64,000 bases of DNA from the NCBI RefSeq assembly GCF_007860125.1, contig NZ_SJPW01000001.1, forward strand, positions 892,104 through 956,103, given 5' to 3'. The notes beneath the pieces are model-generated. The model searched no databases, was not told the origin of the DNA, and saw only the letters and a program-made list of their open reading frames with translations. The first letter of the stretch is position 1; the number at the start of each line of letters is the position of its first letter. Positions 1 through 64,000 of the stretch are shown here, piece after piece. The position numbers were made by a program, and so were the translations under genes. Origin of the DNA: Rubripirellula tenax (lineage in GTDB: Bacteria; Planctomycetota; Planctomycetia; Pirellulales; Pirellulaceae).

Positions 1-1764
1 GCCCGGCACATCGACGCCGACGATTTCGATGACTCCATTGGGGCCGGGCGTTAAATCTCGCGTCGTCGTGTCACCGACGCGGCGCAGTTTCGGATCGGCG
101 ATGGCACTCTCTAATCGTACTCGCACGGTTTCACCCGGGCGCAGCGACGGCGATCCGGTTGCTTCGGCGGCGCCGGCCAGGTATCGCAGTACGTTCAGCA
201 CGAACACTGGCCATGATCGTTCGGCGTACCAGTTCGTGTTGGTTTGAGTCAGGCCGTCGGCGTCGGTCGAAATGATCTCGAACCCCAGCACCATGTCTTG
301 GAAACCGTCACGCGGCGCGATCACCAACATCGCTCCCGCATCGGCGGCAACCAACTCGGTCGCGCCCGCCGGCCCAACGACGCTGCGACCTTCGAAGATC
401 AGTAACGAGAACAGTTCCAGAAACCGCATCATCGGATGCGTGCGATCGATGTCGATCAACGAGACCGTCGAGGGTTCCGACCCCCAATTCCAATCGTCCG
501 TTGTCTCGTCGTCATCGGCGGGCGGCAATGACCCGATGAAGAACGTGTTGGTCAGCGGCATTTCCTTCGGCTGGCAGCGGTCGAAAATCACCAAATCGTC
601 CGTGCCCGCGTCCGCTCGATTCACCCACGCGTCGGACCCCAAGTAAGACGGCAGCACAAATTCAGCTTCGCAAATCTTGGCCGCTTTCTCTGTCGCCAAG
701 CCCAGTTCCAGCGGCGTGTTCCCGGGTGTGACGACCAGCACGCGGACATTCCGTAGCGGCGATAGGCCCGCATAGGCGACGTTGTCGACCGCAAGATCGT
801 CTTTGATATCCAGAGACAGGCGTAAAGCAACGCCTTCGTCGTTGTCGATCACGAACGATAGTCCGGTTTGTTCGCCTGGATCGAGTGAAACCGTTGCCGC
901 GTCCAGGAATTCAGTGTCCATCGCCAACGTCGCTACCGTCTCGATCGGTTCGCTTCCCAAATTCACGACCGTTGCAAAGGCTTGCACCTGAGAAGGCTGT
1001 TCGATGTTACGTTCCGCCGAAAACGCCGTGATCGCGACGTTCTTGTGGCTTTTGCCGCCAATCGCGATGTATTGGGGAACCAAGTTGCCGAGACTGAATT
1101 CGGTGACCGGTTGAAAGCTGCCGTCGGAAAAGATCAGCAAATCGGCCGGCATGGCATCCGCGACTTGGACGTCGTTGATGTTGCCGACTTCGCTGCTGCG
1201 TCGCGGATTGGCCAGTCCGTCGGCGGCCTTCAGTGCACCAAGAATATCGGTCGGATTGTTCGTGACTTCCACGCGCTGCAGTGCTTCACGCAATCGCCGC
1301 CGATCCGACGTGAACGACTGGACCGTGTCGGGGCGATCGCTGAACGTGACCAGCATTGCAGTTTCAGTATCCGACATGCCTTCGATCCGACCCAGGATCA
1401 TCTCTTTCGCCGATTCAAACCGTGTTTTTCCGTTGGGCGCATCGGTCGACTGCATACTGGCAGATGTGTCCAGCAAGTAAACAGACCGCCCCTGGGACGA
1501 CGCTTCGCCGCGGATTCCCGGACGAAACAACGCGATCCCCGCCAGCGCGACGGCCAACAATTGCAGGAATAAAAGCAGGCTGCGCCGCAGCCGTTGCAGC
1601 AGACTGTTGACGTGCAAATCCTCAATCGTGCGTGACCAAAGATAGGTGCTGGGTACTTCGACCGGTTCACGGCGCAGCTTCAAGAAACACAGCAGCACGA
1701 TGCCGACGGGGACCGATGCGAACAGGGCCCACTGCCATGGGGCCAGTGAAGAAATCCAGCTCAT
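1..1764 (-). CDS. BatA/VWA-domain membrane protein (C-terminus beyond left edge)
   Basis: The frame is open from an ATG at 1764 to the window edge, giving 588 codons without a stop. Residues 10-30 and 60-82 are hydrophobic helices flanking a basic LKLRREPVEVPST segment, the typical BatA N-terminal membrane region. A von Willebrand A domain follows, with the MIDAS motif DTSAS at residues 99-103 after YLL, and a long beta-rich region fills the rest. The start overlaps the stop of the upstream DUF58 gene (ATGA), so the two are almost certainly co-translated. By family, such proteins act with DUF58 and MoxR proteins in envelope or chaperone-like roles; no specific substrate can be named. Annotators would miss it if they only accept ORFs with both ends in the window. 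Confidence 0.88.
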   Translation of the reverse strand, partial: MSWISSLAPWQWALFASVPVGIVLLCFLKLRREPVEVPSTYLWSRTIEDLHVNSLLQRLRRSLLLFLQLLAVALAGIALFRPGIRGEASSQGRSVYLLDTSASMQSTDAPNGKTRFESAKEMILGRIEGMSDTETAMLVTFSDRPDTVQSFTSDRRRLREALQRVEVTNNPTDILGALKAADGLANPRRSSEVGNINDVQVADAMPADLLIFSDGSFQPVTEFSLGNLVPQYIAIGGKSHKNVAITAFSAERNIEQPSQVQAFATVVNLGSEPIETVATLAMDTEFLDAATVSLDPGEQTGLSFVIDNDEGVALRLSLDIKDDLAVDNVAYAGLSPLRNVRVLVVTPGNTPLELGLATEKAAKICEAEFVLPSYLGSDAWVNRADAGTDDLVIFDRCQPKEMPLTNTFFIGSLPPADDDETTDDWNWGSEPSTVSLIDIDRTHPMMRFLELFSLLIFEGRSVVGPAGATELVAADAGAMLVIAPRDGFQDMVLGFEIISTDADGLTQTNTNWYAERSWPVFVLNVLRYLAGAAEATGSPSLRPGETVRVRLESAIADPKLRRVGDTTTRDLTPGPNGVIEIVGVDVPG

Positions 1765-2654
1765 CGTACGACTCCCCGTTCTCGCAAGTATCGGGTCACG
1801 ATGGTTTCCACGGGAACATCGGTTCGTACTGGGATGTAGACGATGCTGCGGCGACTGCAAAATTGTTTCGCGCCGCCGATGAACGACTTCACCGTTTCTT
1901 TGTATTTGTCGATCACGTACTGGTTGATCGTGATCTCGGCCGCGTCGCCGTCTTCGATGTCGATCAGCTTTCGGTCACCCCGCAGCGGCGGATCGATTTC
2001 TTCGGGCGACAAAATGTGCATCACAAACACGTCCATGCGCCGCCCGATCAACATCCGCAGTGCCGATTCATAGCCCGCCTTGTCCATCAAGTCCGTCAAT
2101 AACACACAGATGCCGGTTCCGCCCGCGCGAAGCGAAAAATCTTTGACACCGTCGTGCAGTGAGACGTTGTGCCCCGGTTCGATCGACTCGAGATAGTTCA
2201 GCATCTTCCAGAGGCTTGCCCGTCCCCGCAGCACCGGTGCCCGGCGGCCTTCGGGACCGAGCGCCGAAACGCTAATGCGGTCGGCGCGACACATTCCGAC
2301 GTAACCCAGCGCGGCGGCTAATTGCTTGGCAACGTACAACTTTGTCGGGTCGCCGAAGTTCATCGAGTCGCTGGCATCGATCAACGCGAAGAAGTGCAGG
2401 TCTTCTTCTTCCAAGAATAGTTTCAAGAACAGTTGGTCCAACCGCGCGTACAAGTTCCAGTCGATCAAACGCAAATCGTCACCGGGGACATAGTTGCGGA
2501 AGTCCGCGAACTCGACGCTTTGGCCTTTGCGTTTGCTGCGCCGTTCGCCCTTCATTCGCCCGCGGAAGACTTTTCGCGAAACCAATTCCATGCGTTCAAG
2601 CCGCCCGAGCAATTCGGGGCTCAGCAACGTTGAGGGGGTCGCCAGTTTCGCCAT
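1761..2654 (-). CDS. DUF58 domain-containing protein
   Basis: A cytoplasmic-looking 297-residue protein. The DUF58 signature GDDLRLIDWNLYAR lies at about residues 58-71 and is followed by a VWA-like DASDSM motif at residues 93-98. I chose the ATG at 2654 (MAKLATPS) because the longer frame upstream starts with GTG at 2777 and runs through the 3' end of the sulfatase gene as low-quality sequence. The stop overlaps the start of the BatA/VWA gene by four bases, so the pair is an operon. A MoxR ATPase usually precedes DUF58 genes, but here the upstream neighbour is a sulfatase. The function is unknown beyond the association of the family with MoxR and VWA proteins. Confidence 0.92.
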   Translation of the reverse strand: MAKLATPSTLLSPELLGRLERMELVSRKVFRGRMKGERRSKRKGQSVEFADFRNYVPGDDLRLIDWNLYARLDQLFLKLFLEEEDLHFFALIDASDSMNFGDPTKLYVAKQLAAALGYVGMCRADRISVSALGPEGRRAPVLRGRASLWKMLNYLESIEPGHNVSLHDGVKDFSLRAGGTGICVLLTDLMDKAGYESALRMLIGRRMDVFVMHILSPEEIDPPLRGDRKLIDIEDGDAAEITINQYVIDKYKETVKSFIGGAKQFCSRRSIVYIPVRTDVPVETIVTRYLRERGVVR

Positions 2655-2712
2655 GGTTGTCGTCGTGCGTTCGGGGTTGGACGTTGAGGACTGGACACTT
2701 GAGCATGGCCGG

Positions 2713-4248
2713 TTACTGCCACCGCAGTGGCAAACGTTCGTCGTCGGGAAGCAATTCGCCGGCCGGTCGAATTCCACTGCCTTCGCGGTTTGTCAATTTG
2801 TCACCCAGGTCGTCACGGGCAACTTCGGCCGCGGCTTGCAATTTCGCCACTTCATCGGGAAAAGCATCCATCACGTTGGTCGTTTCGGCGACGTCATTGT
2901 CCAAGTCGTAAAGTGCAAGCGTTGCGTTCTTTTGTTTGTAGGCGACGGGCAGTCCCTGCATGCCGCCGGGGTGTCCGTTGAGGGTGCGGTAGTTGTGCGG
3001 AAAAACCAACTTGAATCGCTCGTTGCGAACCATTTGCAGTTGGCCGCCGCCGTAATATCCGTAGAACGCAGCGTGCGGCGAAACGGCGTCGTTCTCGCCG
3101 AACATCAGCGGCGAAATGTCGTGGCCGTCGATCTTGTGGTCCGGCAAATCGGCATCGATCAGCTTGGCAACCGTTGGCAAGATGTCGATCGTGCTGCACA
3201 GCTTGTCACACGTCGTGCCGGCCGGGATCTTGCCCTTCCACCACATGATGGTGGGTTCCCGATAACCTCCTTCGAACATTGTGCCTTTGCCCTCACGCAG
3301 CGGCGTCGCCTTGCCTGAGTCGGTTCCGTACGACAACCAAGGTCCGTTGTCGCTGGTGAAGATGACCAGCGTGTTTCGTTCGACGCCGATGTCTTCGATC
3401 GCGCCAAGAACTTGGCCGACGGACCAATCCACTTCCATCACGACATCACCGAATAGTCCCACACCACTTTTGCCACGGAACTTTTCCGATGCGTACAGCG
3501 GAACATGAACCATCGGATGCGGCAGATACAAAAAGAAAGGCTGGTCGGCGTGATCTTTGATGAAGTCGACCGCCCGCTCGGTGAACTCGCGAGTCATCTG
3601 TTCCTGGTCGGCCGGTTGCAGATCATCGTTGACGATCTTGACGCCCGCTTCGGTCGTGGCGCGAATCATCGGCAGTGCCGGCCAATCCGGTTTTGCATTG
3701 GGATTGTTTTGCCGCTTGGCGATCGATGCGGGGTGACGCGGCCACATATCGTTGCTGTAGGGGATCCCATAGAACTGGTCAAAGCCATGACGTGTGGGCA
3801 TGAATTTCGGTTCGTGGCCGAGATGCCACTTGCCGAAGATGGCTGTCGCGTAGCCCTTGGATTTGCACAGTTCCGCCAGCGTCGTTTCGTTCTCGGAAAT
3901 GCCGATCTTCGACTTCGGTCCCAGCGCGCCGCTGATTCCGATTCGCTTGTGGTAACAGCCCGTCATCAGTGCTGATCGCGACGCCGAACACACGGCCGAC
4001 GAAACCACGAAGTCCGTGAACTTACAGCCTTCGTCCGCCATTCGATTCAGATTCGGCGTCTGATACCCCTTGGCCCCGAACGGATTGATGTCGGCGTACC
4101 CCATATCGTCGATGAAAATCACGACGACGTTGGGCGGGGGTGACTGTGCAGTTGGAGACTGTGCAGCTGGAGACTGTGCAACGGTCGACTGATTTTGGAA
4201 AACGGTCAACACTGTCAAAGCAGTCAGCATCCACTGGAAACGTTGCAT
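2713..4248 (-). CDS. Arylsulfatase-type sulfatase, secreted
   Basis: A 511-residue sulfatase hydrolysing sulfate esters, probably of polysaccharides, after export. The start ATG at 4248 gives a signal peptide (MQRFQWMLTALTVLTVF). The alkaline-phosphatase-fold metal site is visible as IDDMGYAD near residues 46-53, and the formylglycine motif CSASR at residues 87-91 is of the C-x-A/P-S-R class needed for maturation to formylglycine. TSDNGPW, GKWHLGH and a late HGGMQG-type loop are also sulfatase features. A short AQSP repeat follows the signal peptide. Sulfatases are greatly expanded in marine planctomycetes. The downstream DUF58 gene begins 58 bases after its stop. Confidence 0.93.
   Translation of the reverse strand: MQRFQWMLTALTVLTVFQNQSTVAQSPAAQSPTAQSPPPNVVVIFIDDMGYADINPFGAKGYQTPNLNRMADEGCKFTDFVVSSAVCSASRSALMTGCYHKRIGISGALGPKSKIGISENETTLAELCKSKGYATAIFGKWHLGHEPKFMPTRHGFDQFYGIPYSNDMWPRHPASIAKRQNNPNAKPDWPALPMIRATTEAGVKIVNDDLQPADQEQMTREFTERAVDFIKDHADQPFFLYLPHPMVHVPLYASEKFRGKSGVGLFGDVVMEVDWSVGQVLGAIEDIGVERNTLVIFTSDNGPWLSYGTDSGKATPLREGKGTMFEGGYREPTIMWWKGKIPAGTTCDKLCSTIDILPTVAKLIDADLPDHKIDGHDISPLMFGENDAVSPHAAFYGYYGGGQLQMVRNERFKLVFPHNYRTLNGHPGGMQGLPVAYKQKNATLALYDLDNDVAETTNVMDAFPDEVAKLQAAAEVARDDLGDKLTNREGSGIRPAGELLPDDERLPLRWQ
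4142..4186. repeat. 15-bp tandem repeat in sulfatase leader
   Basis: Three near-identical 15-bp units (gactgtgcagttgga and variants) lie in frame just after the signal peptide of the sulfatase and encode an AQSP-type linker. The third unit is degenerate in its last six bases. In-frame period means copy number could change without breaking the gene. Confidence 0.8.
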
Positions 4249-4294
4249 CGATGTCTCAAAAGGAAGGATGAAAAGTCGGTGAGCCCGCCGACGT

Positions 4295-4780
4295 CTATTC
4301 CACGAACTCGAATTTGCTGACGCCACGTGCACCGCTGGGCAGTTGACCGGTCACGACGACGTCCTCCACATCGTACTTTACTGGGTTGAAGCGTTGGCTG
4401 CTGCGTTTGTCCGTAAAGATACTCTGCGGCATCGTCAGCGTTTCGCCGACTTTTAACGGAGCGCCCTGGATCATCAGATACTGGCCGTTGATATCGATCG
4501 TCAGTTTCGGGATCTCGTGATCGGATGCGTTCTTGACGATCACAACCTCGGTGACCATCGCACCGTTGCCGCTGGTCGTTACGACCGGTTCGTTGCCAAG
4601 GGTGACCTCAACGGGCAGCGGCGGGCCGCCGACGCTGGACGGAAACAGCGAATAAACCGCCAAGCCGGCAACGACCATCGAGGTCAGACTTGCGATCAGG
4701 CCGGTTCGCGTCAGCCGCATTGTCGGCGCGATTTTGGGCTCGGAAATGACTTCGTTCGCATCGGGAACAGACGGACTCAT
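4295..4780 (-). CDS. Small single-pass membrane protein, unknown function
   Basis: A 161-residue protein from an ATG at 4780. Residues 1-25 are cytoplasmic-like, and one hydrophobic helix (GLIASLTSMVVAGLAVYSLF) follows. The rest is a beta-rich extracytoplasmic domain (about residues 55-161) with alternating hydrophobic strands such as VTEVVIVKNASDHEIPKLTI, reminiscent of a small Ig-like or FixG-like fold, but I do not recognise the family. It lies 15 bases downstream of panB on the same strand and 46 bases upstream of the sulfatase start, so it is probably co-transcribed with one or both. Confidence 0.75.
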   Translation of the reverse strand: MSPSVPDANEVISEPKIAPTMRLTRTGLIASLTSMVVAGLAVYSLFPSSVGGPPLPVEVTLGNEPVVTTSGNGAMVTEVVIVKNASDHEIPKLTIDINGQYLMIQGAPLKVGETLTMPQSIFTDKRSSQRFNPVKYDVEDVVVTGQLPSGARGVSKFEFVE

Positions 4781-4795
4781 TCAGGAAATCGTTGG

Positions 4796-5620
4796 CTAGA
4801 AGGATTCTTTGTCGGCGGGAAATTCGCCACGTCGGATCGAGTCGGCGTACGTCGCCGCGGCATCGCGAATGACGGACCGAACGTTGGCGGTCTGTCGCAC
4901 AAACTTCGGCAGGTATCCGGAATGGAAACCGATCAAATCGTGCGTCACCAACACTTGGCCTGTCGTATTCTTCCCGGCGCCGATGCCGATGGTGGGGACG
5001 GACACCGCGTCGGTGATGGCTTTGCCGATGTCGGACGGCACACATTCGATCAGTACCGCGAATGCGCCCGCGTCTTCGGCAGCTTTGGCGTCGGCGATCA
5101 ATTGTTGTTCATTCCGCTGGACTCGGTAACCGCCATCGACATGCACGTTTTGTGGACGCAGCCCGACGTGTGCCATGACGGGGATGCCGGCGGTCACGAT
5201 CGCGTCGATGCGTTTGGCTGCTTCGGCGCCGCCTTCCAGTTTGATGGCGTGGCACTGGGTCTCTTTCAGGACACGAGCACTGGCGGCGATGCTGCGCCGG
5301 ATCGACAACTGGCCTTCGGGAAACGGCAAATCGACGACCACCATCGCTCGCTTGGCCGCCCGCCCGACCATTTCGGCGTGGTACAGCATTTGGTCCATCG
5401 TGACGGGCAAGGTCGTCGAATGGCCCTGAACGACCATGGCTAGCGAATCGCCCACCAACAGCACGTCGATGCCGGCTTCGTCCAGCACTTGAGCCATCGG
5501 GAAATCGTAGGCCGTCAGCATCGAAATCGATTCGCCATCGCGACGCATTTTGGCCAAAGTGCGGATCGTTACCCGCGATGGAGGCGTTGACGATGTGTCG
5601 GGCGTGTTCGGTCGAGACAT
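4796..5620 (-). CDS. panB: 3-methyl-2-oxobutanoate hydroxymethyltransferase
   Basis: First committed enzyme of pantothenate synthesis: it transfers a hydroxymethyl group from 5,10-methylene-tetrahydrofolate to 2-oxoisovalerate to give ketopantoate. Family motifs are clear: ISMLTAYDFPMA, the metal-binding VGDSLAMVVQGH segment, TLPVTMDQMLYH, and HVGLRPQ followed by GIGAGKNTTGQVLVTHDLIG near the C-terminus. The ATG at 5620 (MSRPNTPD) gives 274 residues, close to the family norm; an upstream TTG at 5653 would add 11 residues. A proline/serine-rich leader precedes the catalytic barrel. No other pantothenate gene is in the window. Confidence 0.95.
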   Translation of the reverse strand: MSRPNTPDTSSTPPSRVTIRTLAKMRRDGESISMLTAYDFPMAQVLDEAGIDVLLVGDSLAMVVQGHSTTLPVTMDQMLYHAEMVGRAAKRAMVVVDLPFPEGQLSIRRSIAASARVLKETQCHAIKLEGGAEAAKRIDAIVTAGIPVMAHVGLRPQNVHVDGGYRVQRNEQQLIADAKAAEDAGAFAVLIECVPSDIGKAITDAVSVPTIGIGAGKNTTGQVLVTHDLIGFHSGYLPKFVRQTANVRSVIRDAAATYADSIRRGEFPADKESF

Positions 5621-5832
5621 CGAAGATCTTTGTGAGGATGGGGCGGCGGTCAATAATGACTCATCTTACCGGACAACGGTTGGTTTCAAACGGGGCCAGC
5701 ATGCAGCGATCGTGTCATCGGGAGGGCGACAATGGGTGCCGATCGACGTACAATGGCGATTCGGACAAGAGCCCGATCGTCGACCGACTGGACGTAAAAA
5801 CTACGGGCGAAACGCCCTCAACGAGGTTCCCA

Positions 5833-6630
5833 ATGATGTCACGTTTCTTCCATCGATTCGTTGTCGCTGCCGTTGCGGCGATGGTGATCGCCAACTTGTC
5901 CAGTAGCGGCGCGGTCGCCCAAGACGGGGTTGCCGATGTCGGTTCGAATATGGTCACCGAGTTCAAGGGCAAGCTGAAGTCGTTTCAGCGTGGCGTGGTC
6001 ATCGTCGTCCGTGATGATGACACCGAAGTGATGGTACAGCCCCCGGATTCGCCCGATGCGCTCGTGTTTGTCGCCGAAGCTAAACCGGCGTTCCTGCAAC
6101 GCGGCATGATGGTCCGATTCCGCGGCGAATTTACTCAAGCCGGCGAAGCGACCAAGCCGATCACCAAAATCGAATTGTTCCAACCAGTCAACGGGAACCT
6201 GTCGGGACACGCTCGTGAAAGCTTCATCCCGGGTATCTATGGCGATCGCCGAGGTCGCAATGAACCGGCGCCGCCGGTTGCCGAAGTCAACGTGGTCGGC
6301 GGTTTGCTTGGGATGGATGGGACGGGAATCATGGTTCAAGCCGGTAAAGTCCCCGTGCGTGCTCCCGTTGCACCCGACGCGAAGTTGGAAGTCCGATTCA
6401 ATAATTTGTCGCTAGCCCAAGAAGGCGACATTGTCAGCGTTTCGGGTTTCTATCAACCACCCGACGAAACCAAAGTCAAAGCCGAACGGATCGTGATCAC
6501 GACCGATCGCGTCTATGGCGAGCCGACGGACATCAAGCCCGTTCGGAAAACTCGCCGTACGACGACCCGGCGAACGGATGCGGAAGCTGCCGCTGATAAC
6601 GCGGACGTTACCGAAGCGGCGGCTGAGTAA
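5833..6630 (+). CDS. Secreted protein of unknown function upstream of fhcA
   Basis: Starting at the ATGATG at 5833, this gives 265 residues with an evident signal peptide (FVVAAVAAMVIANLSSSGAVAQ). Two repeats of a small beta-barrel-like pattern follow: residues about 40-120 (FKGKLKSFQRGVVIVV) and about 155-235 (VVGGLLGMDGTGIMV). Both read like OB-fold segments with a hydrophobic core followed by a GDIVSVSGFY-like strand. The C-terminus is a basic then alanine/glutamate-rich tail (RKTRRTTTRRTDAEAAA) that looks disordered. The frame could extend upstream to 5578, but that part has no hydrophobic signal. It ends ten bases before fhcA; a functional link to C1 metabolism is not shown. Family not recognised. 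Confidence 0.72.
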   Translation: MMSRFFHRFVVAAVAAMVIANLSSSGAVAQDGVADVGSNMVTEFKGKLKSFQRGVVIVVRDDDTEVMVQPPDSPDALVFVAEAKPAFLQRGMMVRFRGEFTQAGEATKPITKIELFQPVNGNLSGHARESFIPGIYGDRRGRNEPAPPVAEVNVVGGLLGMDGTGIMVQAGKVPVRAPVAPDAKLEVRFNNLSLAQEGDIVSVSGFYQPPDETKVKAERIVITTDRVYGEPTDIKPVRKTRRTTTRRTDAEAAADNADVTEAAAE

Positions 6631-6640
6631 GACGCCTGCA

Positions 6641-8326
6641 ATGCGAACAAGAATCCGATTCGGCCGTTTGATTGATCCGGCTACGGGAATCGACGGAGTT
6701 GCCGATCTGTTGATCGACGGTGATCGCATCGTCGAGATCGATCGTGCGCCCGATCCAATTTCGATTCCAAATTCGAAACACTGCGATGAACGAATCATCG
6801 ATGCATCGGGATGCGTTGTGATGGCGGGCGCGATCGACCTGCATACTCACATCGGTGGCGGCAAGGTTTCGATCGCGCGGATGTTGCTGTCCGACGAAAT
6901 TGCTTCTCACGCCGCTGCAGCCAATTCGCTCGCAGCCGAATGCGAGTACCTGCCCGCGGCGGACGTGACGGCCCGGCGTTACCTAGACATGGGTTACACG
7001 ACGTGCTTCGAGCCGGCCGTGATCCCCTGTAACGCCCGTTCGGCGCACGCGGAAATGGCGGACGTCGTGGGCGTCGACACTGGCGGCTACTGCTTGCTCG
7101 GTAACGACGACGTGTTGTTGTCGATGATCGCCGATGGTTTGCCGCAACCGCTGATCAATGACTACGTCGCCTGGATGGTGGCGGCGACTCAGTCGATCGC
7201 GGTCAAAGTCGTCAACCCGGGCGGAATCAACGCGTTCAAGTTCAACGTGCGGACTTTCGACGTCGATTCGCGTCACCCCAAGTACGACATCACTCCGGGC
7301 GACGTGATTCGGACGCTTTGCCGCGCCGTTCACGAGATCGGTTTGGCGCACCCGCTTCATGTTCACTGCAGCAACTTGGGTGTGCCGGGCAATATCGAAT
7401 CGACGCTCGCAACAATCCGCGCCGCCGACGGATTGCCGATCCATTTGACGCACGCGCAATTTCATTGCTACGCAGCCGATGGTCCTTACAAAATGTCGTC
7501 GGCCGCGGCCCAGTTGGTCGAAGCCATGCAAACGCATCCCAACGTCACCATCGACGTCGGCCAAGTCATGTTCGGCCAAACGGTCACGATCAGTGCCGAT
7601 TCGATGCACCAACACGAGAATTTTCGGTTCGCCGATCCGAAGAAGTCAGTCCTCGTCGATGTCGAATGCGAAGCCGGTTGTGGCGTCGTTCCGTTCCGAT
7701 ACCGTCGTCGACAATTTGTCCATTCGCTGCAGTGGGCCATCGGATTGGAACTGTTTTTGATGATTGAGGATCCGTCACGCGTTTTCCTGACCACGGATCA
7801 CCCCAACGGTGCACCATTATCGACGTACCCGCACTTGATCGCTCTGTTGTCGGATCGAAGCCTACGCGAGACGGCGCTGGCCGAAATCAACGCTGATGCA
7901 GCCGCGTCGAGTGAATTGAAGGGAATCACGCGGGAATACAGCTTGCCCGATATTGCAACGATGACCCGTTCGGCGCCGGCTGCGATCTTGGGGCTCTCCG
8001 ACCGCGGAAATTTATCAGTGGGCTCGATCGCCGACGTCGTCGTCTATCAGCAAGACAAGAACATCGAACGGATGTTTTCAACGCCAAAGTTTGTCATTCG
8101 CAGTGGCCAGATCGTTCGAGGTGCTGGTGCAGCAGCCTCGTCAACGCGCTCGACGACGTTGAAGGCCAATCTGGATTGCCAACGCGACGATGCGGACGTA
8201 TTCGCCGATCGCTATCACGCGACTTCAACGATGGATATGCGGCGACTGTGGATCAGTGATGACGAAATGGAAAACGTGATCGGATCGTCGCCGGTGACGA
8301 CTTTGACGAAAGCTCGTATCCAATGA
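6641..8326 (+). CDS. fhcA: Formylmethanofuran dehydrogenase / formyltransferase-hydrolase subunit A
   Basis: A 561-residue amidohydrolase-fold protein. In bacteria FhcA is the hydrolytic subunit of the formyltransferase/hydrolase complex, which releases formate at the end of tetrahydromethanopterin-linked formaldehyde oxidation. The metal site is visible: DLHTH at residues 66-70, a VKVVNPGGINAFKFN segment for the bridging lysine, PLHVHCSNLG, LPIHLTHAQFHCY, and FLTTDHPNG for the late aspartate. The ATG at 6641 was preferred over an in-frame start at 6515 that lies inside the preceding gene. Its stop overlaps the next start (ATGA), so fhcA, ftr and fhcC form one translationally coupled operon. 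Planctomycetes are one of few bacterial groups with this pathway. Confidence 0.95.
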   Translation: MRTRIRFGRLIDPATGIDGVADLLIDGDRIVEIDRAPDPISIPNSKHCDERIIDASGCVVMAGAIDLHTHIGGGKVSIARMLLSDEIASHAAAANSLAAECEYLPAADVTARRYLDMGYTTCFEPAVIPCNARSAHAEMADVVGVDTGGYCLLGNDDVLLSMIADGLPQPLINDYVAWMVAATQSIAVKVVNPGGINAFKFNVRTFDVDSRHPKYDITPGDVIRTLCRAVHEIGLAHPLHVHCSNLGVPGNIESTLATIRAADGLPIHLTHAQFHCYAADGPYKMSSAAAQLVEAMQTHPNVTIDVGQVMFGQTVTISADSMHQHENFRFADPKKSVLVDVECEAGCGVVPFRYRRRQFVHSLQWAIGLELFLMIEDPSRVFLTTDHPNGAPLSTYPHLIALLSDRSLRETALAEINADAAASSELKGITREYSLPDIATMTRSAPAAILGLSDRGNLSVGSIADVVVYQQDKNIERMFSTPKFVIRSGQIVRGAGAAASSTRSTTLKANLDCQRDDADVFADRYHATSTMDMRRLWISDDEMENVIGSSPVTTLTKARIQ

Positions 8327-9267
8327 GCGAAACAACGATGCTAGTCAACGGAATTCCGATCGAATCGGAATTCGCCGAAGCGTTCGACATGAAGGCGACA
8401 CGCGTCATCATCACCGGACATGACCGGCAATGGGCCCTGGACGGGGCGACCGCGATGACGGGATTCGGGACCAGCGTGATTGCGTGCGGCATTGAAACCG
8501 CGATTGAACGAGAGTTGTCGCCTGACGAGACTCCCGACGGTCGCCCGGGATTCGCAATCTTGGCATTCGCCGTTTCGGGTGCCGAAATGGAAAAACAGAT
8601 TCCCCGCCGAGCCGGCCAATGCGTTTTGACGTGTCCCACGTCCGCCATCTATGCCGGCATCTTGGGTGACAAGTCGTTGCACCCGAAACGGATCCCGTTG
8701 GGCAAGATGATTCGTTACTTTGGTGACGGCCACCAGATCAGCAAAGTCACACCCGCCGCTGGGTACGCGAAGGGGCGAAGGTTTTGGCGAGTCCCCGTGA
8801 TGGACGGCGAGTTCGTGTGTGAACACGATGTCGGACGCGTCGACGGAATCGGTGGCGGAAACTTTTTGCTGCTCGGTGATTCGGTCGAGGGTGTTTCGAT
8901 TGCCTGTCGCGCGGCCGTCGCGGCGATGTCTGGTTTGCCCGACGTCATCACTCCGTTTCCCGGCGGCGCGGCACGAAGCGGTTCCAAGGTCGGATCGAAA
9001 TATCCTGCCCTGTTTGCTTCGACGAATGATGCGTTTTGCCCGACGCTTCGAACGGCGACGGACTCGCTGCTTCGCGACGGCGAAACGGCGGCGTTGGAAA
9101 TCGTAATCGACGGTTTGTCGTTTGACGCGATCGCGAACTCGATGAAGGTCGGCATCACGGCGGCCTGTGAAGCGGCCGCAGACAAAGGACTGTTGCGAGT
9201 CACGGCCGGCAACTACGGCGGCAAACTGGGCAAGCATCATTTTCACTTAGCCAAGGTGATGCAATGA
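8323..9267 (+). CDS. ftr: Formylmethanofuran--tetrahydromethanopterin N-formyltransferase
   Basis: A 314-residue protein (FhcD in bacterial nomenclature) that moves the formyl group between tetrahydromethanopterin and methanofuran in the formyltransferase/hydrolase complex. Recognisable features are the N-terminal VNGIPIESEFAEAFDM, the VIITGHDRQWA segment, GFGTSVIACGIETAIE, and the QCVLTCPTSAIYAG block shared with archaeal Ftr. Length matches the family (about 300). The start ATG is coupled to fhcA and the stop to fhcC through ATGA overlaps, indicating stoichiometric production of the three subunits. Confidence 0.95.
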   Translation: MSETTMLVNGIPIESEFAEAFDMKATRVIITGHDRQWALDGATAMTGFGTSVIACGIETAIERELSPDETPDGRPGFAILAFAVSGAEMEKQIPRRAGQCVLTCPTSAIYAGILGDKSLHPKRIPLGKMIRYFGDGHQISKVTPAAGYAKGRRFWRVPVMDGEFVCEHDVGRVDGIGGGNFLLLGDSVEGVSIACRAAVAAMSGLPDVITPFPGGAARSGSKVGSKYPALFASTNDAFCPTLRTATDSLLRDGETAALEIVIDGLSFDAIANSMKVGITAACEAAADKGLLRVTAGNYGGKLGKHHFHLAKVMQ

Positions 9268-9989
9268 CCGTTTGGACGATGACGCGAAAGAGGAATTCGC
9301 CGACTTCGGCGGTGGATTTTTCACACATCCACATGGATTTGCTGGCGGGACGATCGATTGATTCGATTCGATCTTTGCCGTTGGGCGACGGCGCGATTGA
9401 CGACCACTTCGAAGTGTCATTGGACGATCGCGACTCGAATACAAAGCGGATCGTTTTGCGTGGTGACTTCACAGACTTTCACCATATCGGCGCGCATTTG
9501 TCGGCCGGCGAGATTTGGGTGGATGGCAACGCAGGTGACCATTTGGGCGCTGCGGCGGACGGGAAACGCGTGGGGATGTTGGGGGGACGGATCACGGTCA
9601 CCGGGAATGCAGGCGACCACCTCGGCCATCGAATGCGTCGCGGCGAGATCTGGGTCGCGGGGGACGTGGGGCGTTTCGCGGCGGCGAGCATGATTGCCGG
9701 AACGATCGTGGTGGCGGGACGCCTGTCCACCGATGCGGCCATTGGGATGCGACGGGGCAGCCTGTTGGTCAACGAAATGCCGACGTTGGCGGACGGACGT
9801 TTTACCGCAGCGCTCGAAAGGGAATACTTGATCGCCTCGCTAATCGACTCGCCACAGGCATCGCCAAACAACGCAGCCCCCCAAGCCGATTTTGGTTCGA
9901 TGTGGGACCGTTTTCGGCACAAACGCGTCTTGGTGCGTCGAGGCGATCGCGCGGTCCAAGGACAAGGTGAAATAGTTTCGCCCCTATGA
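9264..9989 (+). CDS. fhcC: Formylmethanofuran dehydrogenase / formyltransferase-hydrolase subunit C
   Basis: A 241-residue protein with the right-handed repeat fold shared by FmdC/FhcC and the C-terminal domain of glutamate synthase. Glycine repeats are clear between residues about 75 and 165: ISAGEIWVDGNAGDHLGA-type units, then GGRITVTGNAGDHLGH, RGEIWVAGDVG and GTIVVAGRL. In the complex it is structural, holding the other subunits. It is the last gene of the operon; no fourth subunit gene (fhcB) lies on either side. A C-terminal stretch (MWDRFRHKRVLVRRG) is typical of bacterial forms. Confidence 0.93.
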   Translation: MTVWTMTRKRNSPTSAVDFSHIHMDLLAGRSIDSIRSLPLGDGAIDDHFEVSLDDRDSNTKRIVLRGDFTDFHHIGAHLSAGEIWVDGNAGDHLGAAADGKRVGMLGGRITVTGNAGDHLGHRMRRGEIWVAGDVGRFAAASMIAGTIVVAGRLSTDAAIGMRRGSLLVNEMPTLADGRFTAALEREYLIASLIDSPQASPNNAAPQADFGSMWDRFRHKRVLVRRGDRAVQGQGEIVSPL

Positions 9990-10264
9990 ACTTGGTTTCC
10001 CTGGTCCCCAGCGGGTGGTTCGATCTTCCCGTTGGACACAAACGCCCAACGGACATTCAACGATAGAGTCGGAATTCACTTCCAAAGGGACATATCCAAG
10101 GCAACTTTGCGCAGATCTATCTGGGCGAGAATGCTACTATCCGCGTAAACTACCCCTTGTCGAGGCGACTGAGTCTGCTTTCAACGCCCATTTCAATGTG
10201 ACGCTCAGCATCTTTCACAGTGCGGCTTCACACCTTCCACACGACATGAGTCAACTTCCTCACT

Positions 10265-11383
10265 ATGAAAAATCGAACGCTCCTTTCTGCAATGTTGGTC
10301 GCTGCCGTTTCTTGGACTGCGATTTCATCGAACAACGCTGACGCGAAAGATCTGGGGATTGGCTCGAAGGCGCCCGCAATCGATGTCGAGCATTGGTTGG
10401 AAGTCGGCAAGAAAGAAGCCGCCAAGGTGACGACGTTCGATGAAGGCAAAATCTACGTCATCGAGTTTTGGGCCACCTGGTGCGGCCCGTGTATCGGCAG
10501 CATGCCGCACTTGGCCGAATTGCAAAACGAATACCGCGACCAGGGCGTTCGCATCGTCAGCATCTCGGATGAAACCATTGACGAAGTCAAAGATCTACTC
10601 GGCAAAGAACATCCCGATTCTGGAAAGACTTTCGCTGAAGTCACGTCGGCTTATTCGTTGACCACAGACCCAGATCGATCGGTCTATGAAGACTACATGG
10701 AAGCGTCCGATCAACAAGGCATTCCAACCGCGTTCATCGTCGGCAAGACTGGTTTGATCGAGTGGATCGGACACCCCGGAAACATGGACGAACCACTCGA
10801 AGCCGTGGTCAAGGATTCATGGGACCGCGAAGCGTTCAAGCTAGAGCTGAAGGCACAAGAAGAGCTGCAAGAAAACATGGTGAAGGTTGACGAACTTGCT
10901 AGCGAAGGAAAGTTCGACGAAGCGATCAAGTTTACCGAAACGCAAATCGAATCGGCGGCCAATGAGATGATGAAAGATCATTGGGGTTCTATTCGCCACA
11001 GCTTGAAGTTGTCGTCGGACAAGTTGGATGATGAAACACTTGCGTTCTATCGCGAGCAGATTGGTGAAATGAAAGGTGACCTCGGCGGTCTGATCCGATT
11101 CTCTTATGCGATCATTGGCGTCGCCCAAGACGGTCGAAATATCGGACCCTTGGCTAGTGAAGCCGTGAAGGCGCTCGAGGGCGAATCGAAAGATGTCGCC
11201 AAGGAAGCACAAGCGACTTACCTCAGCACGATCGCGATGCTGCATATGGCGGACGGCAAGGGCGATGCAGCGATCGCCACGATGGAAAAAGCAGTGGAGG
11301 CCGCCGACGTTCGTCAAAAGCGACGGTTGACGCCAATGCTAGAAGAGTTCAAGAAAATCAAAGCCGACGAAGAATCCAAGTAG
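10265..11383 (+). CDS. TlpA-like thioredoxin-domain protein, exported
   Basis: A 372-residue protein with a signal peptide (residues 1-27, MKNRTLLSAMLVAAVSWTAI, cut near NADA). A thioredoxin fold follows with WCGPC at residues 72-76 in FWATWCGPCIGSMPHL and a cis-proline loop in QGIPTAFIVG. The last 190 residues are helical and acidic, with a pattern like TPR units (EAIKFTETQIESAANEMMKD, ATYLSTIAMLHMADGKGDAA). Such proteins act as thiol-disulfide reductants in the periplasm; the helical part may bind a client. It stands alone after a 275-base gap and before the metal permease gene. Confidence 0.87.
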   Translation: MKNRTLLSAMLVAAVSWTAISSNNADAKDLGIGSKAPAIDVEHWLEVGKKEAAKVTTFDEGKIYVIEFWATWCGPCIGSMPHLAELQNEYRDQGVRIVSISDETIDEVKDLLGKEHPDSGKTFAEVTSAYSLTTDPDRSVYEDYMEASDQQGIPTAFIVGKTGLIEWIGHPGNMDEPLEAVVKDSWDREAFKLELKAQEELQENMVKVDELASEGKFDEAIKFTETQIESAANEMMKDHWGSIRHSLKLSSDKLDDETLAFYREQIGEMKGDLGGLIRFSYAIIGVAQDGRNIGPLASEAVKALEGESKDVAKEAQATYLSTIAMLHMADGKGDAAIATMEKAVEAADVRQKRRLTPMLEEFKKIKADEESK

Positions 11384-11425
11384 CTTCGGCAATCTATCGC
11401 CAACGTCCGCATCGCCGCGTCACGC

Positions 11426-12328
11426 ATGTCACTTTTCGATACCGTCTTTGCCTACAACACTCTCGTCGTACTGGCGGGAACGATGTTGCTTGGTGTCGCC
11501 GCGGGGATCACGGGAACGTTCCTGTTGCTTCGCGGACGTGCGCTTGCCGGTGATGTGATCGGGCACGCCGCGTTGCCCGGTGTGGCGATCGCGTTCTTGG
11601 TGTATTCGATGGTCGCGCCCGGCGCGGGCAAGAGTCTGCCCGTGATGTTGTTGGGCGGCGCGATCAGCAGCGGACTGGGAATGCTCTCGGTACTTTGGCT
11701 GCGCCGTGTCGCACGCTTGCCCGAAGACGCGGTGCTTGCGATCGTGCTGAGCACGTTCTTTGGCGCGGGTGTCGTTATCATGCCCATCGTCCAAGCGTCG
11801 CCGACGGGCAGCCAAGCCGGGTTGCCCGGATTCATTTTCGGACAAGCCGCGTCGATCCGCCAAGCCGACGTGATGCTGCTTGGTTCCATCGCGATCGTGA
11901 CCATCGTGACGGCCATGATGCTGTTGAAAGAATGGACGTTGATGTGTTTCGACGAAGGGCTGGCTACCGTTCTTGGATATCCCGTTCGTTTGTTGGACCT
12001 GTTATTGATGTCGCTGGTGGTCGCCGTTTGCGTCGCCGGCATGCAATCGGTGGGTCTGCTGCTGATCGTTGCGCTACTGATCATTCCGGCAAGTGCGGCG
12101 CGGTACTGGTCGGATTCGATCCGCCCCAACATTTGGATCTCGGCCGCAATCGGGGCGATCTCGGCTGGGCTGGGATCGCTGGCCAGTGCGATTGTGCCAA
12201 AGTTGAGTACCGGGGCGATCATCGTCGTCGTCGCGGCAGCAATGTTGGCGTTCAGTGTTGTCGTTGGTCGCCGGCACGGATGGCTGGTCACGCGGTGGTC
12301 GGGTCGACAGGACTTGCCAAGCATCTAA
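11426..12328 (+). CDS. Metal (Mn/Zn) ABC transporter permease
   Basis: A 300-residue polytopic membrane protein with about eight hydrophobic helices and the ABC-3 family signature: LRGRALAGDVIGHAALPGVAIAF, LLIVALLIIPASAARYWSD and CVAGMQSVGLLLI. It belongs to the ZnuB/MntB/TroC group that imports Mn(II) or Zn(II). Its natural partners, an ATPase and a binding protein, are encoded on the other strand near 18.6-20.4 kb, so this permease is separated from them by about 6.3 kb containing miaA, DUF1501/DUF1553 and a PHP-like gene. Only one permease gene is present, so it would work as a homodimer. The ATG at 11426 follows the thioredoxin-like gene by 42 bases. Confidence 0.92.
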   Translation: MSLFDTVFAYNTLVVLAGTMLLGVAAGITGTFLLLRGRALAGDVIGHAALPGVAIAFLVYSMVAPGAGKSLPVMLLGGAISSGLGMLSVLWLRRVARLPEDAVLAIVLSTFFGAGVVIMPIVQASPTGSQAGLPGFIFGQAASIRQADVMLLGSIAIVTIVTAMMLLKEWTLMCFDEGLATVLGYPVRLLDLLLMSLVVAVCVAGMQSVGLLLIVALLIIPASAARYWSDSIRPNIWISAAIGAISAGLGSLASAIVPKLSTGAIIVVVAAAMLAFSVVVGRRHGWLVTRWSGRQDLPSI

Positions 12329-12393
12329 AATTGTCGAACGCGTCGGTCGAACGAAGGTGACGACGTTTGTATTTTGGATGAAGCCCCATCGAC

Positions 12394-13377
12394 ATGCCCG
12401 CACACTGTTTCGAATCGCTCGCCGCCCAAGCCATCGTGTTGGCGGGCCCGACGGCGTCTGGAAAAAGTGCACTTGGTATCGAACTGGCTCGGCTGGTCAA
12501 CGGCGAAATACTGTCTCTTGATTCGATTGCTGTTTACCGCGGCATGGATATCGGCACGGCGAAACCAACGGCGGCGGAACAGAGTGCGGTGCCGCATCAT
12601 TTGATCGACTTGGTCGAGCCGACCGAGGAGTTCAGCGTCGTTCGATATTTGCGGGCCGCGCATGCGGCAGTCGCGGATGTCCGCAGTCGCGGTCGAACTC
12701 CGATCTTTGTCGGCGGGACGCCGATGTTCTTGAAGGGGGTTCTTCGTGGCTTCGATCCGGGACCGCCTGCGGACTGGGAATTTCGTGAAGCGGTCGAAGC
12801 CGACTTGCAAGCTCATGGCGTCGATGCGCTACGCGACCGTTTGCAGCAAGTCGATCCATTGGCGGCCCACCGAATCGGCAAGAACGACGCACGAAGAATG
12901 ATCCGTGCGCTTGAGGTGGCACGGTCGACTGGACAACCGATCAGCCATCGGCAAATCCAATTCGACCGCCCCATCGCAGCATCCAAGTGCCGAGTGGTCG
13001 CGCTCGGATGGCCGCGGAAGATGCTACACGAGCGCATTGCCGCCCGTGTCGAAGCGATGTTCTGTGGCGGGCTGGTCGCCGAGGTGCAAGGACTGCTCGA
13101 CCGACACGACGAACTTTCCCGGACCGCGGCGCAGGCCGTAGGGTACCGTGAAGTCATCGACCATTTGAAGCGAGGCACTCGCATCGAAGAAACGATCACC
13201 TATGTGGCAACGCACACGCGTCAATTGGCAAAGCGTCAAGAATCATGGTACCGATCGTTCAGTGAAATTCGCCGAATCGAGGTCGACGAATCCTTCGACG
13301 TCGTCGGCGTTGCGAATCGAATCGTGGATCAGTTTGCAGAACAATCCGACCAAGCAAACCGTCGCAAATCGAGCTAA
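12394..13377 (+). CDS. miaA: tRNA dimethylallyltransferase
   Basis: A 327-residue enzyme adding an isopentenyl group to A37 of tRNAs reading codons that start with U. The P-loop GPTASGKS lies at residues 18-25, followed by the family blocks EILSLDSIAVYRGMDIGTAKP, PHHLIDLVEP, FSVVRYLRAAHAA and FVGGTPMFLKGVLRG. The C-terminal TAAQAVGYREVIDHLKRG and RQLAKRQESWYR are also MiaA features (the usual RQ-x-TWFR reads RQ-ESWYR). Its stop TAA overlaps the stop of the convergent DUF1501 gene (shared ctaa), so no terminator fits between them. Confidence 0.96.
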   Translation: MPAHCFESLAAQAIVLAGPTASGKSALGIELARLVNGEILSLDSIAVYRGMDIGTAKPTAAEQSAVPHHLIDLVEPTEEFSVVRYLRAAHAAVADVRSRGRTPIFVGGTPMFLKGVLRGFDPGPPADWEFREAVEADLQAHGVDALRDRLQQVDPLAAHRIGKNDARRMIRALEVARSTGQPISHRQIQFDRPIAASKCRVVALGWPRKMLHERIAARVEAMFCGGLVAEVQGLLDRHDELSRTAAQAVGYREVIDHLKRGTRIEETITYVATHTRQLAKRQESWYRSFSEIRRIEVDESFDVVGVANRIVDQFAEQSDQANRRKSS

Positions 13378-14813
13378 GCCAAGACTTCGTCCACGACACG
13401 GCCGTGGACGTCGGTCAATCGAAAATCGCGGCCGGCGTAGGGATACGTCAATCGTTTGTGGTCGTAGCCCATCAATCGCAGCACCGTCGCGTGCAGGTCG
13501 TGAACATGGACGCGATTCTCGACCGCCTTGAATCCAAGTTCGTCGGTCGCGCCGACCGCTTGGCCTCCTTTGACGCCACCACCGGCAAGCCAGCATGTGA
13601 ACCCATAGTGGTTGTGATCGCGACCGTTCATTTTGCCTTGGTTGGATCCCTCTTTGGGCATCTCGACGACCGGAGTCCGCCCGAATTCGCCACCCCACAT
13701 CACCAACGTCTCGTCCAGAATCCCGATGCGTTTCAAATCGGTCAGCAACGCGCCGATTGCCCGGTCGACCGTTTCGGCATTCTTGCGATGACGGACTTCA
13801 AGGTCGTCGTGGTCGTCCCACGGTTGGCCGGCGCCGGTGTAGAGTTGTACGAACCGAACGCCGCGTTCCACCAATCGGCGGGCGATCAATGCTTGCCTTG
13901 CAAACGCGCCTCCGCCGTACAACAAACGCGTCTGGGCGGTTTCTCGCGATACGTCAAACGCATCGGCGGCTTCGCTTTGCATTCGATAGGCCAGCTCGAA
14001 TGATTCAATGCGCGACTCCAACTTGGCGTCGGCACCGCGGTGCGCCGCGTGAGCCCGGTTCAAGCGGGCCAACAGATCCAATTGTTCGCGTTGATCGTGC
14101 GGCGCGACGCCACGACTTTGGATGTGATCGATCAACTGCTCGACGCGTTCGCCCGCGGTATCGACGTAGGTCGCTTGGTACTTCCCCGGCAGAAAACCGT
14201 TCTGCCAATTCTGGGATTCTTTGATCGGATAACCGCCCGGGCACATTGCAACGAACGCCGGCAAGTTCTCGTTCTCGCTTCCCAAACCGTACGTCAGCCA
14301 CGACCCCATACTGGGACGCACCAATCTTGATTCGCCCGTGTTCATCAACATCAGTGACGGTTCGTGATTGGGTACGTCGGCATGCATGCTGCGAATGACG
14401 CAGATATCGTCCATGTGCTGTGCCGTGTGCGAGAACAACTCGCTGACCGGCAACCCGCACTCGCCATAGTTTTGAAACTTGTACGGCGAAGCCAGCACCG
14501 CGCCCGTCGGACGTTCGGTCTTCAAGTTTTCCATCGGAGCCGATTTACCATTCAATCTGGCTAGCTCCGGCTTCGGATCGAATGTGTCCACTTGGCTGGG
14601 GCCGCCATTCATGAACAAGTGGATGACGTGCTTGGCTTTGGTGGGATAGTGAATGGGCACTGCCCCGATGGCCAAGGTCGACGCAGAATCCGCGGCCGAT
14701 GCTTCGCGACCGACCAAATCGAAAAGTGCCAACGAACCGAAACCCACACCGCAATCGCGCAGCATCTCGCGACGTGTTGTTGGCTGCGGAAAAAGGGATT
14801 CACTTGGATGCAT
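13374..14813 (-). CDS. DUF1501 domain-containing protein (Tat-exported)
   Basis: A 479-residue protein of the planctomycete DUF1501 family, which has a sulfatase/alkaline-phosphatase-like fold. The ATG at 14813 gives a twin-arginine-like leader (TTRREMLRDCGVGFGSLALFDLVG). Typical blocks are VIHLFMNGGPSQVDTFDPKP, HADVPNHEPSLMLMNTG, MGSWLTYGLGSENENLPAFV, RGVRFVQLYTG, DHDDLE and LVMWGGEFGRTP. A longer frame reaches a GTG-type start at 14831 but would overlap the upstream gene. It is transcribed directly after the DUF1553 gene, the usual pairing, with seven bases between them. Members are thought to work with the PSD1 partner on extracellular polymers; the reaction is unknown. Confidence 0.9.
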   Translation of the reverse strand: MHPSESLFPQPTTRREMLRDCGVGFGSLALFDLVGREASAADSASTLAIGAVPIHYPTKAKHVIHLFMNGGPSQVDTFDPKPELARLNGKSAPMENLKTERPTGAVLASPYKFQNYGECGLPVSELFSHTAQHMDDICVIRSMHADVPNHEPSLMLMNTGESRLVRPSMGSWLTYGLGSENENLPAFVAMCPGGYPIKESQNWQNGFLPGKYQATYVDTAGERVEQLIDHIQSRGVAPHDQREQLDLLARLNRAHAAHRGADAKLESRIESFELAYRMQSEAADAFDVSRETAQTRLLYGGGAFARQALIARRLVERGVRFVQLYTGAGQPWDDHDDLEVRHRKNAETVDRAIGALLTDLKRIGILDETLVMWGGEFGRTPVVEMPKEGSNQGKMNGRDHNHYGFTCWLAGGGVKGGQAVGATDELGFKAVENRVHVHDLHATVLRLMGYDHKRLTYPYAGRDFRLTDVHGRVVDEVLA

Positions 14814-14820
14814 AATCGGG

Positions 14821-17496
14821 TCAATCCACAAACGCGAATTCGTTGCTCATCATCAACACATGAGCCAACTGGGCCCATCGGTTGAGCGGCTGATCGCCGG
14901 TTACCGATTGCGGCCCCATGAAGTCTCGTGCCGTGTTGGTTTCCAGGATCTCTCCACTAACGCCGCTCAATTGAACCGTCATTCGCAAAAAGAACGAATC
15001 CGACGTATCGCTCGGGCCAGGGCTGACCGCCAAATCGATCGTCTGACCCGCTTTGACGCGCCCGGTGATCGGTCCCACCGGACGTTGGTTCCCCTTTTCG
15101 GTCGCGAAGAACTTGCGTTTTCCGCCGATCCAGATCCCGACCTGGATTCCGTCGCCATTGTCGTTGTCGCGATGACCGACTTGTCCGCGAACCTTCACAA
15201 TCGCATCCACAGGCGACGTCAACCGCCTTACCACGGCCAGGTCCGACGGTCGCGGCGAATGGCCGTTTTCGCGATCCAAAAAAGCGTACCCGCTTGGCGA
15301 TGTATCTGGGAACGTCGGTGAAGTTTGCCAACGGTCACCGGTGAAATGGGTGAACGGCTGAAACTCGGTGACGGATTGATCGCCATCGACACGTGCGACG
15401 CCGTAGCTCCACATCGATCGCGGATCCATCGAAGGTCCCAACGGTGATGCGGGTGTCTTCAGAAACTCGATCGCCATCGTCGTTTCGTAATCCGACGGAG
15501 ACCTACGCAGCACGCGTCGAAACAACGATTCGATTCGTTCGTTCATGGATGCGTTGTCGATTCCGACATTCGCCGCAGATGCAGTTTGGCGCGCCAAGTC
15601 CAGCACTTGCGGGCTGTTCATCAGAAACAGGGCTTGTTGGGGGACGGTCGTGAAGTAACGCTGCGGCGAATGGGTATCGGGGCTGGCGAAGTCAAACGTC
15701 CGAAACAACGCCGGCAAGTTTTGTCGATCGATCATCGCGTAGATCGTTCGACGGGGAGTGGGCGTCGGCAACGTGATCTCAAGCGGCGGGCCGCCGAGGC
15801 GTGCGTCCAACGATCCGGCAACGTATAGCAGCGAGTCCCGCAGTGACTCGAAATCGAGTCGCCGTCGGTTGCCTCTCGCGAGCCAGCGATTGTCGGGATC
15901 GGCGGCGATGGTCGGGGCATCGGTTGCCGATGATTGACGATAGATCCGCGTGGACACGATGCGGCGAACGGTTCGCTTGATGCTGAAGTGCTCGACGAAA
16001 TCGGAGGCAAGCTCGTCCAGTACTTCGGGGACAGCGGGTCGTTGCGTTCGAAAGCCAAAGTCGCTTGGCGAATCCACCAGCGGCTTGCCGATCAAATGTC
16101 CCCACAATCGGTTGACCATCACACGAGCGGTCAACGGGTTATCGCGTGCAACGATTCGCTGGGCCAATTCCCATCGACCACTGCCATCGGTGAAACGCGG
16201 CTCGTTTGGTTTCTGCAATGAGGTCAGGAACTGGCGAGGTGCCAGCGGCCCGTTGTTTCCGGCTTGACCGCGAATCAGAACCGGTTGGTCCCCAACTTTC
16301 GCTTTGTCGGTCATCATCAACGGGCTAGCACCATCGTCGGGTTGCCGGCTGCTGGCCAAGACACCGAACAGCGAATAGTAGTCGGTCGTCGGAATCGGGT
16401 CGAATTTGTGATCGTGGCAACGAGCGCACGTGACGGTCAAACCGAGCAGCCCGCGAGTGATCACGTCGATGCGGTCATCGGTGACGTCGAGGCCGTTGAT
16501 GAATTTTCGACCGAGCGTCAAGAATCCCATCGCATCAAGGTTCCCATCGGCGTTGTTGGGATCCGTTCGGTCGCCGGCCAATTGGTGTTCTATCATGCGA
16601 TCGTAAGGCATATCGCTTGCCACTGCGGCGATCACCCAATCGCGATAGCGCTCGCTGCCTTTGATGCGGCGTTCTTTACCGCCAAAGTCGTATCCGACGG
16701 TATCGGCATAGCGAGCCACATCCAACCATAGCCGCCCCAATCGCTCGGCGAACGCGGGACTGGCCAACAGTTCGTCGACCAAACGCATGTATCGATCGGG
16801 CCGCTCGGATTGTTGGTATTCGGTGATCTGCTGGGCGGTGGGTGGCAACCCCGTCAGATCAAAATGCAAACGCCGAACCAAGTCACTATCGTCGGCTTGC
16901 CGGATCACATCGACGCCTGCGGACTTAGCCGATCGCCTGGCCCACGCATCGAGGACATCGCGATCACTCGAAGCTCCATCGATAGCTCCGCGAGGTGCAT
17001 CGGGATGCACCGGAGCGACAAACGCCCAGTGGGTTTTCGGATCACGATCCATCGGCGACGTCGCAGCTACGGTCGACGTTGCCTGGCGAGGATCAGCGGC
17101 TCCGCTTGCGATCCAATGCCGCAGTATTTCGATGGCGTCGTCGCTAAGCTTGCCCGCGGGCGGCATTTGCATTTCGGGATTGTCGTACGCCACGACCTTG
17201 ATCAGCAAACTGTTCTCCGCATCGCCGGGCACCAACGCAGCACCGTGAAGGCCGCCGATTCGCATTCCGACCGCCGAATCAATCAAGAACTGCCCCGCCG
17301 ATTCACCCGTTTCGGCGCTGTGGCATTCGTAACAGTGATCGACCAGTAAGGGACGAACCTTGGACTCAAAGAAATCGACACCGTCGTCCGCGACGACTCG
17401 CGGACCGACGAAAGCGACGATCAGCATCGAAACGATCTGCAGGGACGCCCATGATGGTGAAGGGCGAATAGCGACGCAATGAGAACGAACAGGCAT
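14821..17496 (-). CDS. PSD1/DUF1549-DUF1553 planctomycete cytochrome c protein
   Basis: An 891-residue exported protein. After a signal-like segment (SLQIVSMLIVAFVG) comes the planctomycete cytochrome C domain with haem-binding CYECH at residues 55-59 in LLVDHCYECHSAETGE. DUF1549 follows (RRLHFDLTGLPPTAQQITEY, DEL-LASPAFAERLGRLWLDVARYADTVGYDF), including a second CxxCH in TVTCARCHDHKFDPIPTTDYY. DUF1553 comes next (LTARVMVNRLWGHLIGKPLV, RRLDFESLRDSLLYVAGSLD). An unusual jelly-roll-like insertion near residues 710-850 (VDAIVKVRGQVGHRDNDNGD) precedes the last RWAQLAHVLMMSNEFAFVD block. The ATG at 17496 was chosen over a start at 17592. The neighbour DUF1501 gene is co-transcribed. Confidence 0.92.
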   Translation of the reverse strand: MPVRSHCVAIRPSPSWASLQIVSMLIVAFVGPRVVADDGVDFFESKVRPLLVDHCYECHSAETGESAGQFLIDSAVGMRIGGLHGAALVPGDAENSLLIKVVAYDNPEMQMPPAGKLSDDAIEILRHWIASGAADPRQATSTVAATSPMDRDPKTHWAFVAPVHPDAPRGAIDGASSDRDVLDAWARRSAKSAGVDVIRQADDSDLVRRLHFDLTGLPPTAQQITEYQQSERPDRYMRLVDELLASPAFAERLGRLWLDVARYADTVGYDFGGKERRIKGSERYRDWVIAAVASDMPYDRMIEHQLAGDRTDPNNADGNLDAMGFLTLGRKFINGLDVTDDRIDVITRGLLGLTVTCARCHDHKFDPIPTTDYYSLFGVLASSRQPDDGASPLMMTDKAKVGDQPVLIRGQAGNNGPLAPRQFLTSLQKPNEPRFTDGSGRWELAQRIVARDNPLTARVMVNRLWGHLIGKPLVDSPSDFGFRTQRPAVPEVLDELASDFVEHFSIKRTVRRIVSTRIYRQSSATDAPTIAADPDNRWLARGNRRRLDFESLRDSLLYVAGSLDARLGGPPLEITLPTPTPRRTIYAMIDRQNLPALFRTFDFASPDTHSPQRYFTTVPQQALFLMNSPQVLDLARQTASAANVGIDNASMNERIESLFRRVLRRSPSDYETTMAIEFLKTPASPLGPSMDPRSMWSYGVARVDGDQSVTEFQPFTHFTGDRWQTSPTFPDTSPSGYAFLDRENGHSPRPSDLAVVRRLTSPVDAIVKVRGQVGHRDNDNGDGIQVGIWIGGKRKFFATEKGNQRPVGPITGRVKAGQTIDLAVSPGPSDTSDSFFLRMTVQLSGVSGEILETNTARDFMGPQSVTGDQPLNRWAQLAHVLMMSNEFAFVD

Positions 17497-17825
17497 GAAC
17501 AGCGGCTTGAAACGCGGGGAAAGCGATTGCTGTCGAATGAGGCGGGGATGCCTTGTGAACTTGCAATTGGAAGCAATGTCATCGGGGCACAAGCTTCATT
17601 GTAGCTAGCCGGCACCCGTTCATGAAGACTTGGAAAAAATCCGAATTGCCACCGAGGGGGCGGGATTCGCCCAAAGAACTCCAGCGACGGCATGGATATC
17701 GCGTTGCCGGCTCGATCTGGGCGAGTGGATGGGATGGTACAGACTTTTGGCCCGGACATTGCAATGCACCCTTCCGATGCGACATGCAATTTCGCCGTCG
17801 CTCGGTCACGCCAGGAGTCGCCAGA
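17497..17825. other. Intergenic region between divergent genes
   Basis: About 330 bases separate the DUF1553 gene from the PHP-like gene. It must hold two divergent promoters. I see no repeat, hairpin or RNA gene; the plus-strand frame that runs through it from 17622 lacks protein-like composition before 17826. An AGGAG at 17813-17817 lies eight bases before the ATG at 17826. Confidence 0.6.
17813..17817 (+). promoter_or_regulatory. Shine-Dalgarno site deciding the start at 17826
   Basis: AGGAG eight bases upstream of the ATG at 17826. A clear ribosome binding site is not common in this window, so it favours 17826 over the upstream in-frame start at 17622. Confidence 0.6.
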
Positions 17826-18632
17826 ATGGGATTGTTTTGGAATCATGACGTCGCCGTCTGTGAGATGGCTGACATCAACAGCGGTATCTTCCGATGCTCG
17901 GCGGACGGGAACGTCCACTGGCCCAAGAGTCTGCGATTCGCCGAACTCGCAGCCGAAGACGGCATCCGACGCGCTGTTGCGGTAACAAACTTTGGAACGA
18001 TGGACACCGTCGTTCGTCGTCTGGGATTGTTCAACGCTCTCTTGATTCGGCATCGTGTCGAACTCGAAGTTAAGGCAGCCGTCGAGTTTTCGCTCGGCAG
18101 TGACTTGTTCAATCAGATCGTACGGGCGGCAACCGTGATGGGTGGTTTGAATCGGCACTACGTGATGCTGCGAATTCACCCGGGTACGTCGCTGCCCATT
18201 GCATCGGTTGTCGAGACCATTCGAAAGATGCACTTGAGAACGATCTTGGTCGCGCCTGAACGTTGTGATGCATTGGTGCATCGACCGACCGAGTGGAAAC
18301 GACTCGCGTCGGCAGGCGCCCTCATTCAATTCTCGGCCAAGAGTCTGCTAGATGAATCGAATCCGCGACGCATCCGATTTTGTCGATCGATGATTCGCGA
18401 AGGTCGGTGTCACTTCATCGGTACGGAATTGGGCCGCGACGATGGCACGTCGGTCTCGCTCGCCGAAGCATTCCGTGTGATCGCACGCTGGGCCGATATC
18501 GAAACGGCAACGAACTTGTGTTGGGGAAACACGAACTGCGTCTGGGAAAACCAGCCCGTTCAAGTTTCCGACCGATTCAATCGCTCGGCCGGAAGACAAT
18601 GGTTTCGTCGGCCCACCAAGTTGGCGGCTTAG
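17826..18632 (+). CDS. Degenerate CpsB/YwqE-type PHP-family protein
   Basis: A 268-residue protein whose layout follows bacterial PHP tyrosine phosphatases of capsule loci: N-terminal metal motif, FAELAAEDGIRRAVAVTNF helix and strand, a GLFNALLIRHRVELEVKAAVE segment, VAPERCDALVHR, a GALIQFSAKSLL strand, and a FIGTELGR segment with a final ATNLCWGNT. The metal ligands expected in DIHCH, TPHH, HPER and SDAH read DINSG, VTNF, APER and GTELG, so nearly all histidines are gone. Catalysis as a metal-dependent phosphatase is therefore unlikely; a binding or regulatory role is an inference. The start is supported by an AGGAG site; ATG 17868 is an alternative. No capsule genes are nearby. A long antisense frame (17421-18329) is judged a mirror. 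Confidence 0.7.
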   Translation: MGLFWNHDVAVCEMADINSGIFRCSADGNVHWPKSLRFAELAAEDGIRRAVAVTNFGTMDTVVRRLGLFNALLIRHRVELEVKAAVEFSLGSDLFNQIVRAATVMGGLNRHYVMLRIHPGTSLPIASVVETIRKMHLRTILVAPERCDALVHRPTEWKRLASAGALIQFSAKSLLDESNPRRIRFCRSMIREGRCHFIGTELGRDDGTSVSLAEAFRVIARWADIETATNLCWGNTNCVWENQPVQVSDRFNRSAGRQWFRRPTKLAA

Positions 18633-18645
18633 CACTTCGTCCGAA

Positions 18646-19410
18646 CTATTCGTCTTTGTTGTCGAATATCAGCAGTTTACCGCCGTAGGCTTCTTTCAAT
18701 AGACGCGGTCGCATGACTTCTTTGGTTGGACCCTCGGCAATGATGCGTCGATTCAGAAGTAGCACTCGGTCAAAGTAATCCGCGACCGTGTCGAGATCAT
18801 GGTGGACAACCATCGCGGTTTGCCCCGCGTCGCGAAGTCGGTGAAGGACATCGATGATCGTTCGCTCGGTCGACGCGTCGACACCGGCCAGCGGTTCGTC
18901 CATCAAAAACAGTTCGGCACCTTGAACCAGCGACCGAGCCAAGAAGACTCGCTGTTGCTGGCCGCCCGAGAGTTGGCTGATCTGACGTTTGCGAAGATCC
19001 TGCATTCCGACGCTTCGCAGCGCTTCGATGGCCTGCTCGCGATGCTTCGATCGCACCGGCCGTAGCCAACCGATCTTGCGGTAAAGTCCCATGCAAACCA
19101 CGTCCAATGCGGTGACCGGAAAGTCCCAGTCGACGGTCGTCCGCTGCGGCACGTAGCTGACGCGACCAGCCACTTCGCCGAACGTTTTTCCAAAGAACTC
19201 AAACTTTCCTTCCGCAGGCTCGATCAAGCCAAGCGAAGCCTTGATAAGCGTGCTCTTTCCCGCGCCGTTGGGACCAACGATTGCCGTCAACGTGCCCGGC
19301 GGCGTTGAAAAGCTGACGCGTTCCAAGACAGGCTGGCTGCGATAGGCGATCGTGACATCGATCGCGCGAAGCGGACACACGGTCGGCGGTGCTGCATTCG
19401 ATTCGATCAA
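18646..19410 (-). CDS. Metal (Mn/Zn) ABC transporter ATP-binding protein
   Basis: A 254-residue ATPase with Walker A GPNGAGKST at residues 46-54, Q-loop in VSYVPQRTTVDWDFPVTA, signature ISQLSGGQQQR, Walker B LFLMDEPLAGVD and the switch His in VVHHDLDTV. The RTTVDWDFPVTALDVV segment is typical of the manganese/zinc/iron chelate family (MntB/SitB/ZnuC). It starts with TTG at 19410, overlapping the stop of the binding-protein gene (TTGA), so expression is coupled. It should pair with the permease encoded at 11.4-12.3 kb. Confidence 0.93.
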   Translation of the reverse strand: MIESNAAPPTVCPLRAIDVTIAYRSQPVLERVSFSTPPGTLTAIVGPNGAGKSTLIKASLGLIEPAEGKFEFFGKTFGEVAGRVSYVPQRTTVDWDFPVTALDVVCMGLYRKIGWLRPVRSKHREQAIEALRSVGMQDLRKRQISQLSGGQQQRVFLARSLVQGAELFLMDEPLAGVDASTERTIIDVLHRLRDAGQTAMVVHHDLDTVADYFDRVLLLNRRIIAEGPTKEVMRPRLLKEAYGGKLLIFDNKDE

Positions 19411-20438
19411 TCGTTCGACTCCGATTCAACGGATTGTAATGTGTCGTCTGTCGGGACCGATCCGCCGAGCGCAGTTGCGATCGTCGAAAAATTGTGTCGC
19501 ATCATTCCGATGTAGTTGCCTGTCGGGCTTCCCGTGGCGCCCATCGAATCGCTAAGCAGTTCCCAGTCGCTGCTGACCGTTTGGCCGCGACTGCGGGCGC
19601 CTTCGACGATCGCCTTGACTTGTCGGGGCGAAACACTCGATTCAAAGAACACGGCGGGAACCTTTCGCGTTGTGATCAAGTCGACCAATCGGTTGACGTC
19701 GCGAATTGCGGCATCGCTGATCGTTGAAACGCCTTGGACCCCGTGAACTTCGATTCCGTATCGCTTGCCAAAGTAGCGAAACGCGTCGTGTGCCGTCACC
19801 AGGATCCGCTGCGACGATGGAATGCTTTCGATCGCCGCGGCACCGAACCGATCCAGCTGCGCGAGTTCGGCGCGGTAGGCGGTCGCTCTTTCGCGGATGG
19901 CTTCGGCGTGCTCGGGCATCAATGCGATCAGCCGCTGGGCGACTTGCTCGACCGCTTCGCTCCACAGCGTTACGTCCATCCAAATGTGCGGGTCGTGAAC
20001 GCCGGCGTCAGCGTCGAGCAATCGATCGTGGGGCAACCATTCGCCGATGGCAATCGTCGTGCCCTCGTCGCCACTACGGCTTTCCAGGACTTCGCCCAAG
20101 CGACCTTCAAGATGCAGACCGTTGTAAACGACAATGTCGGCGCCGCGCAGTTGGACGGACACCGACCGCGATGGCGAGTACAGGTGAGGATCCACGCCGG
20201 GTCCCATGATCGTTTCAACACGCGCATCCGGTCCCATCAAAGTTGAAACCATGTCACCGACCATTCCCGTCGTCGTGACAATCACCTTCCGAGCGTCGCC
20301 GCCGTTGCCCGTCGATGTCGCATTTGAGTTGCCACAACCGCCCGATAAAAGGGCAGCCCATAGCATCGCTAATGACACCAAAATGGCAGTCACGAAGCGG
20401 CGGTCGGAGGATGAAACGGGCGTTTTCGCGTTTTTCAC
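19407..20438 (-). CDS. Metal (Mn/Zn) ABC transporter substrate-binding lipoprotein
   Basis: A 343-residue TroA/ZnuA/MntC-type binding protein. The leader ends in a lipobox LLSGGC with the lipidated Cys at residue 35. Family blocks include VIVTTTGMVGDMV, GPGVDPHLYSPSRSV (metal His), NGLHLEGRLGEVL, DPHIWMDVTLWSEAVEQVA (metal His) and VTAHDAFRYFGKRYGIEVHGVQG (third His), with VPAVFFESSVSP giving the acidic ligand. It begins with GTG at 20438. A perfect palindrome of DtxR/MntR type lies 50-63 bases upstream, so it is probably repressed by a metal-sensing regulator when metal is sufficient. Manganese is favoured over zinc by the operator type and the ATPase, but this is an inference. Confidence 0.93.
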   Translation of the reverse strand: MKNAKTPVSSSDRRFVTAILVSLAMLWAALLSGGCGNSNATSTGNGGDARKVIVTTTGMVGDMVSTLMGPDARVETIMGPGVDPHLYSPSRSVSVQLRGADIVVYNGLHLEGRLGEVLESRSGDEGTTIAIGEWLPHDRLLDADAGVHDPHIWMDVTLWSEAVEQVAQRLIALMPEHAEAIRERATAYRAELAQLDRFGAAAIESIPSSQRILVTAHDAFRYFGKRYGIEVHGVQGVSTISDAAIRDVNRLVDLITTRKVPAVFFESSVSPRQVKAIVEGARSRGQTVSSDWELLSDSMGATGSPTGNYIGMMRHNFSTIATALGGSVPTDDTLQSVESESND

Positions 20439-20477
20439 TTGAAAAGACTCTCAGAAAGGCGTGTTTACGAGTACTCA

Positions 20478-20501
20478 AATATAATTGTTTGGCTAGCCAA
20501 A
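20478..20501 (-). promoter_or_regulatory. Putative DtxR/MntR-type operator and -10 box
   Basis: A perfect 14-bp palindrome TTTGGCTAGCCAAA lies at 20488-20501, upstream of the binding-protein gene. On the minus strand it is followed directly by a -10-like TATATT (20483-20478). The core resembles operators of the DtxR/MntR/TroR family. Binding would block RNA polymerase. Confidence 0.6.
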
Positions 20502-20610
20502 AACTAGAGAGGTTTTGATGCAAGTTGCGTGCCGCTAGCAATTTCGATCAACTCGCTAGCGTGTGGTAAACTTGGGTTTCGGTGGCTTGGCCTGCGGTTT
20601 GGGGATCGAC

Positions 20611-21168
20611 ATGGGACTGACGTACTTCAAGCGATTTCGAATGGAATACGATCTGTTGGATTGGCGTTTCGCCGATGCGACCGTTCCAGCCGGCTATGCC
20701 TTGATCCCGTTCAGTTCCGGAATCATGCGAGAACACGCGACGGCGAAGTATCAAAGTTTTCGCCAAGAACTGGACGCCAATGTGTTCCCCTGTCTGGGGC
20801 GTCGCGACGGCTGCATGCGTTTGATGCGAGAGATCTCGTCACGAGACGGTTTCGTGCCCGGCGCGACTTGGCTGTGCCGCCATCGCGATCCGGCGACCGG
20901 ACACTGGAATCCCGTCGGTACGATTCAAGGGTTAGAGATCGAAGGCTGGGGCGCGATCCAGAATATCGGAATCGATACACTCCACCGCGGTCGCGGGCTG
21001 GGCACGATCTTGATGGCTCGCGCGGCCGAAGGATTTCGCGAGGCCGGATTGACGCGAATGCACCTGGAAGTGACGACCGACAACACCGCCGCGATACGTT
21101 TGTACGAACGGATCGGATTCAAGCGAGCCCAAGTGGTTTACAAAGCCGCCGAAGTTGCCGGTGTCTAG
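20611..21168 (+). CDS. GNAT-family N-acetyltransferase
   Basis: A 185-residue acetyltransferase from an ATG at 20611. The N-terminal half binds the acceptor (VPAGYALIPFSSGIMREHATAKYQSFRQ). The C-terminal half carries the acetyl-CoA motif A: IGIDTLHRGRGLGTILMARA, with the R/Q-x-x-G-x-G/A loop RGRGLG, and motif B TTDNTAAIRLYERIGFKRAQV. The substrate is unknown. It is divergent from the metal transporter genes and shares their short upstream region, with no other link visible. Confidence 0.85.
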   Translation: MGLTYFKRFRMEYDLLDWRFADATVPAGYALIPFSSGIMREHATAKYQSFRQELDANVFPCLGRRDGCMRLMREISSRDGFVPGATWLCRHRDPATGHWNPVGTIQGLEIEGWGAIQNIGIDTLHRGRGLGTILMARAAEGFREAGLTRMHLEVTTDNTAAIRLYERIGFKRAQVVYKAAEVAGV

Positions 21169-21249
21169 TTCGCGGTTGGTTTGCACGTCTCTTGAAACCG
21201 AGATCGTTTTGGCACTTCAACGCGTCCGCTAACATGGTTTTACGCTGGC

Positions 21250-22293
21250 TCAACCGGGGAACCGGCCATGAGGTTCCATCGCCGTCTTGATGTTTCGTGA
21301 CATGTGGGACGTGTGAATTTTTCCAACGATCGATGCACTCCATTCGCCACGCACTACCAACCCGGGCACGCCCAACTTTGTCAGTTTTGCGTCAAGGTCC
21401 GTCACGTCGTCGGTCGCGATCCAGGTGACGTTTCCGGCCGCGCTGACATGATGGTCAAGACTCGAAAATACCGTCGATGCAGTTGGCACTTTCACCACAT
21501 GAGATCGATGGGGCGCGAACGTCAATTCGGTTACGGAATGCCAGAATGCTTCGCACGATTCCAATTCGGAAACGTCGCCCGTCCATCGGCTTGTGATCTC
21601 AGACGCAATCGCTTGATTCGCCTCCTGGGGCCCGGCGATTCGCAACAACACCTTCAGCTCATTCGGTCGCGCATCGATGGCATCCAGTTCCCAGCGGCTG
21701 GAGGCGGCTTGTTGGATGCGATCGATCAACTGGGTGTAGGACTCACAAGCCACCGACAACGTGAGCGTCGATAGCGGCTTCGGGAAGACCTTGAACGTCA
21801 ATTCGGTCATCACGCCAAGCCGTCCGAGGCTGCCGACCATCAACTTCGGGATATCGAAACCCGCGGCGTTCTTCACAACTTTGCCACCAGATCGAATGAC
21901 TTTGCCGTCACCCGAGACGAAGACGCATCCGATGATGAAGTCACGGACACCGCCGAATCGAAATCGACCCGGACCCGACAATCCTGACGCGACCGTGCCG
22001 CCAAGCGTCGCGCCGGCATCGACCAGCATCGGATCGAACGGCAAGTACTGATTTCGTTCCGATAAGACGTCGCGAACTTCGTCGATTCGCGTTCCGGACC
22101 TTGCGGTAAACGTGAATTCAGAGGGCTCGTACTCGATGATCCCGGTCATTGCAGATAGTGATACGAGGGTAACACCGGAGCCTGGGGACATTGCCGGCTT
22201 AGTTCGGTTGCCGATTGCCACGACGTGCTCGCATGAGGCAATCGCATCGACCAGATCACTTTCGCAGGTTGGTTTCAACAGAGGCTCATTCAC
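21250..22293 (-). CDS. glcE: Glycolate oxidase subunit GlcE (FAD-binding)
   Basis: A 347-residue FAD-binding subunit of glycolate dehydrogenase, which oxidises glycolate to glyoxylate at the membrane. The FAD-binding PCMH segments are visible: [65 protein letters not shown] and [31 protein letters not shown]. It starts with GTG at 22293 and overlaps glcD by eight bases, so translation is coupled. It is the last gene of the operon. The iron-sulfur subunit GlcF, usually next, is absent. Confidence 0.92.
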
Positions 22294-23758
22294 GCTGAAT
22301 CACTCCTGCTTTTTCCAGCGGATGCAGCCCCGTCATCGCCAACGCGGGCGCCTCGGTACCGGGAAACATCTTGCCGGGGTTTGCGATCATCTTGGGGTCG
22401 AAGGCGCGTCGCAATCGATCGAACATGTCCACTGTGTTCTCGTCAAACATGTGCGGCAAGAAGTCTCGTTTCTCCATCCCCACGCCATGTTCGCCCGTGA
22501 TCGATCCGCCCATGGCGATGCACAACCGCGACAACTCGGCCGCGACGGCTTCGGCCCGGTGCAGCATTCCGTCGACGTTTCCGTCGAACAGGATCAACGG
22601 GTGCAGGTTGCCATCGCCGGCGTGAAAAACATTGGCGATCCGGATGCCGCTATCACGTGAAAGTTTTTCGATCGCGACCAATGCCTCGCCCAGTCGTTTG
22701 CGAGGTACGACCCCGTCTTGAACCAAAAAATCGGGACTGAGTCGACCGACGGCGGAAAAGACGCTTTTGCGGCCCTTCCAAATTCGCATCCGTTCTTCGT
22801 CGTCTTTTGCAACCATCTCTACGACCGGCTTCGTTGCGGCGATGACACGGCTCAACTGTTCTCGCTCGAACGCGATCTTTTCTCTTGGGCCTTCCAGTTC
22901 GACGATCAACACCGCCGCAGCACCGCGAGGGTAATCGCACTTCACAGCCGCCTCGGCTGCCTCGATCGAAAGCGCGTCCATGATTTCCATCGCTCCCGGC
23001 AACAATCCGGAATCGATCACGGCCGAGACGGCATCGCCGGCAGCACGAAGCGAGTCGTAACCAACCAGAACGGTGTGGAACACTTCTGGCTTGGGCAGCA
23101 GTCGCAACGTGATCTCGATCGCAATCCCAAACAGTCCTTCGTTGCCGCAAAACAATCCCGTGTAGTCCGGTCCGACGGACTCGGTGCTGGTGCTGCCTAT
23201 CGTGACGACCTCGCCGGTGGCCGTTACCGCTTTAATGCCCAAGACGTGATTGGACGTCATCCCGTATTTCAAACAATGAGCGCCACCCGAATTGAATGCG
23301 ACATTCCCGCCAATCGTGCAAACCGATTGACTTGACGGATCCGGGGAAAAATAAAGCCCGTGCGGCGCGGCGGCTTGCGAGACTTTCAAGTTAACCACGC
23401 CCGGTTCGACGACTGCTGTTCGCGATTCGGGATCCAGCTTCAGGATTCGATTCATGCGGTTGAGTGCGATCACAATCCCGTCGGCCACGGGTAGCGAACC
23501 GCCCGATAAACTGGTGCCCGAACCCCGTGCGACGAAGGGCACGTCGTTGTCGAAACACCAGCGAACGGCTGCGATGACTTCATCTGCCGTTTCGGGAATG
23601 ACCACCGCCAGCGGCTTGGCACGGAACGCGGTCAATCCATCGGATTCGAACGCAGACCGGGACGCTTTATCGTTGACGAAACGTTGCACCGGAAACAGCT
23701 TTCTCAATCCGGCCAATCGGTGGTCGCTCGCGGTGCTGCTCACGTCGAACTCATGCAT
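22286..23758 (-). CDS. glcD: Glycolate oxidase subunit GlcD (FAD-linked)
   Basis: A 490-residue catalytic FAD subunit, near the usual length of 499. Visible blocks are the FAD-binding [67 protein letters not shown], and the C-terminal substrate side with [37 protein letters not shown] and [11 protein letters not shown]. It starts at ATG 23758, overlapping the aminotransferase gene by 19 bases and glcE by eight. Given the alanine-glyoxylate aminotransferase and permease in the same operon, glycolate is the probable substrate, although D-lactate oxidases look similar. Confidence 0.93.
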
Positions 23759-24873
23759 TCCTTAAGCGCCGATAACAGCGTGACCACGTTGCGGTGCGTC
23801 GCGCCGTATCCCATCAAGCCGATTCGCCATGCTTTGCCTGCGAAAACGCCAAGCCCGCCGCCGATTTCGATGTCGTATTCGTTCAGCAATCGCGTTCGAA
23901 TGGCTGCTTCGTTGATTCCCTCGGGCGTGGCAACACAATTCAGCGTCGACAGTGAGTTTTCGGGAATGTACGTCAATCCGAGCTCTTCCAAGCCCTTGCG
24001 AAGGTCCAAGTGGACGGTTCGGTGGCGGGCGATGCGTTTTTCAAGGCCTTCTTCGAGCACGATTTGAAGGGCTTCGCGCAAGGCGTACACCATGTTGATC
24101 GGCGCGGTGTGGTGATAGGCTCGTGCACCGGAACTGGCACCACCGCCCGTGTAATAATTCTTCAGCATTGAAACGTCGAGATACCAACTTTGCGAGGGCG
24201 TCTTGCGAGCTTCCATCTTTTCGATCGCGGCCGGCGAGAACGAAACCGGCGATAGTCCTGGTGGGCACGACAGGCATTTTTGCGTTCCGGAATAGATGGC
24301 GTCGATGTTCCAGTCATCCACCTTCAACTCGTGTCCACCCAGCGACGTGACGGCATCGACGGCCAACAGCATTCCCGCATCGTGAACGATCTTGGAAATG
24401 CCTTGGATCGGTTGCAGTGCGCCGGTGGATGTTTCGGCATGTACGATGCCAAGCATCGTTGCTTTGGGATGCTTCGAAACGGCTTCGGCGATCGCTTCAT
24501 CCGTAAACGTTTGCCCCCAAGGTACTTCGACGACGTGCACGGTCGCGCCACATCGTTGCATGTTGTCTTTCATGCGGCCACCGAAAACGCCGTTGATACA
24601 CACGATGACTTCGTCACCGGGTTCGATCAAGTTGACCAGAATCGCTTCCATGCCCGCCATTCCCGTCCCAGAGACGGGGAACGTCAATTGGTTCTTGGTT
24701 ACGAAAACGTCACGCATCATTTGACACGTTTCATCCATGTATTGGATGTACTGTGGGTCAAGGTGGCCTAGCGTTGGGGAGCCAATCGCACGCAAGATGC
24801 GATCGGGTACGGTGCTGGGCCCCGGTCCCATCAGTAGGCGTTGGCGTGGGTTCAGGGTGGCGTAAGTTGTCAT
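23740..24873 (-). CDS. Alanine--glyoxylate aminotransferase family protein
   Basis: A 377-residue class V PLP enzyme converting glyoxylate to glycine with alanine (or serine) as donor. Typical blocks: [78 protein letters not shown] and [20 protein letters not shown] with the Schiff-base Lys in GTQKCL. The C-terminal [20 protein letters not shown] is also of this family. The ATG at 24873 was chosen; the upstream part of the frame has no similarity. It supplies the removal of the glyoxylate formed by GlcDE. Confidence 0.93.
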
Positions 24874-24949
24874 GGAGAGATCGGAAGTTTGAAGTGAGAG
24901 GGTGTCGTTGTTTGGACGGTACGTCAAGTGATCGTGTTAGGCAACCGTG

Positions 24950-26632
24950 TCAGGTGATCGCGAGGCCCAAGACCGCCGCACACGCAATGTAATATAGAAA
25001 CACCTTCGCCGTGACACGGATCACTTCGCCCTCGCGGCCGATCAGCCCCACCACGGCACACGCAGCGACGACGTTATGGACGCATATGACGTTCCCGGCG
25101 GCGCCACCGACCGCTTGCAGGGCCACCACCCAAGTCGGATCAGCACCGATTTGTTCGGCCACCGAGAACTGGAATCCGCTGAACATCATGTTCGAAATGG
25201 TGTTGCTACCGGCCACGAATGCCCCCAACCCTCCGACCAGTGCGGCGAAGGCCGGCCATGCGGTCCCGCTAAGATTCGCAACCCCGGACGCCAATTCATC
25301 GGGCATCGATGCGAAACCCGCAGCGCCGCCCCCGGAATGAATGAAGACTTGCACCATCGGCACCGTAAACACCAGCGCCGCCGAAGCCAGGATGATCATC
25401 TTTGCGGAATCACGGATCGCTGTTCGGATTGCCGACCGATGCATGCCATGCAGGACGGCAGCAAAGATACTTGCGAGAATGAAGACGGTTCCGGGCAAGT
25501 ACAGTGGTTGCACCGGAGAAATGTTGACGGAACTGCCCAGGAAGTTTGCCCACGTTGATGTGTCGGCGGGAATCGCGAATGACTTCATCCACGTCCCCAG
25601 GCCGAGCAAGGGAAGTCGCGAGGCGACCAACAACACGGCAATCACCAGATAGGGAAGCCAGGCCCTGAACGGTGACAAGTGTGCCGGCGGTTCAGCGAGA
25701 GTCATTTCGGTAGTGCCGTGAAACGATTCGTCCCAGGTCGACGAATCGGCAAAGTCCCAAACGTCGCCTTCGGGAAACAAGAATCGGCGTTTCGCGGCGG
25801 GAACGACGATTGCGAGCCCGACTAGCGAACCGATCAGCGACGGAAATTCGGGCCCCAGCAAGATCGCAATCGCAACGTAAGGCAACGTCATCGACAGTGC
25901 TGCGAATAGGGAAAACTTCCACAATCGCAGTCCCTCGCGGTAGCTTCGGTTCGCACCAAAATTGCCCGTCAGAATACTGACCAGAATCAACGGAATCAGC
26001 GTTCCGATGATCGCGTGCAGCAGAGCGACTTTCCAACCGATGATGGGAAGCAACTCCGTCCACGACGCCATGCCCAACCGTTGGGCGTAGTCAACAACGT
26101 TGGGGTTGCCGTCCAAGCCTTTCGCGACGCCGACTAAGATCGGCGTACCGACGGCGCCGAATGATACCGGCGTGCACTGGATCACCATGCCGGAAACGAC
26201 GGCGGCTTTGGCGGGAAAGCCGAGTCCGACCAGCAACGGAACGCACACGGCGGCGGGAGTTCCGAAGCCGGCAGAGCCTTCAATGAAGGAGCCGAACAAC
26301 CAAGCAATCAGGATCACCTGTACTCGGCGGTCAGGCGTCACGTCCGTGAACCCGCGGCGAATGACCGAAAGTCCACCGCTTTGCCGCATCGTGTTGAGCA
26401 GCAGAATCGCGCCGAAAATGATGTACAGCAGCGTCGCGGTGATCACCAAGCCACCGGCCGACGCGGCGGCGATCTGGTTCAAATCGACTTGCCAATAGAA
26501 ATAGGCAACCGCTGCGGCCGTCACGTAGGCCAACGGCATGGCGCGAGCGGCGGACCATCCCAAACCAACCAGAAAGACCCCGGTCACGATGATCGGCAAC
26601 AGCGAAAAGAACGATGGCAGCAACTCGGACAT
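24950..26632 (-). CDS. L-lactate/glycolate permease (LctP family)
   Basis: A 560-residue polytopic carrier with some fourteen hydrophobic segments. LctP features: [90 protein letters not shown], and [22 protein letters not shown] followed by [22 protein letters not shown]. In E. coli the paralogues LldP and GlcA carry L-lactate, D-lactate and glycolate by proton symport; the neighbouring glcDE genes favour glycolate here. ATG 26632 was taken; a GTG three bases upstream also fits. It lies 25 bases after gyaR. Confidence 0.92.
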
Positions 26633-26657
26633 CACGAACTCCGGTACGGTGGAGTCG

Positions 26658-27632
26658 CTAGTCTAACGCATCCGGATTGACCAGATTGGGTGGGACTTCG
26701 CCTCGACAGGCAGCCAAACAGTTCTCGGCGGCCATGTTTCCCATCTTCGTCCGAGTGCCGATCGTTGCACTGCCCAGGTGTGGTGCGATGACGGCGTTGG
26801 GCAGATCATACAGCTCGGGTTCAAGTTTTGGTTCTTGCTCGTACACGTCCAAGCCGGCAAAGGCGATCGTACCGTCTTTTAATGCGTCGACCAGCGCGGC
26901 TTCATCAATGATCGGCCCGCGTGCGGTGTTGATGATCGTTGCGGTGGGTTTCATCAACGATAGCTCGCGGGCACCGATCAAGTGTTGTGTTTCGCTGTTG
27001 AGTGCGACGTGTACCGAAACAAAATCGGACTGTTTCAGCACTTCGTCCATCGTCGCGTAGGTGACGCCCATCGCCGACTCGGCATCGGCCGACAATCGTG
27101 TTCGGTTCCAGTATAAAATCTTCATATCGAAACCTTGGGCGCGACGAGCGACGGCTTGAGCGATGCGCCCGAATCCGATCAATCCCAAGGTTGCGCCGGA
27201 TACGTCGCTTCCCAAAAACTGAAGCGGCCCCCAGCCTTCCCACTTTCGTGCTCGCACGAACTGGTCGCCTTCGACCACTCGTCGGGCCGACGCTAACATC
27301 AAGGCCCACGCCATATCGGCGGTCGTATCGGTCAACACGCCGGGAGTGTTGGTGACGGGAATCTTGCGGCGTGTAGCCGCTGTGACATCGATATTGTTAA
27401 AGCCGACGGCGAAGTTGGCGACGACCTTCAATTTCGGATTGGCGGCCAAGATTTCATCATCGATCGTGTCGGTCAACAAACACAACAGCCCGTCGACGCC
27501 ATCGATACCGGCGATGATTTCCGACTTGGTCAGATACCGATCTTCGTGGTTGTAAGTCAGTTCGGAGTGTTCGCGAAGGATCGCCATCGACTCGGGTGGC
27601 AGTTCACGAGTCAGAAAAATTTTGGGCTTCAT
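26658..27632 (-). CDS. gyaR: Glyoxylate/hydroxypyruvate reductase (D-2-hydroxyacid dehydrogenase)
   Basis: A 324-residue NAD(P)-dependent dehydrogenase reducing glyoxylate to glycolate or hydroxypyruvate to D-glycerate. The N-terminal substrate domain has [30 protein letters not shown]. The Rossmann motif is [25 protein letters not shown], the catalytic Arg lies in [10 protein letters not shown], the Glu in LDVYEQEP, and the His in [12 protein letters not shown]. The ATG at 27632 ([12 protein letters not shown]) fits the family; a GTG at 27641 is in frame. It heads the glycolate/glyoxylate operon and follows a repeat element at 27638-27752, which probably includes or displaces its promoter. 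Confidence 0.92.
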
Positions 27633-27637
27633 CTCGA

Positions 27638-27752
27638 CCACCCTTCGTGGCCCCGCGACTCCGCTCGCGGGGTGTAGAGTGTTTCTTTCTTTGAACTGAT
27701 TTGCAGTTCATTTCCCGCCAGCGAAGTCGCGGGTCCACGTAGCGTTGCCCGT
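27638..27752 (+). repeat. Three-hairpin intergenic repeat, copy A
   Basis: Member of a family seen six times in this window. It starts with a CACCC..CGTGG segment, has a GC stem around CCCCGCGACTCCGCTCGCGGGG, then a GAACT..AGTTC hairpin, then a CCCGC..GCGGG stem, and ends in TCCACGTAGCGTTGCCCG. It lies between gyaR and the stop of secDF, whose termination codon sits at its right edge. Confidence 0.75.
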
Positions 27753-30700
27753 TAGGCGGTGGCAGCTTTCTTTTCGCCTCGTTCGACCAACCACAACAGG
27801 ATCGGGCTGGCGATAAAGATCGAACTGTAAGTACCGACGATGACGCCGATGACCAACGAGAACGCGAAGGCATGAATGCCGTCGCCACCGAATGCGTAAA
27901 GCAGAATCACAACGATGAACGTCGTCAACGATGTTAGCAACGTTCGGCTGAGCGTTTGGTTGATCGACGAGTTGATCATGTCGCTGGTCAATCGGGGAGC
28001 CTTGCCCTTCGTTTCTCGGATGCGGTCGAACACCACGATCGTATCGTTCAGCGAGTAACCGATGATCGTCAAGATCGCCGCGACAACCGTCAAGCTGATC
28101 TTAAAGGGGTCGATCAGCAGGAAGCCGAAAGCGTCGGCCAACCAGTAGCTGACCGCGATTGCGCCCAATGTGATCAACACATCGTGGATCAAAGCGACCA
28201 CCGCGGCAAAGCCATAAATCACGCGTTGGAATCGGAACCAGATGTATCCGATGATGCACAACAGGCTGGCGAACAGGGCACCGAATGCGCGTCCGATCAT
28301 GTCGCCGGCGACACTGGCGCCGACACTGCTGCTGCTGATCCAGACGGGATCCGAATCAAGTGAGGTCTTGAACGACTCCATGATCTTGTCAGCATCAGCT
28401 GCTTTGATCGGCATGTCGACTTTCCATTTCTGGAACGTCAATGATGAATCGGCAGTCCAGTCCTCGCTGCCCGCGCCGATCGGAGTCAATTCGATCGACC
28501 GCGCCGCCATGGGAACACCCACTTCTTTGGCCGCCGCCAACAACGAATCTTTCAGCGTCGACGCATTGAGCAAGCCACCCTCGGCGTCGCCTTCGACGCC
28601 CAATTCGATCATCGCACTGCTGTTGACGATGATATCCTCGGACGCAGCGGGAGCACTGACTGTTTCGGCAACGCCATCGGTGTCTGTGGCTTCTTGGGCA
28701 CGTGCCACTGCCAACATGACCCCGTTGTCATCCGATGGTGCGAAGTAACTTTGGTCGGTCGGTTTCGCACCCGTTGGGGTGATCGAAACGTTGTAGGTGA
28801 CCAATTTGACGCTTGGATCTGCGGCAAACGCTTTCGCGATCGCGGCTTTCAATTTGTCCACTTCGTCGAATGACGAATCGACCTTGTAAACCGTTTGTGC
28901 TTCGACGCCATCCATCGTGACACCGTTGACGGTGTATGGCACCGCTTCGGTGCCCTTGTCGGTGACTTTAACCATTTCGGGGCGAACGATATCGCGAACT
29001 GCGTCGGTCTTGGTTGGTTTGTCCAACCGAAACTGGACCGACGAACCGCCGGCGAAGTCGATGTCAAAGATACTCTCGCCGCGAGCGAACAACGATACAA
29101 CGCCCAATGCAACCAAGACGGCCGAACACATCAGTGTCAGGCGGCCCTTGCTCATGAAGTCCAACCCTTTTTCGCCCGACACGGCGGCTCGAAGCGAGTT
29201 GACGCCGTCCGACATGTTGAGCGACAGGAAGCCACGTCGTTCGGCCAGGTCAAACAGGGTTCGCGAAACGTAAATCGCGGTGAACATCGAGAACAAAATA
29301 CCCAAGATCAACGTGACCGCGAAACCACGAATTTGGTCGGTACCGATCGCGTAAAGCACGATCGCCGTGATCAACGTCGTCAGGTTGGCGTCGACAATGG
29401 TGACCGTTGCCTTGGCAAAACCATTACGAATCGCCATGCGAGACGCGGCACCCTTTTTCAGTTCTTCGCGGATCCGTTCGAAAATCAGCACGTTGGCGTC
29501 GACCGACATACCGACGGTCAAAACCAAACCGGCCAAACCGGGCAGAGTCAGCGGTTGGTTGATCAAAACCATCGTCGCCAAAATCATTCCCAGGTTCATG
29601 ATCAACGCGATGCAGGCGATGATGCCAGCGAAGCGGTAGTAGATCAGGATGAAAACGAGCACCATCAACAATGAAACGGTGATGGCCCAAACGCCTTTGG
29701 TGATCGTATCACGACCGAGCGTCGCGTCGATTTGATTTTCGGCAATCGGCTTCTTGGTCAGTGCGGCGGGCAATTGGCCGGCCTTCAAGATTTGCACCAA
29801 CGATTCGACTTCTTGGCGAGTGAAGCGACCGGTGATACGGCCTTCTTTGCGAATCGGCGACTGAATGCTGGGGGCGGAAAGCAAGTTGTCGTCGAGTACG
29901 ATGCCCAACTTGCGAGTCCGTTGGCCGATCGGAGCATTGTTGGTCGTCAGTACGAAGAATCGGTTCGATCCGGCATCGGTCAGGTTGAACGCGACTGCGG
30001 GCGAACCCTTTTCGTCGAACGTGCTGGCGGCGAACGCCAAGTCTTCGCCCGTGATATCGATCAAGGGATCGACAATCATCAGGGCTTCGATGCCCGACAT
30101 ACCTTGTTGGTCGATGAAAGCAGCAATCGATTCGGCACCTCGCAGTTGTGGCGGCAGATTCAGAATCTCGCCGGTATCGGGATTCCGTACGATCGCATCG
30201 CCGACGTCGACTCGCAATGGACCCAGTCTTCCGTTGTCTTTTTCACGGTCGACGTTCGCCCAGAACGCGACAACCGATTCGTCTTCCAGCCCTGGATCGC
30301 GAATCAGCTCATCCAATCGGGCCGCGCGGTCTTTCGACGACGCTTGTTCGATGGCCAGGTTGATTTGTGGAGAGTGGTCGGATTGGTTGGCCAGAATCGC
30401 GAATCGCAAAATACCTGCTTCTTCAACCAGTCCCTTGATTCGATCGACTTCGCGCTGATCGACTTCGGGGACGATGATTTCGATTTGTTTTTCACCGTAA
30501 GGGCGAATGACGATTTCTTGAGTACCCGACGGGTTGATACGACGCGAAAGCGGTTCAAGCAAGTCTTCCGACGTGACTTGCCCCATGCCTTCATCTCCAC
30601 CTTTGCCCAGCTTGCTGGGGTCCATTTCGTAAACCAGGATCGTGCCCCCACGGAGGTCAACGCCCAGGCCGGGTCGAGATTTGGCGAGAACCACGCCGCT

Positions 30701-30988
30701 GGCGGCAATCGCCAACAGGATCCAGCCGAAGCGGGTGCCGTAGCTGGGCATCTTCAGCGACTTGGCCAAGAAATTGCCGACCACGAATGGCAGCACGATC
30801 ACGGCCAGCGCGACCGCAACAGCGATGTACTGGTCCCATGATATGCCGGTTTCGTTCAGCGTGTTTGACGCGTCAGAGGCCATTTGCTCGGCCGCCGCAG
30901 CAACCGTCGCGGGGTCGGTTTGCGCCAGATTAAAAAAGTTCAGAGCCGAGTCGGCAGAGACCAGATTGGTCATGAAAGAGCAGTCCAT
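27752..30988 (-). CDS. secDF: Protein translocase fused subunit SecDF
   Basis: A 1078-residue fusion of SecD and SecF, the proton-driven accessory of the Sec translocon. The SecD part has the periplasmic P1 domain and the conserved GLAGLVLTVGMSVDANVLIFER block at about residues 485-505. The SecF part has ILTIIGYSLNDTIVVFDRIRET near residues 975-994 with a final LYAFGGDGIHAFAFSLVIGVIVGTYSS. Twelve or more membrane segments are expected, plus an extra N-terminal one. The SecF periplasmic domain is enlarged, with a low-complexity stretch (about residues 750-860) not seen in standard SecF. ATG 30988 was used; ATG 30973 is equally possible. It follows yajC by 66 bases, the usual order. Confidence 0.96.
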   Translation of the reverse strand: MDCSFMTNLVSADSALNFFNLAQTDPATVAAAAEQMASDASNTLNETGISWDQYIAVAVALAVIVLPFVVGNFLAKSLKMPSYGTRFGWILLAIAASGVVLAKSRPGLGVDLRGGTILVYEMDPSKLGKGGDEGMGQVTSEDLLEPLSRRINPSGTQEIVIRPYGEKQIEIIVPEVDQREVDRIKGLVEEAGILRFAILANQSDHSPQINLAIEQASSKDRAARLDELIRDPGLEDESVVAFWANVDREKDNGRLGPLRVDVGDAIVRNPDTGEILNLPPQLRGAESIAAFIDQQGMSGIEALMIVDPLIDITGEDLAFAASTFDEKGSPAVAFNLTDAGSNRFFVLTTNNAPIGQRTRKLGIVLDDNLLSAPSIQSPIRKEGRITGRFTRQEVESLVQILKAGQLPAALTKKPIAENQIDATLGRDTITKGVWAITVSLLMVLVFILIYYRFAGIIACIALIMNLGMILATMVLINQPLTLPGLAGLVLTVGMSVDANVLIFERIREELKKGAASRMAIRNGFAKATVTIVDANLTTLITAIVLYAIGTDQIRGFAVTLILGILFSMFTAIYVSRTLFDLAERRGFLSLNMSDGVNSLRAAVSGEKGLDFMSKGRLTLMCSAVLVALGVVSLFARGESIFDIDFAGGSSVQFRLDKPTKTDAVRDIVRPEMVKVTDKGTEAVPYTVNGVTMDGVEAQTVYKVDSSFDEVDKLKAAIAKAFAADPSVKLVTYNVSITPTGAKPTDQSYFAPSDDNGVMLAVARAQEATDTDGVAETVSAPAASEDIIVNSSAMIELGVEGDAEGGLLNASTLKDSLLAAAKEVGVPMAARSIELTPIGAGSEDWTADSSLTFQKWKVDMPIKAADADKIMESFKTSLDSDPVWISSSSVGASVAGDMIGRAFGALFASLLCIIGYIWFRFQRVIYGFAAVVALIHDVLITLGAIAVSYWLADAFGFLLIDPFKISLTVVAAILTIIGYSLNDTIVVFDRIRETKGKAPRLTSDMINSSINQTLSRTLLTSLTTFIVVILLYAFGGDGIHAFAFSLVIGVIVGTYSSIFIASPILLWLVERGEKKAATA

Positions 30989-31054
30989 CGTGTACTTGTA
31001 TCGGAATCGGTGCGGGGTGGGCTGGGCGACCGGCCATCAAAAGGGCTTCGCCAC

Positions 31055-31477
31055 CTAGCCGTCGTCCTTGGTTGAGTCAGTTTGATTTTCTTTGCCGGAT
31101 GAGTCTTTATCCGTCACGATTCGCGAGATCGCGGATCGGTTGACTTTGATGCGTGTGTTCCCATTTTCGTCAATTCTTAGCGTGATAATGTCGCTGTCCG
31201 CCGAAACCGCCGCGACAATCGCGTGGATCCCGCCGATGGTGACCACGCGATCGTTTTTCTTGATCGCCGCCATCAATTTCGCTTCATCTGCTTTGCGACG
31301 GCGTTCGGGCGCGATCACGATGAAGTAGAACAAAAACAGCAAGCCGGCGGGCAGCAGAAAAGGCGAAAGAAAGTCGCCCGATCCACCATCTCCGGCCGGC
31401 GCAGCAGCGGCCGTGCCAGCGGCGTCTTGCGCCACCAGTTGCACTTCAAATGCGAACCGATCAATGATGCGAACCAT
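31055..31477 (-). CDS. yajC: Preprotein translocase subunit YajC
   Basis: A 140-residue small membrane protein of the SecDF-YajC complex. One hydrophobic segment (FLSPFLLPAGLLFLFYFIVIAPERRRKADEA) is followed by the conserved KNDRVVTIGGIHAIVAAVSADSDIITLRIDENGNTRIKVNRSAISRIV block. The N-terminus has an extra glycine/alanine-rich leader, and the C-terminus is polar and probably disordered. The frame opens with TTG at 31483, but ATG at 31477 is preferred. It is the first gene of the yajC-secDF operon. Confidence 0.94.
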   Translation of the reverse strand: MVRIIDRFAFEVQLVAQDAAGTAAAAPAGDGGSGDFLSPFLLPAGLLFLFYFIVIAPERRRKADEAKLMAAIKKNDRVVTIGGIHAIVAAVSADSDIITLRIDENGNTRIKVNRSAISRIVTDKDSSGKENQTDSTKDDG

Positions 31478-31689
31478 GGACAAACGAAGTCGCCTTGCGT
31501 TTCGAGCCGATGAAAAGGGAATGCGGCATGATATGGATACCCAAAAATCGTCACAAGCCCAGCACTTGTAAGGGAGTTAGGATTCAACGGCGAAACACGA
31601 GGCATTGGGCCGACAACGCAGGCTGGACAATCTAGGCCGCGAAAACGCGGACACGCCCGGTCGAGACTTTTCCCAAAAGATCACCCAAA

Positions 31690-32757
31690 ATGACGCTAAA
31701 ACTTCCCGTCTGGCCGCCCGATTGGCCGTCGATCGGTCGAGCCGCCGCGGATTCCTTCGCTTCGGGCGATTGGGGCCGTTACGGGGCCACGGCCTGTGGA
31801 TTGCTGCAATCGCGATTGACCGAAATAACAGGGGCCTCGGCCAGCCGGTTGGTGTGCAGCGGTTCAGCCGCCGTCGAATTAGCGTTGCGGGCCGCGGGAG
31901 TCGGCCCCGGTGACGAGGTCATCACGGCGGCGTTCGACTACCCCGGAAACGTCCGCGCGATCGAATTGCTGGGTGCCCGTCCGGTGTTGGTCGATTTGTC
32001 GGCAAATTCGCCCTGCATCGACTTCGATGGCGCCGCGGCGGCAGCATCGCCGCGCGTGCGTGCGGTGATCGCATCGCATTTGTTCGGCGTTTCGGCGGAT
32101 GTCGTGGCGTTGAAAGCCACCTGCGAACAACTCGGGTGGACGTTGGTCGAGGATGCGTGCCAAGTGGCGGGAATGATGATCGACGGTCGTGCGGCCGGCT
32201 CGATCGGGCACTTCGGAACTTGGTCGCTGGGCGGCAGCAAGTTGATCACATCGGGCAGCGGCGGAGTCGTGTTTGCCAACGACGATCGCTCGGCCGCCCG
32301 TTTGACGCCGATTCTGGATCGCCCCAGTGACGCGTTTGGGCTCTCGCCGTTGGCCGCCGCTGTCGTGCTGCCTCAGTTGGACCGGTTGGACGAAATGAAT
32401 CGCCGCCGAAGTGAGACGGCCGTGTTTCTTCGCGATGAGGTCACGCCGCGATTGCCGGGGTGGGTCTGGGAGAGCGGCGTTCGGAATGTGTCGGCGTTTT
32501 ACAAGACGGCGTTCACGGTGGAATCGGCGCAGGCGCGGTTGCGGGTCATCACGGCTGCGGAAGAACTGGGTTTGCCGATCGGCGTTGGGTTTCGGTCGAT
32601 GGCGGATACCAGCGAGCGACGTTGTCGCAAACCGGTACCGCTGGACCGTTCGCGAATGCTGGGCGAACGACTGTTGGTGCTGGATCATCGCGCCCTGATG
32701 ATTGACGCAAGCGATCGGGACGAACTTGCCAGGTTGATGTTGGCCACCGCCGGCTAG
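31690..32757 (+). CDS. DegT/DnrJ/EryC1/StrS-family aminotransferase
   Basis: A 355-residue PLP enzyme of the sugar aminotransferase family (type VI). Visible elements: LVCSGSAAVELALRAAGVGPGDEVITAAFDYPGNVRAIELLGARPVLVD, IASHLFGVSADVVALKATCEQLGWTLVEDACQVAGM with the PLP-binding Asp in VEDACQ, and the Schiff-base Lys at residue 184 in LGGSKLITSGSGGVV. Members aminate keto-sugar nucleotides, or act as dehydratases or regulators in a few cases. No sugar-nucleotide genes are nearby. Its TAG is six bases before the nuclease-like gene, so the two are probably co-transcribed. Confidence 0.9.
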   Translation: MTLKLPVWPPDWPSIGRAAADSFASGDWGRYGATACGLLQSRLTEITGASASRLVCSGSAAVELALRAAGVGPGDEVITAAFDYPGNVRAIELLGARPVLVDLSANSPCIDFDGAAAAASPRVRAVIASHLFGVSADVVALKATCEQLGWTLVEDACQVAGMMIDGRAAGSIGHFGTWSLGGSKLITSGSGGVVFANDDRSAARLTPILDRPSDAFGLSPLAAAVVLPQLDRLDEMNRRRSETAVFLRDEVTPRLPGWVWESGVRNVSAFYKTAFTVESAQARLRVITAAEELGLPIGVGFRSMADTSERRCRKPVPLDRSRMLGERLLVLDHRALMIDASDRDELARLMLATAG

Positions 32758-32763
32758 GCCACT

Positions 32764-33474
32764 ATGTTCGATCAACCCGCCGGATCGAACATGGAAACGA
32801 CACTTCATCACCAATTGAAACTCGGTTACGCCGACGATCCTTCGCAAACCGAAGTCGTCCTGGGCAACTATCGCATCGACGCGATGCGGCGGTGCCAGGA
32901 ATCGGGCGACGAGTTGATCGAGGTTCAGTGCGCGTCGTTGTCGGCGATTCGTGACAAGTGCCACAACCTGCTGAAGCGGCATACGCTGCGCGTCGTCAAG
33001 CCGGTCGTCATCCGCACGCGGATCGTCAAGTTGACGAAACCGGATGGGCCGGTGAAGTCGCGGCGCTTGAGTCCCAAGCGGGGCAGCGTGCTGAACGTGT
33101 TCGACGAAATGATTTATTTCACGCGAGTCTTTCCGCACGTGAATCTGACCATGGAAGTGCCGTTGATCCATGTCGAAGAGGTTCGCGTGCCGAGCCAAAA
33201 GAAGCGACGCCGCAGTTGGCACAAAGACTACAAGGTCGCCGACGTCAAACTGGAATCGATCGAGTCCGTGATCGAGCTGAAGGTGCCGTCCGATCTGTTG
33301 TCGCTGCTCGATTTGCCCGACACGTTTACGGCGTTCAATACGGCTGATTTGGCTGCCGCGATCGACCGACCGAGGTGGCACGCCCAACAAATCGCCTATG
33401 TATTACGCAAGACAGGTGCGATCGACCAGACCGGCCGGAACAAATCCGGCGTCGTGTACCAACGAGCAGCCTAA
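32764..33474 (+). CDS. Nuclease-like (PD-(D/E)XK-type?) protein with C-terminal winged helix
   Basis: A 236-residue protein of no family I can name. Residues 10-75 show the order helix, strand, RIDAM, strand LIEVQ, helix with Lys (METTLHHQLKLGY, TEVVLGNYRIDAMRR, DELIEVQCASLSAIRDK). That matches the E/H...D...E-x-Q/K pattern of restriction-endonuclease-like folds. A basic middle part (PVKSRRLSPKRGS, SQKKRRRSWHKDYK) could hold nucleic acid. Residues about 190-236 (FNTADLAAAIDRPRWHAQQIAYVLRKTGAI) read as a winged helix. It follows the DegT gene by six bases. The alternative ATG at 32791 would drop nine residues. Function inferred only from pattern. Confidence 0.7.
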   Translation: MFDQPAGSNMETTLHHQLKLGYADDPSQTEVVLGNYRIDAMRRCQESGDELIEVQCASLSAIRDKCHNLLKRHTLRVVKPVVIRTRIVKLTKPDGPVKSRRLSPKRGSVLNVFDEMIYFTRVFPHVNLTMEVPLIHVEEVRVPSQKKRRRSWHKDYKVADVKLESIESVIELKVPSDLLSLLDLPDTFTAFNTADLAAAIDRPRWHAQQIAYVLRKTGAIDQTGRNKSGVVYQRAA

Positions 33475-33497
33475 GCGGACCACCCCGTCTTTGCCGT

Positions 33498-33596
33498 CAC
33501 CCTACGTGGCACTGCGACGTGGCCGTGCGACGCCGTTCGCAGGGTGTACAGTGCTTCTACCGCGAGCGGAGTCGCGGGTCCACATTGAGTTGCCCG
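33498..33596 (+). repeat. Three-hairpin intergenic repeat, copy B
   Basis: Carries the family's opening CACCCTACGTGGC, a GCAGGGTGTACAGTG segment and the closing GCGAGCGGAGTCGCGGGTCC, ending in GTTGCCCG. The middle AACTGC hairpin is missing, so this copy is shorter. It lies between the nuclease-like gene and the lactonase gene. Confidence 0.75.
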
Positions 33597-33663
33597 GGTT
33601 GCCCCGCGGTGTGCGCCAGACGATGATCGTGGGGTTCATCCGACCCTTTCGAGTCCCACCGCC

Positions 33664-34803
33664 ATGCGTTTCACCTCTGTCACCTGTTTCTTGTTGGCCT
33701 TGATCATGTCGCCCTCACCAACTATCGCCGACGATAACGTCGCAAAGAATATCGACGTTTGGATTGGTACCGGGAACTCCAATCTGTCGCGTGGCATCTA
33801 CCACTGTCGACTCAACACGCACACCGGCCGATTGACCGACCCGACGCTGGCGGCCGAGATGGCGGGGCCCGGTTTCTTAGCGATGCACCCGAGCGAGAAA
33901 GTCGTCTATGCCGTCGGCGATCTGGATGGCAAACCCGTCGTCGCAGCCTACACCGTCGACGGCGATCGCCTGACCCTGATCAACTCACTTGAGATCGGCG
34001 ATGGCGGAGCCGCTCACGTTGCCGTCGACCCGACCGGCAAAACGTTGCTGACCGCGCAGTATGGCGGCGGAAGTGTCGCCGCGTTCTCGCTGAACGCCGA
34101 CGGCTCGTTGAAAGTACGAACGGCGCTGATCAAACACGAAGGCGGTTCCGGCGTTGTTGCCAATCGTCAGGAAGCCTCCCACGCCCACTGGGTCGGATTT
34201 TCGCCCGACAATCGGTTCGCGTTCGTGCCCGACTTGGGATTGGATAAAGTCGTTATCTACAAACTGGATGTTGAAAACGCGGCCATCACGCCTCATGGCA
34301 GCGGCAAAGTTCCGGCCGGCGGCGGGCCTCGGCACATGAAGTTTCATCCGTCCGGAAAGTTCATCTTTGTTCTGAACGAATTGTCGCTAAGCGTCACCGT
34401 GTTCGACTACAACGCCGAAGCCGGCACGATGACTCCCAAGCAAACCATCCCGACCGTGTCGAAGCAATTGTTGGCGAAAGAGAAATTCAAAAGTGGCTCG
34501 GAAATCCGAGTCCACCCGTCGGGCCAGTTCGTCTTTGCGGCCAACCGAGGCCACGACACCATCACGGTCTTTCGAGTCAACCAGTCGACGGGGCAGTTGT
34601 CGGTGATCGAAGTTGAAAACGCTCGCGCGGTCACTCCACGGAACATCAATTTGGACCCCAGCGGCAATTGGTTGCTGGCCGCGGGTCAGGATTCCCATAC
34701 GCTGGCGTCGTTCAATGTGGACGGTTCGACCGGCGAATTGACCTACAACCAATCGGTCGTGATGGCCCCATCGGCGATCTGCGTGCTGTTTGGGCACGAA
34801 TAA
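33664..34803 (+). CDS. Secreted 6-phosphogluconolactonase-like beta-propeller protein
   Basis: A 379-residue lactonase-family (YbhE type) seven-bladed propeller with a signal peptide (MRFTSVTCFLLALIMSPSPTIA). Blade signatures include GPGFLAMHPSEKVVYAVGD, GAAHVAVDPTGKTLLTAQYGGGSVAAF, ASHAHWVGFSPDNRFAFVPDLGLDKVVIYKLD, GPRHMKFHPSGKFIFVLNE, SEIRVHPSGQFVFAANRGHDTITVF and TPRNINLDPSGNWLLAAGQDS. Its export argues against a plain role in the cytoplasmic pentose phosphate pathway; an action on exported lactones or polysaccharide is possible. Alternative annotation: generic beta-propeller fold lactonase. Confidence 0.88.
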   Translation: MRFTSVTCFLLALIMSPSPTIADDNVAKNIDVWIGTGNSNLSRGIYHCRLNTHTGRLTDPTLAAEMAGPGFLAMHPSEKVVYAVGDLDGKPVVAAYTVDGDRLTLINSLEIGDGGAAHVAVDPTGKTLLTAQYGGGSVAAFSLNADGSLKVRTALIKHEGGSGVVANRQEASHAHWVGFSPDNRFAFVPDLGLDKVVIYKLDVENAAITPHGSGKVPAGGGPRHMKFHPSGKFIFVLNELSLSVTVFDYNAEAGTMTPKQTIPTVSKQLLAKEKFKSGSEIRVHPSGQFVFAANRGHDTITVFRVNQSTGQLSVIEVENARAVTPRNINLDPSGNWLLAAGQDSHTLASFNVDGSTGELTYNQSVVMAPSAICVLFGHE

Positions 34804-34972
34804 GTAGAGCCATAAAATACCAGCCCGAATCGCCGGAGAGTATCGTCGCGTGCACTCGCTGGCGGTTCGGGCTCGTATATCGGCGTGTCGTTTGCGTGTT
34901 TTTGACGGCTATGGTTTAATTCGGGGCTACACCAGCCTCCAAACAAACCGACGTTCAAAGCACCCCCCCTCG

Positions 34973-36388
34973 ATGCAGCTCCCCATCGTAACTGACTCGC
35001 AAACGCTTCCCGGCAAGGCTCCGGCCGCCTCCACGGACGGCGTTCGTGGCCGATATGCCGTGATTTCGCTGGGTTGCCCCAAGAACTTGGTCGACACCGA
35101 ACAGATGCTCGGTCGTTTGGACGAAGACGGTTACGCGATGGTCGACTCTGTCGATTCCGCTGATTTCGTCGTCGTCAACACCTGTGGCTTCATCGATTCG
35201 GCTCGCGAGGAATCCTATGGGGCGATTGATGAGATGTTGGCGCTGAAGAAAGCAGGCAAGATCAAGAACGTCGTCGTCACCGGTTGCTTGGCCGAACGGC
35301 AACAGGGCAAGCTGCTGGAAGACCGCCCCGAAATCGACGCGATGATCGGAGTCTTCGGCCGCAACGAGATTGTGTCGGTGATCGACCGGTTGCAATCCGG
35401 CGTCGAAGAACAAGAGAAAGTGTTTCGTCCGGCGCCGATCAAGCCGCTGTCGGATGCCGTTCGCCGCGCCGTCACGCCGCGACACTTTGCGTATCTGAAA
35501 ATCAGCGAAGGCTGCGACCGGCTTTGCACGTTTTGTGCGATCCCCAAAATGCGCGGCAAGCACTACAGCAAGCCGATCGAACAAGTCATCGACGAAGCCA
35601 AGCGGTTGGGCGACAGTGGTGTGCGTGAAGTCGTCATCGTGGCTCAGGACACGACGTACTACGGCAAAGACCTGTACGGCGAACCGCGGCTAACGGAATT
35701 GCTGACCGAATTAGACAAGATCGAATCGATCGACTGGATCCGGCTGATGTACTTTTATCCGATGTACATCGACGACGCGTTGATCGATGTGCTTGCCAAT
35801 GCGAAGCGGATTCTGCCGTACATCGACATGCCGCTGCAGCACGCTTCGGACACGATGCTAAAACGCATGTCGCGGAAAACGACTCGCTCGTCGCAAGAAG
35901 CGATCTTGGCCGAACTGCGAGCGCGTATCCCCAACCTGATCATGCGTACGACGTTGATCACGGGTTTCCCTGGCGAAACCGAAGATGACATCGACCAGCT
36001 TTGTGACTTTGTGGCCAAGCAAGAGTTCGAGCACCTGGGCGTGTTCACGTACAGCATCGAAGAAGACACGCCAGCAGCGAAATTGCCCAATCGCGTTCCG
36101 GCGGAAGTCGCCAAAGCTCGCTACGACCGCGTCATGGAAGTCCAGCAAAAAGTCGCGTTCAAATGGGTCAACAGCCGTATCGGTACGGTCGAAACCGTCA
36201 TCATCGACTCGCCGCTGCCGGACCAGGAAGGCGTTTGGATCGGTCGGACTCGAGGTGAAGCCCCCGATATCGACGGGATCGTCTACGTGTCGGGTGTCGA
36301 TCCGGACGACCCGCTTGAAATCGGCGATATGATCGATTGTGAAATCGTGGCGTCGGACGGGTACGACCTGGTGGCGGCGCCCTTGTAG
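34973..36388 (+). CDS. rimO: Ribosomal protein S12 methylthiotransferase RimO
   Basis: A 471-residue radical SAM enzyme that methylthiolates an aspartate of ribosomal protein S12. The UPF0004 cysteines are at residue 35 ([11 protein letters not shown]), 71 ([10 protein letters not shown]) and in VTGCLAERQ. The radical SAM motif CDRLCTFC starts at residue 181, and the [16 protein letters not shown] block follows. A C-terminal TRAM domain ([19 protein letters not shown]) is present. The ATG at 34973 was chosen, since the upstream 41 codons look non-coding. A MITE-like element begins 15 bases after its stop. Confidence 0.95.
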
Positions 36389-36403
36389 AAAGAAATGGAA
36401 AAC

Positions 36404-36528
36404 CCTAGCAGCCTGTTGAAAAAGGGGACCGACCCTCTCCGACGTTTCGAATTCATAATGTTTCAGCAACGTCTCCAAAGGGTCAACGTCTCCAACGGGT
36501 CAGCCCCCTTTTTCAACAAGATGCTAGG
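36404..36528. repeat. 125-bp terminal-inverted-repeat element (MITE-like)
   Basis: The left end CCTAGCAGCCTGTTGAAAAA is matched in reverse by the right end TTTTTCAACAAGATGCTAGG, with about 30 bases of imperfect terminal repeat continuing into GGGG..GACC and GGTCAG..CCCC. The interior holds a short tandem repeat around CGTCTCCAA. There is no coding capacity. It lies directly after rimO and next to a three-hairpin repeat. Confidence 0.75.
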
Positions 36529-36735
36529 TGTCCTTACGGCTCCGTTGGCAGGGTGTACGGTGTTTCTTTCGTGAACTGCGTTGCAGTTCACGTCCCGCGA
36601 GCGGAGTCGCGGGTCCACATCGGGTTGCCCCAAATTCAGCCACCTTACGTGTCCCTGTGACTCGGTTGGCAGGGTGTATTTGAGTCCTATGGTGCTTTCA
36701 GCTGTCATCCCACGAGCGAAGTCTTTGGGGGCACG
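36529..36735 (+). repeat. Three-hairpin intergenic repeats, copies C (full) and C2 (partial)
   Basis: Copy C (about 36529-36631) has the opening TCCTTACGGCTCCGTTGGCAGG, a GTGAACTGC..GCAGTTCAC hairpin near 36570-36591, the CCCGCGA..TCGCGGG stem near 36594-36613 and the closing TCCACATCGGGTTGCCC. A second partial copy (about 36640-36735) repeats the CACCTTACGTG..GCAGGGTGTA start and decays afterwards. Together with the adjacent element, this fills the 426 bases between rimO and pgsA. Confidence 0.75.
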
Positions 36736-36814
36736 TTGGGTATCCTGAAACGTCCTGGCGCAACGTCCCCACCTTGGCGGGCTCTGTTGATTCGAGGACA
36801 ACGTACATACGCCG

Positions 36815-37429
36815 ATGGCCCCTGTGACCCCTTCCATGACCATGACCACTGCGATGAGTTCGAAACCGGGATCGATCTATAACGTCCCCAACGCACTGAC
36901 GACGGTTCGATTCGGGTTAGCCATTGCCGTTATGGTTTTGATCCCGATGGGGCATTACGTTTCCGCGCTGGTCGTGTTCTCGATCGCGGTCTCAACGGAT
37001 TGGATGGACGGCTACTGGGCTCGCAAATACGGTCAAGTCACCAAGCTGGGCCGGATTTTCGACCCGTTCGTTGACAAGATCATCATCTGCGGCACGTTCA
37101 TCGCACTGGTCGAAGTCGCGGATGCCGGCGTTGCATCGTGGATGGCCACGATCGTGGTGGCTCGTGAATTGTTGGTGACCAGCTTGCGTGCGATCATCGA
37201 AGGCAGCGGTGGTGACTTCTCGGCCAACCAATTGGGCAAATGGAAGATGGTGCTGCAATGTGCCGCCGTGATCTCGATCTTGCTGGCGCTGATCTACCCC
37301 GCGATCGCGTGGCTGGGGACGGCCGGACAAGTCTTGCTGTGGTCTTCGATCGCGCTGACGCTCTATTCGGGCTACGTCTACGTCGTCGCTGCATCCGAAG
37401 TGATGCGCGAGCCCCCTTCGCAAACTTAA
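36815..37429 (+). CDS. pgsA: CDP-diacylglycerol--glycerol-3-phosphate 3-phosphatidyltransferase
   Basis: A 204-residue membrane enzyme making phosphatidylglycerophosphate, the first step to phosphatidylglycerol. The CDP-alcohol phosphotransferase motif D-G-x2-A-R-x8-G-x3-D-x3-D is complete between residues 65 and 87 (MDGYWARKYGQVTKLGR then IFDPFVDK). N-terminal YNVPNALTTVRFGLA is the typical PgsA opening, and four to five membrane helices are visible. The first 20 residues may be trimmed if the start lies at a later Met. It precedes the CPBP protease gene by 21 bases. Confidence 0.93.
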   Translation: MAPVTPSMTMTTAMSSKPGSIYNVPNALTTVRFGLAIAVMVLIPMGHYVSALVVFSIAVSTDWMDGYWARKYGQVTKLGRIFDPFVDKIIICGTFIALVEVADAGVASWMATIVVARELLVTSLRAIIEGSGGDFSANQLGKWKMVLQCAAVISILLALIYPAIAWLGTAGQVLLWSSIALTLYSGYVYVVAASEVMREPPSQT

Positions 37430-37450
37430 TTCGTCCCAAAGTCAGCGCCC

Positions 37451-38338
37451 ATGCCTGTGGAAGATCCACCCGCCGCCCTCGTGGCTATGAATCTCGCGCT
37501 GCTGATGGCGATGGCGTACAGTCTGATGTGCTGGGCGAAGTGGATAGCAAACTACCGCAGCGATTTGTCGGCGCTGCCGTCGGCGATGTTGCCGCCGCGA
37601 CCTCGTGAGCGGCCGTTTTGGAATCCCGGCGACGCGCTGATCATGATGGGTTCGATGCAGGTGATCGCCGGATTGGCGGTCGGCGCGTTGACGCTTAGCG
37701 GCTTGGCGTCGCGTGGCACCGACACAAAGTCGCCCGAAGGCGCGGCGTATCTGATCACCGTGACTCTTGCCGCCGGTGTCGTCGCATCGTTGATCACTTT
37801 GGTTTGGTTACGGTTCCGTGATCGCGATGCGGTATCGAAGTTGTCGCTGCGGCTGAACGATGAAGACGGCATTTTGGGGTTAAAGGCGGCGCTGATGATC
37901 TTGCCGCCTGTGTTATTGATCAGCGCGATCGCGTCCCAGTTGGTGACTTACGAACACCCCGTACTCGATTCGATGGCGGGACTGAACGATCCTCTGAAGT
38001 TCTCGATGATCTTCATTGGCACCGCGATCGTGACCCCGTTCGTCGAAGAATTTTTGTTCCGCGTTCTCTTGCAAGGCGGACTGGAACGTATCGCCGATCC
38101 GATTGCCGAAGAAGGCGAACAGTGGCGGCCGCGATCGTATTGGCCGATGGTGGTATCCAGTCTCGTATTCGCGATGATGCACTTGGGCCAAGGCGCCGCG
38201 CCGATACCGCTGTTCTTCTTGTCGCTCGGTCTGGGATATCTCTATCGCCAGACCGGAAACATCACGGCGCCGATGATCGTTCACATGGTTCTTAACGGGA
38301 CCACGATCTTGATGGAAGGCATTCGCGTGATGGGGTAA
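37451..38338 (+). CDS. CPBP-family intramembrane glutamic metalloprotease-like protein
   Basis: A 295-residue polytopic membrane protein. The CPBP motifs are present: motif 1 TPFVEEFLFRVLLQG with the EExxxR core, motif 2 FAMMHLGQGAAPIPLFFLSLGLGYLYRQTG with the conserved His, and motif 3 APMIVHMVLNGTTIL with the H-x3-N pair. Such proteins cleave prenylated or other membrane peptides, and some confer bacteriocin or phage-related immunity. It is probably co-transcribed with pgsA, and no bacteriocin genes are nearby. Confidence 0.9.
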   Translation: MPVEDPPAALVAMNLALLMAMAYSLMCWAKWIANYRSDLSALPSAMLPPRPRERPFWNPGDALIMMGSMQVIAGLAVGALTLSGLASRGTDTKSPEGAAYLITVTLAAGVVASLITLVWLRFRDRDAVSKLSLRLNDEDGILGLKAALMILPPVLLISAIASQLVTYEHPVLDSMAGLNDPLKFSMIFIGTAIVTPFVEEFLFRVLLQGGLERIADPIAEEGEQWRPRSYWPMVVSSLVFAMMHLGQGAAPIPLFFLSLGLGYLYRQTGNITAPMIVHMVLNGTTILMEGIRVMG

Positions 38339-38340
38339 CT

Positions 38341-38430
38341 GTGGCGCTGGCACGCCGCGACAGGGTTCCGAACTGCTTTGCAGTTCGATCCCCGCGAACG
38401 GCGTTGCGGGTCCACATCGGGTTGCCCATC
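38341..38430 (+). repeat. Three-hairpin intergenic repeat, copy D
   Basis: Lacks the first block but keeps the CGAACTGC..GCAGTTCG hairpin (38369-38387), the CCCGCGA..TGCGGG stem and the closing TCCACATCGGGTTGCCC. It lies between two convergent genes, where it may also serve as a transcription barrier. Confidence 0.75.
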
Positions 38431-38433
38431 TTT

Positions 38434-40278
38434 TTATGGGAGCAACCAAAACGCACCTGTGACGGCGGCCGTTTGGTACAGCGCGCCTCGCAGGCTGATC
38501 GGAATCGGTGGCGTTATCCACGGAGCACAATTGCCCGGTCGATAATAGCCAAGCGAGTACGTGCATTCGTTGGGCTGGTGAACACCCATCTTGTACGGCA
38601 GCACCGCGATGTTGCCGAAGAAGTGAGCCGTTTGCACGAACGGTTCCAAAACCGGACCGTGTGTGTGGCCGTATCGTTCCAGGTTCACGTCTTCAAAGTA
38701 AAGCGGCGTGTGACAAAGGTTGGATGCCTTCCACGTCATCGTCATCGCTGTCCACGTTCGCGGCGTGTATGCGACTTGTTCGATCAAGCATTCTTTGGGC
38801 AGTCCCCAATTGTCAGAAATGTAGGCCAGGTCGGCTTCGCTCAACCGGTTCATCGCCAACTCTTCGGTGGTACCGAAATCAGTTTCGATCACGGCTTTCT
38901 CGTAAGCCAAGTCGCGTAGGCGGCCCGAAGCCAGGGGAGCACCGTCAACGTTACGCCACTGGCGAATCGATTGCTTTTCGTCGAAGTCGTCTTTCAAGCG
39001 TTCGTATCGTTTCTGTTCCATTTCATCGGGACGATAAGGCGGGCTGATGTCCAGCGAAATCTTGTCAATCGTTTGGTATGCAATCCGTTCACGGAAATCA
39101 CCGCACGTGATCCCCGTTGGCGTCTTCATGTCGTCGTCAAAGCCGCCGTCGTCTAGACTTGACTTGCGATCGCCACTTGCCGAGCGAGGGTCATTCAATT
39201 GATCCCGATCTCGCGAGTCGGCTTGGGAGTCGTCCGCATCGCGCCGCGGAAACGGATTGTCGAACATGCCCTTCTCGTCATCTGTTCCCGATCGTTTCGG
39301 CGCTGGCAAATCACGAACGTCGTCTTCTGTTTCCGGTGCGTTGTCGCGAAGCATGTCACGCAACGATGGCCCCTCTTCGACGCGCGGTGCGGGTTCCGCT
39401 TGCGGCGCGGGTTTGACCGGCGATGGGTCAGCCGTTTCCGGGAAGCCGAACGAATCTCGCAAATCGTTCATCGGCCGCGACTCGTTCGGCAACGTCGGCG
39501 CCGCTTGTGGTTGTGGCATGGGTTCCGGAGTCGGTGTCGGAACCGGTGCCGCTTCGGGTTCGGGAAACAAGAATCCGTCGTCGATCGGGTCGTCGGCGAT
39601 CGACGGAGGTGCGGCGAATGCCGGCGACGTGTTTTGAATCGGCGTCAACTCTGACGCCGACGAAGGCGATGGAGTAGGCATCGACATCGGCTCGGGAGCA
39701 TCGCCGAAAGGATCAGCAAAGAAATCCCGAGCGCTGCTTGGTGCCGTCGACGGGTTTTGTGCAATCCGCAAATTTGACGGTAGCGACAACAGTTCATCGA
39801 CCCGTGCCGGTTGCGTCATCCACGCCGCCTGGGACACCGAGCGAAGGCTGGGTGCATCGGTGCTGACTTGCAATCCACTGGCCGGAGCAACAGCTTGTTG
39901 GTTCGCCGCGACGACTTGAGACTGTGACGCGACGGCTCGAGTTTGTGGCGTGGCCGCTTGACGCTGTGCCGCGACCGCTTGGCGCTGTGGCGCAATTGGC
40001 GCGGCCGCTTGGCCCACCGGTTGCGGTGCCACGTTGGGGCTTCGTCGCCACTGAAGTGCTGGCGCGGCTCGCCCGACGGTTGGTTGGGGCGTTATCATCC
40101 GCGTGCCTTCGCGAGGCACCGGGCGAAGACCGCCGGGATATCCCGCAGGTGATTGGGCCATCGCAGCCGACGGCGCCATCAGCGCCATCGCCAGCGCGAT
40201 CCTTACGAACTTAGCTCGCGTCGCCCGAGTTGACGTCGGGGCTGTAGTTGGGTGCTTCTTGCGTGATCGCGATGTCAT
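38434..40278 (-). CDS. Pro/Gln/Ala-rich secreted planctomycete protein
   Basis: A 614-residue protein from an ATG at 40278. A basic start ([10 protein letters not shown]) leads to a signal peptide ([19 protein letters not shown]). Residues about 60-330 are low-complexity Pro/Gln/Ala-rich, with short repeats of [16 protein letters not shown] type and many PEP-like pairs. A conserved-looking globular C-terminal domain of about 220 residues begins at [20 protein letters not shown] and ends in a hydrophobic [19 protein letters not shown], perhaps a membrane anchor. I do not recognise the family. The start overlaps guaB by 68 bases; a later ATG at 40185 would give a poor leader. Antisense frames near 39.1-39.6 kb are mirrors of the repeats. 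Confidence 0.72.
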
Positions 40279-41695
40279 GCGGATGGTTCTCCCTAACCGT
40301 CGCTGCCGAGACGCGGATGAAACGTGCATCCGTTCTCAGTTCTTGGATCGTCCGTGTTCCGATGTATCCCATGCCCGCTCGCAACCCGCCTACCAATTGG
40401 TAAACGTAGTCACTGAGCGGACCTTTGAACGGTACGCGGCCTTCGACACCTTCGGGGACCAATTTGCCCGCCTCAGTGCCTTTTTGCCGATACCGATCAC
40501 TGCTTCCCTTCACCATCGCGCCCATCGATCCCATCCCTCGGTACGACTTGAACGTTCGACCTTGGTACAAAATCATTTTGCCGGGACTTTCGGTCAGGCC
40601 TGCGAACAGGCTGCCGATCATCACCGTGCTCGCGCCGGCCGCGATCGCTTTGGTAATGTCACCGCTGAACCGAATCCCTCCGTCGGCGATGACTGGCTTT
40701 CCTCGTTTCTCTGCTACCTTCATTGCATTCAGAATCGCCGAAATCTGTGGCACGCCGACGCCGCTGATCACTCGCGTGGTACAGATCGATCCGGGGCCGA
40801 TTCCGACCTTGATCGCGTCCGCACCTGCGTCAAGCAGGGCTTCGGCACCCTCCGCCGTCGCGATGTTTCCCGCGATGACGTCGATGTCCCAGTTTCTCTG
40901 ATTCTTAATCTCTCGAACGGTATCGATCACGTTCTTGCTGTGCCCGTGAGCCGAATCGACGGTCAGCACGTCGACGCCTTGCCGAATCAGCTTCTCAGCC
41001 CGTTCGAAGTCGCCGACGCCAATCGCCGCACCGACTCGCAAGCGACCCTGCGGATCTTTGCAAGCACGTGGGAACCGCTTCATCATGTCGATGTCGCGGA
41101 TCGTAATAAGTCCCGTTAGTTTTCTATCTTCGTCAACCAGCAGAAGTTTCTCGACCCTTTTTCCCGTTAAAATCTTCTCAGCTTCCTCAAGCGTTACATT
41201 CCCCACTGCCGTCACCAAATTATCACGAGTCATGACTTCGCTGATTGGGAGGTTTGGGTCTTCTAGGAAGCGAAGGTCGCGGCGGGTCAGAATCCCCACC
41301 AAAGTCTGGTCATCGTGCACAATCGGGATGCCAGACACGTTTGCGGTGTCCATCAGCTCGGCGGCGCGGCGAACAGGGACCTCGGGCGAAAGTGTCAGCG
41401 GCTCGAAAATAATCCCGTTGGCCGAACGCTTGACCTTGGTGACTTCTTCGACTTGGTCGTCTGTCGTCAGATTCTTGTGAATAACCCCTAGACCGCCCTC
41501 TTTCGCCAAAGCGATCGCCATGTCAGCTTCGGTGACCGTGTCCATGGGCGACGAGATCAATGGGATCTTCAGCTTGATCCGCTCGGTTAGATAGCTGCTG
41601 ACGTCGACTTCGCTGGGCACCACTTCGCTGTACCGGGGCAGCAACAGGACATCGTCAAAGGTGACACCGAGCGGTCCGATTTTGTCTTCCGACAT
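40211..41695 (-). CDS. guaB: Inosine-5'-monophosphate dehydrogenase
   Basis: A 494-residue enzyme of guanine nucleotide synthesis, oxidising IMP to XMP. The ATG at 41695 gives [20 protein letters not shown], the usual N-terminus. Two CBS domains occupy about residues 90-210 ([39 protein letters not shown]). The catalytic Cys is at residue 305 in [15 protein letters not shown], the IMP-binding SSPMDTVTE and [22 protein letters not shown] are present, and the flap motif reads [10 protein letters not shown] followed by [12 protein letters not shown]. The 3' end is overlapped by the start of the downstream gene, suggesting co-transcription. The frame opens earlier with 41755, which lies in the leader. 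Confidence 0.96.
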
Positions 41696-42080
41696 GGGTT
41701 GCGTTTCCGAGGAAATGGGGGTCTGGGAAAGGCAACAAATTATGGCGGAATCCATGCACTGCCGCCAGTAGCCACGCCTGAACGTATTCGCGGACTCGAA
41801 CGGGCAACCCTACGTGGCCCTGTGACTCCGATCGCAGGTTGTACTTTTGTGTTCCCGTCGGCTGCTTCGCAGCCAACTTTCCGCGAGCGGAGTCGCGGGT
41901 CCACGCAGGGTTGCCCGTTTTGGGATCACCCTTCGTGGCCCTGTGACTCCGCTCGCAGGGTGTGCTTTGTGTTCGTCCGCTGCTTAACCGCCGTAGCTTT
42001 TCCGATCTTGTGTAGTTACCCTAGTCGTTTCTGTAGTCGCTTTGCAGAAACAATTTTCTTCGTCGATGGAAGCTAGCGGT
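41696..42080. other. Intergenic region between guaB and the PEP-CTERM gene
   Basis: About 385 bases between divergent genes. It contains two tandem copies of the three-hairpin repeat (E and E2), leaving about 100 bases on each side for promoters. No RNA gene or ORF of quality is seen. Confidence 0.6.
41800..41980 (+). repeat. Three-hairpin intergenic repeats, copies E (full) and E2 (partial)
   Basis: Copy E (41800-41918): GGGCAACCCTACGTGGCCC start, TGTGACTCCGATCGCAGG, then GGCTGCTTCGCAGCC as the middle hairpin (a different loop sequence from copies C, D and F), the GCGAGCGGAGTCGCGGGTCC stem and GGGTTGCCCG end. Copy E2 (about 41926-41980) repeats only the first block (CACCCTTCGTGGCCCTGTGA). 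Confidence 0.78.
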
Positions 42081-42722
42081 ATGTCACGAATCTTCATCCT
42101 TCTTGCCACCCTTTTTTTCGCTCTGTCAACAACTCGAATCGACGCGGCGATTGTCACTGTCGTGACAAACGGAACCGTAGTTAGGGGGGGAGGCTCTTTG
42201 CCTGACGTTGAATTGGGCGATCCATATTCACTGACCATCACCGTCGATACGTCTCGCTTGCCAAGCGTTATTCCAGCTGAACAGTCGTTTTTCGGTGATT
42301 TCATCACTTCCGCTACTCTAAGCGGATCTAGCGTAATCGAATTTAGCACTCTGACCTTAGGGTCCTCAAACTTTATAAGCTTTTTCGGGGACCGAATAGG
42401 TCTAATGCGCGCCAGACTGCCAAGCGAAATGTTCCAACTTGATTCAGAGAATTACTACAGTGAGTTATCCGTTGATTTCATAGGCGGAACGGCTGGCTTT
42501 GATAGGAATGATGTTCATGGCACCTTTGTTGATGAATTGAACTCTGGCGTCGATCCGCGTTTCTCTATTACGACAGCACGTTTTGACAACGGGTTTGGAA
42601 GTGGGTTTACCGTCGGTGGCGGGAGCCTTTTCGCTGTCGCCGTGCCCGAACCATCTGTATTTGCGTTGGGATGCGGGATATGCACCGCAGTGCTTTTTCG
42701 CCGCAAACGCTTGGTTGGTTAA
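42081..42722 (+). CDS. PEP-CTERM domain protein
   Basis: A 213-residue exported protein. A signal peptide (MSRIFILLATLFFALSTTRIDA) leads to a beta-rich body (ITVDTSRLPSVIP, ATLSGSSVIEFSTLTLGSS) and a C-terminal sorting tail VPEPSVFALGCGICTAVLFRRKR: the VPEP motif, a hydrophobic helix and a basic end, as read by exosortases. Such proteins are sorted to the envelope or extracellular matrix. The gene and the 300 bases after it are visibly more AT-rich than their neighbours, with codon use unlike guaB, which suggests transfer. ATG 42081 was chosen over 42066. No exosortase is in the window. Confidence 0.82.
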   Translation: MSRIFILLATLFFALSTTRIDAAIVTVVTNGTVVRGGGSLPDVELGDPYSLTITVDTSRLPSVIPAEQSFFGDFITSATLSGSSVIEFSTLTLGSSNFISFFGDRIGLMRARLPSEMFQLDSENYYSELSVDFIGGTAGFDRNDVHGTFVDELNSGVDPRFSITTARFDNGFGSGFTVGGGSLFAVAVPEPSVFALGCGICTAVLFRRKRLVG

Positions 42723-43020
42723 CAACGCAATTTAAGAAACGCCACCCAATTGATTCCAAATTGGGCGCACGATGGAACGATTAGCAACTCGCTAGAAAGC
42801 GGATGTGTTGGTTGCTATCAGCGGCCTCGGTGCAAAGCAAATTAGTGGTCTGGTCCCATTGTTAATTAGATTGATACCGGACGGCTTGCGTCGTTTCGCT
42901 AACAAATTCAGCGGCCGGGCGCGAGCCCTCCGATATGCCAACCCGAAAATCGAATTGGATTAAACCACGAGTATTAAAACGCTGTCCGTCCCGGGCATTT
43001 CTATGTTGGCTCAGTAACTC
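42723..43020. other. AT-richer intergenic stretch, no gene seen
   Basis: About 300 bases between the PEP-CTERM gene and the convergent oxidoreductase gene. It is AT-richer than average and contains no repeat of the window's families, no clear hairpin with a T-run and no credible ORF. Confidence 0.55.
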
Positions 43021-44439
43021 CTACGTCAACGCCTGCACCAACTTGCGTTCTGGCATCGCCTTGTAGAACGGATCCAGCGGGAAACATCCGCTGATCATTC
43101 CGTTACGGGGCGCGGTCGTGCATTCGCTGAACGTGCGACAGACCTTCTTTCGCTGCTGTTTGACGCCCGCGATCACGTCGGCCGGCAATTCCGGGTATGA
43201 CAACACCATCCGTCCCAACCCGATCGAATCGACCCAGCCGGCCCGTACAACCGCTTGAGCGACGTTAGGCAACCAGTCCTGCAGATACGTGTACCCCGAA
43301 CCCACGAACGTCATGCCCGGATGCGAACGTCGCAGTTCGGCGGTGGCTCGCAATTGTCGAGCCACGCCCACCAACGGGTCTTCGGGCGGCAAGTACCCGT
43401 CGCTGGGCGGGAAGTACGCCGGACGCTGAATATGCGGCGTCGAGTACGGGCTGCCCGCGGTAGTGCAGACCATCTTCACGCCGATGGATTCCAACAGCGA
43501 TAAAAACTTCGATGGTTCATCCAGATCGATTCCCATTCCGCTGGGATCGGCACCCCACACCAATCGCGGATCGGCGCCCGGCACTGGTTCGCCGACGCGG
43601 TCTTCGCCTGGGTGATGAGGCATGAAGTCATAGATACTCAGCCGCACGCCAATTTTCAGCGACGGAGCGGCCGCGTTGATGCCCGCAACAATGTCACGGA
43701 CGAATCGTGTGCGGTTTTCGAAGCTGCCGCCAAAGTCGCCCTTGCGATCGACACCGCTGAGCAACTCGTGACCCAGATACCCGTGACAGTGTTTGACATC
43801 GACGAAGCGATAACCCGCCTTTTCCGCTCGAACCGCCGCCGCAATGAAATCGTCAATCAACCGTCGCAAATCATCGTCGCTGATGATGGCCGAGTCGTCC
43901 GTCACTTTCACGCGTGGGTCAAGTGCCGGGTTGCGTTGTGCCGTTCGAGGTTCGGCCGTTGCTTTCTCATTCGGCTTGGCCCAACGACCCGAGTGCGTCA
44001 ACTGCAGACCGACGTACAGATCATCGGTTCGACCAAAACGTTCTTCGTGCGCCGACATCAACTCGTTGCGCAAACCTTCGATCGCCGAAAGATTCGCTTC
44101 CGTCATCAGCAACTGATTCGGGTTGGCTCGTCCGTCGTGCCGCACCGCAACCGCTTCGCCACCCCAGATCCACTTGGCGCCGCTGATGCCAAAATTCCGC
44201 CATCGACGAACCGTCAAATCCGTCGGTGCGCCGTCGTTGGTGCCATCCCAGCCTTCCATCGGCAAAATGCAAAATCGATTGCCCACGTTGACGCCGTCGA
44301 CATCCATCGATCGGCCAAGCGGTGACTCGTCGCCCGATGCAACCGATTCGTCGCAAGGCAGATCGACGCCGATCTCTTTCAAGTAATCAGTGAAGGCTTG
44401 AAACGATTTGAAACTAGCGACGCGAGGATAAACGCTCAT
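43021..44439 (-). CDS. NADH:flavin oxidoreductase (old yellow enzyme family)
   Basis: A 472-residue FMN-dependent barrel from an ATG at 44439; the frame continues upstream to 45111, but that is the mirror of the AraC gene. OYE features: VNVGNRFCILPMEGWDGTNDG, the FVDVKHCHGYLGHELLSGVDRKGDFGGSFENRTRFV block with the usual HGYLLHQFL pattern, and VGLQLTHSGRW. The C-terminus retains cysteines (KKVCRTFSECTTAPRNGMISGCF), like the iron-sulfur part of dienoyl-CoA reductases, but shortened and without the NAD-binding domain. An unusual long N-terminal segment precedes the barrel. The divergent AraC regulator probably controls it; the substrate is unknown. Confidence 0.86.
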   Translation of the reverse strand: MSVYPRVASFKSFQAFTDYLKEIGVDLPCDESVASGDESPLGRSMDVDGVNVGNRFCILPMEGWDGTNDGAPTDLTVRRWRNFGISGAKWIWGGEAVAVRHDGRANPNQLLMTEANLSAIEGLRNELMSAHEERFGRTDDLYVGLQLTHSGRWAKPNEKATAEPRTAQRNPALDPRVKVTDDSAIISDDDLRRLIDDFIAAAVRAEKAGYRFVDVKHCHGYLGHELLSGVDRKGDFGGSFENRTRFVRDIVAGINAAAPSLKIGVRLSIYDFMPHHPGEDRVGEPVPGADPRLVWGADPSGMGIDLDEPSKFLSLLESIGVKMVCTTAGSPYSTPHIQRPAYFPPSDGYLPPEDPLVGVARQLRATAELRRSHPGMTFVGSGYTYLQDWLPNVAQAVVRAGWVDSIGLGRMVLSYPELPADVIAGVKQQRKKVCRTFSECTTAPRNGMISGCFPLDPFYKAMPERKLVQALT

Positions 44440-44470
44440 CGGTTCTTTCTGATAATGATGCAAGTCCAAT

Positions 44471-44538
44471 CGTAGCCGGAGTCGCCAGACGACATCGGGC
44501 ATGCCCAGGAAAATCGAAGTCTGACGACTCCGGCTACG
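44471..44538. repeat. Inverted repeat around CGTAGCCGGAGTCG
   Basis: The arm 44471-44490 (CGTAGCCGGAGTCGCCAGAC) pairs with 44519-44538 with one mismatch. The 28-base loop holds a second palindrome GGGCATGCCC. It lies between the oxidoreductase gene and the divergent AraC-type gene. Confidence 0.75.
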
Positions 44539-44652
44539 GTTGAACCGGAAATTTGAGCTGCGGTAGATTACTAGGAATACTAGACAACGGCTGCCGAATC
44601 TTGGAAAATCGGCCAATGTTTGAATTTGCAAATCGGGCAATTGGCCATCTGT

Positions 44653-45486
44653 ATGAACGAACGATTGAACGACCGCGCGGTTGCCGAACGCTTGCCGCGC
44701 TGGGGCGTGCTGGTGATCGAGTCTCATCACGGTCCCGAATTCACGATGGATTGGCGAACGCACCCGTTCATCAAAGTCGTCTACGTGCTGCGCGGCGGAG
44801 GAACGTTTCACCTCGGAAATCGCGATGATTTGTTCGCAACGGGCGACGTCGTCGTGGTCGCACCGGGAGTGCGAAATCGAATCGTCGATGCACCCGGATC
44901 TGCATCCAGCTTGTATGTGGCTTGCGTTGCACGAAGCCATTTGAAGTTCGACACCACCATCATCGACCGAATCCACACTCGCGTGATCCACGGCGACGGA
45001 CACTTTGCAAGTCGGGTTGCCACGTTGCTGCGGCGAATGGTTCACTCGCAAGACAATACGTCTCCCGATCGGCCGATCGCGATGGTAGCCGATGCGATGA
45101 AGTTGATCCAATTGACGGCAAGTCGACCTGAAAGCTCGCCACGGCGCGATAAGAATGCCGGCGATCTGTTACAGGATGTCGGTCGCTATATCGAGACACT
45201 GCCGACACGCTTCTTCGAAGATACGACCATCGATGAAGTTGCATTGTCTCTGGGCATGTCGCGCCGATCGTTCACCGATGCCTTTCAAAAGCTGACGGGC
45301 GAAACGTGGCTGACGTACGTGCGACGACTCGCGATCCAGCACGCGCGTAGCCGTTTGAGTGAAACCGAGCTTCCGATCGTATCGATTGCGTTCGAGTGTG
45401 GCTTCAACGACCTGTCGACGTTCTATCGCCAGTTCAAGTCACAGTGCGGCGTCAGTCCGGCGAAATATCGAACTCAATCAAAGTGA
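44653..45486 (+). CDS. AraC-family transcriptional regulator
   Basis: A 277-residue regulator. The N-terminal half is a cupin-like sensor domain (HPFIKVVYVLRGGGTFHLGNRDDLFATGDVVVVAPGVRN). The C-terminal half has the two AraC helix-turn-helices: TIDEVALSLGMSRRSFTDAFQKLTGETWLTYVRRLAIQHARSRL and IVSIAFECGFNDLSTFYRQFKSQCGVSPAKYR. The frame opens with a TTG at 44620, but ATG 44653 fits better. It is divergent from the old-yellow-enzyme gene, with an inverted repeat in between, so it probably controls that gene; the inducer is unknown. Confidence 0.88.
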   Translation: MNERLNDRAVAERLPRWGVLVIESHHGPEFTMDWRTHPFIKVVYVLRGGGTFHLGNRDDLFATGDVVVVAPGVRNRIVDAPGSASSLYVACVARSHLKFDTTIIDRIHTRVIHGDGHFASRVATLLRRMVHSQDNTSPDRPIAMVADAMKLIQLTASRPESSPRRDKNAGDLLQDVGRYIETLPTRFFEDTTIDEVALSLGMSRRSFTDAFQKLTGETWLTYVRRLAIQHARSRLSETELPIVSIAFECGFNDLSTFYRQFKSQCGVSPAKYRTQSK

Positions 45487-45490
45487 AACC

Positions 45491-47434
45491 CTAAGCACGT
45501 CCGCGAGGTCCTAATCGGCCGAACATGCGATCCAGTTCGTCGCGGCTAAAGAATAACGCGGTCGGACGCCCGTGAGGACAATGATGGGTGTCTTGATAGA
45601 GGTCTTTTTGTTCCAACAAACTGATGATCTCTTCCGACGCCAGCGGGTCACCGGCCTTGACCGCCGCTTTGCACGCGATCGTCGATAACAAGTGATTGAG
45701 AAGATCCTTTGCGTCGGGTTGCTTGCCCGCCGACATCAACGCCTCCAATACGACTCGCAGCATATCCGCCGGCGAGCCGTTCTTCAGCATCGCCGGGTAG
45801 GACTGGATCACGATCGTTTCGCCGCCGAAGTCATCGATCTCTAACCCGACCTTCGCCAACGTTTCTTTCGCGTCGAGCGCGGCGGTCCGTTCGGCCGGAG
45901 TCAGCGATACCGGCTCGGGGACCAGCAACCGCTGAGCCTCCAACGATTTGCCTTCGCCTAGCACCTTTGCACACACACGCTCGTACAACACGCGTTCGTG
46001 CAACGCGTGTTGATCGATCACAACCATCCCGGCTTCGTCTTGGGTGACCAAGTAACGGTTGTGAACTTGAAAGCCGAGGTAGCACACCGACGGCGATGCT
46101 GGGCGATCCGAATCGGTGACATCCGAGGACGCGGCCGAATCACCCGATTCATTCGACGCAACTTCCCACGGCGCAATATCGTTGCCGGATGCAGGGATTG
46201 AACTACCGCCGGGATACGGTTGGAACGCGGGGATGCCGGCGGGCGGCAGAGTCTGTGTGGTGGCGATGGGCTTTTGTATGCCAGTACGGGCCCAGTCGAT
46301 GACGGATTGCCGTTGCAGTTGCTCGGACAGGGCTGGGGAGCCGGCAATCGGTTGCACCGGAGCCACGGTGGGAGACACCGTGTCGTCACCATGAGCCGGT
46401 CCCGGGCCGACGCGGTGAGTCATATCGGTGCGCAAAAACTGGTGACGTAGCGTTTGAAGCAATCGGGCGTACACTTTGCCGCCGTCGGTGAAGCGGACTT
46501 CCAGCTTGGTCGGGTGAACGTTCACGTCGATCAATTCCGGCGGCATGTCCATCCGCAAAAAGCAAACGGGGAACCGGCCAACCATCAACAATCCACGGTA
46601 GGCTTCGCCGAGTGCGTGCTGCAATGACCGGTCGCGAATGTGTCGCCCGTTCAGGAACAAATATTGCATCCGATTGTTGCCGCGGCTGACCGACGGATCG
46701 CAAACGTAACCGCTGATCCGCACGGGATCGTCGTCGTCGCGGATCGGAATCAGCACGCTGGCGATCTCGTCACCAAAAAACGCACCGATCCGGTCGGACC
46801 AGCGCGTCGAAACGGGCAGATCGTAAACGATCTTGTCGTTGTTGATCAGCACGAAATGGACTTGCGGGTTGGCAAGCGCCAACCGCGTGAACGCTTCGAC
46901 GATGTGTCCGCGCTCGGTGCCGGCGGTCTTCAGGAACCGATGCCGCACCGGAGTGTTGAAAAACAGATTCTTGATCTCGATCACGGTACCGACCGGGCAT
47001 CCACATGGCGCCGGTGATTCGATCACGCCGCCGCGAACGGTCACTTCGCTGCCACAATCGTCGCCCTCGGTGCGACTGCGGATGGTCATATGCGAAACGC
47101 TGCCGATCGACGCCAGTGCTTCGCCGCGAAACCCGAGAGTGCGGACGCTGAACAGGGAATCGTCGTCGGGAAGTTTGCTGGTCGCGTGAGATGCAACGGC
47201 TAGCGGCAATTGATCAGCGGTCATTCCGCAACCATCATCGCTGATCCGAATCAACTCGGTACCACCGCCGGCAATCGTGACTTCGATACGGTGGGAACCG
47301 GCGTCGATGCTGTTTTCGACCAGTTCTTTGACGACCGATGCGGGCCGTTCGATGACTTCGCCCGCCGCTATCTGGTTGACCAAATTGGGTGGCAATTGGC
47401 GGATCGTCGGCAGCACTCGGGTCGTTGTGTTCAT
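45491..47434 (-). CDS. mutL: DNA mismatch repair protein MutL
   Basis: A 647-residue protein. The N-terminal GHKL ATPase has the standard motifs: IAAGEVIERPASVVKELVENSIDAG (Glu and Asn), ISDDGCGM, TLGFRGEALASIGSV and the ATP lid, then the transducer domain with RDRSLQHALGEAYRG. A variable proline/serine-rich linker spans residues about 330-450. The C-terminal domain has the endonuclease motif DQHALHERVLYE (D-Q-H-A-x2-E-x4-E) and CPHGRPT, so this is a MutH-independent nicking MutL. It is followed downstream by trx across a repeat element. Confidence 0.95.
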   Translation of the reverse strand: MNTTTRVLPTIRQLPPNLVNQIAAGEVIERPASVVKELVENSIDAGSHRIEVTIAGGGTELIRISDDGCGMTADQLPLAVASHATSKLPDDDSLFSVRTLGFRGEALASIGSVSHMTIRSRTEGDDCGSEVTVRGGVIESPAPCGCPVGTVIEIKNLFFNTPVRHRFLKTAGTERGHIVEAFTRLALANPQVHFVLINNDKIVYDLPVSTRWSDRIGAFFGDEIASVLIPIRDDDDPVRISGYVCDPSVSRGNNRMQYLFLNGRHIRDRSLQHALGEAYRGLLMVGRFPVCFLRMDMPPELIDVNVHPTKLEVRFTDGGKVYARLLQTLRHQFLRTDMTHRVGPGPAHGDDTVSPTVAPVQPIAGSPALSEQLQRQSVIDWARTGIQKPIATTQTLPPAGIPAFQPYPGGSSIPASGNDIAPWEVASNESGDSAASSDVTDSDRPASPSVCYLGFQVHNRYLVTQDEAGMVVIDQHALHERVLYERVCAKVLGEGKSLEAQRLLVPEPVSLTPAERTAALDAKETLAKVGLEIDDFGGETIVIQSYPAMLKNGSPADMLRVVLEALMSAGKQPDAKDLLNHLLSTIACKAAVKAGDPLASEEIISLLEQKDLYQDTHHCPHGRPTALFFSRDELDRMFGRLGPRGRA

Positions 47435-47477
47435 ACGCCCGAATGTAATGGTTGGTCACTCAACCACAACCACAAAT

Positions 47478-47600
47478 CGGGCAACCCGATTTGGAACCGC
47501 GACGCCGCTCGCGGGCCGTGAACTGCAAAGCAGTTCACGTTGAATGAGAAGAAACACCGTACACTCTGCGAACGGAATCGCAGGGCTAGGTAGGGTGATC
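47478..47600 (-). repeat. Three-hairpin intergenic repeat, copy F (reverse orientation)
   Basis: Read on the minus strand, it opens ACCCTACCTAGCCCTGCGATTC, continues GCAGAGTGTACGGTGTTTCTT, has GTGAACTGC..GCAGTTCAC (47518-47539), then CCCGCGAGCGGCGTCGCGG and closes with AATCGGGTTGCCCG. It fills the gap between mutL and trx. Confidence 0.78.
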
Positions 47601-47608
47601 CGTTCCGA

Positions 47609-47938
47609 CTAGGCCGATGCGCCGGTCAGGGCTTCTTGCAGGGCGCTCTTCGGGCGGACGCCGACAAAGCTTTCGGAAATTTCGCCGTTGCGGAACACCA
47701 ACAGCGTTGGAATGCTGCTGATGCCGAACTTCTGGGCGATTCCCGGATTGTCGTCGATGTTGATCTTACCAATCTTTACGCCAGGATTTTCGTTGGCCAA
47801 TTCGTCGATCATCGGAGCGATCTGACGGCATGGGCCACACCAGGGAGCCCAAAAGTCGACCAAGACGGGCGTATCCGATTTTAGAACTTCGGTGTCGAAG
47901 TTGTCGTCGGTGAACTCTTTGACGGCGTCGGAAGCCAT
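47609..47938 (-). CDS. trxA: Thioredoxin
   Basis: A 109-residue cytoplasmic thioredoxin. The ATG at 47938 gives MASDAVKEFTDDNFDTEVLKSDTPVLVDFW; the active site WCGPC is at residues 33-37 and the cis-Pro lies in ISSIPTLLVFRNGE. Length and layout are standard. The longer frame to 48139 runs into the 3' side of the Nudix gene region and is not protein-like. It is the general disulfide reductant; a thioredoxin reductase is not in the window. Confidence 0.96.
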   Translation of the reverse strand: MASDAVKEFTDDNFDTEVLKSDTPVLVDFWAPWCGPCRQIAPMIDELANENPGVKIGKINIDDNPGIAQKFGISSIPTLLVFRNGEISESFVGVRPKSALQEALTGASA

Positions 47939-48066
47939 AGGAAATTCCTTCGTAAACGGAATGGAGGAGTATTCGGTCTCGTGTGAGTTCAATTTATACA
48001 TCGCTGGGGATTGCGAGCAATTCCCCAGACTCAATGACCGCCCCGGTCGGCGATCCGCCGTGGCAG

Positions 48067-48753
48067 TCAATCGAACTGATTTACATAGGGGAGCAATAAA
48101 TGGGCCAATTGATCCAAAATCATTCCCGTCGCCCCCCAAATCTCGTGCCCGTCGTACCGAATCGCGCCGGCGCGAAACCGCATCGAACCGGCGTCAACGG
48201 ATTCGTCGGACGCCGCATCGACACGTTGGATCGGGCGAGTTTTGACGATCGCAGCGCGGTATTTGGGGTCAACCAGAACCCTAAGCGGCAGAGAGATCAC
48301 GTGTTCGACCTCGATCGGATCCGGTTTCCAAACGCCACGGGGCGGATCGATCACCATCACCACTGGATGTACGACGTTGCCACTGGCATAGACGTATTGG
48401 CTGGCCAATTGGCCACAAAACGCCTGCACGTTTGGCAACACGCCAAGTTCTTCGTCGAATTCGCGAATCGCAGCTTCGCGAATCGACTCGCCGGGATCGA
48501 CTTGCCCACCCGGCAACGAAATCTGTCCGCCATGATGGGACAGCGTCATCGGCCGAAGTGTCAACGGAATCGTCCAACCATCATTTTGGTCGCGGTACAG
48601 CGCCACCGCGACTGCTGCAACTCGCGATCGACTTGGCACCGGGCCGCGATGGCGGCCGTAGGACAAAGTCGGCGAAATCGGTGAACGGAAACGGCGGCCG
48701 GATGTGGCAGCCAAGCATCGCTCGATCAGTTCCGCCATTTCCCGTGAGTTCAT
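48067..48753 (-). CDS. Nudix hydrolase, CoA pyrophosphatase-like
   Basis: A 228-residue Nudix protein. The box GGQVDPGESIREAAIREFDEELG (positions 82-104) has the full GX5EX7REUXEEXG pattern, and it is preceded by RPMTLSHHGGQISLPGG, the upstream signature (L-x3-H-x-G-Q) of the NudL/YeaB group that cleaves CoA and its derivatives. That assignment is by signature only. The C-terminal AGAIRYDGHEIWGATGMILDQLAHLL fits the same group. It lies ten bases after the TIM-barrel isomerase-like gene. Confidence 0.9.
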   Translation of the reverse strand: MNSREMAELIERCLAATSGRRFRSPISPTLSYGRHRGPVPSRSRVAAVAVALYRDQNDGWTIPLTLRPMTLSHHGGQISLPGGQVDPGESIREAAIREFDEELGVLPNVQAFCGQLASQYVYASGNVVHPVVMVIDPPRGVWKPDPIEVEHVISLPLRVLVDPKYRAAIVKTRPIQRVDAASDESVDAGSMRFRAGAIRYDGHEIWGATGMILDQLAHLLLPYVNQFD

Positions 48754-48763
48754 CGCTGCTGAA

Positions 48764-49510
48764 CTAAATCAGAGTTTCGAGCAATCGTCGCAACTTGCGA
48801 AGTTCGACACGGTGATCGTGCTCTTCCATCGGAACCATGTGAGCGGTCAAGGCGCGATCGTAACGATCGCGAACAAGCTGTGTCACGATCTTTCCGTAAT
48901 CGACTTCACCCTGTCCAACGCTGACTTGAAATGCGTCCGGGCGAGTATCACGCAGGTGAACGTTGCAGACGAATTTCAGGATCTTGTCCAGACTTTTCGA
49001 CTTGGCCGGACCGGCAATGTAAACGCTGGGGTCAAGCGTGATGCCCAGCCCATCGACGTTGTTGCACAAGACCATCAGCGTGTCGGGGTCGTCGCTCAGG
49101 CAGCCCAATTGGCTGCGGACGCTGACGCGAACGCCCTCGCCTTCGCCGACCTTGACCAGCCGCTGCAACCGTTCGACTTCTTCGTTGAACGGGGTCCCGT
49201 GTTCGCCCGATGGAACAGTGATGTTGACCACCTTGGTCTGTTTGGCCAGGTGACAAATCTTGGCGAAGTCTTCGTAGTGCTGTTCGCCCGTCGATTCCAA
49301 TTCGACGCTGTAGCCCGAAATATCCAGGCGATGCGAGTGACGCAGATACTGCGCGGCTCGATCCAAATCTTCGATCAATTCACTCGGTTTGACCTTGCCC
49401 GACTCATGCAGCGCGATCTCGATCGAAGTGAATTCCAGATCCGAAAGAATCTCGATCACCTCTCGCAACTCCATTCCCGGCCAGCACTCGGTCGATGCTG
49501 CAACAAACAC
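48764..49510 (-). CDS. Sugar phosphate isomerase/epimerase-like TIM-barrel protein
   Basis: A 248-residue AP-endonuclease-2/xylose-isomerase-like barrel starting with GTG at 49510. Strand-end residues are visible: FTSIEIALHESG, VVNITVPSGEHG, GLGITLDPSVYIAG (metal Asp), CNVHLRDTRPDAFQVSVGQGEVDYGKIV (metal His and Gly-rich turn) and a final LTAHMVPMEEHDH. The substrate cannot be read from sequence. The Nudix gene follows at ten bases, so they are probably one operon. The window's GTG is taken because the frame lacks an earlier ATG. Confidence 0.82.
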   Translation of the reverse strand: MFVAASTECWPGMELREVIEILSDLEFTSIEIALHESGKVKPSELIEDLDRAAQYLRHSHRLDISGYSVELESTGEQHYEDFAKICHLAKQTKVVNITVPSGEHGTPFNEEVERLQRLVKVGEGEGVRVSVRSQLGCLSDDPDTLMVLCNNVDGLGITLDPSVYIAGPAKSKSLDKILKFVCNVHLRDTRPDAFQVSVGQGEVDYGKIVTQLVRDRYDRALTAHMVPMEEHDHRVELRKLRRLLETLI

Positions 49511-49720
49511 GTTTCGTCCTTCCCTAACTATCGATATTGTCCGTCATTGAATCCGCAAACCGCCCAAAACGCCACGGCTTGCAGAAGTCACACAGCTTAC
49601 CGTGGCAAGCCCCGGTAGCAACAGACCGGTTTTCGGATTGGAGGCGGGCCAAGTGCATCCCACGGTTTGGCTCGAACGTCATGAAAAGTCGAGCCTCCTG
49701 AAAAGAAGGGCGAATCTTCG

Positions 49721-50458
49721 CTAGATCGAAGCCGGAGACTGGTAGGGATTCAATTCTTTTGAAATGCCTCGGCTAACTTCTTCCGGGGCCAATTCCATCA
49801 CTCCACGCACCTTTGTCATGTGGTCAAAGTACAAGCCGATCACGCGATCACAGGCGTCGATCAGAGCCGACTTGCTGTCGATTGGCTCGAACGTCCAACC
49901 CTGGGCGTCGAACGATTGTTGGTGTGCCGCGAAAATTTCAAGGAAACTCTTGCCAGTCATGTACGTTCCCTTTGCATACGGACTGGGATCAAATTCGCGG
50001 CGCCCGTTCGTCGTGACCACGAGACGATCGTTAGCCAACCAGGTGATGATGGAAACTTTTTTCGCCGACGCGCCATCGTCCGCTCGCGAGGAAGCGAAGC
50101 TCATCATGTACTTTCCGCTCTGGTGACGCATGAACACACCAACGCCCGAGATGTTCATCTGATTGCCGGCGACGGATGTCATATGTTCGATCATCGGGTC
50201 CACAAAACCCTGCTCTTGGCCCGATTCGATCGCCGCTGAAATGTCGTTTTTCGCAAACTCGGGACACTGATCCACTGGGATGGTCGAATCCGTGATCGAC
50301 GGATAGCGAGGCAAAACCGTCGGCTGCCATCGCACAATTCCGATCTTAGCCAACGGCCAAATGACCGCGGCCAGCAACTGGTGGGGGTAGGCGACGCGAA
50401 TGAATTCGCGATATCCCAATCGAAACGGATACATGTGATAGAACGTCGGTGCATTCAT
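49721..50458 (-). CDS. Hypothetical protein with NPYQSP tail
   Basis: A 245-residue protein from an ATG at 50458 (MNAPTFYHMYPFRLGYREF). One hydrophobic patch (YPHQLLAAVIWPLAKIGIV) suggests a membrane-associated segment; the rest is soluble with several strands (NQMNISGVGVFMRHQSGKYMM, KVSIITWLANDRLVVTTNGRREF). It ends in KELNPYQSPASI, and a terminal NPYQSP/NPYASP motif is frequent in planctomycete proteins of unknown function. The rhomboid gene lies 32 bases upstream on the same strand, so they may be co-transcribed. No catalytic motif is recognised. Confidence 0.75.
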   Translation of the reverse strand: MNAPTFYHMYPFRLGYREFIRVAYPHQLLAAVIWPLAKIGIVRWQPTVLPRYPSITDSTIPVDQCPEFAKNDISAAIESGQEQGFVDPMIEHMTSVAGNQMNISGVGVFMRHQSGKYMMSFASSRADDGASAKKVSIITWLANDRLVVTTNGRREFDPSPYAKGTYMTGKSFLEIFAAHQQSFDAQGWTFEPIDSKSALIDACDRVIGLYFDHMTKVRGVMELAPEEVSRGISKELNPYQSPASI

Positions 50459-50489
50459 GACGCGTGCATACTCCGTCGTAGCTTGTTGG

Positions 50490-51041
50490 CTAAAAGAAAC
50501 TTTGGGCTTTCTGGGTGGTCGCGATTCCGATGACCACTCCGCTGATGGCACCGCACAAATGGCCGTCCCAGGAAATGGCTGAACCGAAACTGGGGATCAC
50601 GCCGAAGACCAGCGTGCCGCCGAAAAAGAAACCCACCATCAGGGCGATCGCGACCGACACAAGCTGCTTTTCGCGAATGCCGACGGTGATCAAGTAAGCG
50701 ATCAATCCGAACACCAATCCGCTGGCACCGATGTGATTGGCGCTGCGTCCGAAAATCCACAGCAAGACGCCACTGCTGATGACGATCGCGACAACAATCA
50801 GCCACGCCCGATGACGCGATGCGATCGTCAATCCGACCAAAATCGCCAGCGGGATCGTGTTGGAAATCAAGTGCCCGAACCCTTGATGCAGAAACGGACT
50901 GAGCATGATTCCAGGTACGCCGTGCAGCATTCGCGGTTGCAGCCCGAACTGGTTCAAGTCCGCGGGGATGATCATGTCGACGATGCGGATCAACCACATC
51001 ACCAATAGGAAGATGACGACGGGATAGGCTTGCGTCTTCAC
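50490..51041 (-). CDS. Rhomboid-family intramembrane serine protease
   Basis: A short 183-residue rhomboid with six hydrophobic helices. The oxyanion His and Asn are in FGHLISNTIPLAILV, the nucleophile Ser is in GASGLVFGLIAYL (residue 107), and the general base His is in WDGHLCGAISGVVIG near residue 164. It starts with GTG at 51041. Its core is complete, so an active protease is likely, with unknown substrates. The NPYQSP-tailed protein gene follows. Confidence 0.88.
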   Translation of the reverse strand: MKTQAYPVVIFLLVMWLIRIVDMIIPADLNQFGLQPRMLHGVPGIMLSPFLHQGFGHLISNTIPLAILVGLTIASRHRAWLIVVAIVISSGVLLWIFGRSANHIGASGLVFGLIAYLITVGIREKQLVSVAIALMVGFFFGGTLVFGVIPSFGSAISWDGHLCGAISGVVIGIATTQKAQSFF

Positions 51042-51257
51042 AATACCGGCACCGACCCAGGCGTCGGCCCAGCGCTGATCACGCTACGATATTCGTGAAC
51101 CGTTGCTGAATCGGTCATTTTTACCGGAGGCTTGGCGTGAATGAAGTAAGGTCCATTTGATTCTAGCGGCTATGGTGCAAAGATGCCGACTTGGATCATC
51201 CATTGAATTGAGAAATAATCGCCTCCGTCCCAACTCACCCCCTGACGTGCCAGCACG

Positions 51258-52091
51258 ATGACTAGCAAAATCGACGAGATACCGAATCCGACGCCCACAC
51301 AGTTAGCCGAACTGCCACGGCAAATGGGTTTCTTTCCGGCCATCAACGGCGCACCCAAGACGCTCAGCCCGGCACAGATTCAACAGTACAACCATGACGG
51401 TTACTTGATGCCGTTCGACGGGCTCGACGCGACCGAAGCCCGCGAGACGCGCGCTTTCTTTGACGGCGTGCTGTCGGCCTACATCGAACTGGGCAAAACA
51501 AGCTACTCGATCAGCACCGCACACTTGCGTTTCGCACGCATCTATCAACTGGTCCAACATCCGCGAATCCTTGACGCCGTTTCCGACTTGTTGGGGCCGA
51601 ATGTGGTTTGCTGGGGTTCGCACTTCTTTTGCAAGATGCCGCGAGATGGTAAGCGGGTCCCTTGGCATCAAGACAGCACCTATTGGCCGCTAAGCCCCAC
51701 CAAGACCGTGACCGTTTGGCTTGCCATCGACGACGCCGATCCGGAAAACGCGAACATGAAGTTCATTCCTCGATCGCACCTTCACGGCTTGATCGACTAC
51801 GACGAAACCAACGATGCCGACACGGTGTTGGACCTGGCGGTCCAGAACCCGCATTCCTACGGTGACGGCGAAGTGGACGTGGCGCTCAAGGCCGGCCAGT
51901 TCTCGATGCACTCGGACTTGTTGCTGCACGGATCGGAAGCCAACGCGTCCGACCGACGTCGATGCGGACTGACGATCCGGTACGCCGCCGCCGATGTCAC
52001 GACATGGTACGATTGGCACAAGAAGGGGCTGGTCGTCCGCGGCGATAATATCAGCGGCCAGTGGGCCAATCCACCGTCGCCCGATCACTAA
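51258..52091 (+). CDS. Phytanoyl-CoA dioxygenase-family protein
   Basis: A 277-residue Fe(II)/2-oxoglutarate oxygenase. The iron ligands are the HxD pair at residues 137 and 139 (PWHQDSTYWPL) and the distal His near 226 (SDLLLHGSEAN), with the 2-oxoglutarate Arg in RRRCGLTIRYAAAD. The QYNHDGYLMPFDGLD entry and FIPRSHLHGLIDY are typical of the PhyH group, which hydroxylates very varied small molecules. The ATG at 51258 is used. Its stop codon lies inside the first unit of a 15-bp tandem repeat. Confidence 0.92.
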   Translation: MTSKIDEIPNPTPTQLAELPRQMGFFPAINGAPKTLSPAQIQQYNHDGYLMPFDGLDATEARETRAFFDGVLSAYIELGKTSYSISTAHLRFARIYQLVQHPRILDAVSDLLGPNVVCWGSHFFCKMPRDGKRVPWHQDSTYWPLSPTKTVTVWLAIDDADPENANMKFIPRSHLHGLIDYDETNDADTVLDLAVQNPHSYGDGEVDVALKAGQFSMHSDLLLHGSEANASDRRRCGLTIRYAAADVTTWYDWHKKGLVVRGDNISGQWANPPSPDH

Positions 52092-52175
52092 CGCAAGTGC
52101 CACTAACGCAAGTGCCACTAACGCAAGTGCCACTAACGCATGTGCCACTAACGCATGTGCCGCTCACGCACCCTC
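52086..52175. repeat. 15-bp tandem repeat, five units and a degenerate sixth
   Basis: Five units of CACTAACGCAAGTGC (the last two read CATGTGC) at 52086-52160, and a decayed sixth to 52175. The stop TAA of the dioxygenase-like gene (52089-52091) lies within unit one, and the array ends just before the stop of the convergent C39-like gene. Confidence 0.85.
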
Positions 52176-52178
52176 GGA

Positions 52179-53027
52179 TCACTTTAAGTAAATCGCGTCG
52201 CCGGTGAACCGTTTGCGAAACGTGGTATCGGACCACAATGTGCGGCCGAAGGCGGGGTCCATGACGATCCAATTGCCGTGCCGGTCGCGACCTTGAATCA
52301 CAACCGCGTGGCCCTCGGCCGTTGGACCAAAGAAGCGTCTTGGTGAACCGGGAACATGAGACGATCGGAATTCGACCAACGCAATGTTGGGCAACTGATC
52401 ACCCGAACGCCACGTCGACGGATCCGATGAAGCCACCGCGGGTCGCTTCGTTTGCCCGGTCGTCGCGATCGAAAGTCCTCGAAACAGGCCCAGAGGTTCC
52501 GTGCCCATTGAACTGGTCAAACACGCCGTGACCATCGCGGCTTCGTTTGCATCGACGTTGGCAAAACGAAGCAGTGTTGCCCCGGCGGCGGCTGCACACG
52601 TCGACGGATGACTCTGCAAACAAATGCCGTCCCGCCATTCCGAAGCCGCGTCTGTTTTCGCCGGCGCGACGACAGGCCGCATCACCGGGATCAACGTGTA
52701 GCCGGCGGTCAGGACCATCATCGCAACGACGGTCGCCGGCCGATGCCATCCGCCGAGCGACACCATCGTGCTGGCGATACCCGCGGTCAACGACAACAAG
52801 ACCGGCATCCCATTGGCCCAAAACACGACCGAAGCGTGGGGAACGATGGACGCCCAAAGCAAGTTTCCGGCCGCTGTCCACGCAAACGAAAGGGCAGCGA
52901 AGAGGGACAGCAAAAACCATAGCTGGCGGCGGCCCGGAGACTTCAAACCGGTACAGCGGCCAAGGTGATAGGCCAAGACCGATAGACCGGTGATTGAGAT
53001 CACGCCGATAACTAGGTCTGTGGACAT
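52179..53027 (-). CDS. Membrane-anchored C39-like peptidase-domain protein
   Basis: A 282-residue protein from an ATG at 53027; a GTG at 53036 is three codons upstream. Three to four hydrophobic helices (residues 1-120) precede a papain-like C39 domain: GICLQSHPSTCAAAAGATLLR gives the Gln (138) and the Cys (144), GHAVVIQG gives the His near 239 and MDPAFGRTLW gives the Asp. Such domains cleave double-glycine leaders of bacteriocins and pilin-like peptides, usually within ABC transporters; here there is none. It could process exported peptides, or be a relative without this role. A perfect catalytic set is visible, but no substrate gene is adjacent. Confidence 0.68.
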   Translation of the reverse strand: MSTDLVIGVISITGLSVLAYHLGRCTGLKSPGRRQLWFLLSLFAALSFAWTAAGNLLWASIVPHASVVFWANGMPVLLSLTAGIASTMVSLGGWHRPATVVAMMVLTAGYTLIPVMRPVVAPAKTDAASEWRDGICLQSHPSTCAAAAGATLLRFANVDANEAAMVTACLTSSMGTEPLGLFRGLSIATTGQTKRPAVASSDPSTWRSGDQLPNIALVEFRSSHVPGSPRRFFGPTAEGHAVVIQGRDRHGNWIVMDPAFGRTLWSDTTFRKRFTGDAIYLK

Positions 53028-53179
53028 TGGTTGCACTCGTTGGCGGAATGGCGATCTGTGAAGAACACGTTAACATTCCGCGAATATTTCGCCAACACAA
53101 ATCTTGGCTCTGGGACCACTGTTTCAAGCTTTCTTGGCATCGTTTTGTAAGCCTAGGACACGAAACTTGCCCAGCGCGC

Positions 53180-53210
53180 ACAAAAAAACCCACGACAACT
53201 TGTCGTGGGT
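53180..53210 (-). terminator. Rho-independent terminator after the aldose epimerase gene
   Basis: Stem ACCCACGACA (53188-53197) with TGTCGTGGGT (53201-53210), three-base loop, and a run of seven A at 53182-53188 that reads as T on the minus strand directly after the stem. It lies 34 bases beyond the stop of the minus-strand epimerase gene. Confidence 0.88.
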
Positions 53211-53244
53211 GAATTCGGCGAATCACATTCCTGACGGACGGAAA

Positions 53245-54420
53245 CTACTCGTCATGGGCTACTGTAAACCGGTGTACCGTCGTTTCACGCAGCGTCTCGC
53301 CGGGCTTCACTAGCGTGGTCGGAAAAGTTGGACGGTTCGGGGTGTTGGGATAGTGCTGGGTCTCCAAACAGAACGCGTCGTGGCTGGCGGCGCCAGCCGA
53401 CCCTTCGGTCCCGGGTAAGTGGTTCGCCGTATACAACTGCATGCCGGGCTGGGTTGTTTCGATCTCCAGAACTCGCCCCGAACCGGGATCGACGACGCGC
53501 GCCGCTAATCGTAGTTCGCCAGGTTTGCCACGAACGACGAAACAGTGGTCATAGCCCTTCGTTGCCGCCAACGAATCGACGTCTTTGCCGAACGCGCGCG
53601 GTGATCGAAAGTCAAAGACAGTTCCGTCGACGGTGTTGATCTTTCCGGTCGGGATCAAGTCGTCGTCGACGTCAAGAATTTCGTCCGCTTCGATGGTTGC
53701 GACGTGCCCCATCGCCGAACCGGAACCCGCGCCGCCCAAGTTCCAATAGCTGTGATTGGTCAAGTTGATGTGGGTCGGTGCATCCGTTGTGGCCGTGAAA
53801 TCCACCGTCAACTCGTTGTCATCGTTCCACTGATAGTCGACGGTGGCGTTGACTTCGCCGGGGAAACCTTCTTGGCCATCGGGGCTGGTCAAGTTGAACT
53901 TCACTCCGACGGCATCGTCCGTCTGGTATGACGCCGCCTCCCACAACTGGAACGTGAAGTTCTTTTTGCCACCGTGCAAGTGATGCTTGCCCGCATTGAC
54001 GGTGACCTGATGATCGACGTCACCGATCGAAAATTTCCCTTGATCAATGCGGTTACAGAATCGACCGACGGTGCTGCCAAAATACGGGTGACTGCCCAAG
54101 TAGGGCGCAAGCGTATCGAAGCAAAGATTGACGTTGGCCAAATTGCCGTCGCGGTCCGGCACATTGACTTCCAACAAAGTCGCTCCCCAATTCATCAGGC
54201 TGATCGAGTTGCCGCGTGAATTTTTGAGGATGAATTTCGTGACCGGTTCGCCTTGCTTGGTGGTCCCGAAGGCTTCGCTTTGAATCGTCATGGAGAGAGT
54301 TTTCGAGGATGGATTGGAGGGAAATGGGGCGGGCGTGTCCGCCAGTACTGAACCGGCGCCGTTGGCAAATGCAAGAACTATGGTCAAGATGATGCATGCC
54401 CATCGGTCACAAAGCAACAT
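53245..54420 (-). CDS. galM: Aldose 1-epimerase, exported
   Basis: A 391-residue mutarotase interconverting the alpha and beta anomers of glucose or galactose. The ATG at 54420 gives a signal peptide (MLLCDRWACIILTIVLAFANGAGSVLA), so it acts outside the cytoplasm. Family blocks: VNVPDRDGNLANVNLCFD, HPYFGSTVGRFCNRIDQGKFSI, NAGKHHLHGGKKNFTFQLWEA, HINLTNHSYWNLGG, and the catalytic Glu in AASHDAFCLETQHYPNTPN. It ends 35 bases before a strong terminator. The divergent gene is dus. Confidence 0.94.
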   Translation of the reverse strand: MLLCDRWACIILTIVLAFANGAGSVLADTPAPFPSNPSSKTLSMTIQSEAFGTTKQGEPVTKFILKNSRGNSISLMNWGATLLEVNVPDRDGNLANVNLCFDTLAPYLGSHPYFGSTVGRFCNRIDQGKFSIGDVDHQVTVNAGKHHLHGGKKNFTFQLWEAASYQTDDAVGVKFNLTSPDGQEGFPGEVNATVDYQWNDDNELTVDFTATTDAPTHINLTNHSYWNLGGAGSGSAMGHVATIEADEILDVDDDLIPTGKINTVDGTVFDFRSPRAFGKDVDSLAATKGYDHCFVVRGKPGELRLAARVVDPGSGRVLEIETTQPGMQLYTANHLPGTEGSAGAASHDAFCLETQHYPNTPNRPTFPTTLVKPGETLRETTVHRFTVAHDE

Positions 54421-54516
54421 GATGTCGGTTTCCTGAGTTCGAGACAGACCCCCGCTCACCGACGAAATGTGATCGTCAATGGCCGCGCCAGCCTAACAGA
54501 TCCGAGAATCCTTGAC

Positions 54517-55584
54517 ATGAATGCAGCCGCCGCGATCGAACCGCTAAAAATTGGCGATGTGGTGATCGGATCGCCGGTCGTCCAAGCGGCCCTGTCCGGC
54601 TACAGCGACCTGCCGATGCGTGTCATCGCCCGGCGGCATGGTGCCAGCTACACGCTTTGCGAAGTCATGTTGGATCGGTTTCTGTTGCAGCTGGGCAATC
54701 GCGAAAAGACACGTCACTTTCTGGACATCCATCCCGACGAACCGCCCGTCGGCGGACAGTTGATGGGGGCCGAGCCTGAGCAGTTTTCGTTGGGTGCGTT
54801 GAAACTTGCCAATGCAGGCTTCGACATCATTGACGTCAACTTTGGTTGCCCGGTCAAGAAAGTGCTGGGCCGTTGCCGAGGCGGATTTCATTTGTCGCAA
54901 CCCGCCGTCGCGATCGAGATCCTGCGGCGGACGCGCGACATCGTTCCGGATCACATTCCCGTGACGGTCAAGATGCGGCGTGGCATCGATGATTCGCCCG
55001 AAGCTCGCGATCAGTTCTTTGAAATCCTCGACGGCGCGATCGACGCCGGCCTGCATGCCGCCACCGTTCACGGTCGCACCGTTGTCCAGCGATACGTCGG
55101 GCCAAGCCGTTGGGAGTTCTTGTCGGAAGTCAAGTCGCACGTCGGCGACCGATTGAAAATCTTGGGCAGCGGCGACCTGTTCACCGCCGCCGATGGATTC
55201 CGAATGATCCAGCAGACCGGCATTGACGGTGTCACCGTCGCGCGAGGCGCGATCGGCAACCCATGGATCTTTTCGCAATCCGTGGCACTCGCCGCCGGAA
55301 AATCGCTGCCTGAGCCGCCGACGATTTTTGAACAGGCTGCGGTCATGCGAGAGCACTTTACGCTGTGCGAACAAACGTATACACCCGAGCGTGCACCGAT
55401 GCTGATGCGCAAATTCTGTATCAAGTATTCCGCCAGCCATCCGAACTTCAAAGTCGTCCGCGAGTCCTTCGTGCGAATCAAGTCGCGTGAACAATTCGAA
55501 TCGGTCATGCAGGAGTACTACAGCGCCGACGGACCGGGACAGTATCTGCCACGCGAAGTTCATGGGTCGATGGAAGAATGCTAA
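54517..55584 (+). CDS. dus: tRNA-dihydrouridine synthase
   Basis: A 355-residue FMN enzyme reducing uridines of tRNA to dihydrouridine. The ATG at 54517 (MNAAAAIEPLKIGDVVIGSP) leads to the FMN-barrel blocks QAALSGYSDLPMRVIARRHGA, GGQLMGAEPEQFSLGAL, IIDVNFGCPVKKVLGRCRGG with the catalytic Cys in FGCP, VTVKMRRGIDDSPE, THE HGRTVVQRYVG segment and GSGDLFTAADGFRMIQQTGIDGVTVARGAIGNPWIF. The GKGAG loop normally seen after the Cys reads GRCRGG, a variant. The family member (DusB-like) is likely from the length. Confidence 0.94.
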   Translation: MNAAAAIEPLKIGDVVIGSPVVQAALSGYSDLPMRVIARRHGASYTLCEVMLDRFLLQLGNREKTRHFLDIHPDEPPVGGQLMGAEPEQFSLGALKLANAGFDIIDVNFGCPVKKVLGRCRGGFHLSQPAVAIEILRRTRDIVPDHIPVTVKMRRGIDDSPEARDQFFEILDGAIDAGLHAATVHGRTVVQRYVGPSRWEFLSEVKSHVGDRLKILGSGDLFTAADGFRMIQQTGIDGVTVARGAIGNPWIFSQSVALAAGKSLPEPPTIFEQAAVMREHFTLCEQTYTPERAPMLMRKFCIKYSASHPNFKVVRESFVRIKSREQFESVMQEYYSADGPGQYLPREVHGSMEEC

Positions 55585-55599
55585 ACCGACTTGGTAAAT

Positions 55600-55638
55600 G
55601 AAAAACGCCGCGTTCATCCGACAAGATGAACGCGGCGT
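55600..55638 (-). terminator. Rho-independent terminator for the secretin operon
   Basis: Stem ACGCCGCGTTCATC (55605-55618) with GATGAACGCGGCGT (55625-55638), six-base loop, and an A-run at 55601-55605 that reads as T after the stem on the minus strand. It lies 30 bases after the last minus-strand gene. Confidence 0.9.
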
Positions 55639-55667
55639 CAGATCTACTCAGCCACAAGCCAGTGATT

Positions 55668-57323
55668 TCATTCTGTGGCAGATTCGCTGATTTGCGGATC
55701 CAAATCGATCACCAACGTACGCTCCACCGGAACCTCGTCGGGCGTTGTCTTCAGCGACAGTGCGATTTGGTACTGACCGGCCGTCAAGGTGCTTTGCGGC
55801 ACGAAGGCCAATTCACGCGTTTCGCCCGGACGTAACCAGCGACCGAAGCCGTCGGCCAGGTCCATCGTCCGTCCCGAACCGTCGGCGACCTGCAAATCGG
55901 CGTGCACCGGCACGAAACCGGTTCCGTTGTTGGTCACGATCAAACCGAACGACGTGAAGCCGTTCTTTTCCACCTTCGCCAACTCGCCGACGGTGACGTC
56001 GGTCTTCGGAGCGTCGCCGAACGACATCGCCAACGGAATCGACTGGACCGATTCCCCGCTTTCGTCGTCTTTCACTCGCAGCCGAATGTCACCGTACTTC
56101 GTCTTTTCCGCGTCGCTGGACGACGACACGGCGATCCGAATCGTCTTGGTGCGTCCCGGGCGTACATCAAAGTTGTCCGACGATAGGGTAACGTCGTTGA
56201 TCACGTTGCCATCCAGATCAACCAGCTCTGCGACGACGTTCTTCGGTCGTACCGAGTTATTGGTGAAACGCAGATTGCCCGAACGGCTTGCGCCAGCAAT
56301 GTCGCCGACTTCGATTTGTGCGGGTTGAACCGACAACTCATGATCTAAGTAGGCTTGTCGGACTTCCAGCGCTGGATAGTCGCCTTGACCGACATTGACG
56401 TTGAACTCTTGATTGACCAAGCCACGTCTGCCGTTGGTGACTTCCAGTCGTAGCGTTTGATCGCCCGGAAACAACAGTTCATCCACCGGCGCCGAAACTT
56501 GCACGCGGCTTTGGGGCATGACGCGAACCAGATACCGTTCTTCGCCCTGCAAGTTGACTCGCGATGGCAGCATCATTTGAAAGGGTTTTGGACGCGACGT
56601 CGTCGCCGACTCGATCGTGCCGCGGACGTTGCACTCGAATGCGAAATCCGTCGGATTGACCAGGAACGTTTGAGCAACCGGCATCCCCAGGTTGTTTCGG
56701 ACGCTGCCATGTTCGAACTGCAAACGATTCATCTGGCTGACGTCCTTGACGCCCGTTTCGATATCAATGCGCAGTACGTACTGTGTCACAAAGCGAACGC
56801 CGGCGGAGATTCGAGTCGGATCATTCGGGTCGGCCTTTTTCTCGGCGACGTACCCGTTGTCACGCACCAGGACGCCAAAGGAAAGGTAGTTCGACAACGC
56901 CAACGGGACCGTGACCTCGCCTTCCAAATATGTCGATTCACCCGGCGCCAGCTCGAATTCCGTTGGCGTCGTGAATCGAAGTTCGTCGGGCGCGGCCGCC
57001 AGATCATCATGCAGAATGATCCCCGTCACTTCTTGCCGCAATTGGACCGGCATGACCGTTACATTCATCGCCTTGCCCGTCGACTTGATTTCAAAGCGAA
57101 ACGGAATCGTGGTACCACGACGCGCTTCGAAACGGTGTACGATCGGTTCGATGTGGAACGATGGTTCCACCGACTGGGTCAGCGTGACACGTCTTTCGCC
57201 GCCGCCAAGGTCTTCGACATCTGTCTTAGATTCAGCGAGCGAAACGTTTTGGGTGGCAATCAATCCGAGGGCCATCGATAGGCCGAAACGAAATCGAAGA
57301 CCCGTGCATCGTGGGGCGAGCAT
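55668..57323 (-). CDS. Secreted Ig-like (chaperone-like) protein of the secretin operon
   Basis: A 551-residue exported protein from an ATG at 57323 (signal MLAPRCTGLRFRFGLSMALGLIATQ). It is nearly all beta strands in four or five Ig-like domains. Residues 40-160 show FRFEIKSTGKAMNVTVMPVQLRQ and LAPGESTYLEGEVTVPLALSNY; residues about 215-290 resemble a pilus-chaperone half (MLPSRVNLQGEERYLVRVMP). Later domains read as VLVRDN-type and NEW3-like strands (FTNNSVRPKNVVAELVDLDG, VTNNGTGFVPVHADL). The role inferred is a periplasmic chaperone or shaft protein for the two small pilin-like proteins; a plain NEW3/CARDB adhesive protein is the alternative. It is the last gene of the operon, before a terminator. 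Confidence 0.68.
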   Translation of the reverse strand: MLAPRCTGLRFRFGLSMALGLIATQNVSLAESKTDVEDLGGGERRVTLTQSVEPSFHIEPIVHRFEARRGTTIPFRFEIKSTGKAMNVTVMPVQLRQEVTGIILHDDLAAAPDELRFTTPTEFELAPGESTYLEGEVTVPLALSNYLSFGVLVRDNGYVAEKKADPNDPTRISAGVRFVTQYVLRIDIETGVKDVSQMNRLQFEHGSVRNNLGMPVAQTFLVNPTDFAFECNVRGTIESATTSRPKPFQMMLPSRVNLQGEERYLVRVMPQSRVQVSAPVDELLFPGDQTLRLEVTNGRRGLVNQEFNVNVGQGDYPALEVRQAYLDHELSVQPAQIEVGDIAGASRSGNLRFTNNSVRPKNVVAELVDLDGNVINDVTLSSDNFDVRPGRTKTIRIAVSSSSDAEKTKYGDIRLRVKDDESGESVQSIPLAMSFGDAPKTDVTVGELAKVEKNGFTSFGLIVTNNGTGFVPVHADLQVADGSGRTMDLADGFGRWLRPGETRELAFVPQSTLTAGQYQIALSLKTTPDEVPVERTLVIDLDPQISESATE

Positions 57324-57391
57324 GGCGTTTGCGATGGGTGGTGGGTGAGCGGGCGATAACCTGCCGAGCCAACCAGTTCGCACTTCGCGCT

Positions 57392-59068
57392 TCAGTGCGC
57401 GAGTTCGAAACCGCGCGGAGCAGGTTTCACAATTCGAGGTGAAATGAAGATCACAACTTCCGCGTCGCGCGTTTGTTGTTGTGTCGTCTCGAAAAGATAG
57501 CCCAGTAGGGGAATCTTGCTCAGTCCGGGTATTCGATTCACTCTATCAATCGTCTCTCGCTGCACCAAACCGCCGATCACAATGGTTTTTCCGTCTTTAA
57601 CGTGAACGGTGGTTGATACCGACCGTCGGTTGATGATCGGGAACGGATTCAGTGCCAATTCCGTATTCGCGTTGCGAACGTCTTCACTGACTTCTGCTTT
57701 TTGGATGTCGATGGTGACAATGTCGCCGCGGATGCGGGGGGTAATGTCCAGACTGATCCCCGATTCAACGGTTTGGATTTCTTGCTGAAAGAAAAACGAA
57801 CTGTTGTCGGCGTTGTTGCTCGAGTTGGGCTGGACACTGAAGAATGTTTCGCGGTTGATCGCGATCGTCGCTTGCTTGTTGTCCTGCGCCATGACGTGGG
57901 GTGACGCGCGAATGGTCAAGTATCCGTGTTCATTCAGAAGCTTGACGAACGTGCTTGTCTTTGCGAAGTCATCAAAGATGGCATTGGCGCCCGCGCGACT
58001 GTAGCTGGAACTGAGTGCCAGTCCTGTGGCGCCAAGCTTCAATGCGTTCTCGCCGTTGAGTTCAACAGCGTGCTGCCAATCGAGACCGAACTGGAATCCA
58101 CTATCAGGTGCGACAACGCAAATGATCGCCTCCAGAACCACTTGCGGAATCGGTTGGTCGACCGTTTCGAAACGCTCGACGATTTGCTTCGCCAACCTTC
58201 CCGGTGCCTCGACCACGATCAAGTTCGATCCCGCGATCTCCTGGACAAACGGAGCCAAGCCCTTAGGAACGGTATCGATCAACGACTTTGTTTCCAGGTG
58301 CTGCGGTCGATACTCGATCCGCTCGGAAATGTACGAAAATAGCGGTGATTCCGGGTCCGCTGGGCCCACAAAGTGCTGTTTGCCATGCTGGGCATAGTAC
58401 AACCCCAAAGGCATCAGGACCTTTTCGATTGCTCGATCAAGGGGCAAGTTGTCCAACCGCGTATTGACGACACCACGGACCTTTTCGTCCATCACCAAGT
58501 CAATGCCCGCGTCTGCAGAGATCGTTAACAGTACCTCGCGAACATCGGTTTCGATAAACTCGTCGTCGATGACGTACGGTTCCTCGGCGTCGAGGTAGCC
58601 CTGTACTTGTCGAACAACGCGAAATGGCTTTGTTTCGTCATCGCCAAAATAGGTTGTGTAGTCGTCTTCGCCCATCCGCTCTTTACGCACGGGGGCTTGG
58701 ACGCGACGGGCTTTCGCGTCGACCAAATCTGCTTGTTCCACATCACGTGATCCGATCACATGTGACCCGATGACTTGATCGTCGATGATCCGTTCCTCGA
58801 TTAAGCGATCATCAATGATCTGTTCGTCGATGATCGATTCACCCGGCGCCAAGTCATGATGGTCAAGCGCGGATCCGTGGCCCATTTCATCGCGGGCTTT
58901 GACATCGAAGTCGGGCATCGAATGATCAAGCGAATCTTGTACCAATTCGCCGATCGTTGGCCGCGGTGGCAAGGGTCTCGCGGCACAGCCCAAGGTCACG
59001 CACACGCAAAACGCGACCGTACCGATTGCCGCATGGGCGATCGAACAATTTCGTTTTCGGCGGGGCAT
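57392..59068 (-). CDS. Secretin-family outer-membrane lipoprotein
   Basis: A 558-residue secretin. The leader ends in a lipobox (VTLGCAA) with the acylated Cys at residue 28. Residues 78-107 are a degenerate IIDDR/IIEER-type acidic repeat. A STN/N0-type domain (VLLTISADAGIDLVMDEKVRGVVNTRL) and an N1-like part follow. The C-terminal secretin core holds VVLEAIICVVAPDSGFQFG, the FFFQQEIQTVESGISLDITPRIRGDIVTIDI stretch, the VHVKDGKTIVIGGLVQRETIDRVNRIPGLSKIPLLGYLF signature and the terminal DAEVVIFISPRIV. The start ATG 59068 is used, with TTG 59083 an alternative. No inner-membrane ATPase or platform genes are adjacent. Confidence 0.88.
   Translation of the reverse strand: MPRRKRNCSIAHAAIGTVAFCVCVTLGCAARPLPPRPTIGELVQDSLDHSMPDFDVKARDEMGHGSALDHHDLAPGESIIDEQIIDDRLIEERIIDDQVIGSHVIGSRDVEQADLVDAKARRVQAPVRKERMGEDDYTTYFGDDETKPFRVVRQVQGYLDAEEPYVIDDEFIETDVREVLLTISADAGIDLVMDEKVRGVVNTRLDNLPLDRAIEKVLMPLGLYYAQHGKQHFVGPADPESPLFSYISERIEYRPQHLETKSLIDTVPKGLAPFVQEIAGSNLIVVEAPGRLAKQIVERFETVDQPIPQVVLEAIICVVAPDSGFQFGLDWQHAVELNGENALKLGATGLALSSSYSRAGANAIFDDFAKTSTFVKLLNEHGYLTIRASPHVMAQDNKQATIAINRETFFSVQPNSSNNADNSSFFFQQEIQTVESGISLDITPRIRGDIVTIDIQKAEVSEDVRNANTELALNPFPIINRRSVSTTVHVKDGKTIVIGGLVQRETIDRVNRIPGLSKIPLLGYLFETTQQQTRDAEVVIFISPRIVKPAPRGFELAH
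58748..58837 (-). repeat. Short acidic coding repeat in the secretin
   Basis: A run of related units (IIDEQ, IIDDR, LIEER, IIDDQ, VIGSH, VIGSR) encoded by degenerate 15-base units such as atcgatgaacagatc. It lies between the lipid anchor and the first folded domain and probably forms a flexible or calcium-binding spacer. Confidence 0.65.
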
Positions 59069-59095
59069 CCTTGCGTGAACCAATGAAGTCCTTTG

Positions 59096-59572
59096 TTAGT
59101 TTCCTGTAATCGTTAAGACGACCGTCGCACAGTGTTTGCCCTCGACCACTTGTGCCCCATCGATCCCAACTGTCAGATCCACTTTTACTTCGCCGTTGCC
59201 TGCGATGCCCATCGCAACTGACGCTTCATCTTTCCGATTCGAAATATTTGTTCGCGCCACCGCGTGGCGTGGCGAAACCTGGACCACACCCAATGACCCG
59301 GTCACCGTTGCGGAGATCGAAGCATCGTTTTGAATTTCAGGTAGCTCGGTATGGTGGAACGCCGACGTCGTCCATTGCAGAACGATGGCCCGTTGGTTGA
59401 CGCGGACGCGGCAATCGGCGCCGCCGATCAGTCCGCTCGAGACGCCACCGGATCGCGTCGTCATATCCACCCGCACACCCGACCCGCCCAAACGAGAAAT
59501 ATCGCCGATGCCGACTTGCGAAGTCAGCATGGCGATGGCGATGGCGGCGAGTTGTCTTGTCCAGCGGACCAT
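59096..59572 (-). CDS. Small secreted beta-rich protein B of the secretin operon
   Basis: A 158-residue protein from an ATG at 59572. A signal peptide (RQLAAIAIAMLTSQVGIGD) precedes a beta-rich body (VRVNQRAIVLQWTTSAFHH, ISATVTGSLGVVQVSPRHAVARTNIS, EVKVDLTVGIDGAQVVEG) and ends in KHCATVVLTITGN. It shares its closing pattern (a hydrophobic final strand and Asn) with protein A of the same operon and with spore-coat-U/DUF4402-type pilins, but this is a similarity of pattern. Its stop is 27 bases before the secretin start codon at 59068. A minor pilin or tip role is inferred. Confidence 0.68.
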   Translation of the reverse strand: MVRWTRQLAAIAIAMLTSQVGIGDISRLGGSGVRVDMTTRSGGVSSGLIGGADCRVRVNQRAIVLQWTTSAFHHTELPEIQNDASISATVTGSLGVVQVSPRHAVARTNISNRKDEASVAMGIAGNGEVKVDLTVGIDGAQVVEGKHCATVVLTITGN

Positions 59573-59603
59573 GGGGTTCCGAATTTCGTTGTTCTACGCG
59601 ATA

Positions 59604-59635
59604 AATCGCCGAGCCTCTTTCGAAGCCCGGCGATT
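59604..59635 (-). promoter_or_regulatory. Hairpin between the two small secreted protein genes
   Basis: Imperfect stem AATCGCCG(A)GC with GC(C)CGGCGATT around a ten-base loop. No T-run follows on the minus strand, so it is not a strong terminator. Its place between protein A and the rest of the operon fits a partial terminator or mRNA-protecting hairpin, as in many pilin operons. Confidence 0.5.
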
Positions 59636-59662
59636 CATCGTTTTTCGACTGTGAGATCGAAG

Positions 59663-60181
59663 TTAGTTCGCTGTTACGGTGCCCGTAACCGTTGTTTCAT
59701 AGTCGCCGGCGGGGAACGATCCGAAGCCGTCGGTGATGAAGCTGACTTCCAAGTCCATGTTGGCCCGGCCGAAGCCGTTGGACGAACACTGAACCGTTGC
59801 GACGCCGTCATTAGAGGCGTAGTCGGTCGTGTCGGTTGCTTGGCTGACGGTCCAAGCGGCTGAACCGACGGACGAATTGATTGCCAAAGCCAGTTTGGCG
59901 TTACGACGTGCGGTGTTGTCGAGGGTGTGACGGAACGCTTGTGTTGTCGAGAATGACGCGGTCACGCCAGCCAACGAGTTGCCTTTGACGACCCACTGTT
60001 GCAGTGGGAAAATTTGATCCAGTTCGGATTCGTCGTGGGTGATTGCTGCTGCAGCAGGAGCCACGATCGAGATCGCACCGGGGACGGTGACGGTGAATTT
60101 TTGAGTTGCAGTCGTTTGACCGATTGCACTGCCAGCGGTCGAAGCGAGCAACAAAGCGAAGAAAGCGGTTTTCATATTCAT
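59663..60181 (-). CDS. Small secreted DUF4402/spore-coat-U-like protein A (pilin-like)
   Basis: A 172-residue protein starting at ATG 60181 (MNMKTAFFALLLASTAGSAIG), preceded by an AGGA-type ribosome site. The frame opens further upstream with TTG at 60253. After the signal come TATQKFTVTVPGAISIVAP, a typical DUF4402 opening, then NSLAGVTASFSTTQAFRH, and the closing FPAGDYETTVTGTVTAN, which matches the C-terminal beta strand of spore-coat-U and DUF4402 proteins. These are small exported beta-sandwich proteins found in pilus-like fibres. It is the first gene of the operon and probably its most expressed product. Assignment by pattern, not by database search. Confidence 0.72.
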   Translation of the reverse strand: MNMKTAFFALLLASTAGSAIGQTTATQKFTVTVPGAISIVAPAAAAITHDESELDQIFPLQQWVVKGNSLAGVTASFSTTQAFRHTLDNTARRNAKLALAINSSVGSAAWTVSQATDTTDYASNDGVATVQCSSNGFGRANMDLEVSFITDGFGSFPAGDYETTVTGTVTAN

Positions 60182-60711
60182 GGGTGTGTTCCTGTGTGGC
60201 GACCAAGTGTTGGGCTTGATCATCGATTGAGAGGGAGAAGAGTTTGGATACAAGTTTTGTTTTCAAACGTTTCGGACCCCGATGGCCTGGAGCGGCATCG
60301 ACGGACCTTCCTTCAGTCCCCTACGATTTCTCTGCATTGCTTGCGGAGAGCCGTAGTGGACTCTAGGAACTCGGTAGCACTCAGGTCAACCGAATCCGAA
60401 ACGAATTTGAGCTTTGTTCATTCGCACCTTTCGTTTCCCCGCCGTGTGAAACTCGTTGACGCGTTGTCAGCAAGTCGTGTTTCAGGTGGTCGTTTGTCGT
60501 GGTGTTGCTTGAACGCTTGAAACTTATGTCGGTGTTTCACGCCGGCAAGGAAAACGAAACGGAAGTCTTGGTAAGCCCGACAAGGACTGCAATTTCGCGG
60601 GTTCGACCTGACAGACGGTGATTCGGAGTGTCGGGACGTTTTGCTGCAGTCTTGTCAGGATCGGCGAAAACCCTGACAGGGAGATCGGCGAATCGTTCCC
60701 CGGACCGCTTG
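60182..60711. other. Long upstream region of the secretin operon
   Basis: About 530 bases between the regulator gene and protein A. It holds three CCTGACA-type sequences within 75 bases: 60607-60613 and 60672-60678 forward, and 60653-60659 reverse (TGTCAGG), the last two forming a 7-bp inverted repeat 12 bases apart. No ORF of quality or RNA gene is seen. It is long enough to hold a leader and operators. Confidence 0.55.
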
Positions 60712-61431
60712 TCATCCCTGCCTTACCGGCGAGTGATGACGTGCGAATCGCACCAATTCGTGACGATCCTTCAATTGATGTTTCCGCATCACTCGCGATC
60801 GATACGTTTCCACGGTCTTCACGCTCAGGAACAATTCGCTGGCGGCTTGCTTGTTGGTCATGCCGTCGGCAATCAAGGTCAACACTTCGCGTTCACGAGT
60901 TGACAGGTCGATGTCCGCCGCCGATTGCTCGGCGTCGTTGGACCAAGTCGCCGCGGCCGAAATCGTTGCATCGCTTGATGCAGCCGCATTCGCGACGACA
61001 TCGATTTTGGCATGATCCTTTTTCGGGGATCCGACGCCGTGGTGTTTGTGGCTGAAAAAGACTCGCCCGTCGTGGATGCTTCGAATCGCCCAAGTCAGTT
61101 CGTCGGCCGAGGCGTCTTTGATCAAGTAGCCGGCAACGCCGCACTTGACCAATTCCGCGGCCAGATTGGGACTGTCGTTGCTGGTGAACACCAAGATCGA
61201 TTGATCGGCGAAACGGTTTCGGTATCGAATCAACCCTTCAATAGGGTTGGTACCGCAGGCGCCTGGGTCAATGATCGCAACGTCGGGACGAAATTGCGGC
61301 GTCGCATCAATCGCTTCATCGATCGTGTCGACTTCGCCGACGCAATCAAGATCGTCGGACGACTGACAGGCTAATTTGACCCCGGCACGTGTCATCACAT
61401 GCGGATCAACAATAAGAACGCGAATGGGCAT
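60712..61431 (-). CDS. NarL/FixJ-type response regulator
   Basis: A 239-residue regulator. The receiver domain (residues 1-120) has the phospho-acceptor Asp at 55 (VAIIDPGACG) and the Lys in YLIKDAS, but the acidic pair near the N-terminus reads VDPH instead of the usual VDDH. A spacer of about 50 residues, Ala/Ser-rich, precedes the LuxR helix-turn-helix: LSTREREVLTLIADGMTNKQAASELFLSVKTVETYRSRVMRKHQL. It reads on the same strand as the secretin operon, which starts about 530 bases downstream, so it is the nearest candidate controller. No sensor kinase is adjacent. Confidence 0.86.
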   Translation of the reverse strand: MPIRVLIVDPHVMTRAGVKLACQSSDDLDCVGEVDTIDEAIDATPQFRPDVAIIDPGACGTNPIEGLIRYRNRFADQSILVFTSNDSPNLAAELVKCGVAGYLIKDASADELTWAIRSIHDGRVFFSHKHHGVGSPKKDHAKIDVVANAAASSDATISAAATWSNDAEQSAADIDLSTREREVLTLIADGMTNKQAASELFLSVKTVETYRSRVMRKHQLKDRHELVRFARHHSPVRQG

Positions 61432-61710
61432 GGTACAATTTGGGGCTTACAACGTGTGTGCCCCACACGCTGCTTTGTGTTTCTATTTGGACTGCGAATA
61501 CGACGAGTACCCCGATCGCATAGCGACATGGCGGCCCGATCTCTTGACGGTCCGCCATCTCTGCACCCAAATGTTGCTGATAGACAACCCAGTGATGCGT
61601 GGAATCAACACAATCGACGTCGTCCCGAACGAAAACTGTTCTATTCACGCTAACTTTGGCAACTGTAACGATTGTCTGACGTCTCGCAGAATGCCGCAGA
61701 TAGATAAAGT

Positions 61711-62505
61711 ATGCCCCGAATCCAGATCCATGACCTAGCGGATCCACGCTTGTCGCGCTATCGCGACTTGCAGACCGAGGCCGGTCGATCGGCAACCGGT
61801 ACGTTCGTCGTCGAAGGCGGATTTTGTGTTTCCAAACTTGCGCAGAGCCGTTTGAGCATCAGGTCCGTCGTGGTCCAGCAAGGACGTCACGAAGATGTGC
61901 TTTGCCAATTGCCCGATGATGTTTCCGTCTTTGAAGTTTCTGCATCCGACATTCGGGAATTGGTCGGATACGACTTCCACCGCGGAATTCTGGCCGAGGG
62001 GGTGCGTCCGCCCGCCGCACTGCTGAAGGACGTGTCGTTCGATGCCGCGGATCCGCCGCTGGCTTTGGCGGTGTTCGGCGTGTCATTGACCGAAAATTTG
62101 GGAAGCATGATCCGATCGGCAACCGCTTTGGGAGTCCATCGATTGGTCATAGGACCGCGAACGGCGGATCCTTTCTCGCGTCGCTCGATCCGCGTCAGCA
62201 TGGGGACGGTTTTCGAGCAATCGGTCTTCTATGTGAATGACACGTTCGCCGAGTTGACCGCGCTGGCGACCGATCACAACATTCGCGTTGTCGCCACCAC
62301 GTTGGGGCCCGGAGCGATCGCGTTGGATCAATTCCGACGCGATGACCGCCCCATCCTTTTGGTCATGGGCAGCGAACCCGACGGGGTCGGCCGCGACGTC
62401 GAGGCGGCCGCGACTGACCGGATCACGATCCCAATGAAGTTGAACACCGATAGCTTGAATGTTTCCGTGGCCGCAGCAGTATTCATGTACGGGCTGACAA
62501 AATAG
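61711..62505 (+). CDS. TrmH/SpoU-family RNA 2'-O-methyltransferase
   Basis: A 264-residue SPOUT methyltransferase using SAM on tRNA or rRNA ribose. The N-terminal substrate-binding part has GTFVVEGGFCVSKLAQS. The knotted domain holds motif 1 VSLTENLGSMIRSATALGV, motif 2 PILLVMGSEPDGVG and motif 3 IPMKLNTDSLNVSVAAAVFMYGL. The RNA target cannot be told. The start ATG 61711 lies 279 bases from the regulator gene, and the MoxR gene follows by a few bases. Confidence 0.93.
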   Translation: MPRIQIHDLADPRLSRYRDLQTEAGRSATGTFVVEGGFCVSKLAQSRLSIRSVVVQQGRHEDVLCQLPDDVSVFEVSASDIRELVGYDFHRGILAEGVRPPAALLKDVSFDAADPPLALAVFGVSLTENLGSMIRSATALGVHRLVIGPRTADPFSRRSIRVSMGTVFEQSVFYVNDTFAELTALATDHNIRVVATTLGPGAIALDQFRRDDRPILLVMGSEPDGVGRDVEAAATDRITIPMKLNTDSLNVSVAAAVFMYGLTK

Positions 62506-62516
62506 CCGACAATTGC

Positions 62517-63599
62517 ATGCGGCTTTTCAAGTCACCTACAATGTCGGACGCCTCCGCCTCTTCAATCATCTCATCTGAACCTGTCGAGACTTCCTTGTTT
62601 CTTCGAAAGCACGCCGAGGGCAGTCCGCCCACCCCTTCGAATGTCGATCCAGTCACGGATTCGACGGACGATTCACCGCTGGCCAAATTGAACGACGTTC
62701 GGTCGCGATTGCGTAGCGTCATTCGCGGAAAGGACGCCGTGATCGACTCGGTGCTGACGGCCGTCTTGGCGGGCGGATCGGTGCTGCTTGAAGACGTTCC
62801 CGGTGTCGGAAAGACGACGCTGGCCAAGTCGTTGGCGGCATTGATCCAACTCGATTTTGGTCGCGTCCAATGCACGCCCGATCTTTTGCCTGCCGACATC
62901 TTGGGCAGTTCGGTCTATCAGCCGTCGAATCAGCAATTCGAATTTCGCGCCGGTCCGATCTTTTGCAACCTGTTGATCGCCGACGAAATCAATCGAGCGT
63001 CACCGCGAACTCAAAGTGCGTTGTTGGAAGCGATGGCAGAATCGCAAGTCACCATCGACGGCGAGTGCTATCGACTGAAACAGCCGTTTCTTGTCATCGC
63101 CACCCAAAATCCCAGCGGTTTCGAAGGAACGTTCCCCTTACCGGAATCGCAACTTGATCGGTTCCTGATTCGGTTGTCGATGGATTACCCGGACGCAGAA
63201 AGCGAGGTCGATCTGTTGTTGGATCGAACGGCCGACGACCCGCTGGATCAGTTGACACCGGTCATGCAGCGAGACGAATTGTTGATGCTGCAATCGATGG
63301 TCCGAAATGTGACGGTGGATCGAAAGGTGGCCGAGTACTTGGTCGAATTCGTCGGACGAACTCGGATCGATTCTCGGTTGCGGGTTGGATGCAGCCCGCG
63401 AGGGTCACAAATGTTGTTGCGCGCCTCGCAAGCCCGCGCGGTGCTGATGGGGCGAAGGTTTGTGATGCCGGACGACGTTCAAGCCATGGCCGAACAAACG
63501 ATCTCGCATCGCGTATCGGCAAGAAGCGTTTCGGCGACCAATCGTGAAACCTCGCTGATCATTGCCGACCTGATTCAGCAGGTGGAGGTGCCGGTGTGA
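62517..63599 (+). CDS. MoxR-family AAA+ ATPase
   Basis: A 360-residue ATPase. Walker A is LLEDVPGVGKTTLAKSLA (about residues 92-110), Walker B is LLIADEINRASPRTQSALLEAM, and the sensor and pore elements are VIATQNPSGFEGTFPLPESQLDRFLIRLSM, with the C-terminal RLRVGCSPRGSQMLLRASQARAVL of the MoxR group. The N-terminal 60 residues are Ser/Pro-rich and non-conserved; ATG 62541 is an alternative start. MoxR proteins work with DUF58 and VWA partners; the DUF58 gene follows with a GTGA overlap. It is eleven bases after the methyltransferase gene. Confidence 0.94.
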   Translation: MRLFKSPTMSDASASSIISSEPVETSLFLRKHAEGSPPTPSNVDPVTDSTDDSPLAKLNDVRSRLRSVIRGKDAVIDSVLTAVLAGGSVLLEDVPGVGKTTLAKSLAALIQLDFGRVQCTPDLLPADILGSSVYQPSNQQFEFRAGPIFCNLLIADEINRASPRTQSALLEAMAESQVTIDGECYRLKQPFLVIATQNPSGFEGTFPLPESQLDRFLIRLSMDYPDAESEVDLLLDRTADDPLDQLTPVMQRDELLMLQSMVRNVTVDRKVAEYLVEFVGRTRIDSRLRVGCSPRGSQMLLRASQARAVLMGRRFVMPDDVQAMAEQTISHRVSARSVSATNRETSLIIADLIQQVEVPV

Positions 63600-64000
63600 G
63601 CGTAACGGCGATATCAGACGCGTCGACGAAGTCACCAACGGGGCGAGCGCAAACATCACCACTCACTGTGACCCCCCGGTCTCGGCGGCGACGTGCATTG
63701 CGACTATCGCGTTGGATCGGAAGTTGTATCACCTTTCCCTTTTTCTTTGTCCGATCGATCCGCCGTTCGATGACGGGCGCGTCCGTCACGCTGTTGTTGA
63801 TTGCGATCGTTTCGATCAACATCGTTTGGGGTTACCCATGGATGGGAATGTTCGCTGCGACGACCTCGATGCTGTGCGTCGGATGGTTCATCAATCGCTT
63901 GATGTGTCCCAAATTGAAAGTCGACTTCTCGTTACCACGGTCGTCGCCTGCCGGACAACCGTTTCCGGTCGAAATGCACCTGCGCAATCAAGCGAAGTTG
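63596..64000 (+). CDS. DUF58 domain-containing protein (N-terminus only, cut by right edge)
   Basis: The frame opens with GTG at 63596, overlapping the MoxR stop (GTGA), and runs 135 codons to the window end with no stop. A basic start is followed by two membrane helices (VTLLLIAIVSINIVWGYPWMG and FAATTSMLCVGWFINRL), then LKVDFSLPRSSPAGQPFPVEMHLRNQAK. This is the usual N-terminus of membrane DUF58 proteins, with a first beta strand of the type V-E-V-x-x-R-N. It is the second DUF58 of the window and differs from the soluble one at the left edge. Confidence 0.8.
   Translation, partial: MSVTAISDASTKSPTGRAQTSPLTVTPRSRRRRALRLSRWIGSCITFPFFFVRSIRRSMTGASVTLLLIAIVSINIVWGYPWMGMFAATTSMLCVGWFINRLMCPKLKVDFSLPRSSPAGQPFPVEMHLRNQAKL

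Follow-up and report, generated by a model that had tools for sequence, protein, structure and literature searches.

A conserved operon linking a lipoprotein secretin to small secreted proteins and an Ig-like protein in Pirellulaceae

What could a secretin be doing in an operon with two small, putatively pilin-like secreted proteins and a large protein that resembles a chaperone? Secretins are usually paired with an inner-membrane ATPase and a platform, and PapD-like chaperones are usually paired with ushers. A conserved module that unites a secretin with chaperone-like and pilin-like proteins would break this usual pairing. Such a set of genes is found in the window, i.e. the whole stretch of 64,000 nucleotides of Rubripirellula tenax DNA analysed here. 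No description of a module of this kind was found among the titles and beginnings of abstracts listed from the open-licence PMC literature.

The open reading frames define four co-directed genes on the minus strand, here called A, B, C and D (Table 1). Judged by eye, the N-termini of A, B and D are Sec-type signal peptides and that of C carries the lipobox VTLGC. The intergenic gaps are short: 90 bp between A and B, 12 or 27 bp between B and C, and 8 or 68 bp between C and D, depending on the start codons. The stem located after D is the longest among nine terminator sites, for 7.8 sites expected by shuffling. The co-directed genes, their signal peptides or lipobox and the short gaps had been reported in the initial annotation, as had the terminator after the last gene and the NarL-type regulator upstream, and they are confirmed here. 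The interval that it had proposed, 55668-60711, does enclose the operon, but the operon proper covers 55668-60181 and the rest reaches to the regulator gene. The promoter is probably located in the intergenic region before A, where a single promoter-like site (60389-60360) was detected, no more than expected by chance. The upstream response regulator, of which a homologue precedes A in 5 of 20 Pirellulaceae genomes (tblastn), is a possible regulator of A.

Table 1. Position of the operon genes, of neighbouring elements and of members of a secreted protein family.
Feature	Coordinates	Strand	Description
A	60181-59663	minus	172 aa; small secreted protein, predicted all-beta; first gene of the operon; pilin-like candidate
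B	59572-59096	minus	158 aa; second small secreted protein; diverged paralogue of A
C	59068-57392 (TTG alternative start 59083)	minus	lipoprotein secretin
D	57383-55668 (GTG start; alternative ATG start 57323)	minus	secreted, Ig-like; 571 aa with the GTG start, 551 aa with the ATG start
Intrinsic terminator after D	55639-55604	minus	16-pair stem and T tail
Response regulator upstream of A	61431-60712	minus	NarL/LuxR type; Pfam Response_reg and GerE
Intergenic region before A	60182-60711	minus	530 bp
Secreted family member	L043:3019-3930		one of the members found among eight loci
Secreted family member	L050:3880-4842		one of the members found among eight loci
Secreted family member	L115:5657-6643		one of the members found among eight loci

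The C protein belongs to the secretin superfamily, with 143.6 bits for Pfam Secretin (PF00263) against a cut-off of 27.5. Its architecture consists of a variable linker, followed by N0 (STN-like), an N1-like stretch and the secretin domain, the STN and N0 matches being below their cut-offs. By the NCBIfam cut-offs, C falls in none of the GspD, PilQ, MshL and SctC classes: GspD is the best model with 160 bits (cut-off 351), followed by PilQ with 147 (284), MshL with 141 (250) and SctC with 111 (238). A strict lipobox pattern is present in 18 of 23 aligned C proteins and the lipobox cysteine column is kept in 22 of them, the remaining one (L042) starting downstream. In a phylogenetic tree with long branches and a small outside sample, 27 D-linked secretins were grouped on one side of a branch with a support of 98/96. 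These comprised 17 of the 24 Pirellulaceae secretins, one from genome G506, which belongs to another family of the class, and nine distant ones, seven near-copies or truncated members of the family being left out. The outside set of eight consisted of six other secretins of the window genome, without its weaker secretin matches, together with GspD and HofQ of E. coli. Two secretins located beside type II genes branch first within the D-linked clade (support 91/79). As the D-linked secretins form their own clade, the secretin follows D rather than type II systems as a whole. Further secretins of the window genome include L060, L061 and L064, namely one solo protein of 519 aa and two giant ones of 1226 and 1142 aa with a secretin domain.

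Regarding the small proteins, the initial annotation had assigned A and B to the DUF4402/spore-coat-U kind, for which we find no support. Neither protein matches any Pfam or NCBIfam family above cut-off, and with DUF4402 and spore-coat-U neither 28 A-family members (searched up to E 0.1) nor A and B themselves (searched up to E 1) gave a Pfam match. At the sequence level B is a diverged paralogue of A: in tblastn searches A matches the B gene of a relative with 31% over 90 aa (E 1e-5), and the A genes of L053 and L054 are matched by B. The fold of A is predicted to be all-beta by a model with a pLDDT of 79, which was built from 7 sequences and is weaker for it; its nearest folds include chaperone-usher pilins, with weak similarity. 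The prepilin N-terminal pattern was found in none of the 28 A-family proteins. The A profile has no PDB sequence match up to E 1, and the best match for a profile of 7 distant A-like proteins is an avidin (E 0.018). The window genome encodes a third A paralogue apart from the operon, on contig 12 (L072:10796-11377), with neither C nor D nearby. A GspE gene and a frame that we take to be GspF-like are located some 5.6 kb away from it, and the contig has no secretin match. Since no T2SSE match lies close to the solo A copies of G142 and G103, this proximity is taken as incidental.

The D protein had been described as chaperone-like, which is apt as a prediction. In a structure model built from 3 sequences, and weaker for it, the C-terminal half is predicted to adopt a WxLIP/chaperone fold: it superposes best on WxLIP, and PapD-type chaperones also match. 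In this comparison the chaperones are equalled by Ig domains of glycoside hydrolases, a tie that lowers the confidence in our main reading. With Foldseek, eukaryotic ciliary Ig proteins reach an E value of 1e-10, better than the 4.6e-8 of WxLIP, but their TM score is about 0.17; these ciliary matches can be read as a general Ig resemblance. In terms of sequence, D itself has weak Ig-type Pfam matches and none stronger, one of the 24 D members matches PapD (E 0.0095), and two distant homologues pass the PF06030 cut-off. The D profile has no PDB sequence match up to E 1 and one distant D alone has none, while a profile of 12 distant D proteins yields 16 weak matches (best E 0.021), WxLIP not being among them. 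The link with WxLIP thus comes from the Pfam matches of homologues and from the predicted fold. The two halves of D match a single-unit homologue at 78.5% and 95.9%, but match each other weakly (16.7%), so that D is probably, although not provenly, a tandem double unit. Judged by eye, the C-terminus of the protein is a hydrophilic tail, and the transmembrane helix present there in WxLIP is missing.

The same gene order was then sought in other planctomycetes. D was found in 24 of 149 Pirellulaceae genomes, representing 11 of 68 genera; these counts are lower bounds, with at most 23 candidates for A and 9 for D scored per genome. In all 24 D-bearing loci, D is immediately preceded by C on its own strand; with start codons taken from the longest frame, the gap ranges from -185 to 195 bp (median 39). 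The contig breaks off within C in G115 and within D in G126. An A-family gene is present in the same stretch as C and D in 21 loci. The three other genomes (G115, G137 and G126) carry A elsewhere, which shows that A is tied to D and C even if not adjoining. Over the 149 genomes, the A profile matches all 24 D-bearing genomes as well as G053, the latter with a match of 57 residues (E 8.9e-4) inside a 4659-aa frame that we regard as due to chance. No A was obtained at E 0.01 from five genomes lacking a D match, four belonging to the same genus and the fifth to a different one; the profile was built from D-bearing genomes, and its silence is meaningful only for similarly close relatives. The constant C-D linkage and the co-occurrence of A lead us to reject chance clustering. 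The module is real and conserved, and its conservation exceeds what chance would give.

Two observations concern the neighbourhood of A and D. In G115 (L117:4502-5356), a GerE-type regulator precedes the unlinked A and is related to the regulators found upstream of A in close relatives. A secreted protein family adjoins D, on the opposite strand, in seven C-D loci and is also found beside the unlinked A of G126. Among four scanned members, one matches Nidogen with 24.6 bits (cut-off 25) and PEP-CTERM with 20.9 bits (cut-off 20.7), another has a PEP-CTERM match below cut-off, and two have no match. The presence of this secreted neighbour and of the regulator beside unlinked A genes points to A as the product that is regulated and surface-exposed.

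Outside the family, the D profile matched at least four of 392 genomes across the phylum: the window genome, G506 (same class), G158 and G503. With 3 D candidates scored per genome, this count is a lower bound more than any other given here. Around G158 and G503, searches within their classes revealed D in 8 of 75 genomes and in 2 of 9, respectively. Nine C-D pairs are thus located outside the class of the window genome (L075, L076, L095, L097-L100, L104 and L105). D precedes C in these nine pairs, and C precedes D in G506 and in Pirellulaceae. Profile-profile comparison of Pirellulaceae D with distant D gave 97.3-99.7%, versus 0.1% for a control with C. Small secreted A-like proteins, recognized by eye, are encoded near seven of the nine pairs. 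Compared as a small set of 16 candidates, these reached a best value of 1.4e-8 with family A, six being at 0.002 or below; the family A profile had no genome-wide match in three deep genomes. By sequence, the link between family A and the distant A-like proteins is weaker than that for D. L101 and L102 each contain a further cluster, with a D-like protein of roughly 300 aa, another protein of some 950 aa and A-like genes, of which L101 has several; no secretin was found within 14 kb, and in L101 a GspF lies about 6 kb away. The short contig L103 carries two D-like and three A-like genes.

Searches for the expected partners agree with the absences noted initially. A FimD/PapC-type usher was detected in none of 17 module-bearing genomes, the E. 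coli control being detected. With tblastn, no match to GspE, GspF or a prepilin peptidase was obtained in the window, nor around the 24 family loci within flanks of at most about 10 kb on the upstream side and 4 kb on the downstream side, shorter at contig ends; type II platform genes were found next to the operon in none of these close relatives. The original interpretation of a secretin standing beside pilin-like and chaperone-like proteins, without usher or nearby motor genes, is retained, apart from its family assignment of A and B.

In our main reading, to which we give a probability of roughly 0.45, the operon is a module for export and assembly: C serves as the pore for A-family subunits, which D chaperones or holds. 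A, B and the further A paralogues encoded elsewhere in the genome would cross the inner membrane by Sec. D, of WxLIP/PapD type and probably tandem, would bind A and B and hold them in the periplasm, and their exit would take place through C, a lipid-anchored secretin in place of the usher. Outside, the A-family subunits would build up a structure on the surface, most probably a thin fibre or layer held together by strand exchange. For the powering of export, we infer either folding energy or a shared type II/type IV pilus platform. A chaperone-secretin pathway of diderm bacteria, with pilin-like subunits passed from a WxLIP/PapD-type chaperone to a dedicated lipoprotein secretin acting as assembly pore, and with neither usher nor dedicated inner-membrane motor, is rather unlikely in our estimation. 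It is somewhat unlikely that C is instead an accessory secretin of a type II/type IV pilus machinery with its ATPase, platform and pseudopilus encoded elsewhere, A, B and D being dedicated substrates; this partly overlaps with the export and assembly reading. Such borrowing is suggested by G503 and G552, which belong to another class and are not close relatives. In both, genes for a pseudopilin, two GspE and GspF come after the module, and no secretin match other than C lies on the contig, so that C may serve a type II-like machine at least in this lineage. Further pseudopilins and an alanine-zipper lipoprotein follow the module in G503, and what we take from their motifs to be five more pseudopilin-like frames and a GspK-like protein in G552. 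The N0/STN-like stretch kept by C and, elsewhere in the window genome, 15 T2SSE matches and a type II-like cluster are also in line with borrowing. However, GspE/GspF adjoin only two of the nine distant C-D loci, both of one family, the other seven showing neither in flanks that are sometimes short, and none of the 24 family loci (flanks short at contig ends). T2SSE matches number 9-16 in seven module-bearing genomes versus 9-15 in five without the module, and this overlap among 12 genomes gives no sign of a dedicated ATPase elsewhere. Moreover, secretin matches total 6 in G552 and 3 in G503, and the window genome has loci that, from their neighbours, we presume to be type IV pilus, type II and Tad clusters, each with its own secretin. 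Beside the secretin of G503, L075:4576-5820 encodes a protein that joins a pseudopilin-type N-terminus to a FecR domain; FecR is a partner of STN domains in TonB-type signalling.

Two further explanations dispense with a fibre or with assembly. The operon could be a diderm counterpart of WxL clusters, A and B being wall- or surface-bound adhesion proteins held by D at the cell surface and let out by C. The WxLIP-like character of D, from its predicted fold and the Pfam matches of its homologues, would fit, as would the secreted protein adjoining D or A in 8 loci, with Nidogen or PEP-CTERM matches, though weak, in 2 of 4 scanned. Among WxL clusters, the combination of a single WxLIP with two WxL proteins is the most frequent, with 98 of 179 according to an excerpt of PMC10599100. 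The A family does not conform to this picture, as none of 28 A-family proteins matches the WxL Pfam family up to E 0.1, nor does any of 10 deep A-like proteins. No WxL chain appears among the 50 fold matches listed for A, which does not in itself point to a different fold, and D is longer than WxLIP and lacks its C-terminal transmembrane helix. We consider such a WxL-like complex quite improbable. Finally, D and A could be scaffold proteins of a biofilm matrix, C exporting matrix material or being only co-regulated. The strict A-C-D linkage suggests a direct joint function, and RbmA ranks below WxLIP and the best chaperones as a match of D, two-domain RbmA alignments having an rmsd above 15, which makes a matrix role very unlikely.

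The export and assembly module may be a candidate operon for planctomycete surface appendages and, as far as its sequences indicate, an unrecognised route to surface structures. Pili-like fibres on crateriform structures are described in an excerpt of PMC5394234; the patchy distribution of the module, in 24 of 149 family genomes, argues against it being a general crater component. The module would make it testable whether a secretin can assemble or release subunits driven by folding alone, and it places WxLIP-type proteins in a diderm phylum. If true, the chaperone-secretin pathway would be previously undescribed and would join Gram-positive WxL and Gram-negative chaperone-usher systems through one fold.

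Compared with known systems, the operon differs from chaperone-usher pili (PapD/FimC, FimD, Dr/Afa) in that no usher was found and the pore is a secretin; the fold similarity of A to their pilins is weak and D has hardly any sequence match to PapD. With type II secretion and type IV pili it shares the N0- and N1-like parts of C, and two distant relatives have type II genes adjoining, whereas the family loci have no nearby ATPase, platform or peptidase, C scores below the class cut-offs and A lacks a prepilin motif. Short secretin architectures such as that of C are typical of RcpA/CpaC, and RcpA is among the PDB sequence matches of the C profile, which recalls Tad pili. In contrast to these, the locus shows no secretion ATPase or platform match with type II queries, and the window genome has a separate locus, presumably Tad-like from its neighbours, with its own secretin. 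The WxL/WxLIP clusters of Firmicutes (Pfam PF06030 and PF11797) are unlike the operon in having no secretin, their WxL proteins have no match in A and B, and D is longer than WxLIP, probably double, and devoid of the C-terminal membrane helix. They are alike in combining small secreted beta proteins with an Ig-like partner, the predicted C-terminal half of D superposing best on WxLIP and two of its distant homologues passing the PF06030 cut-off.
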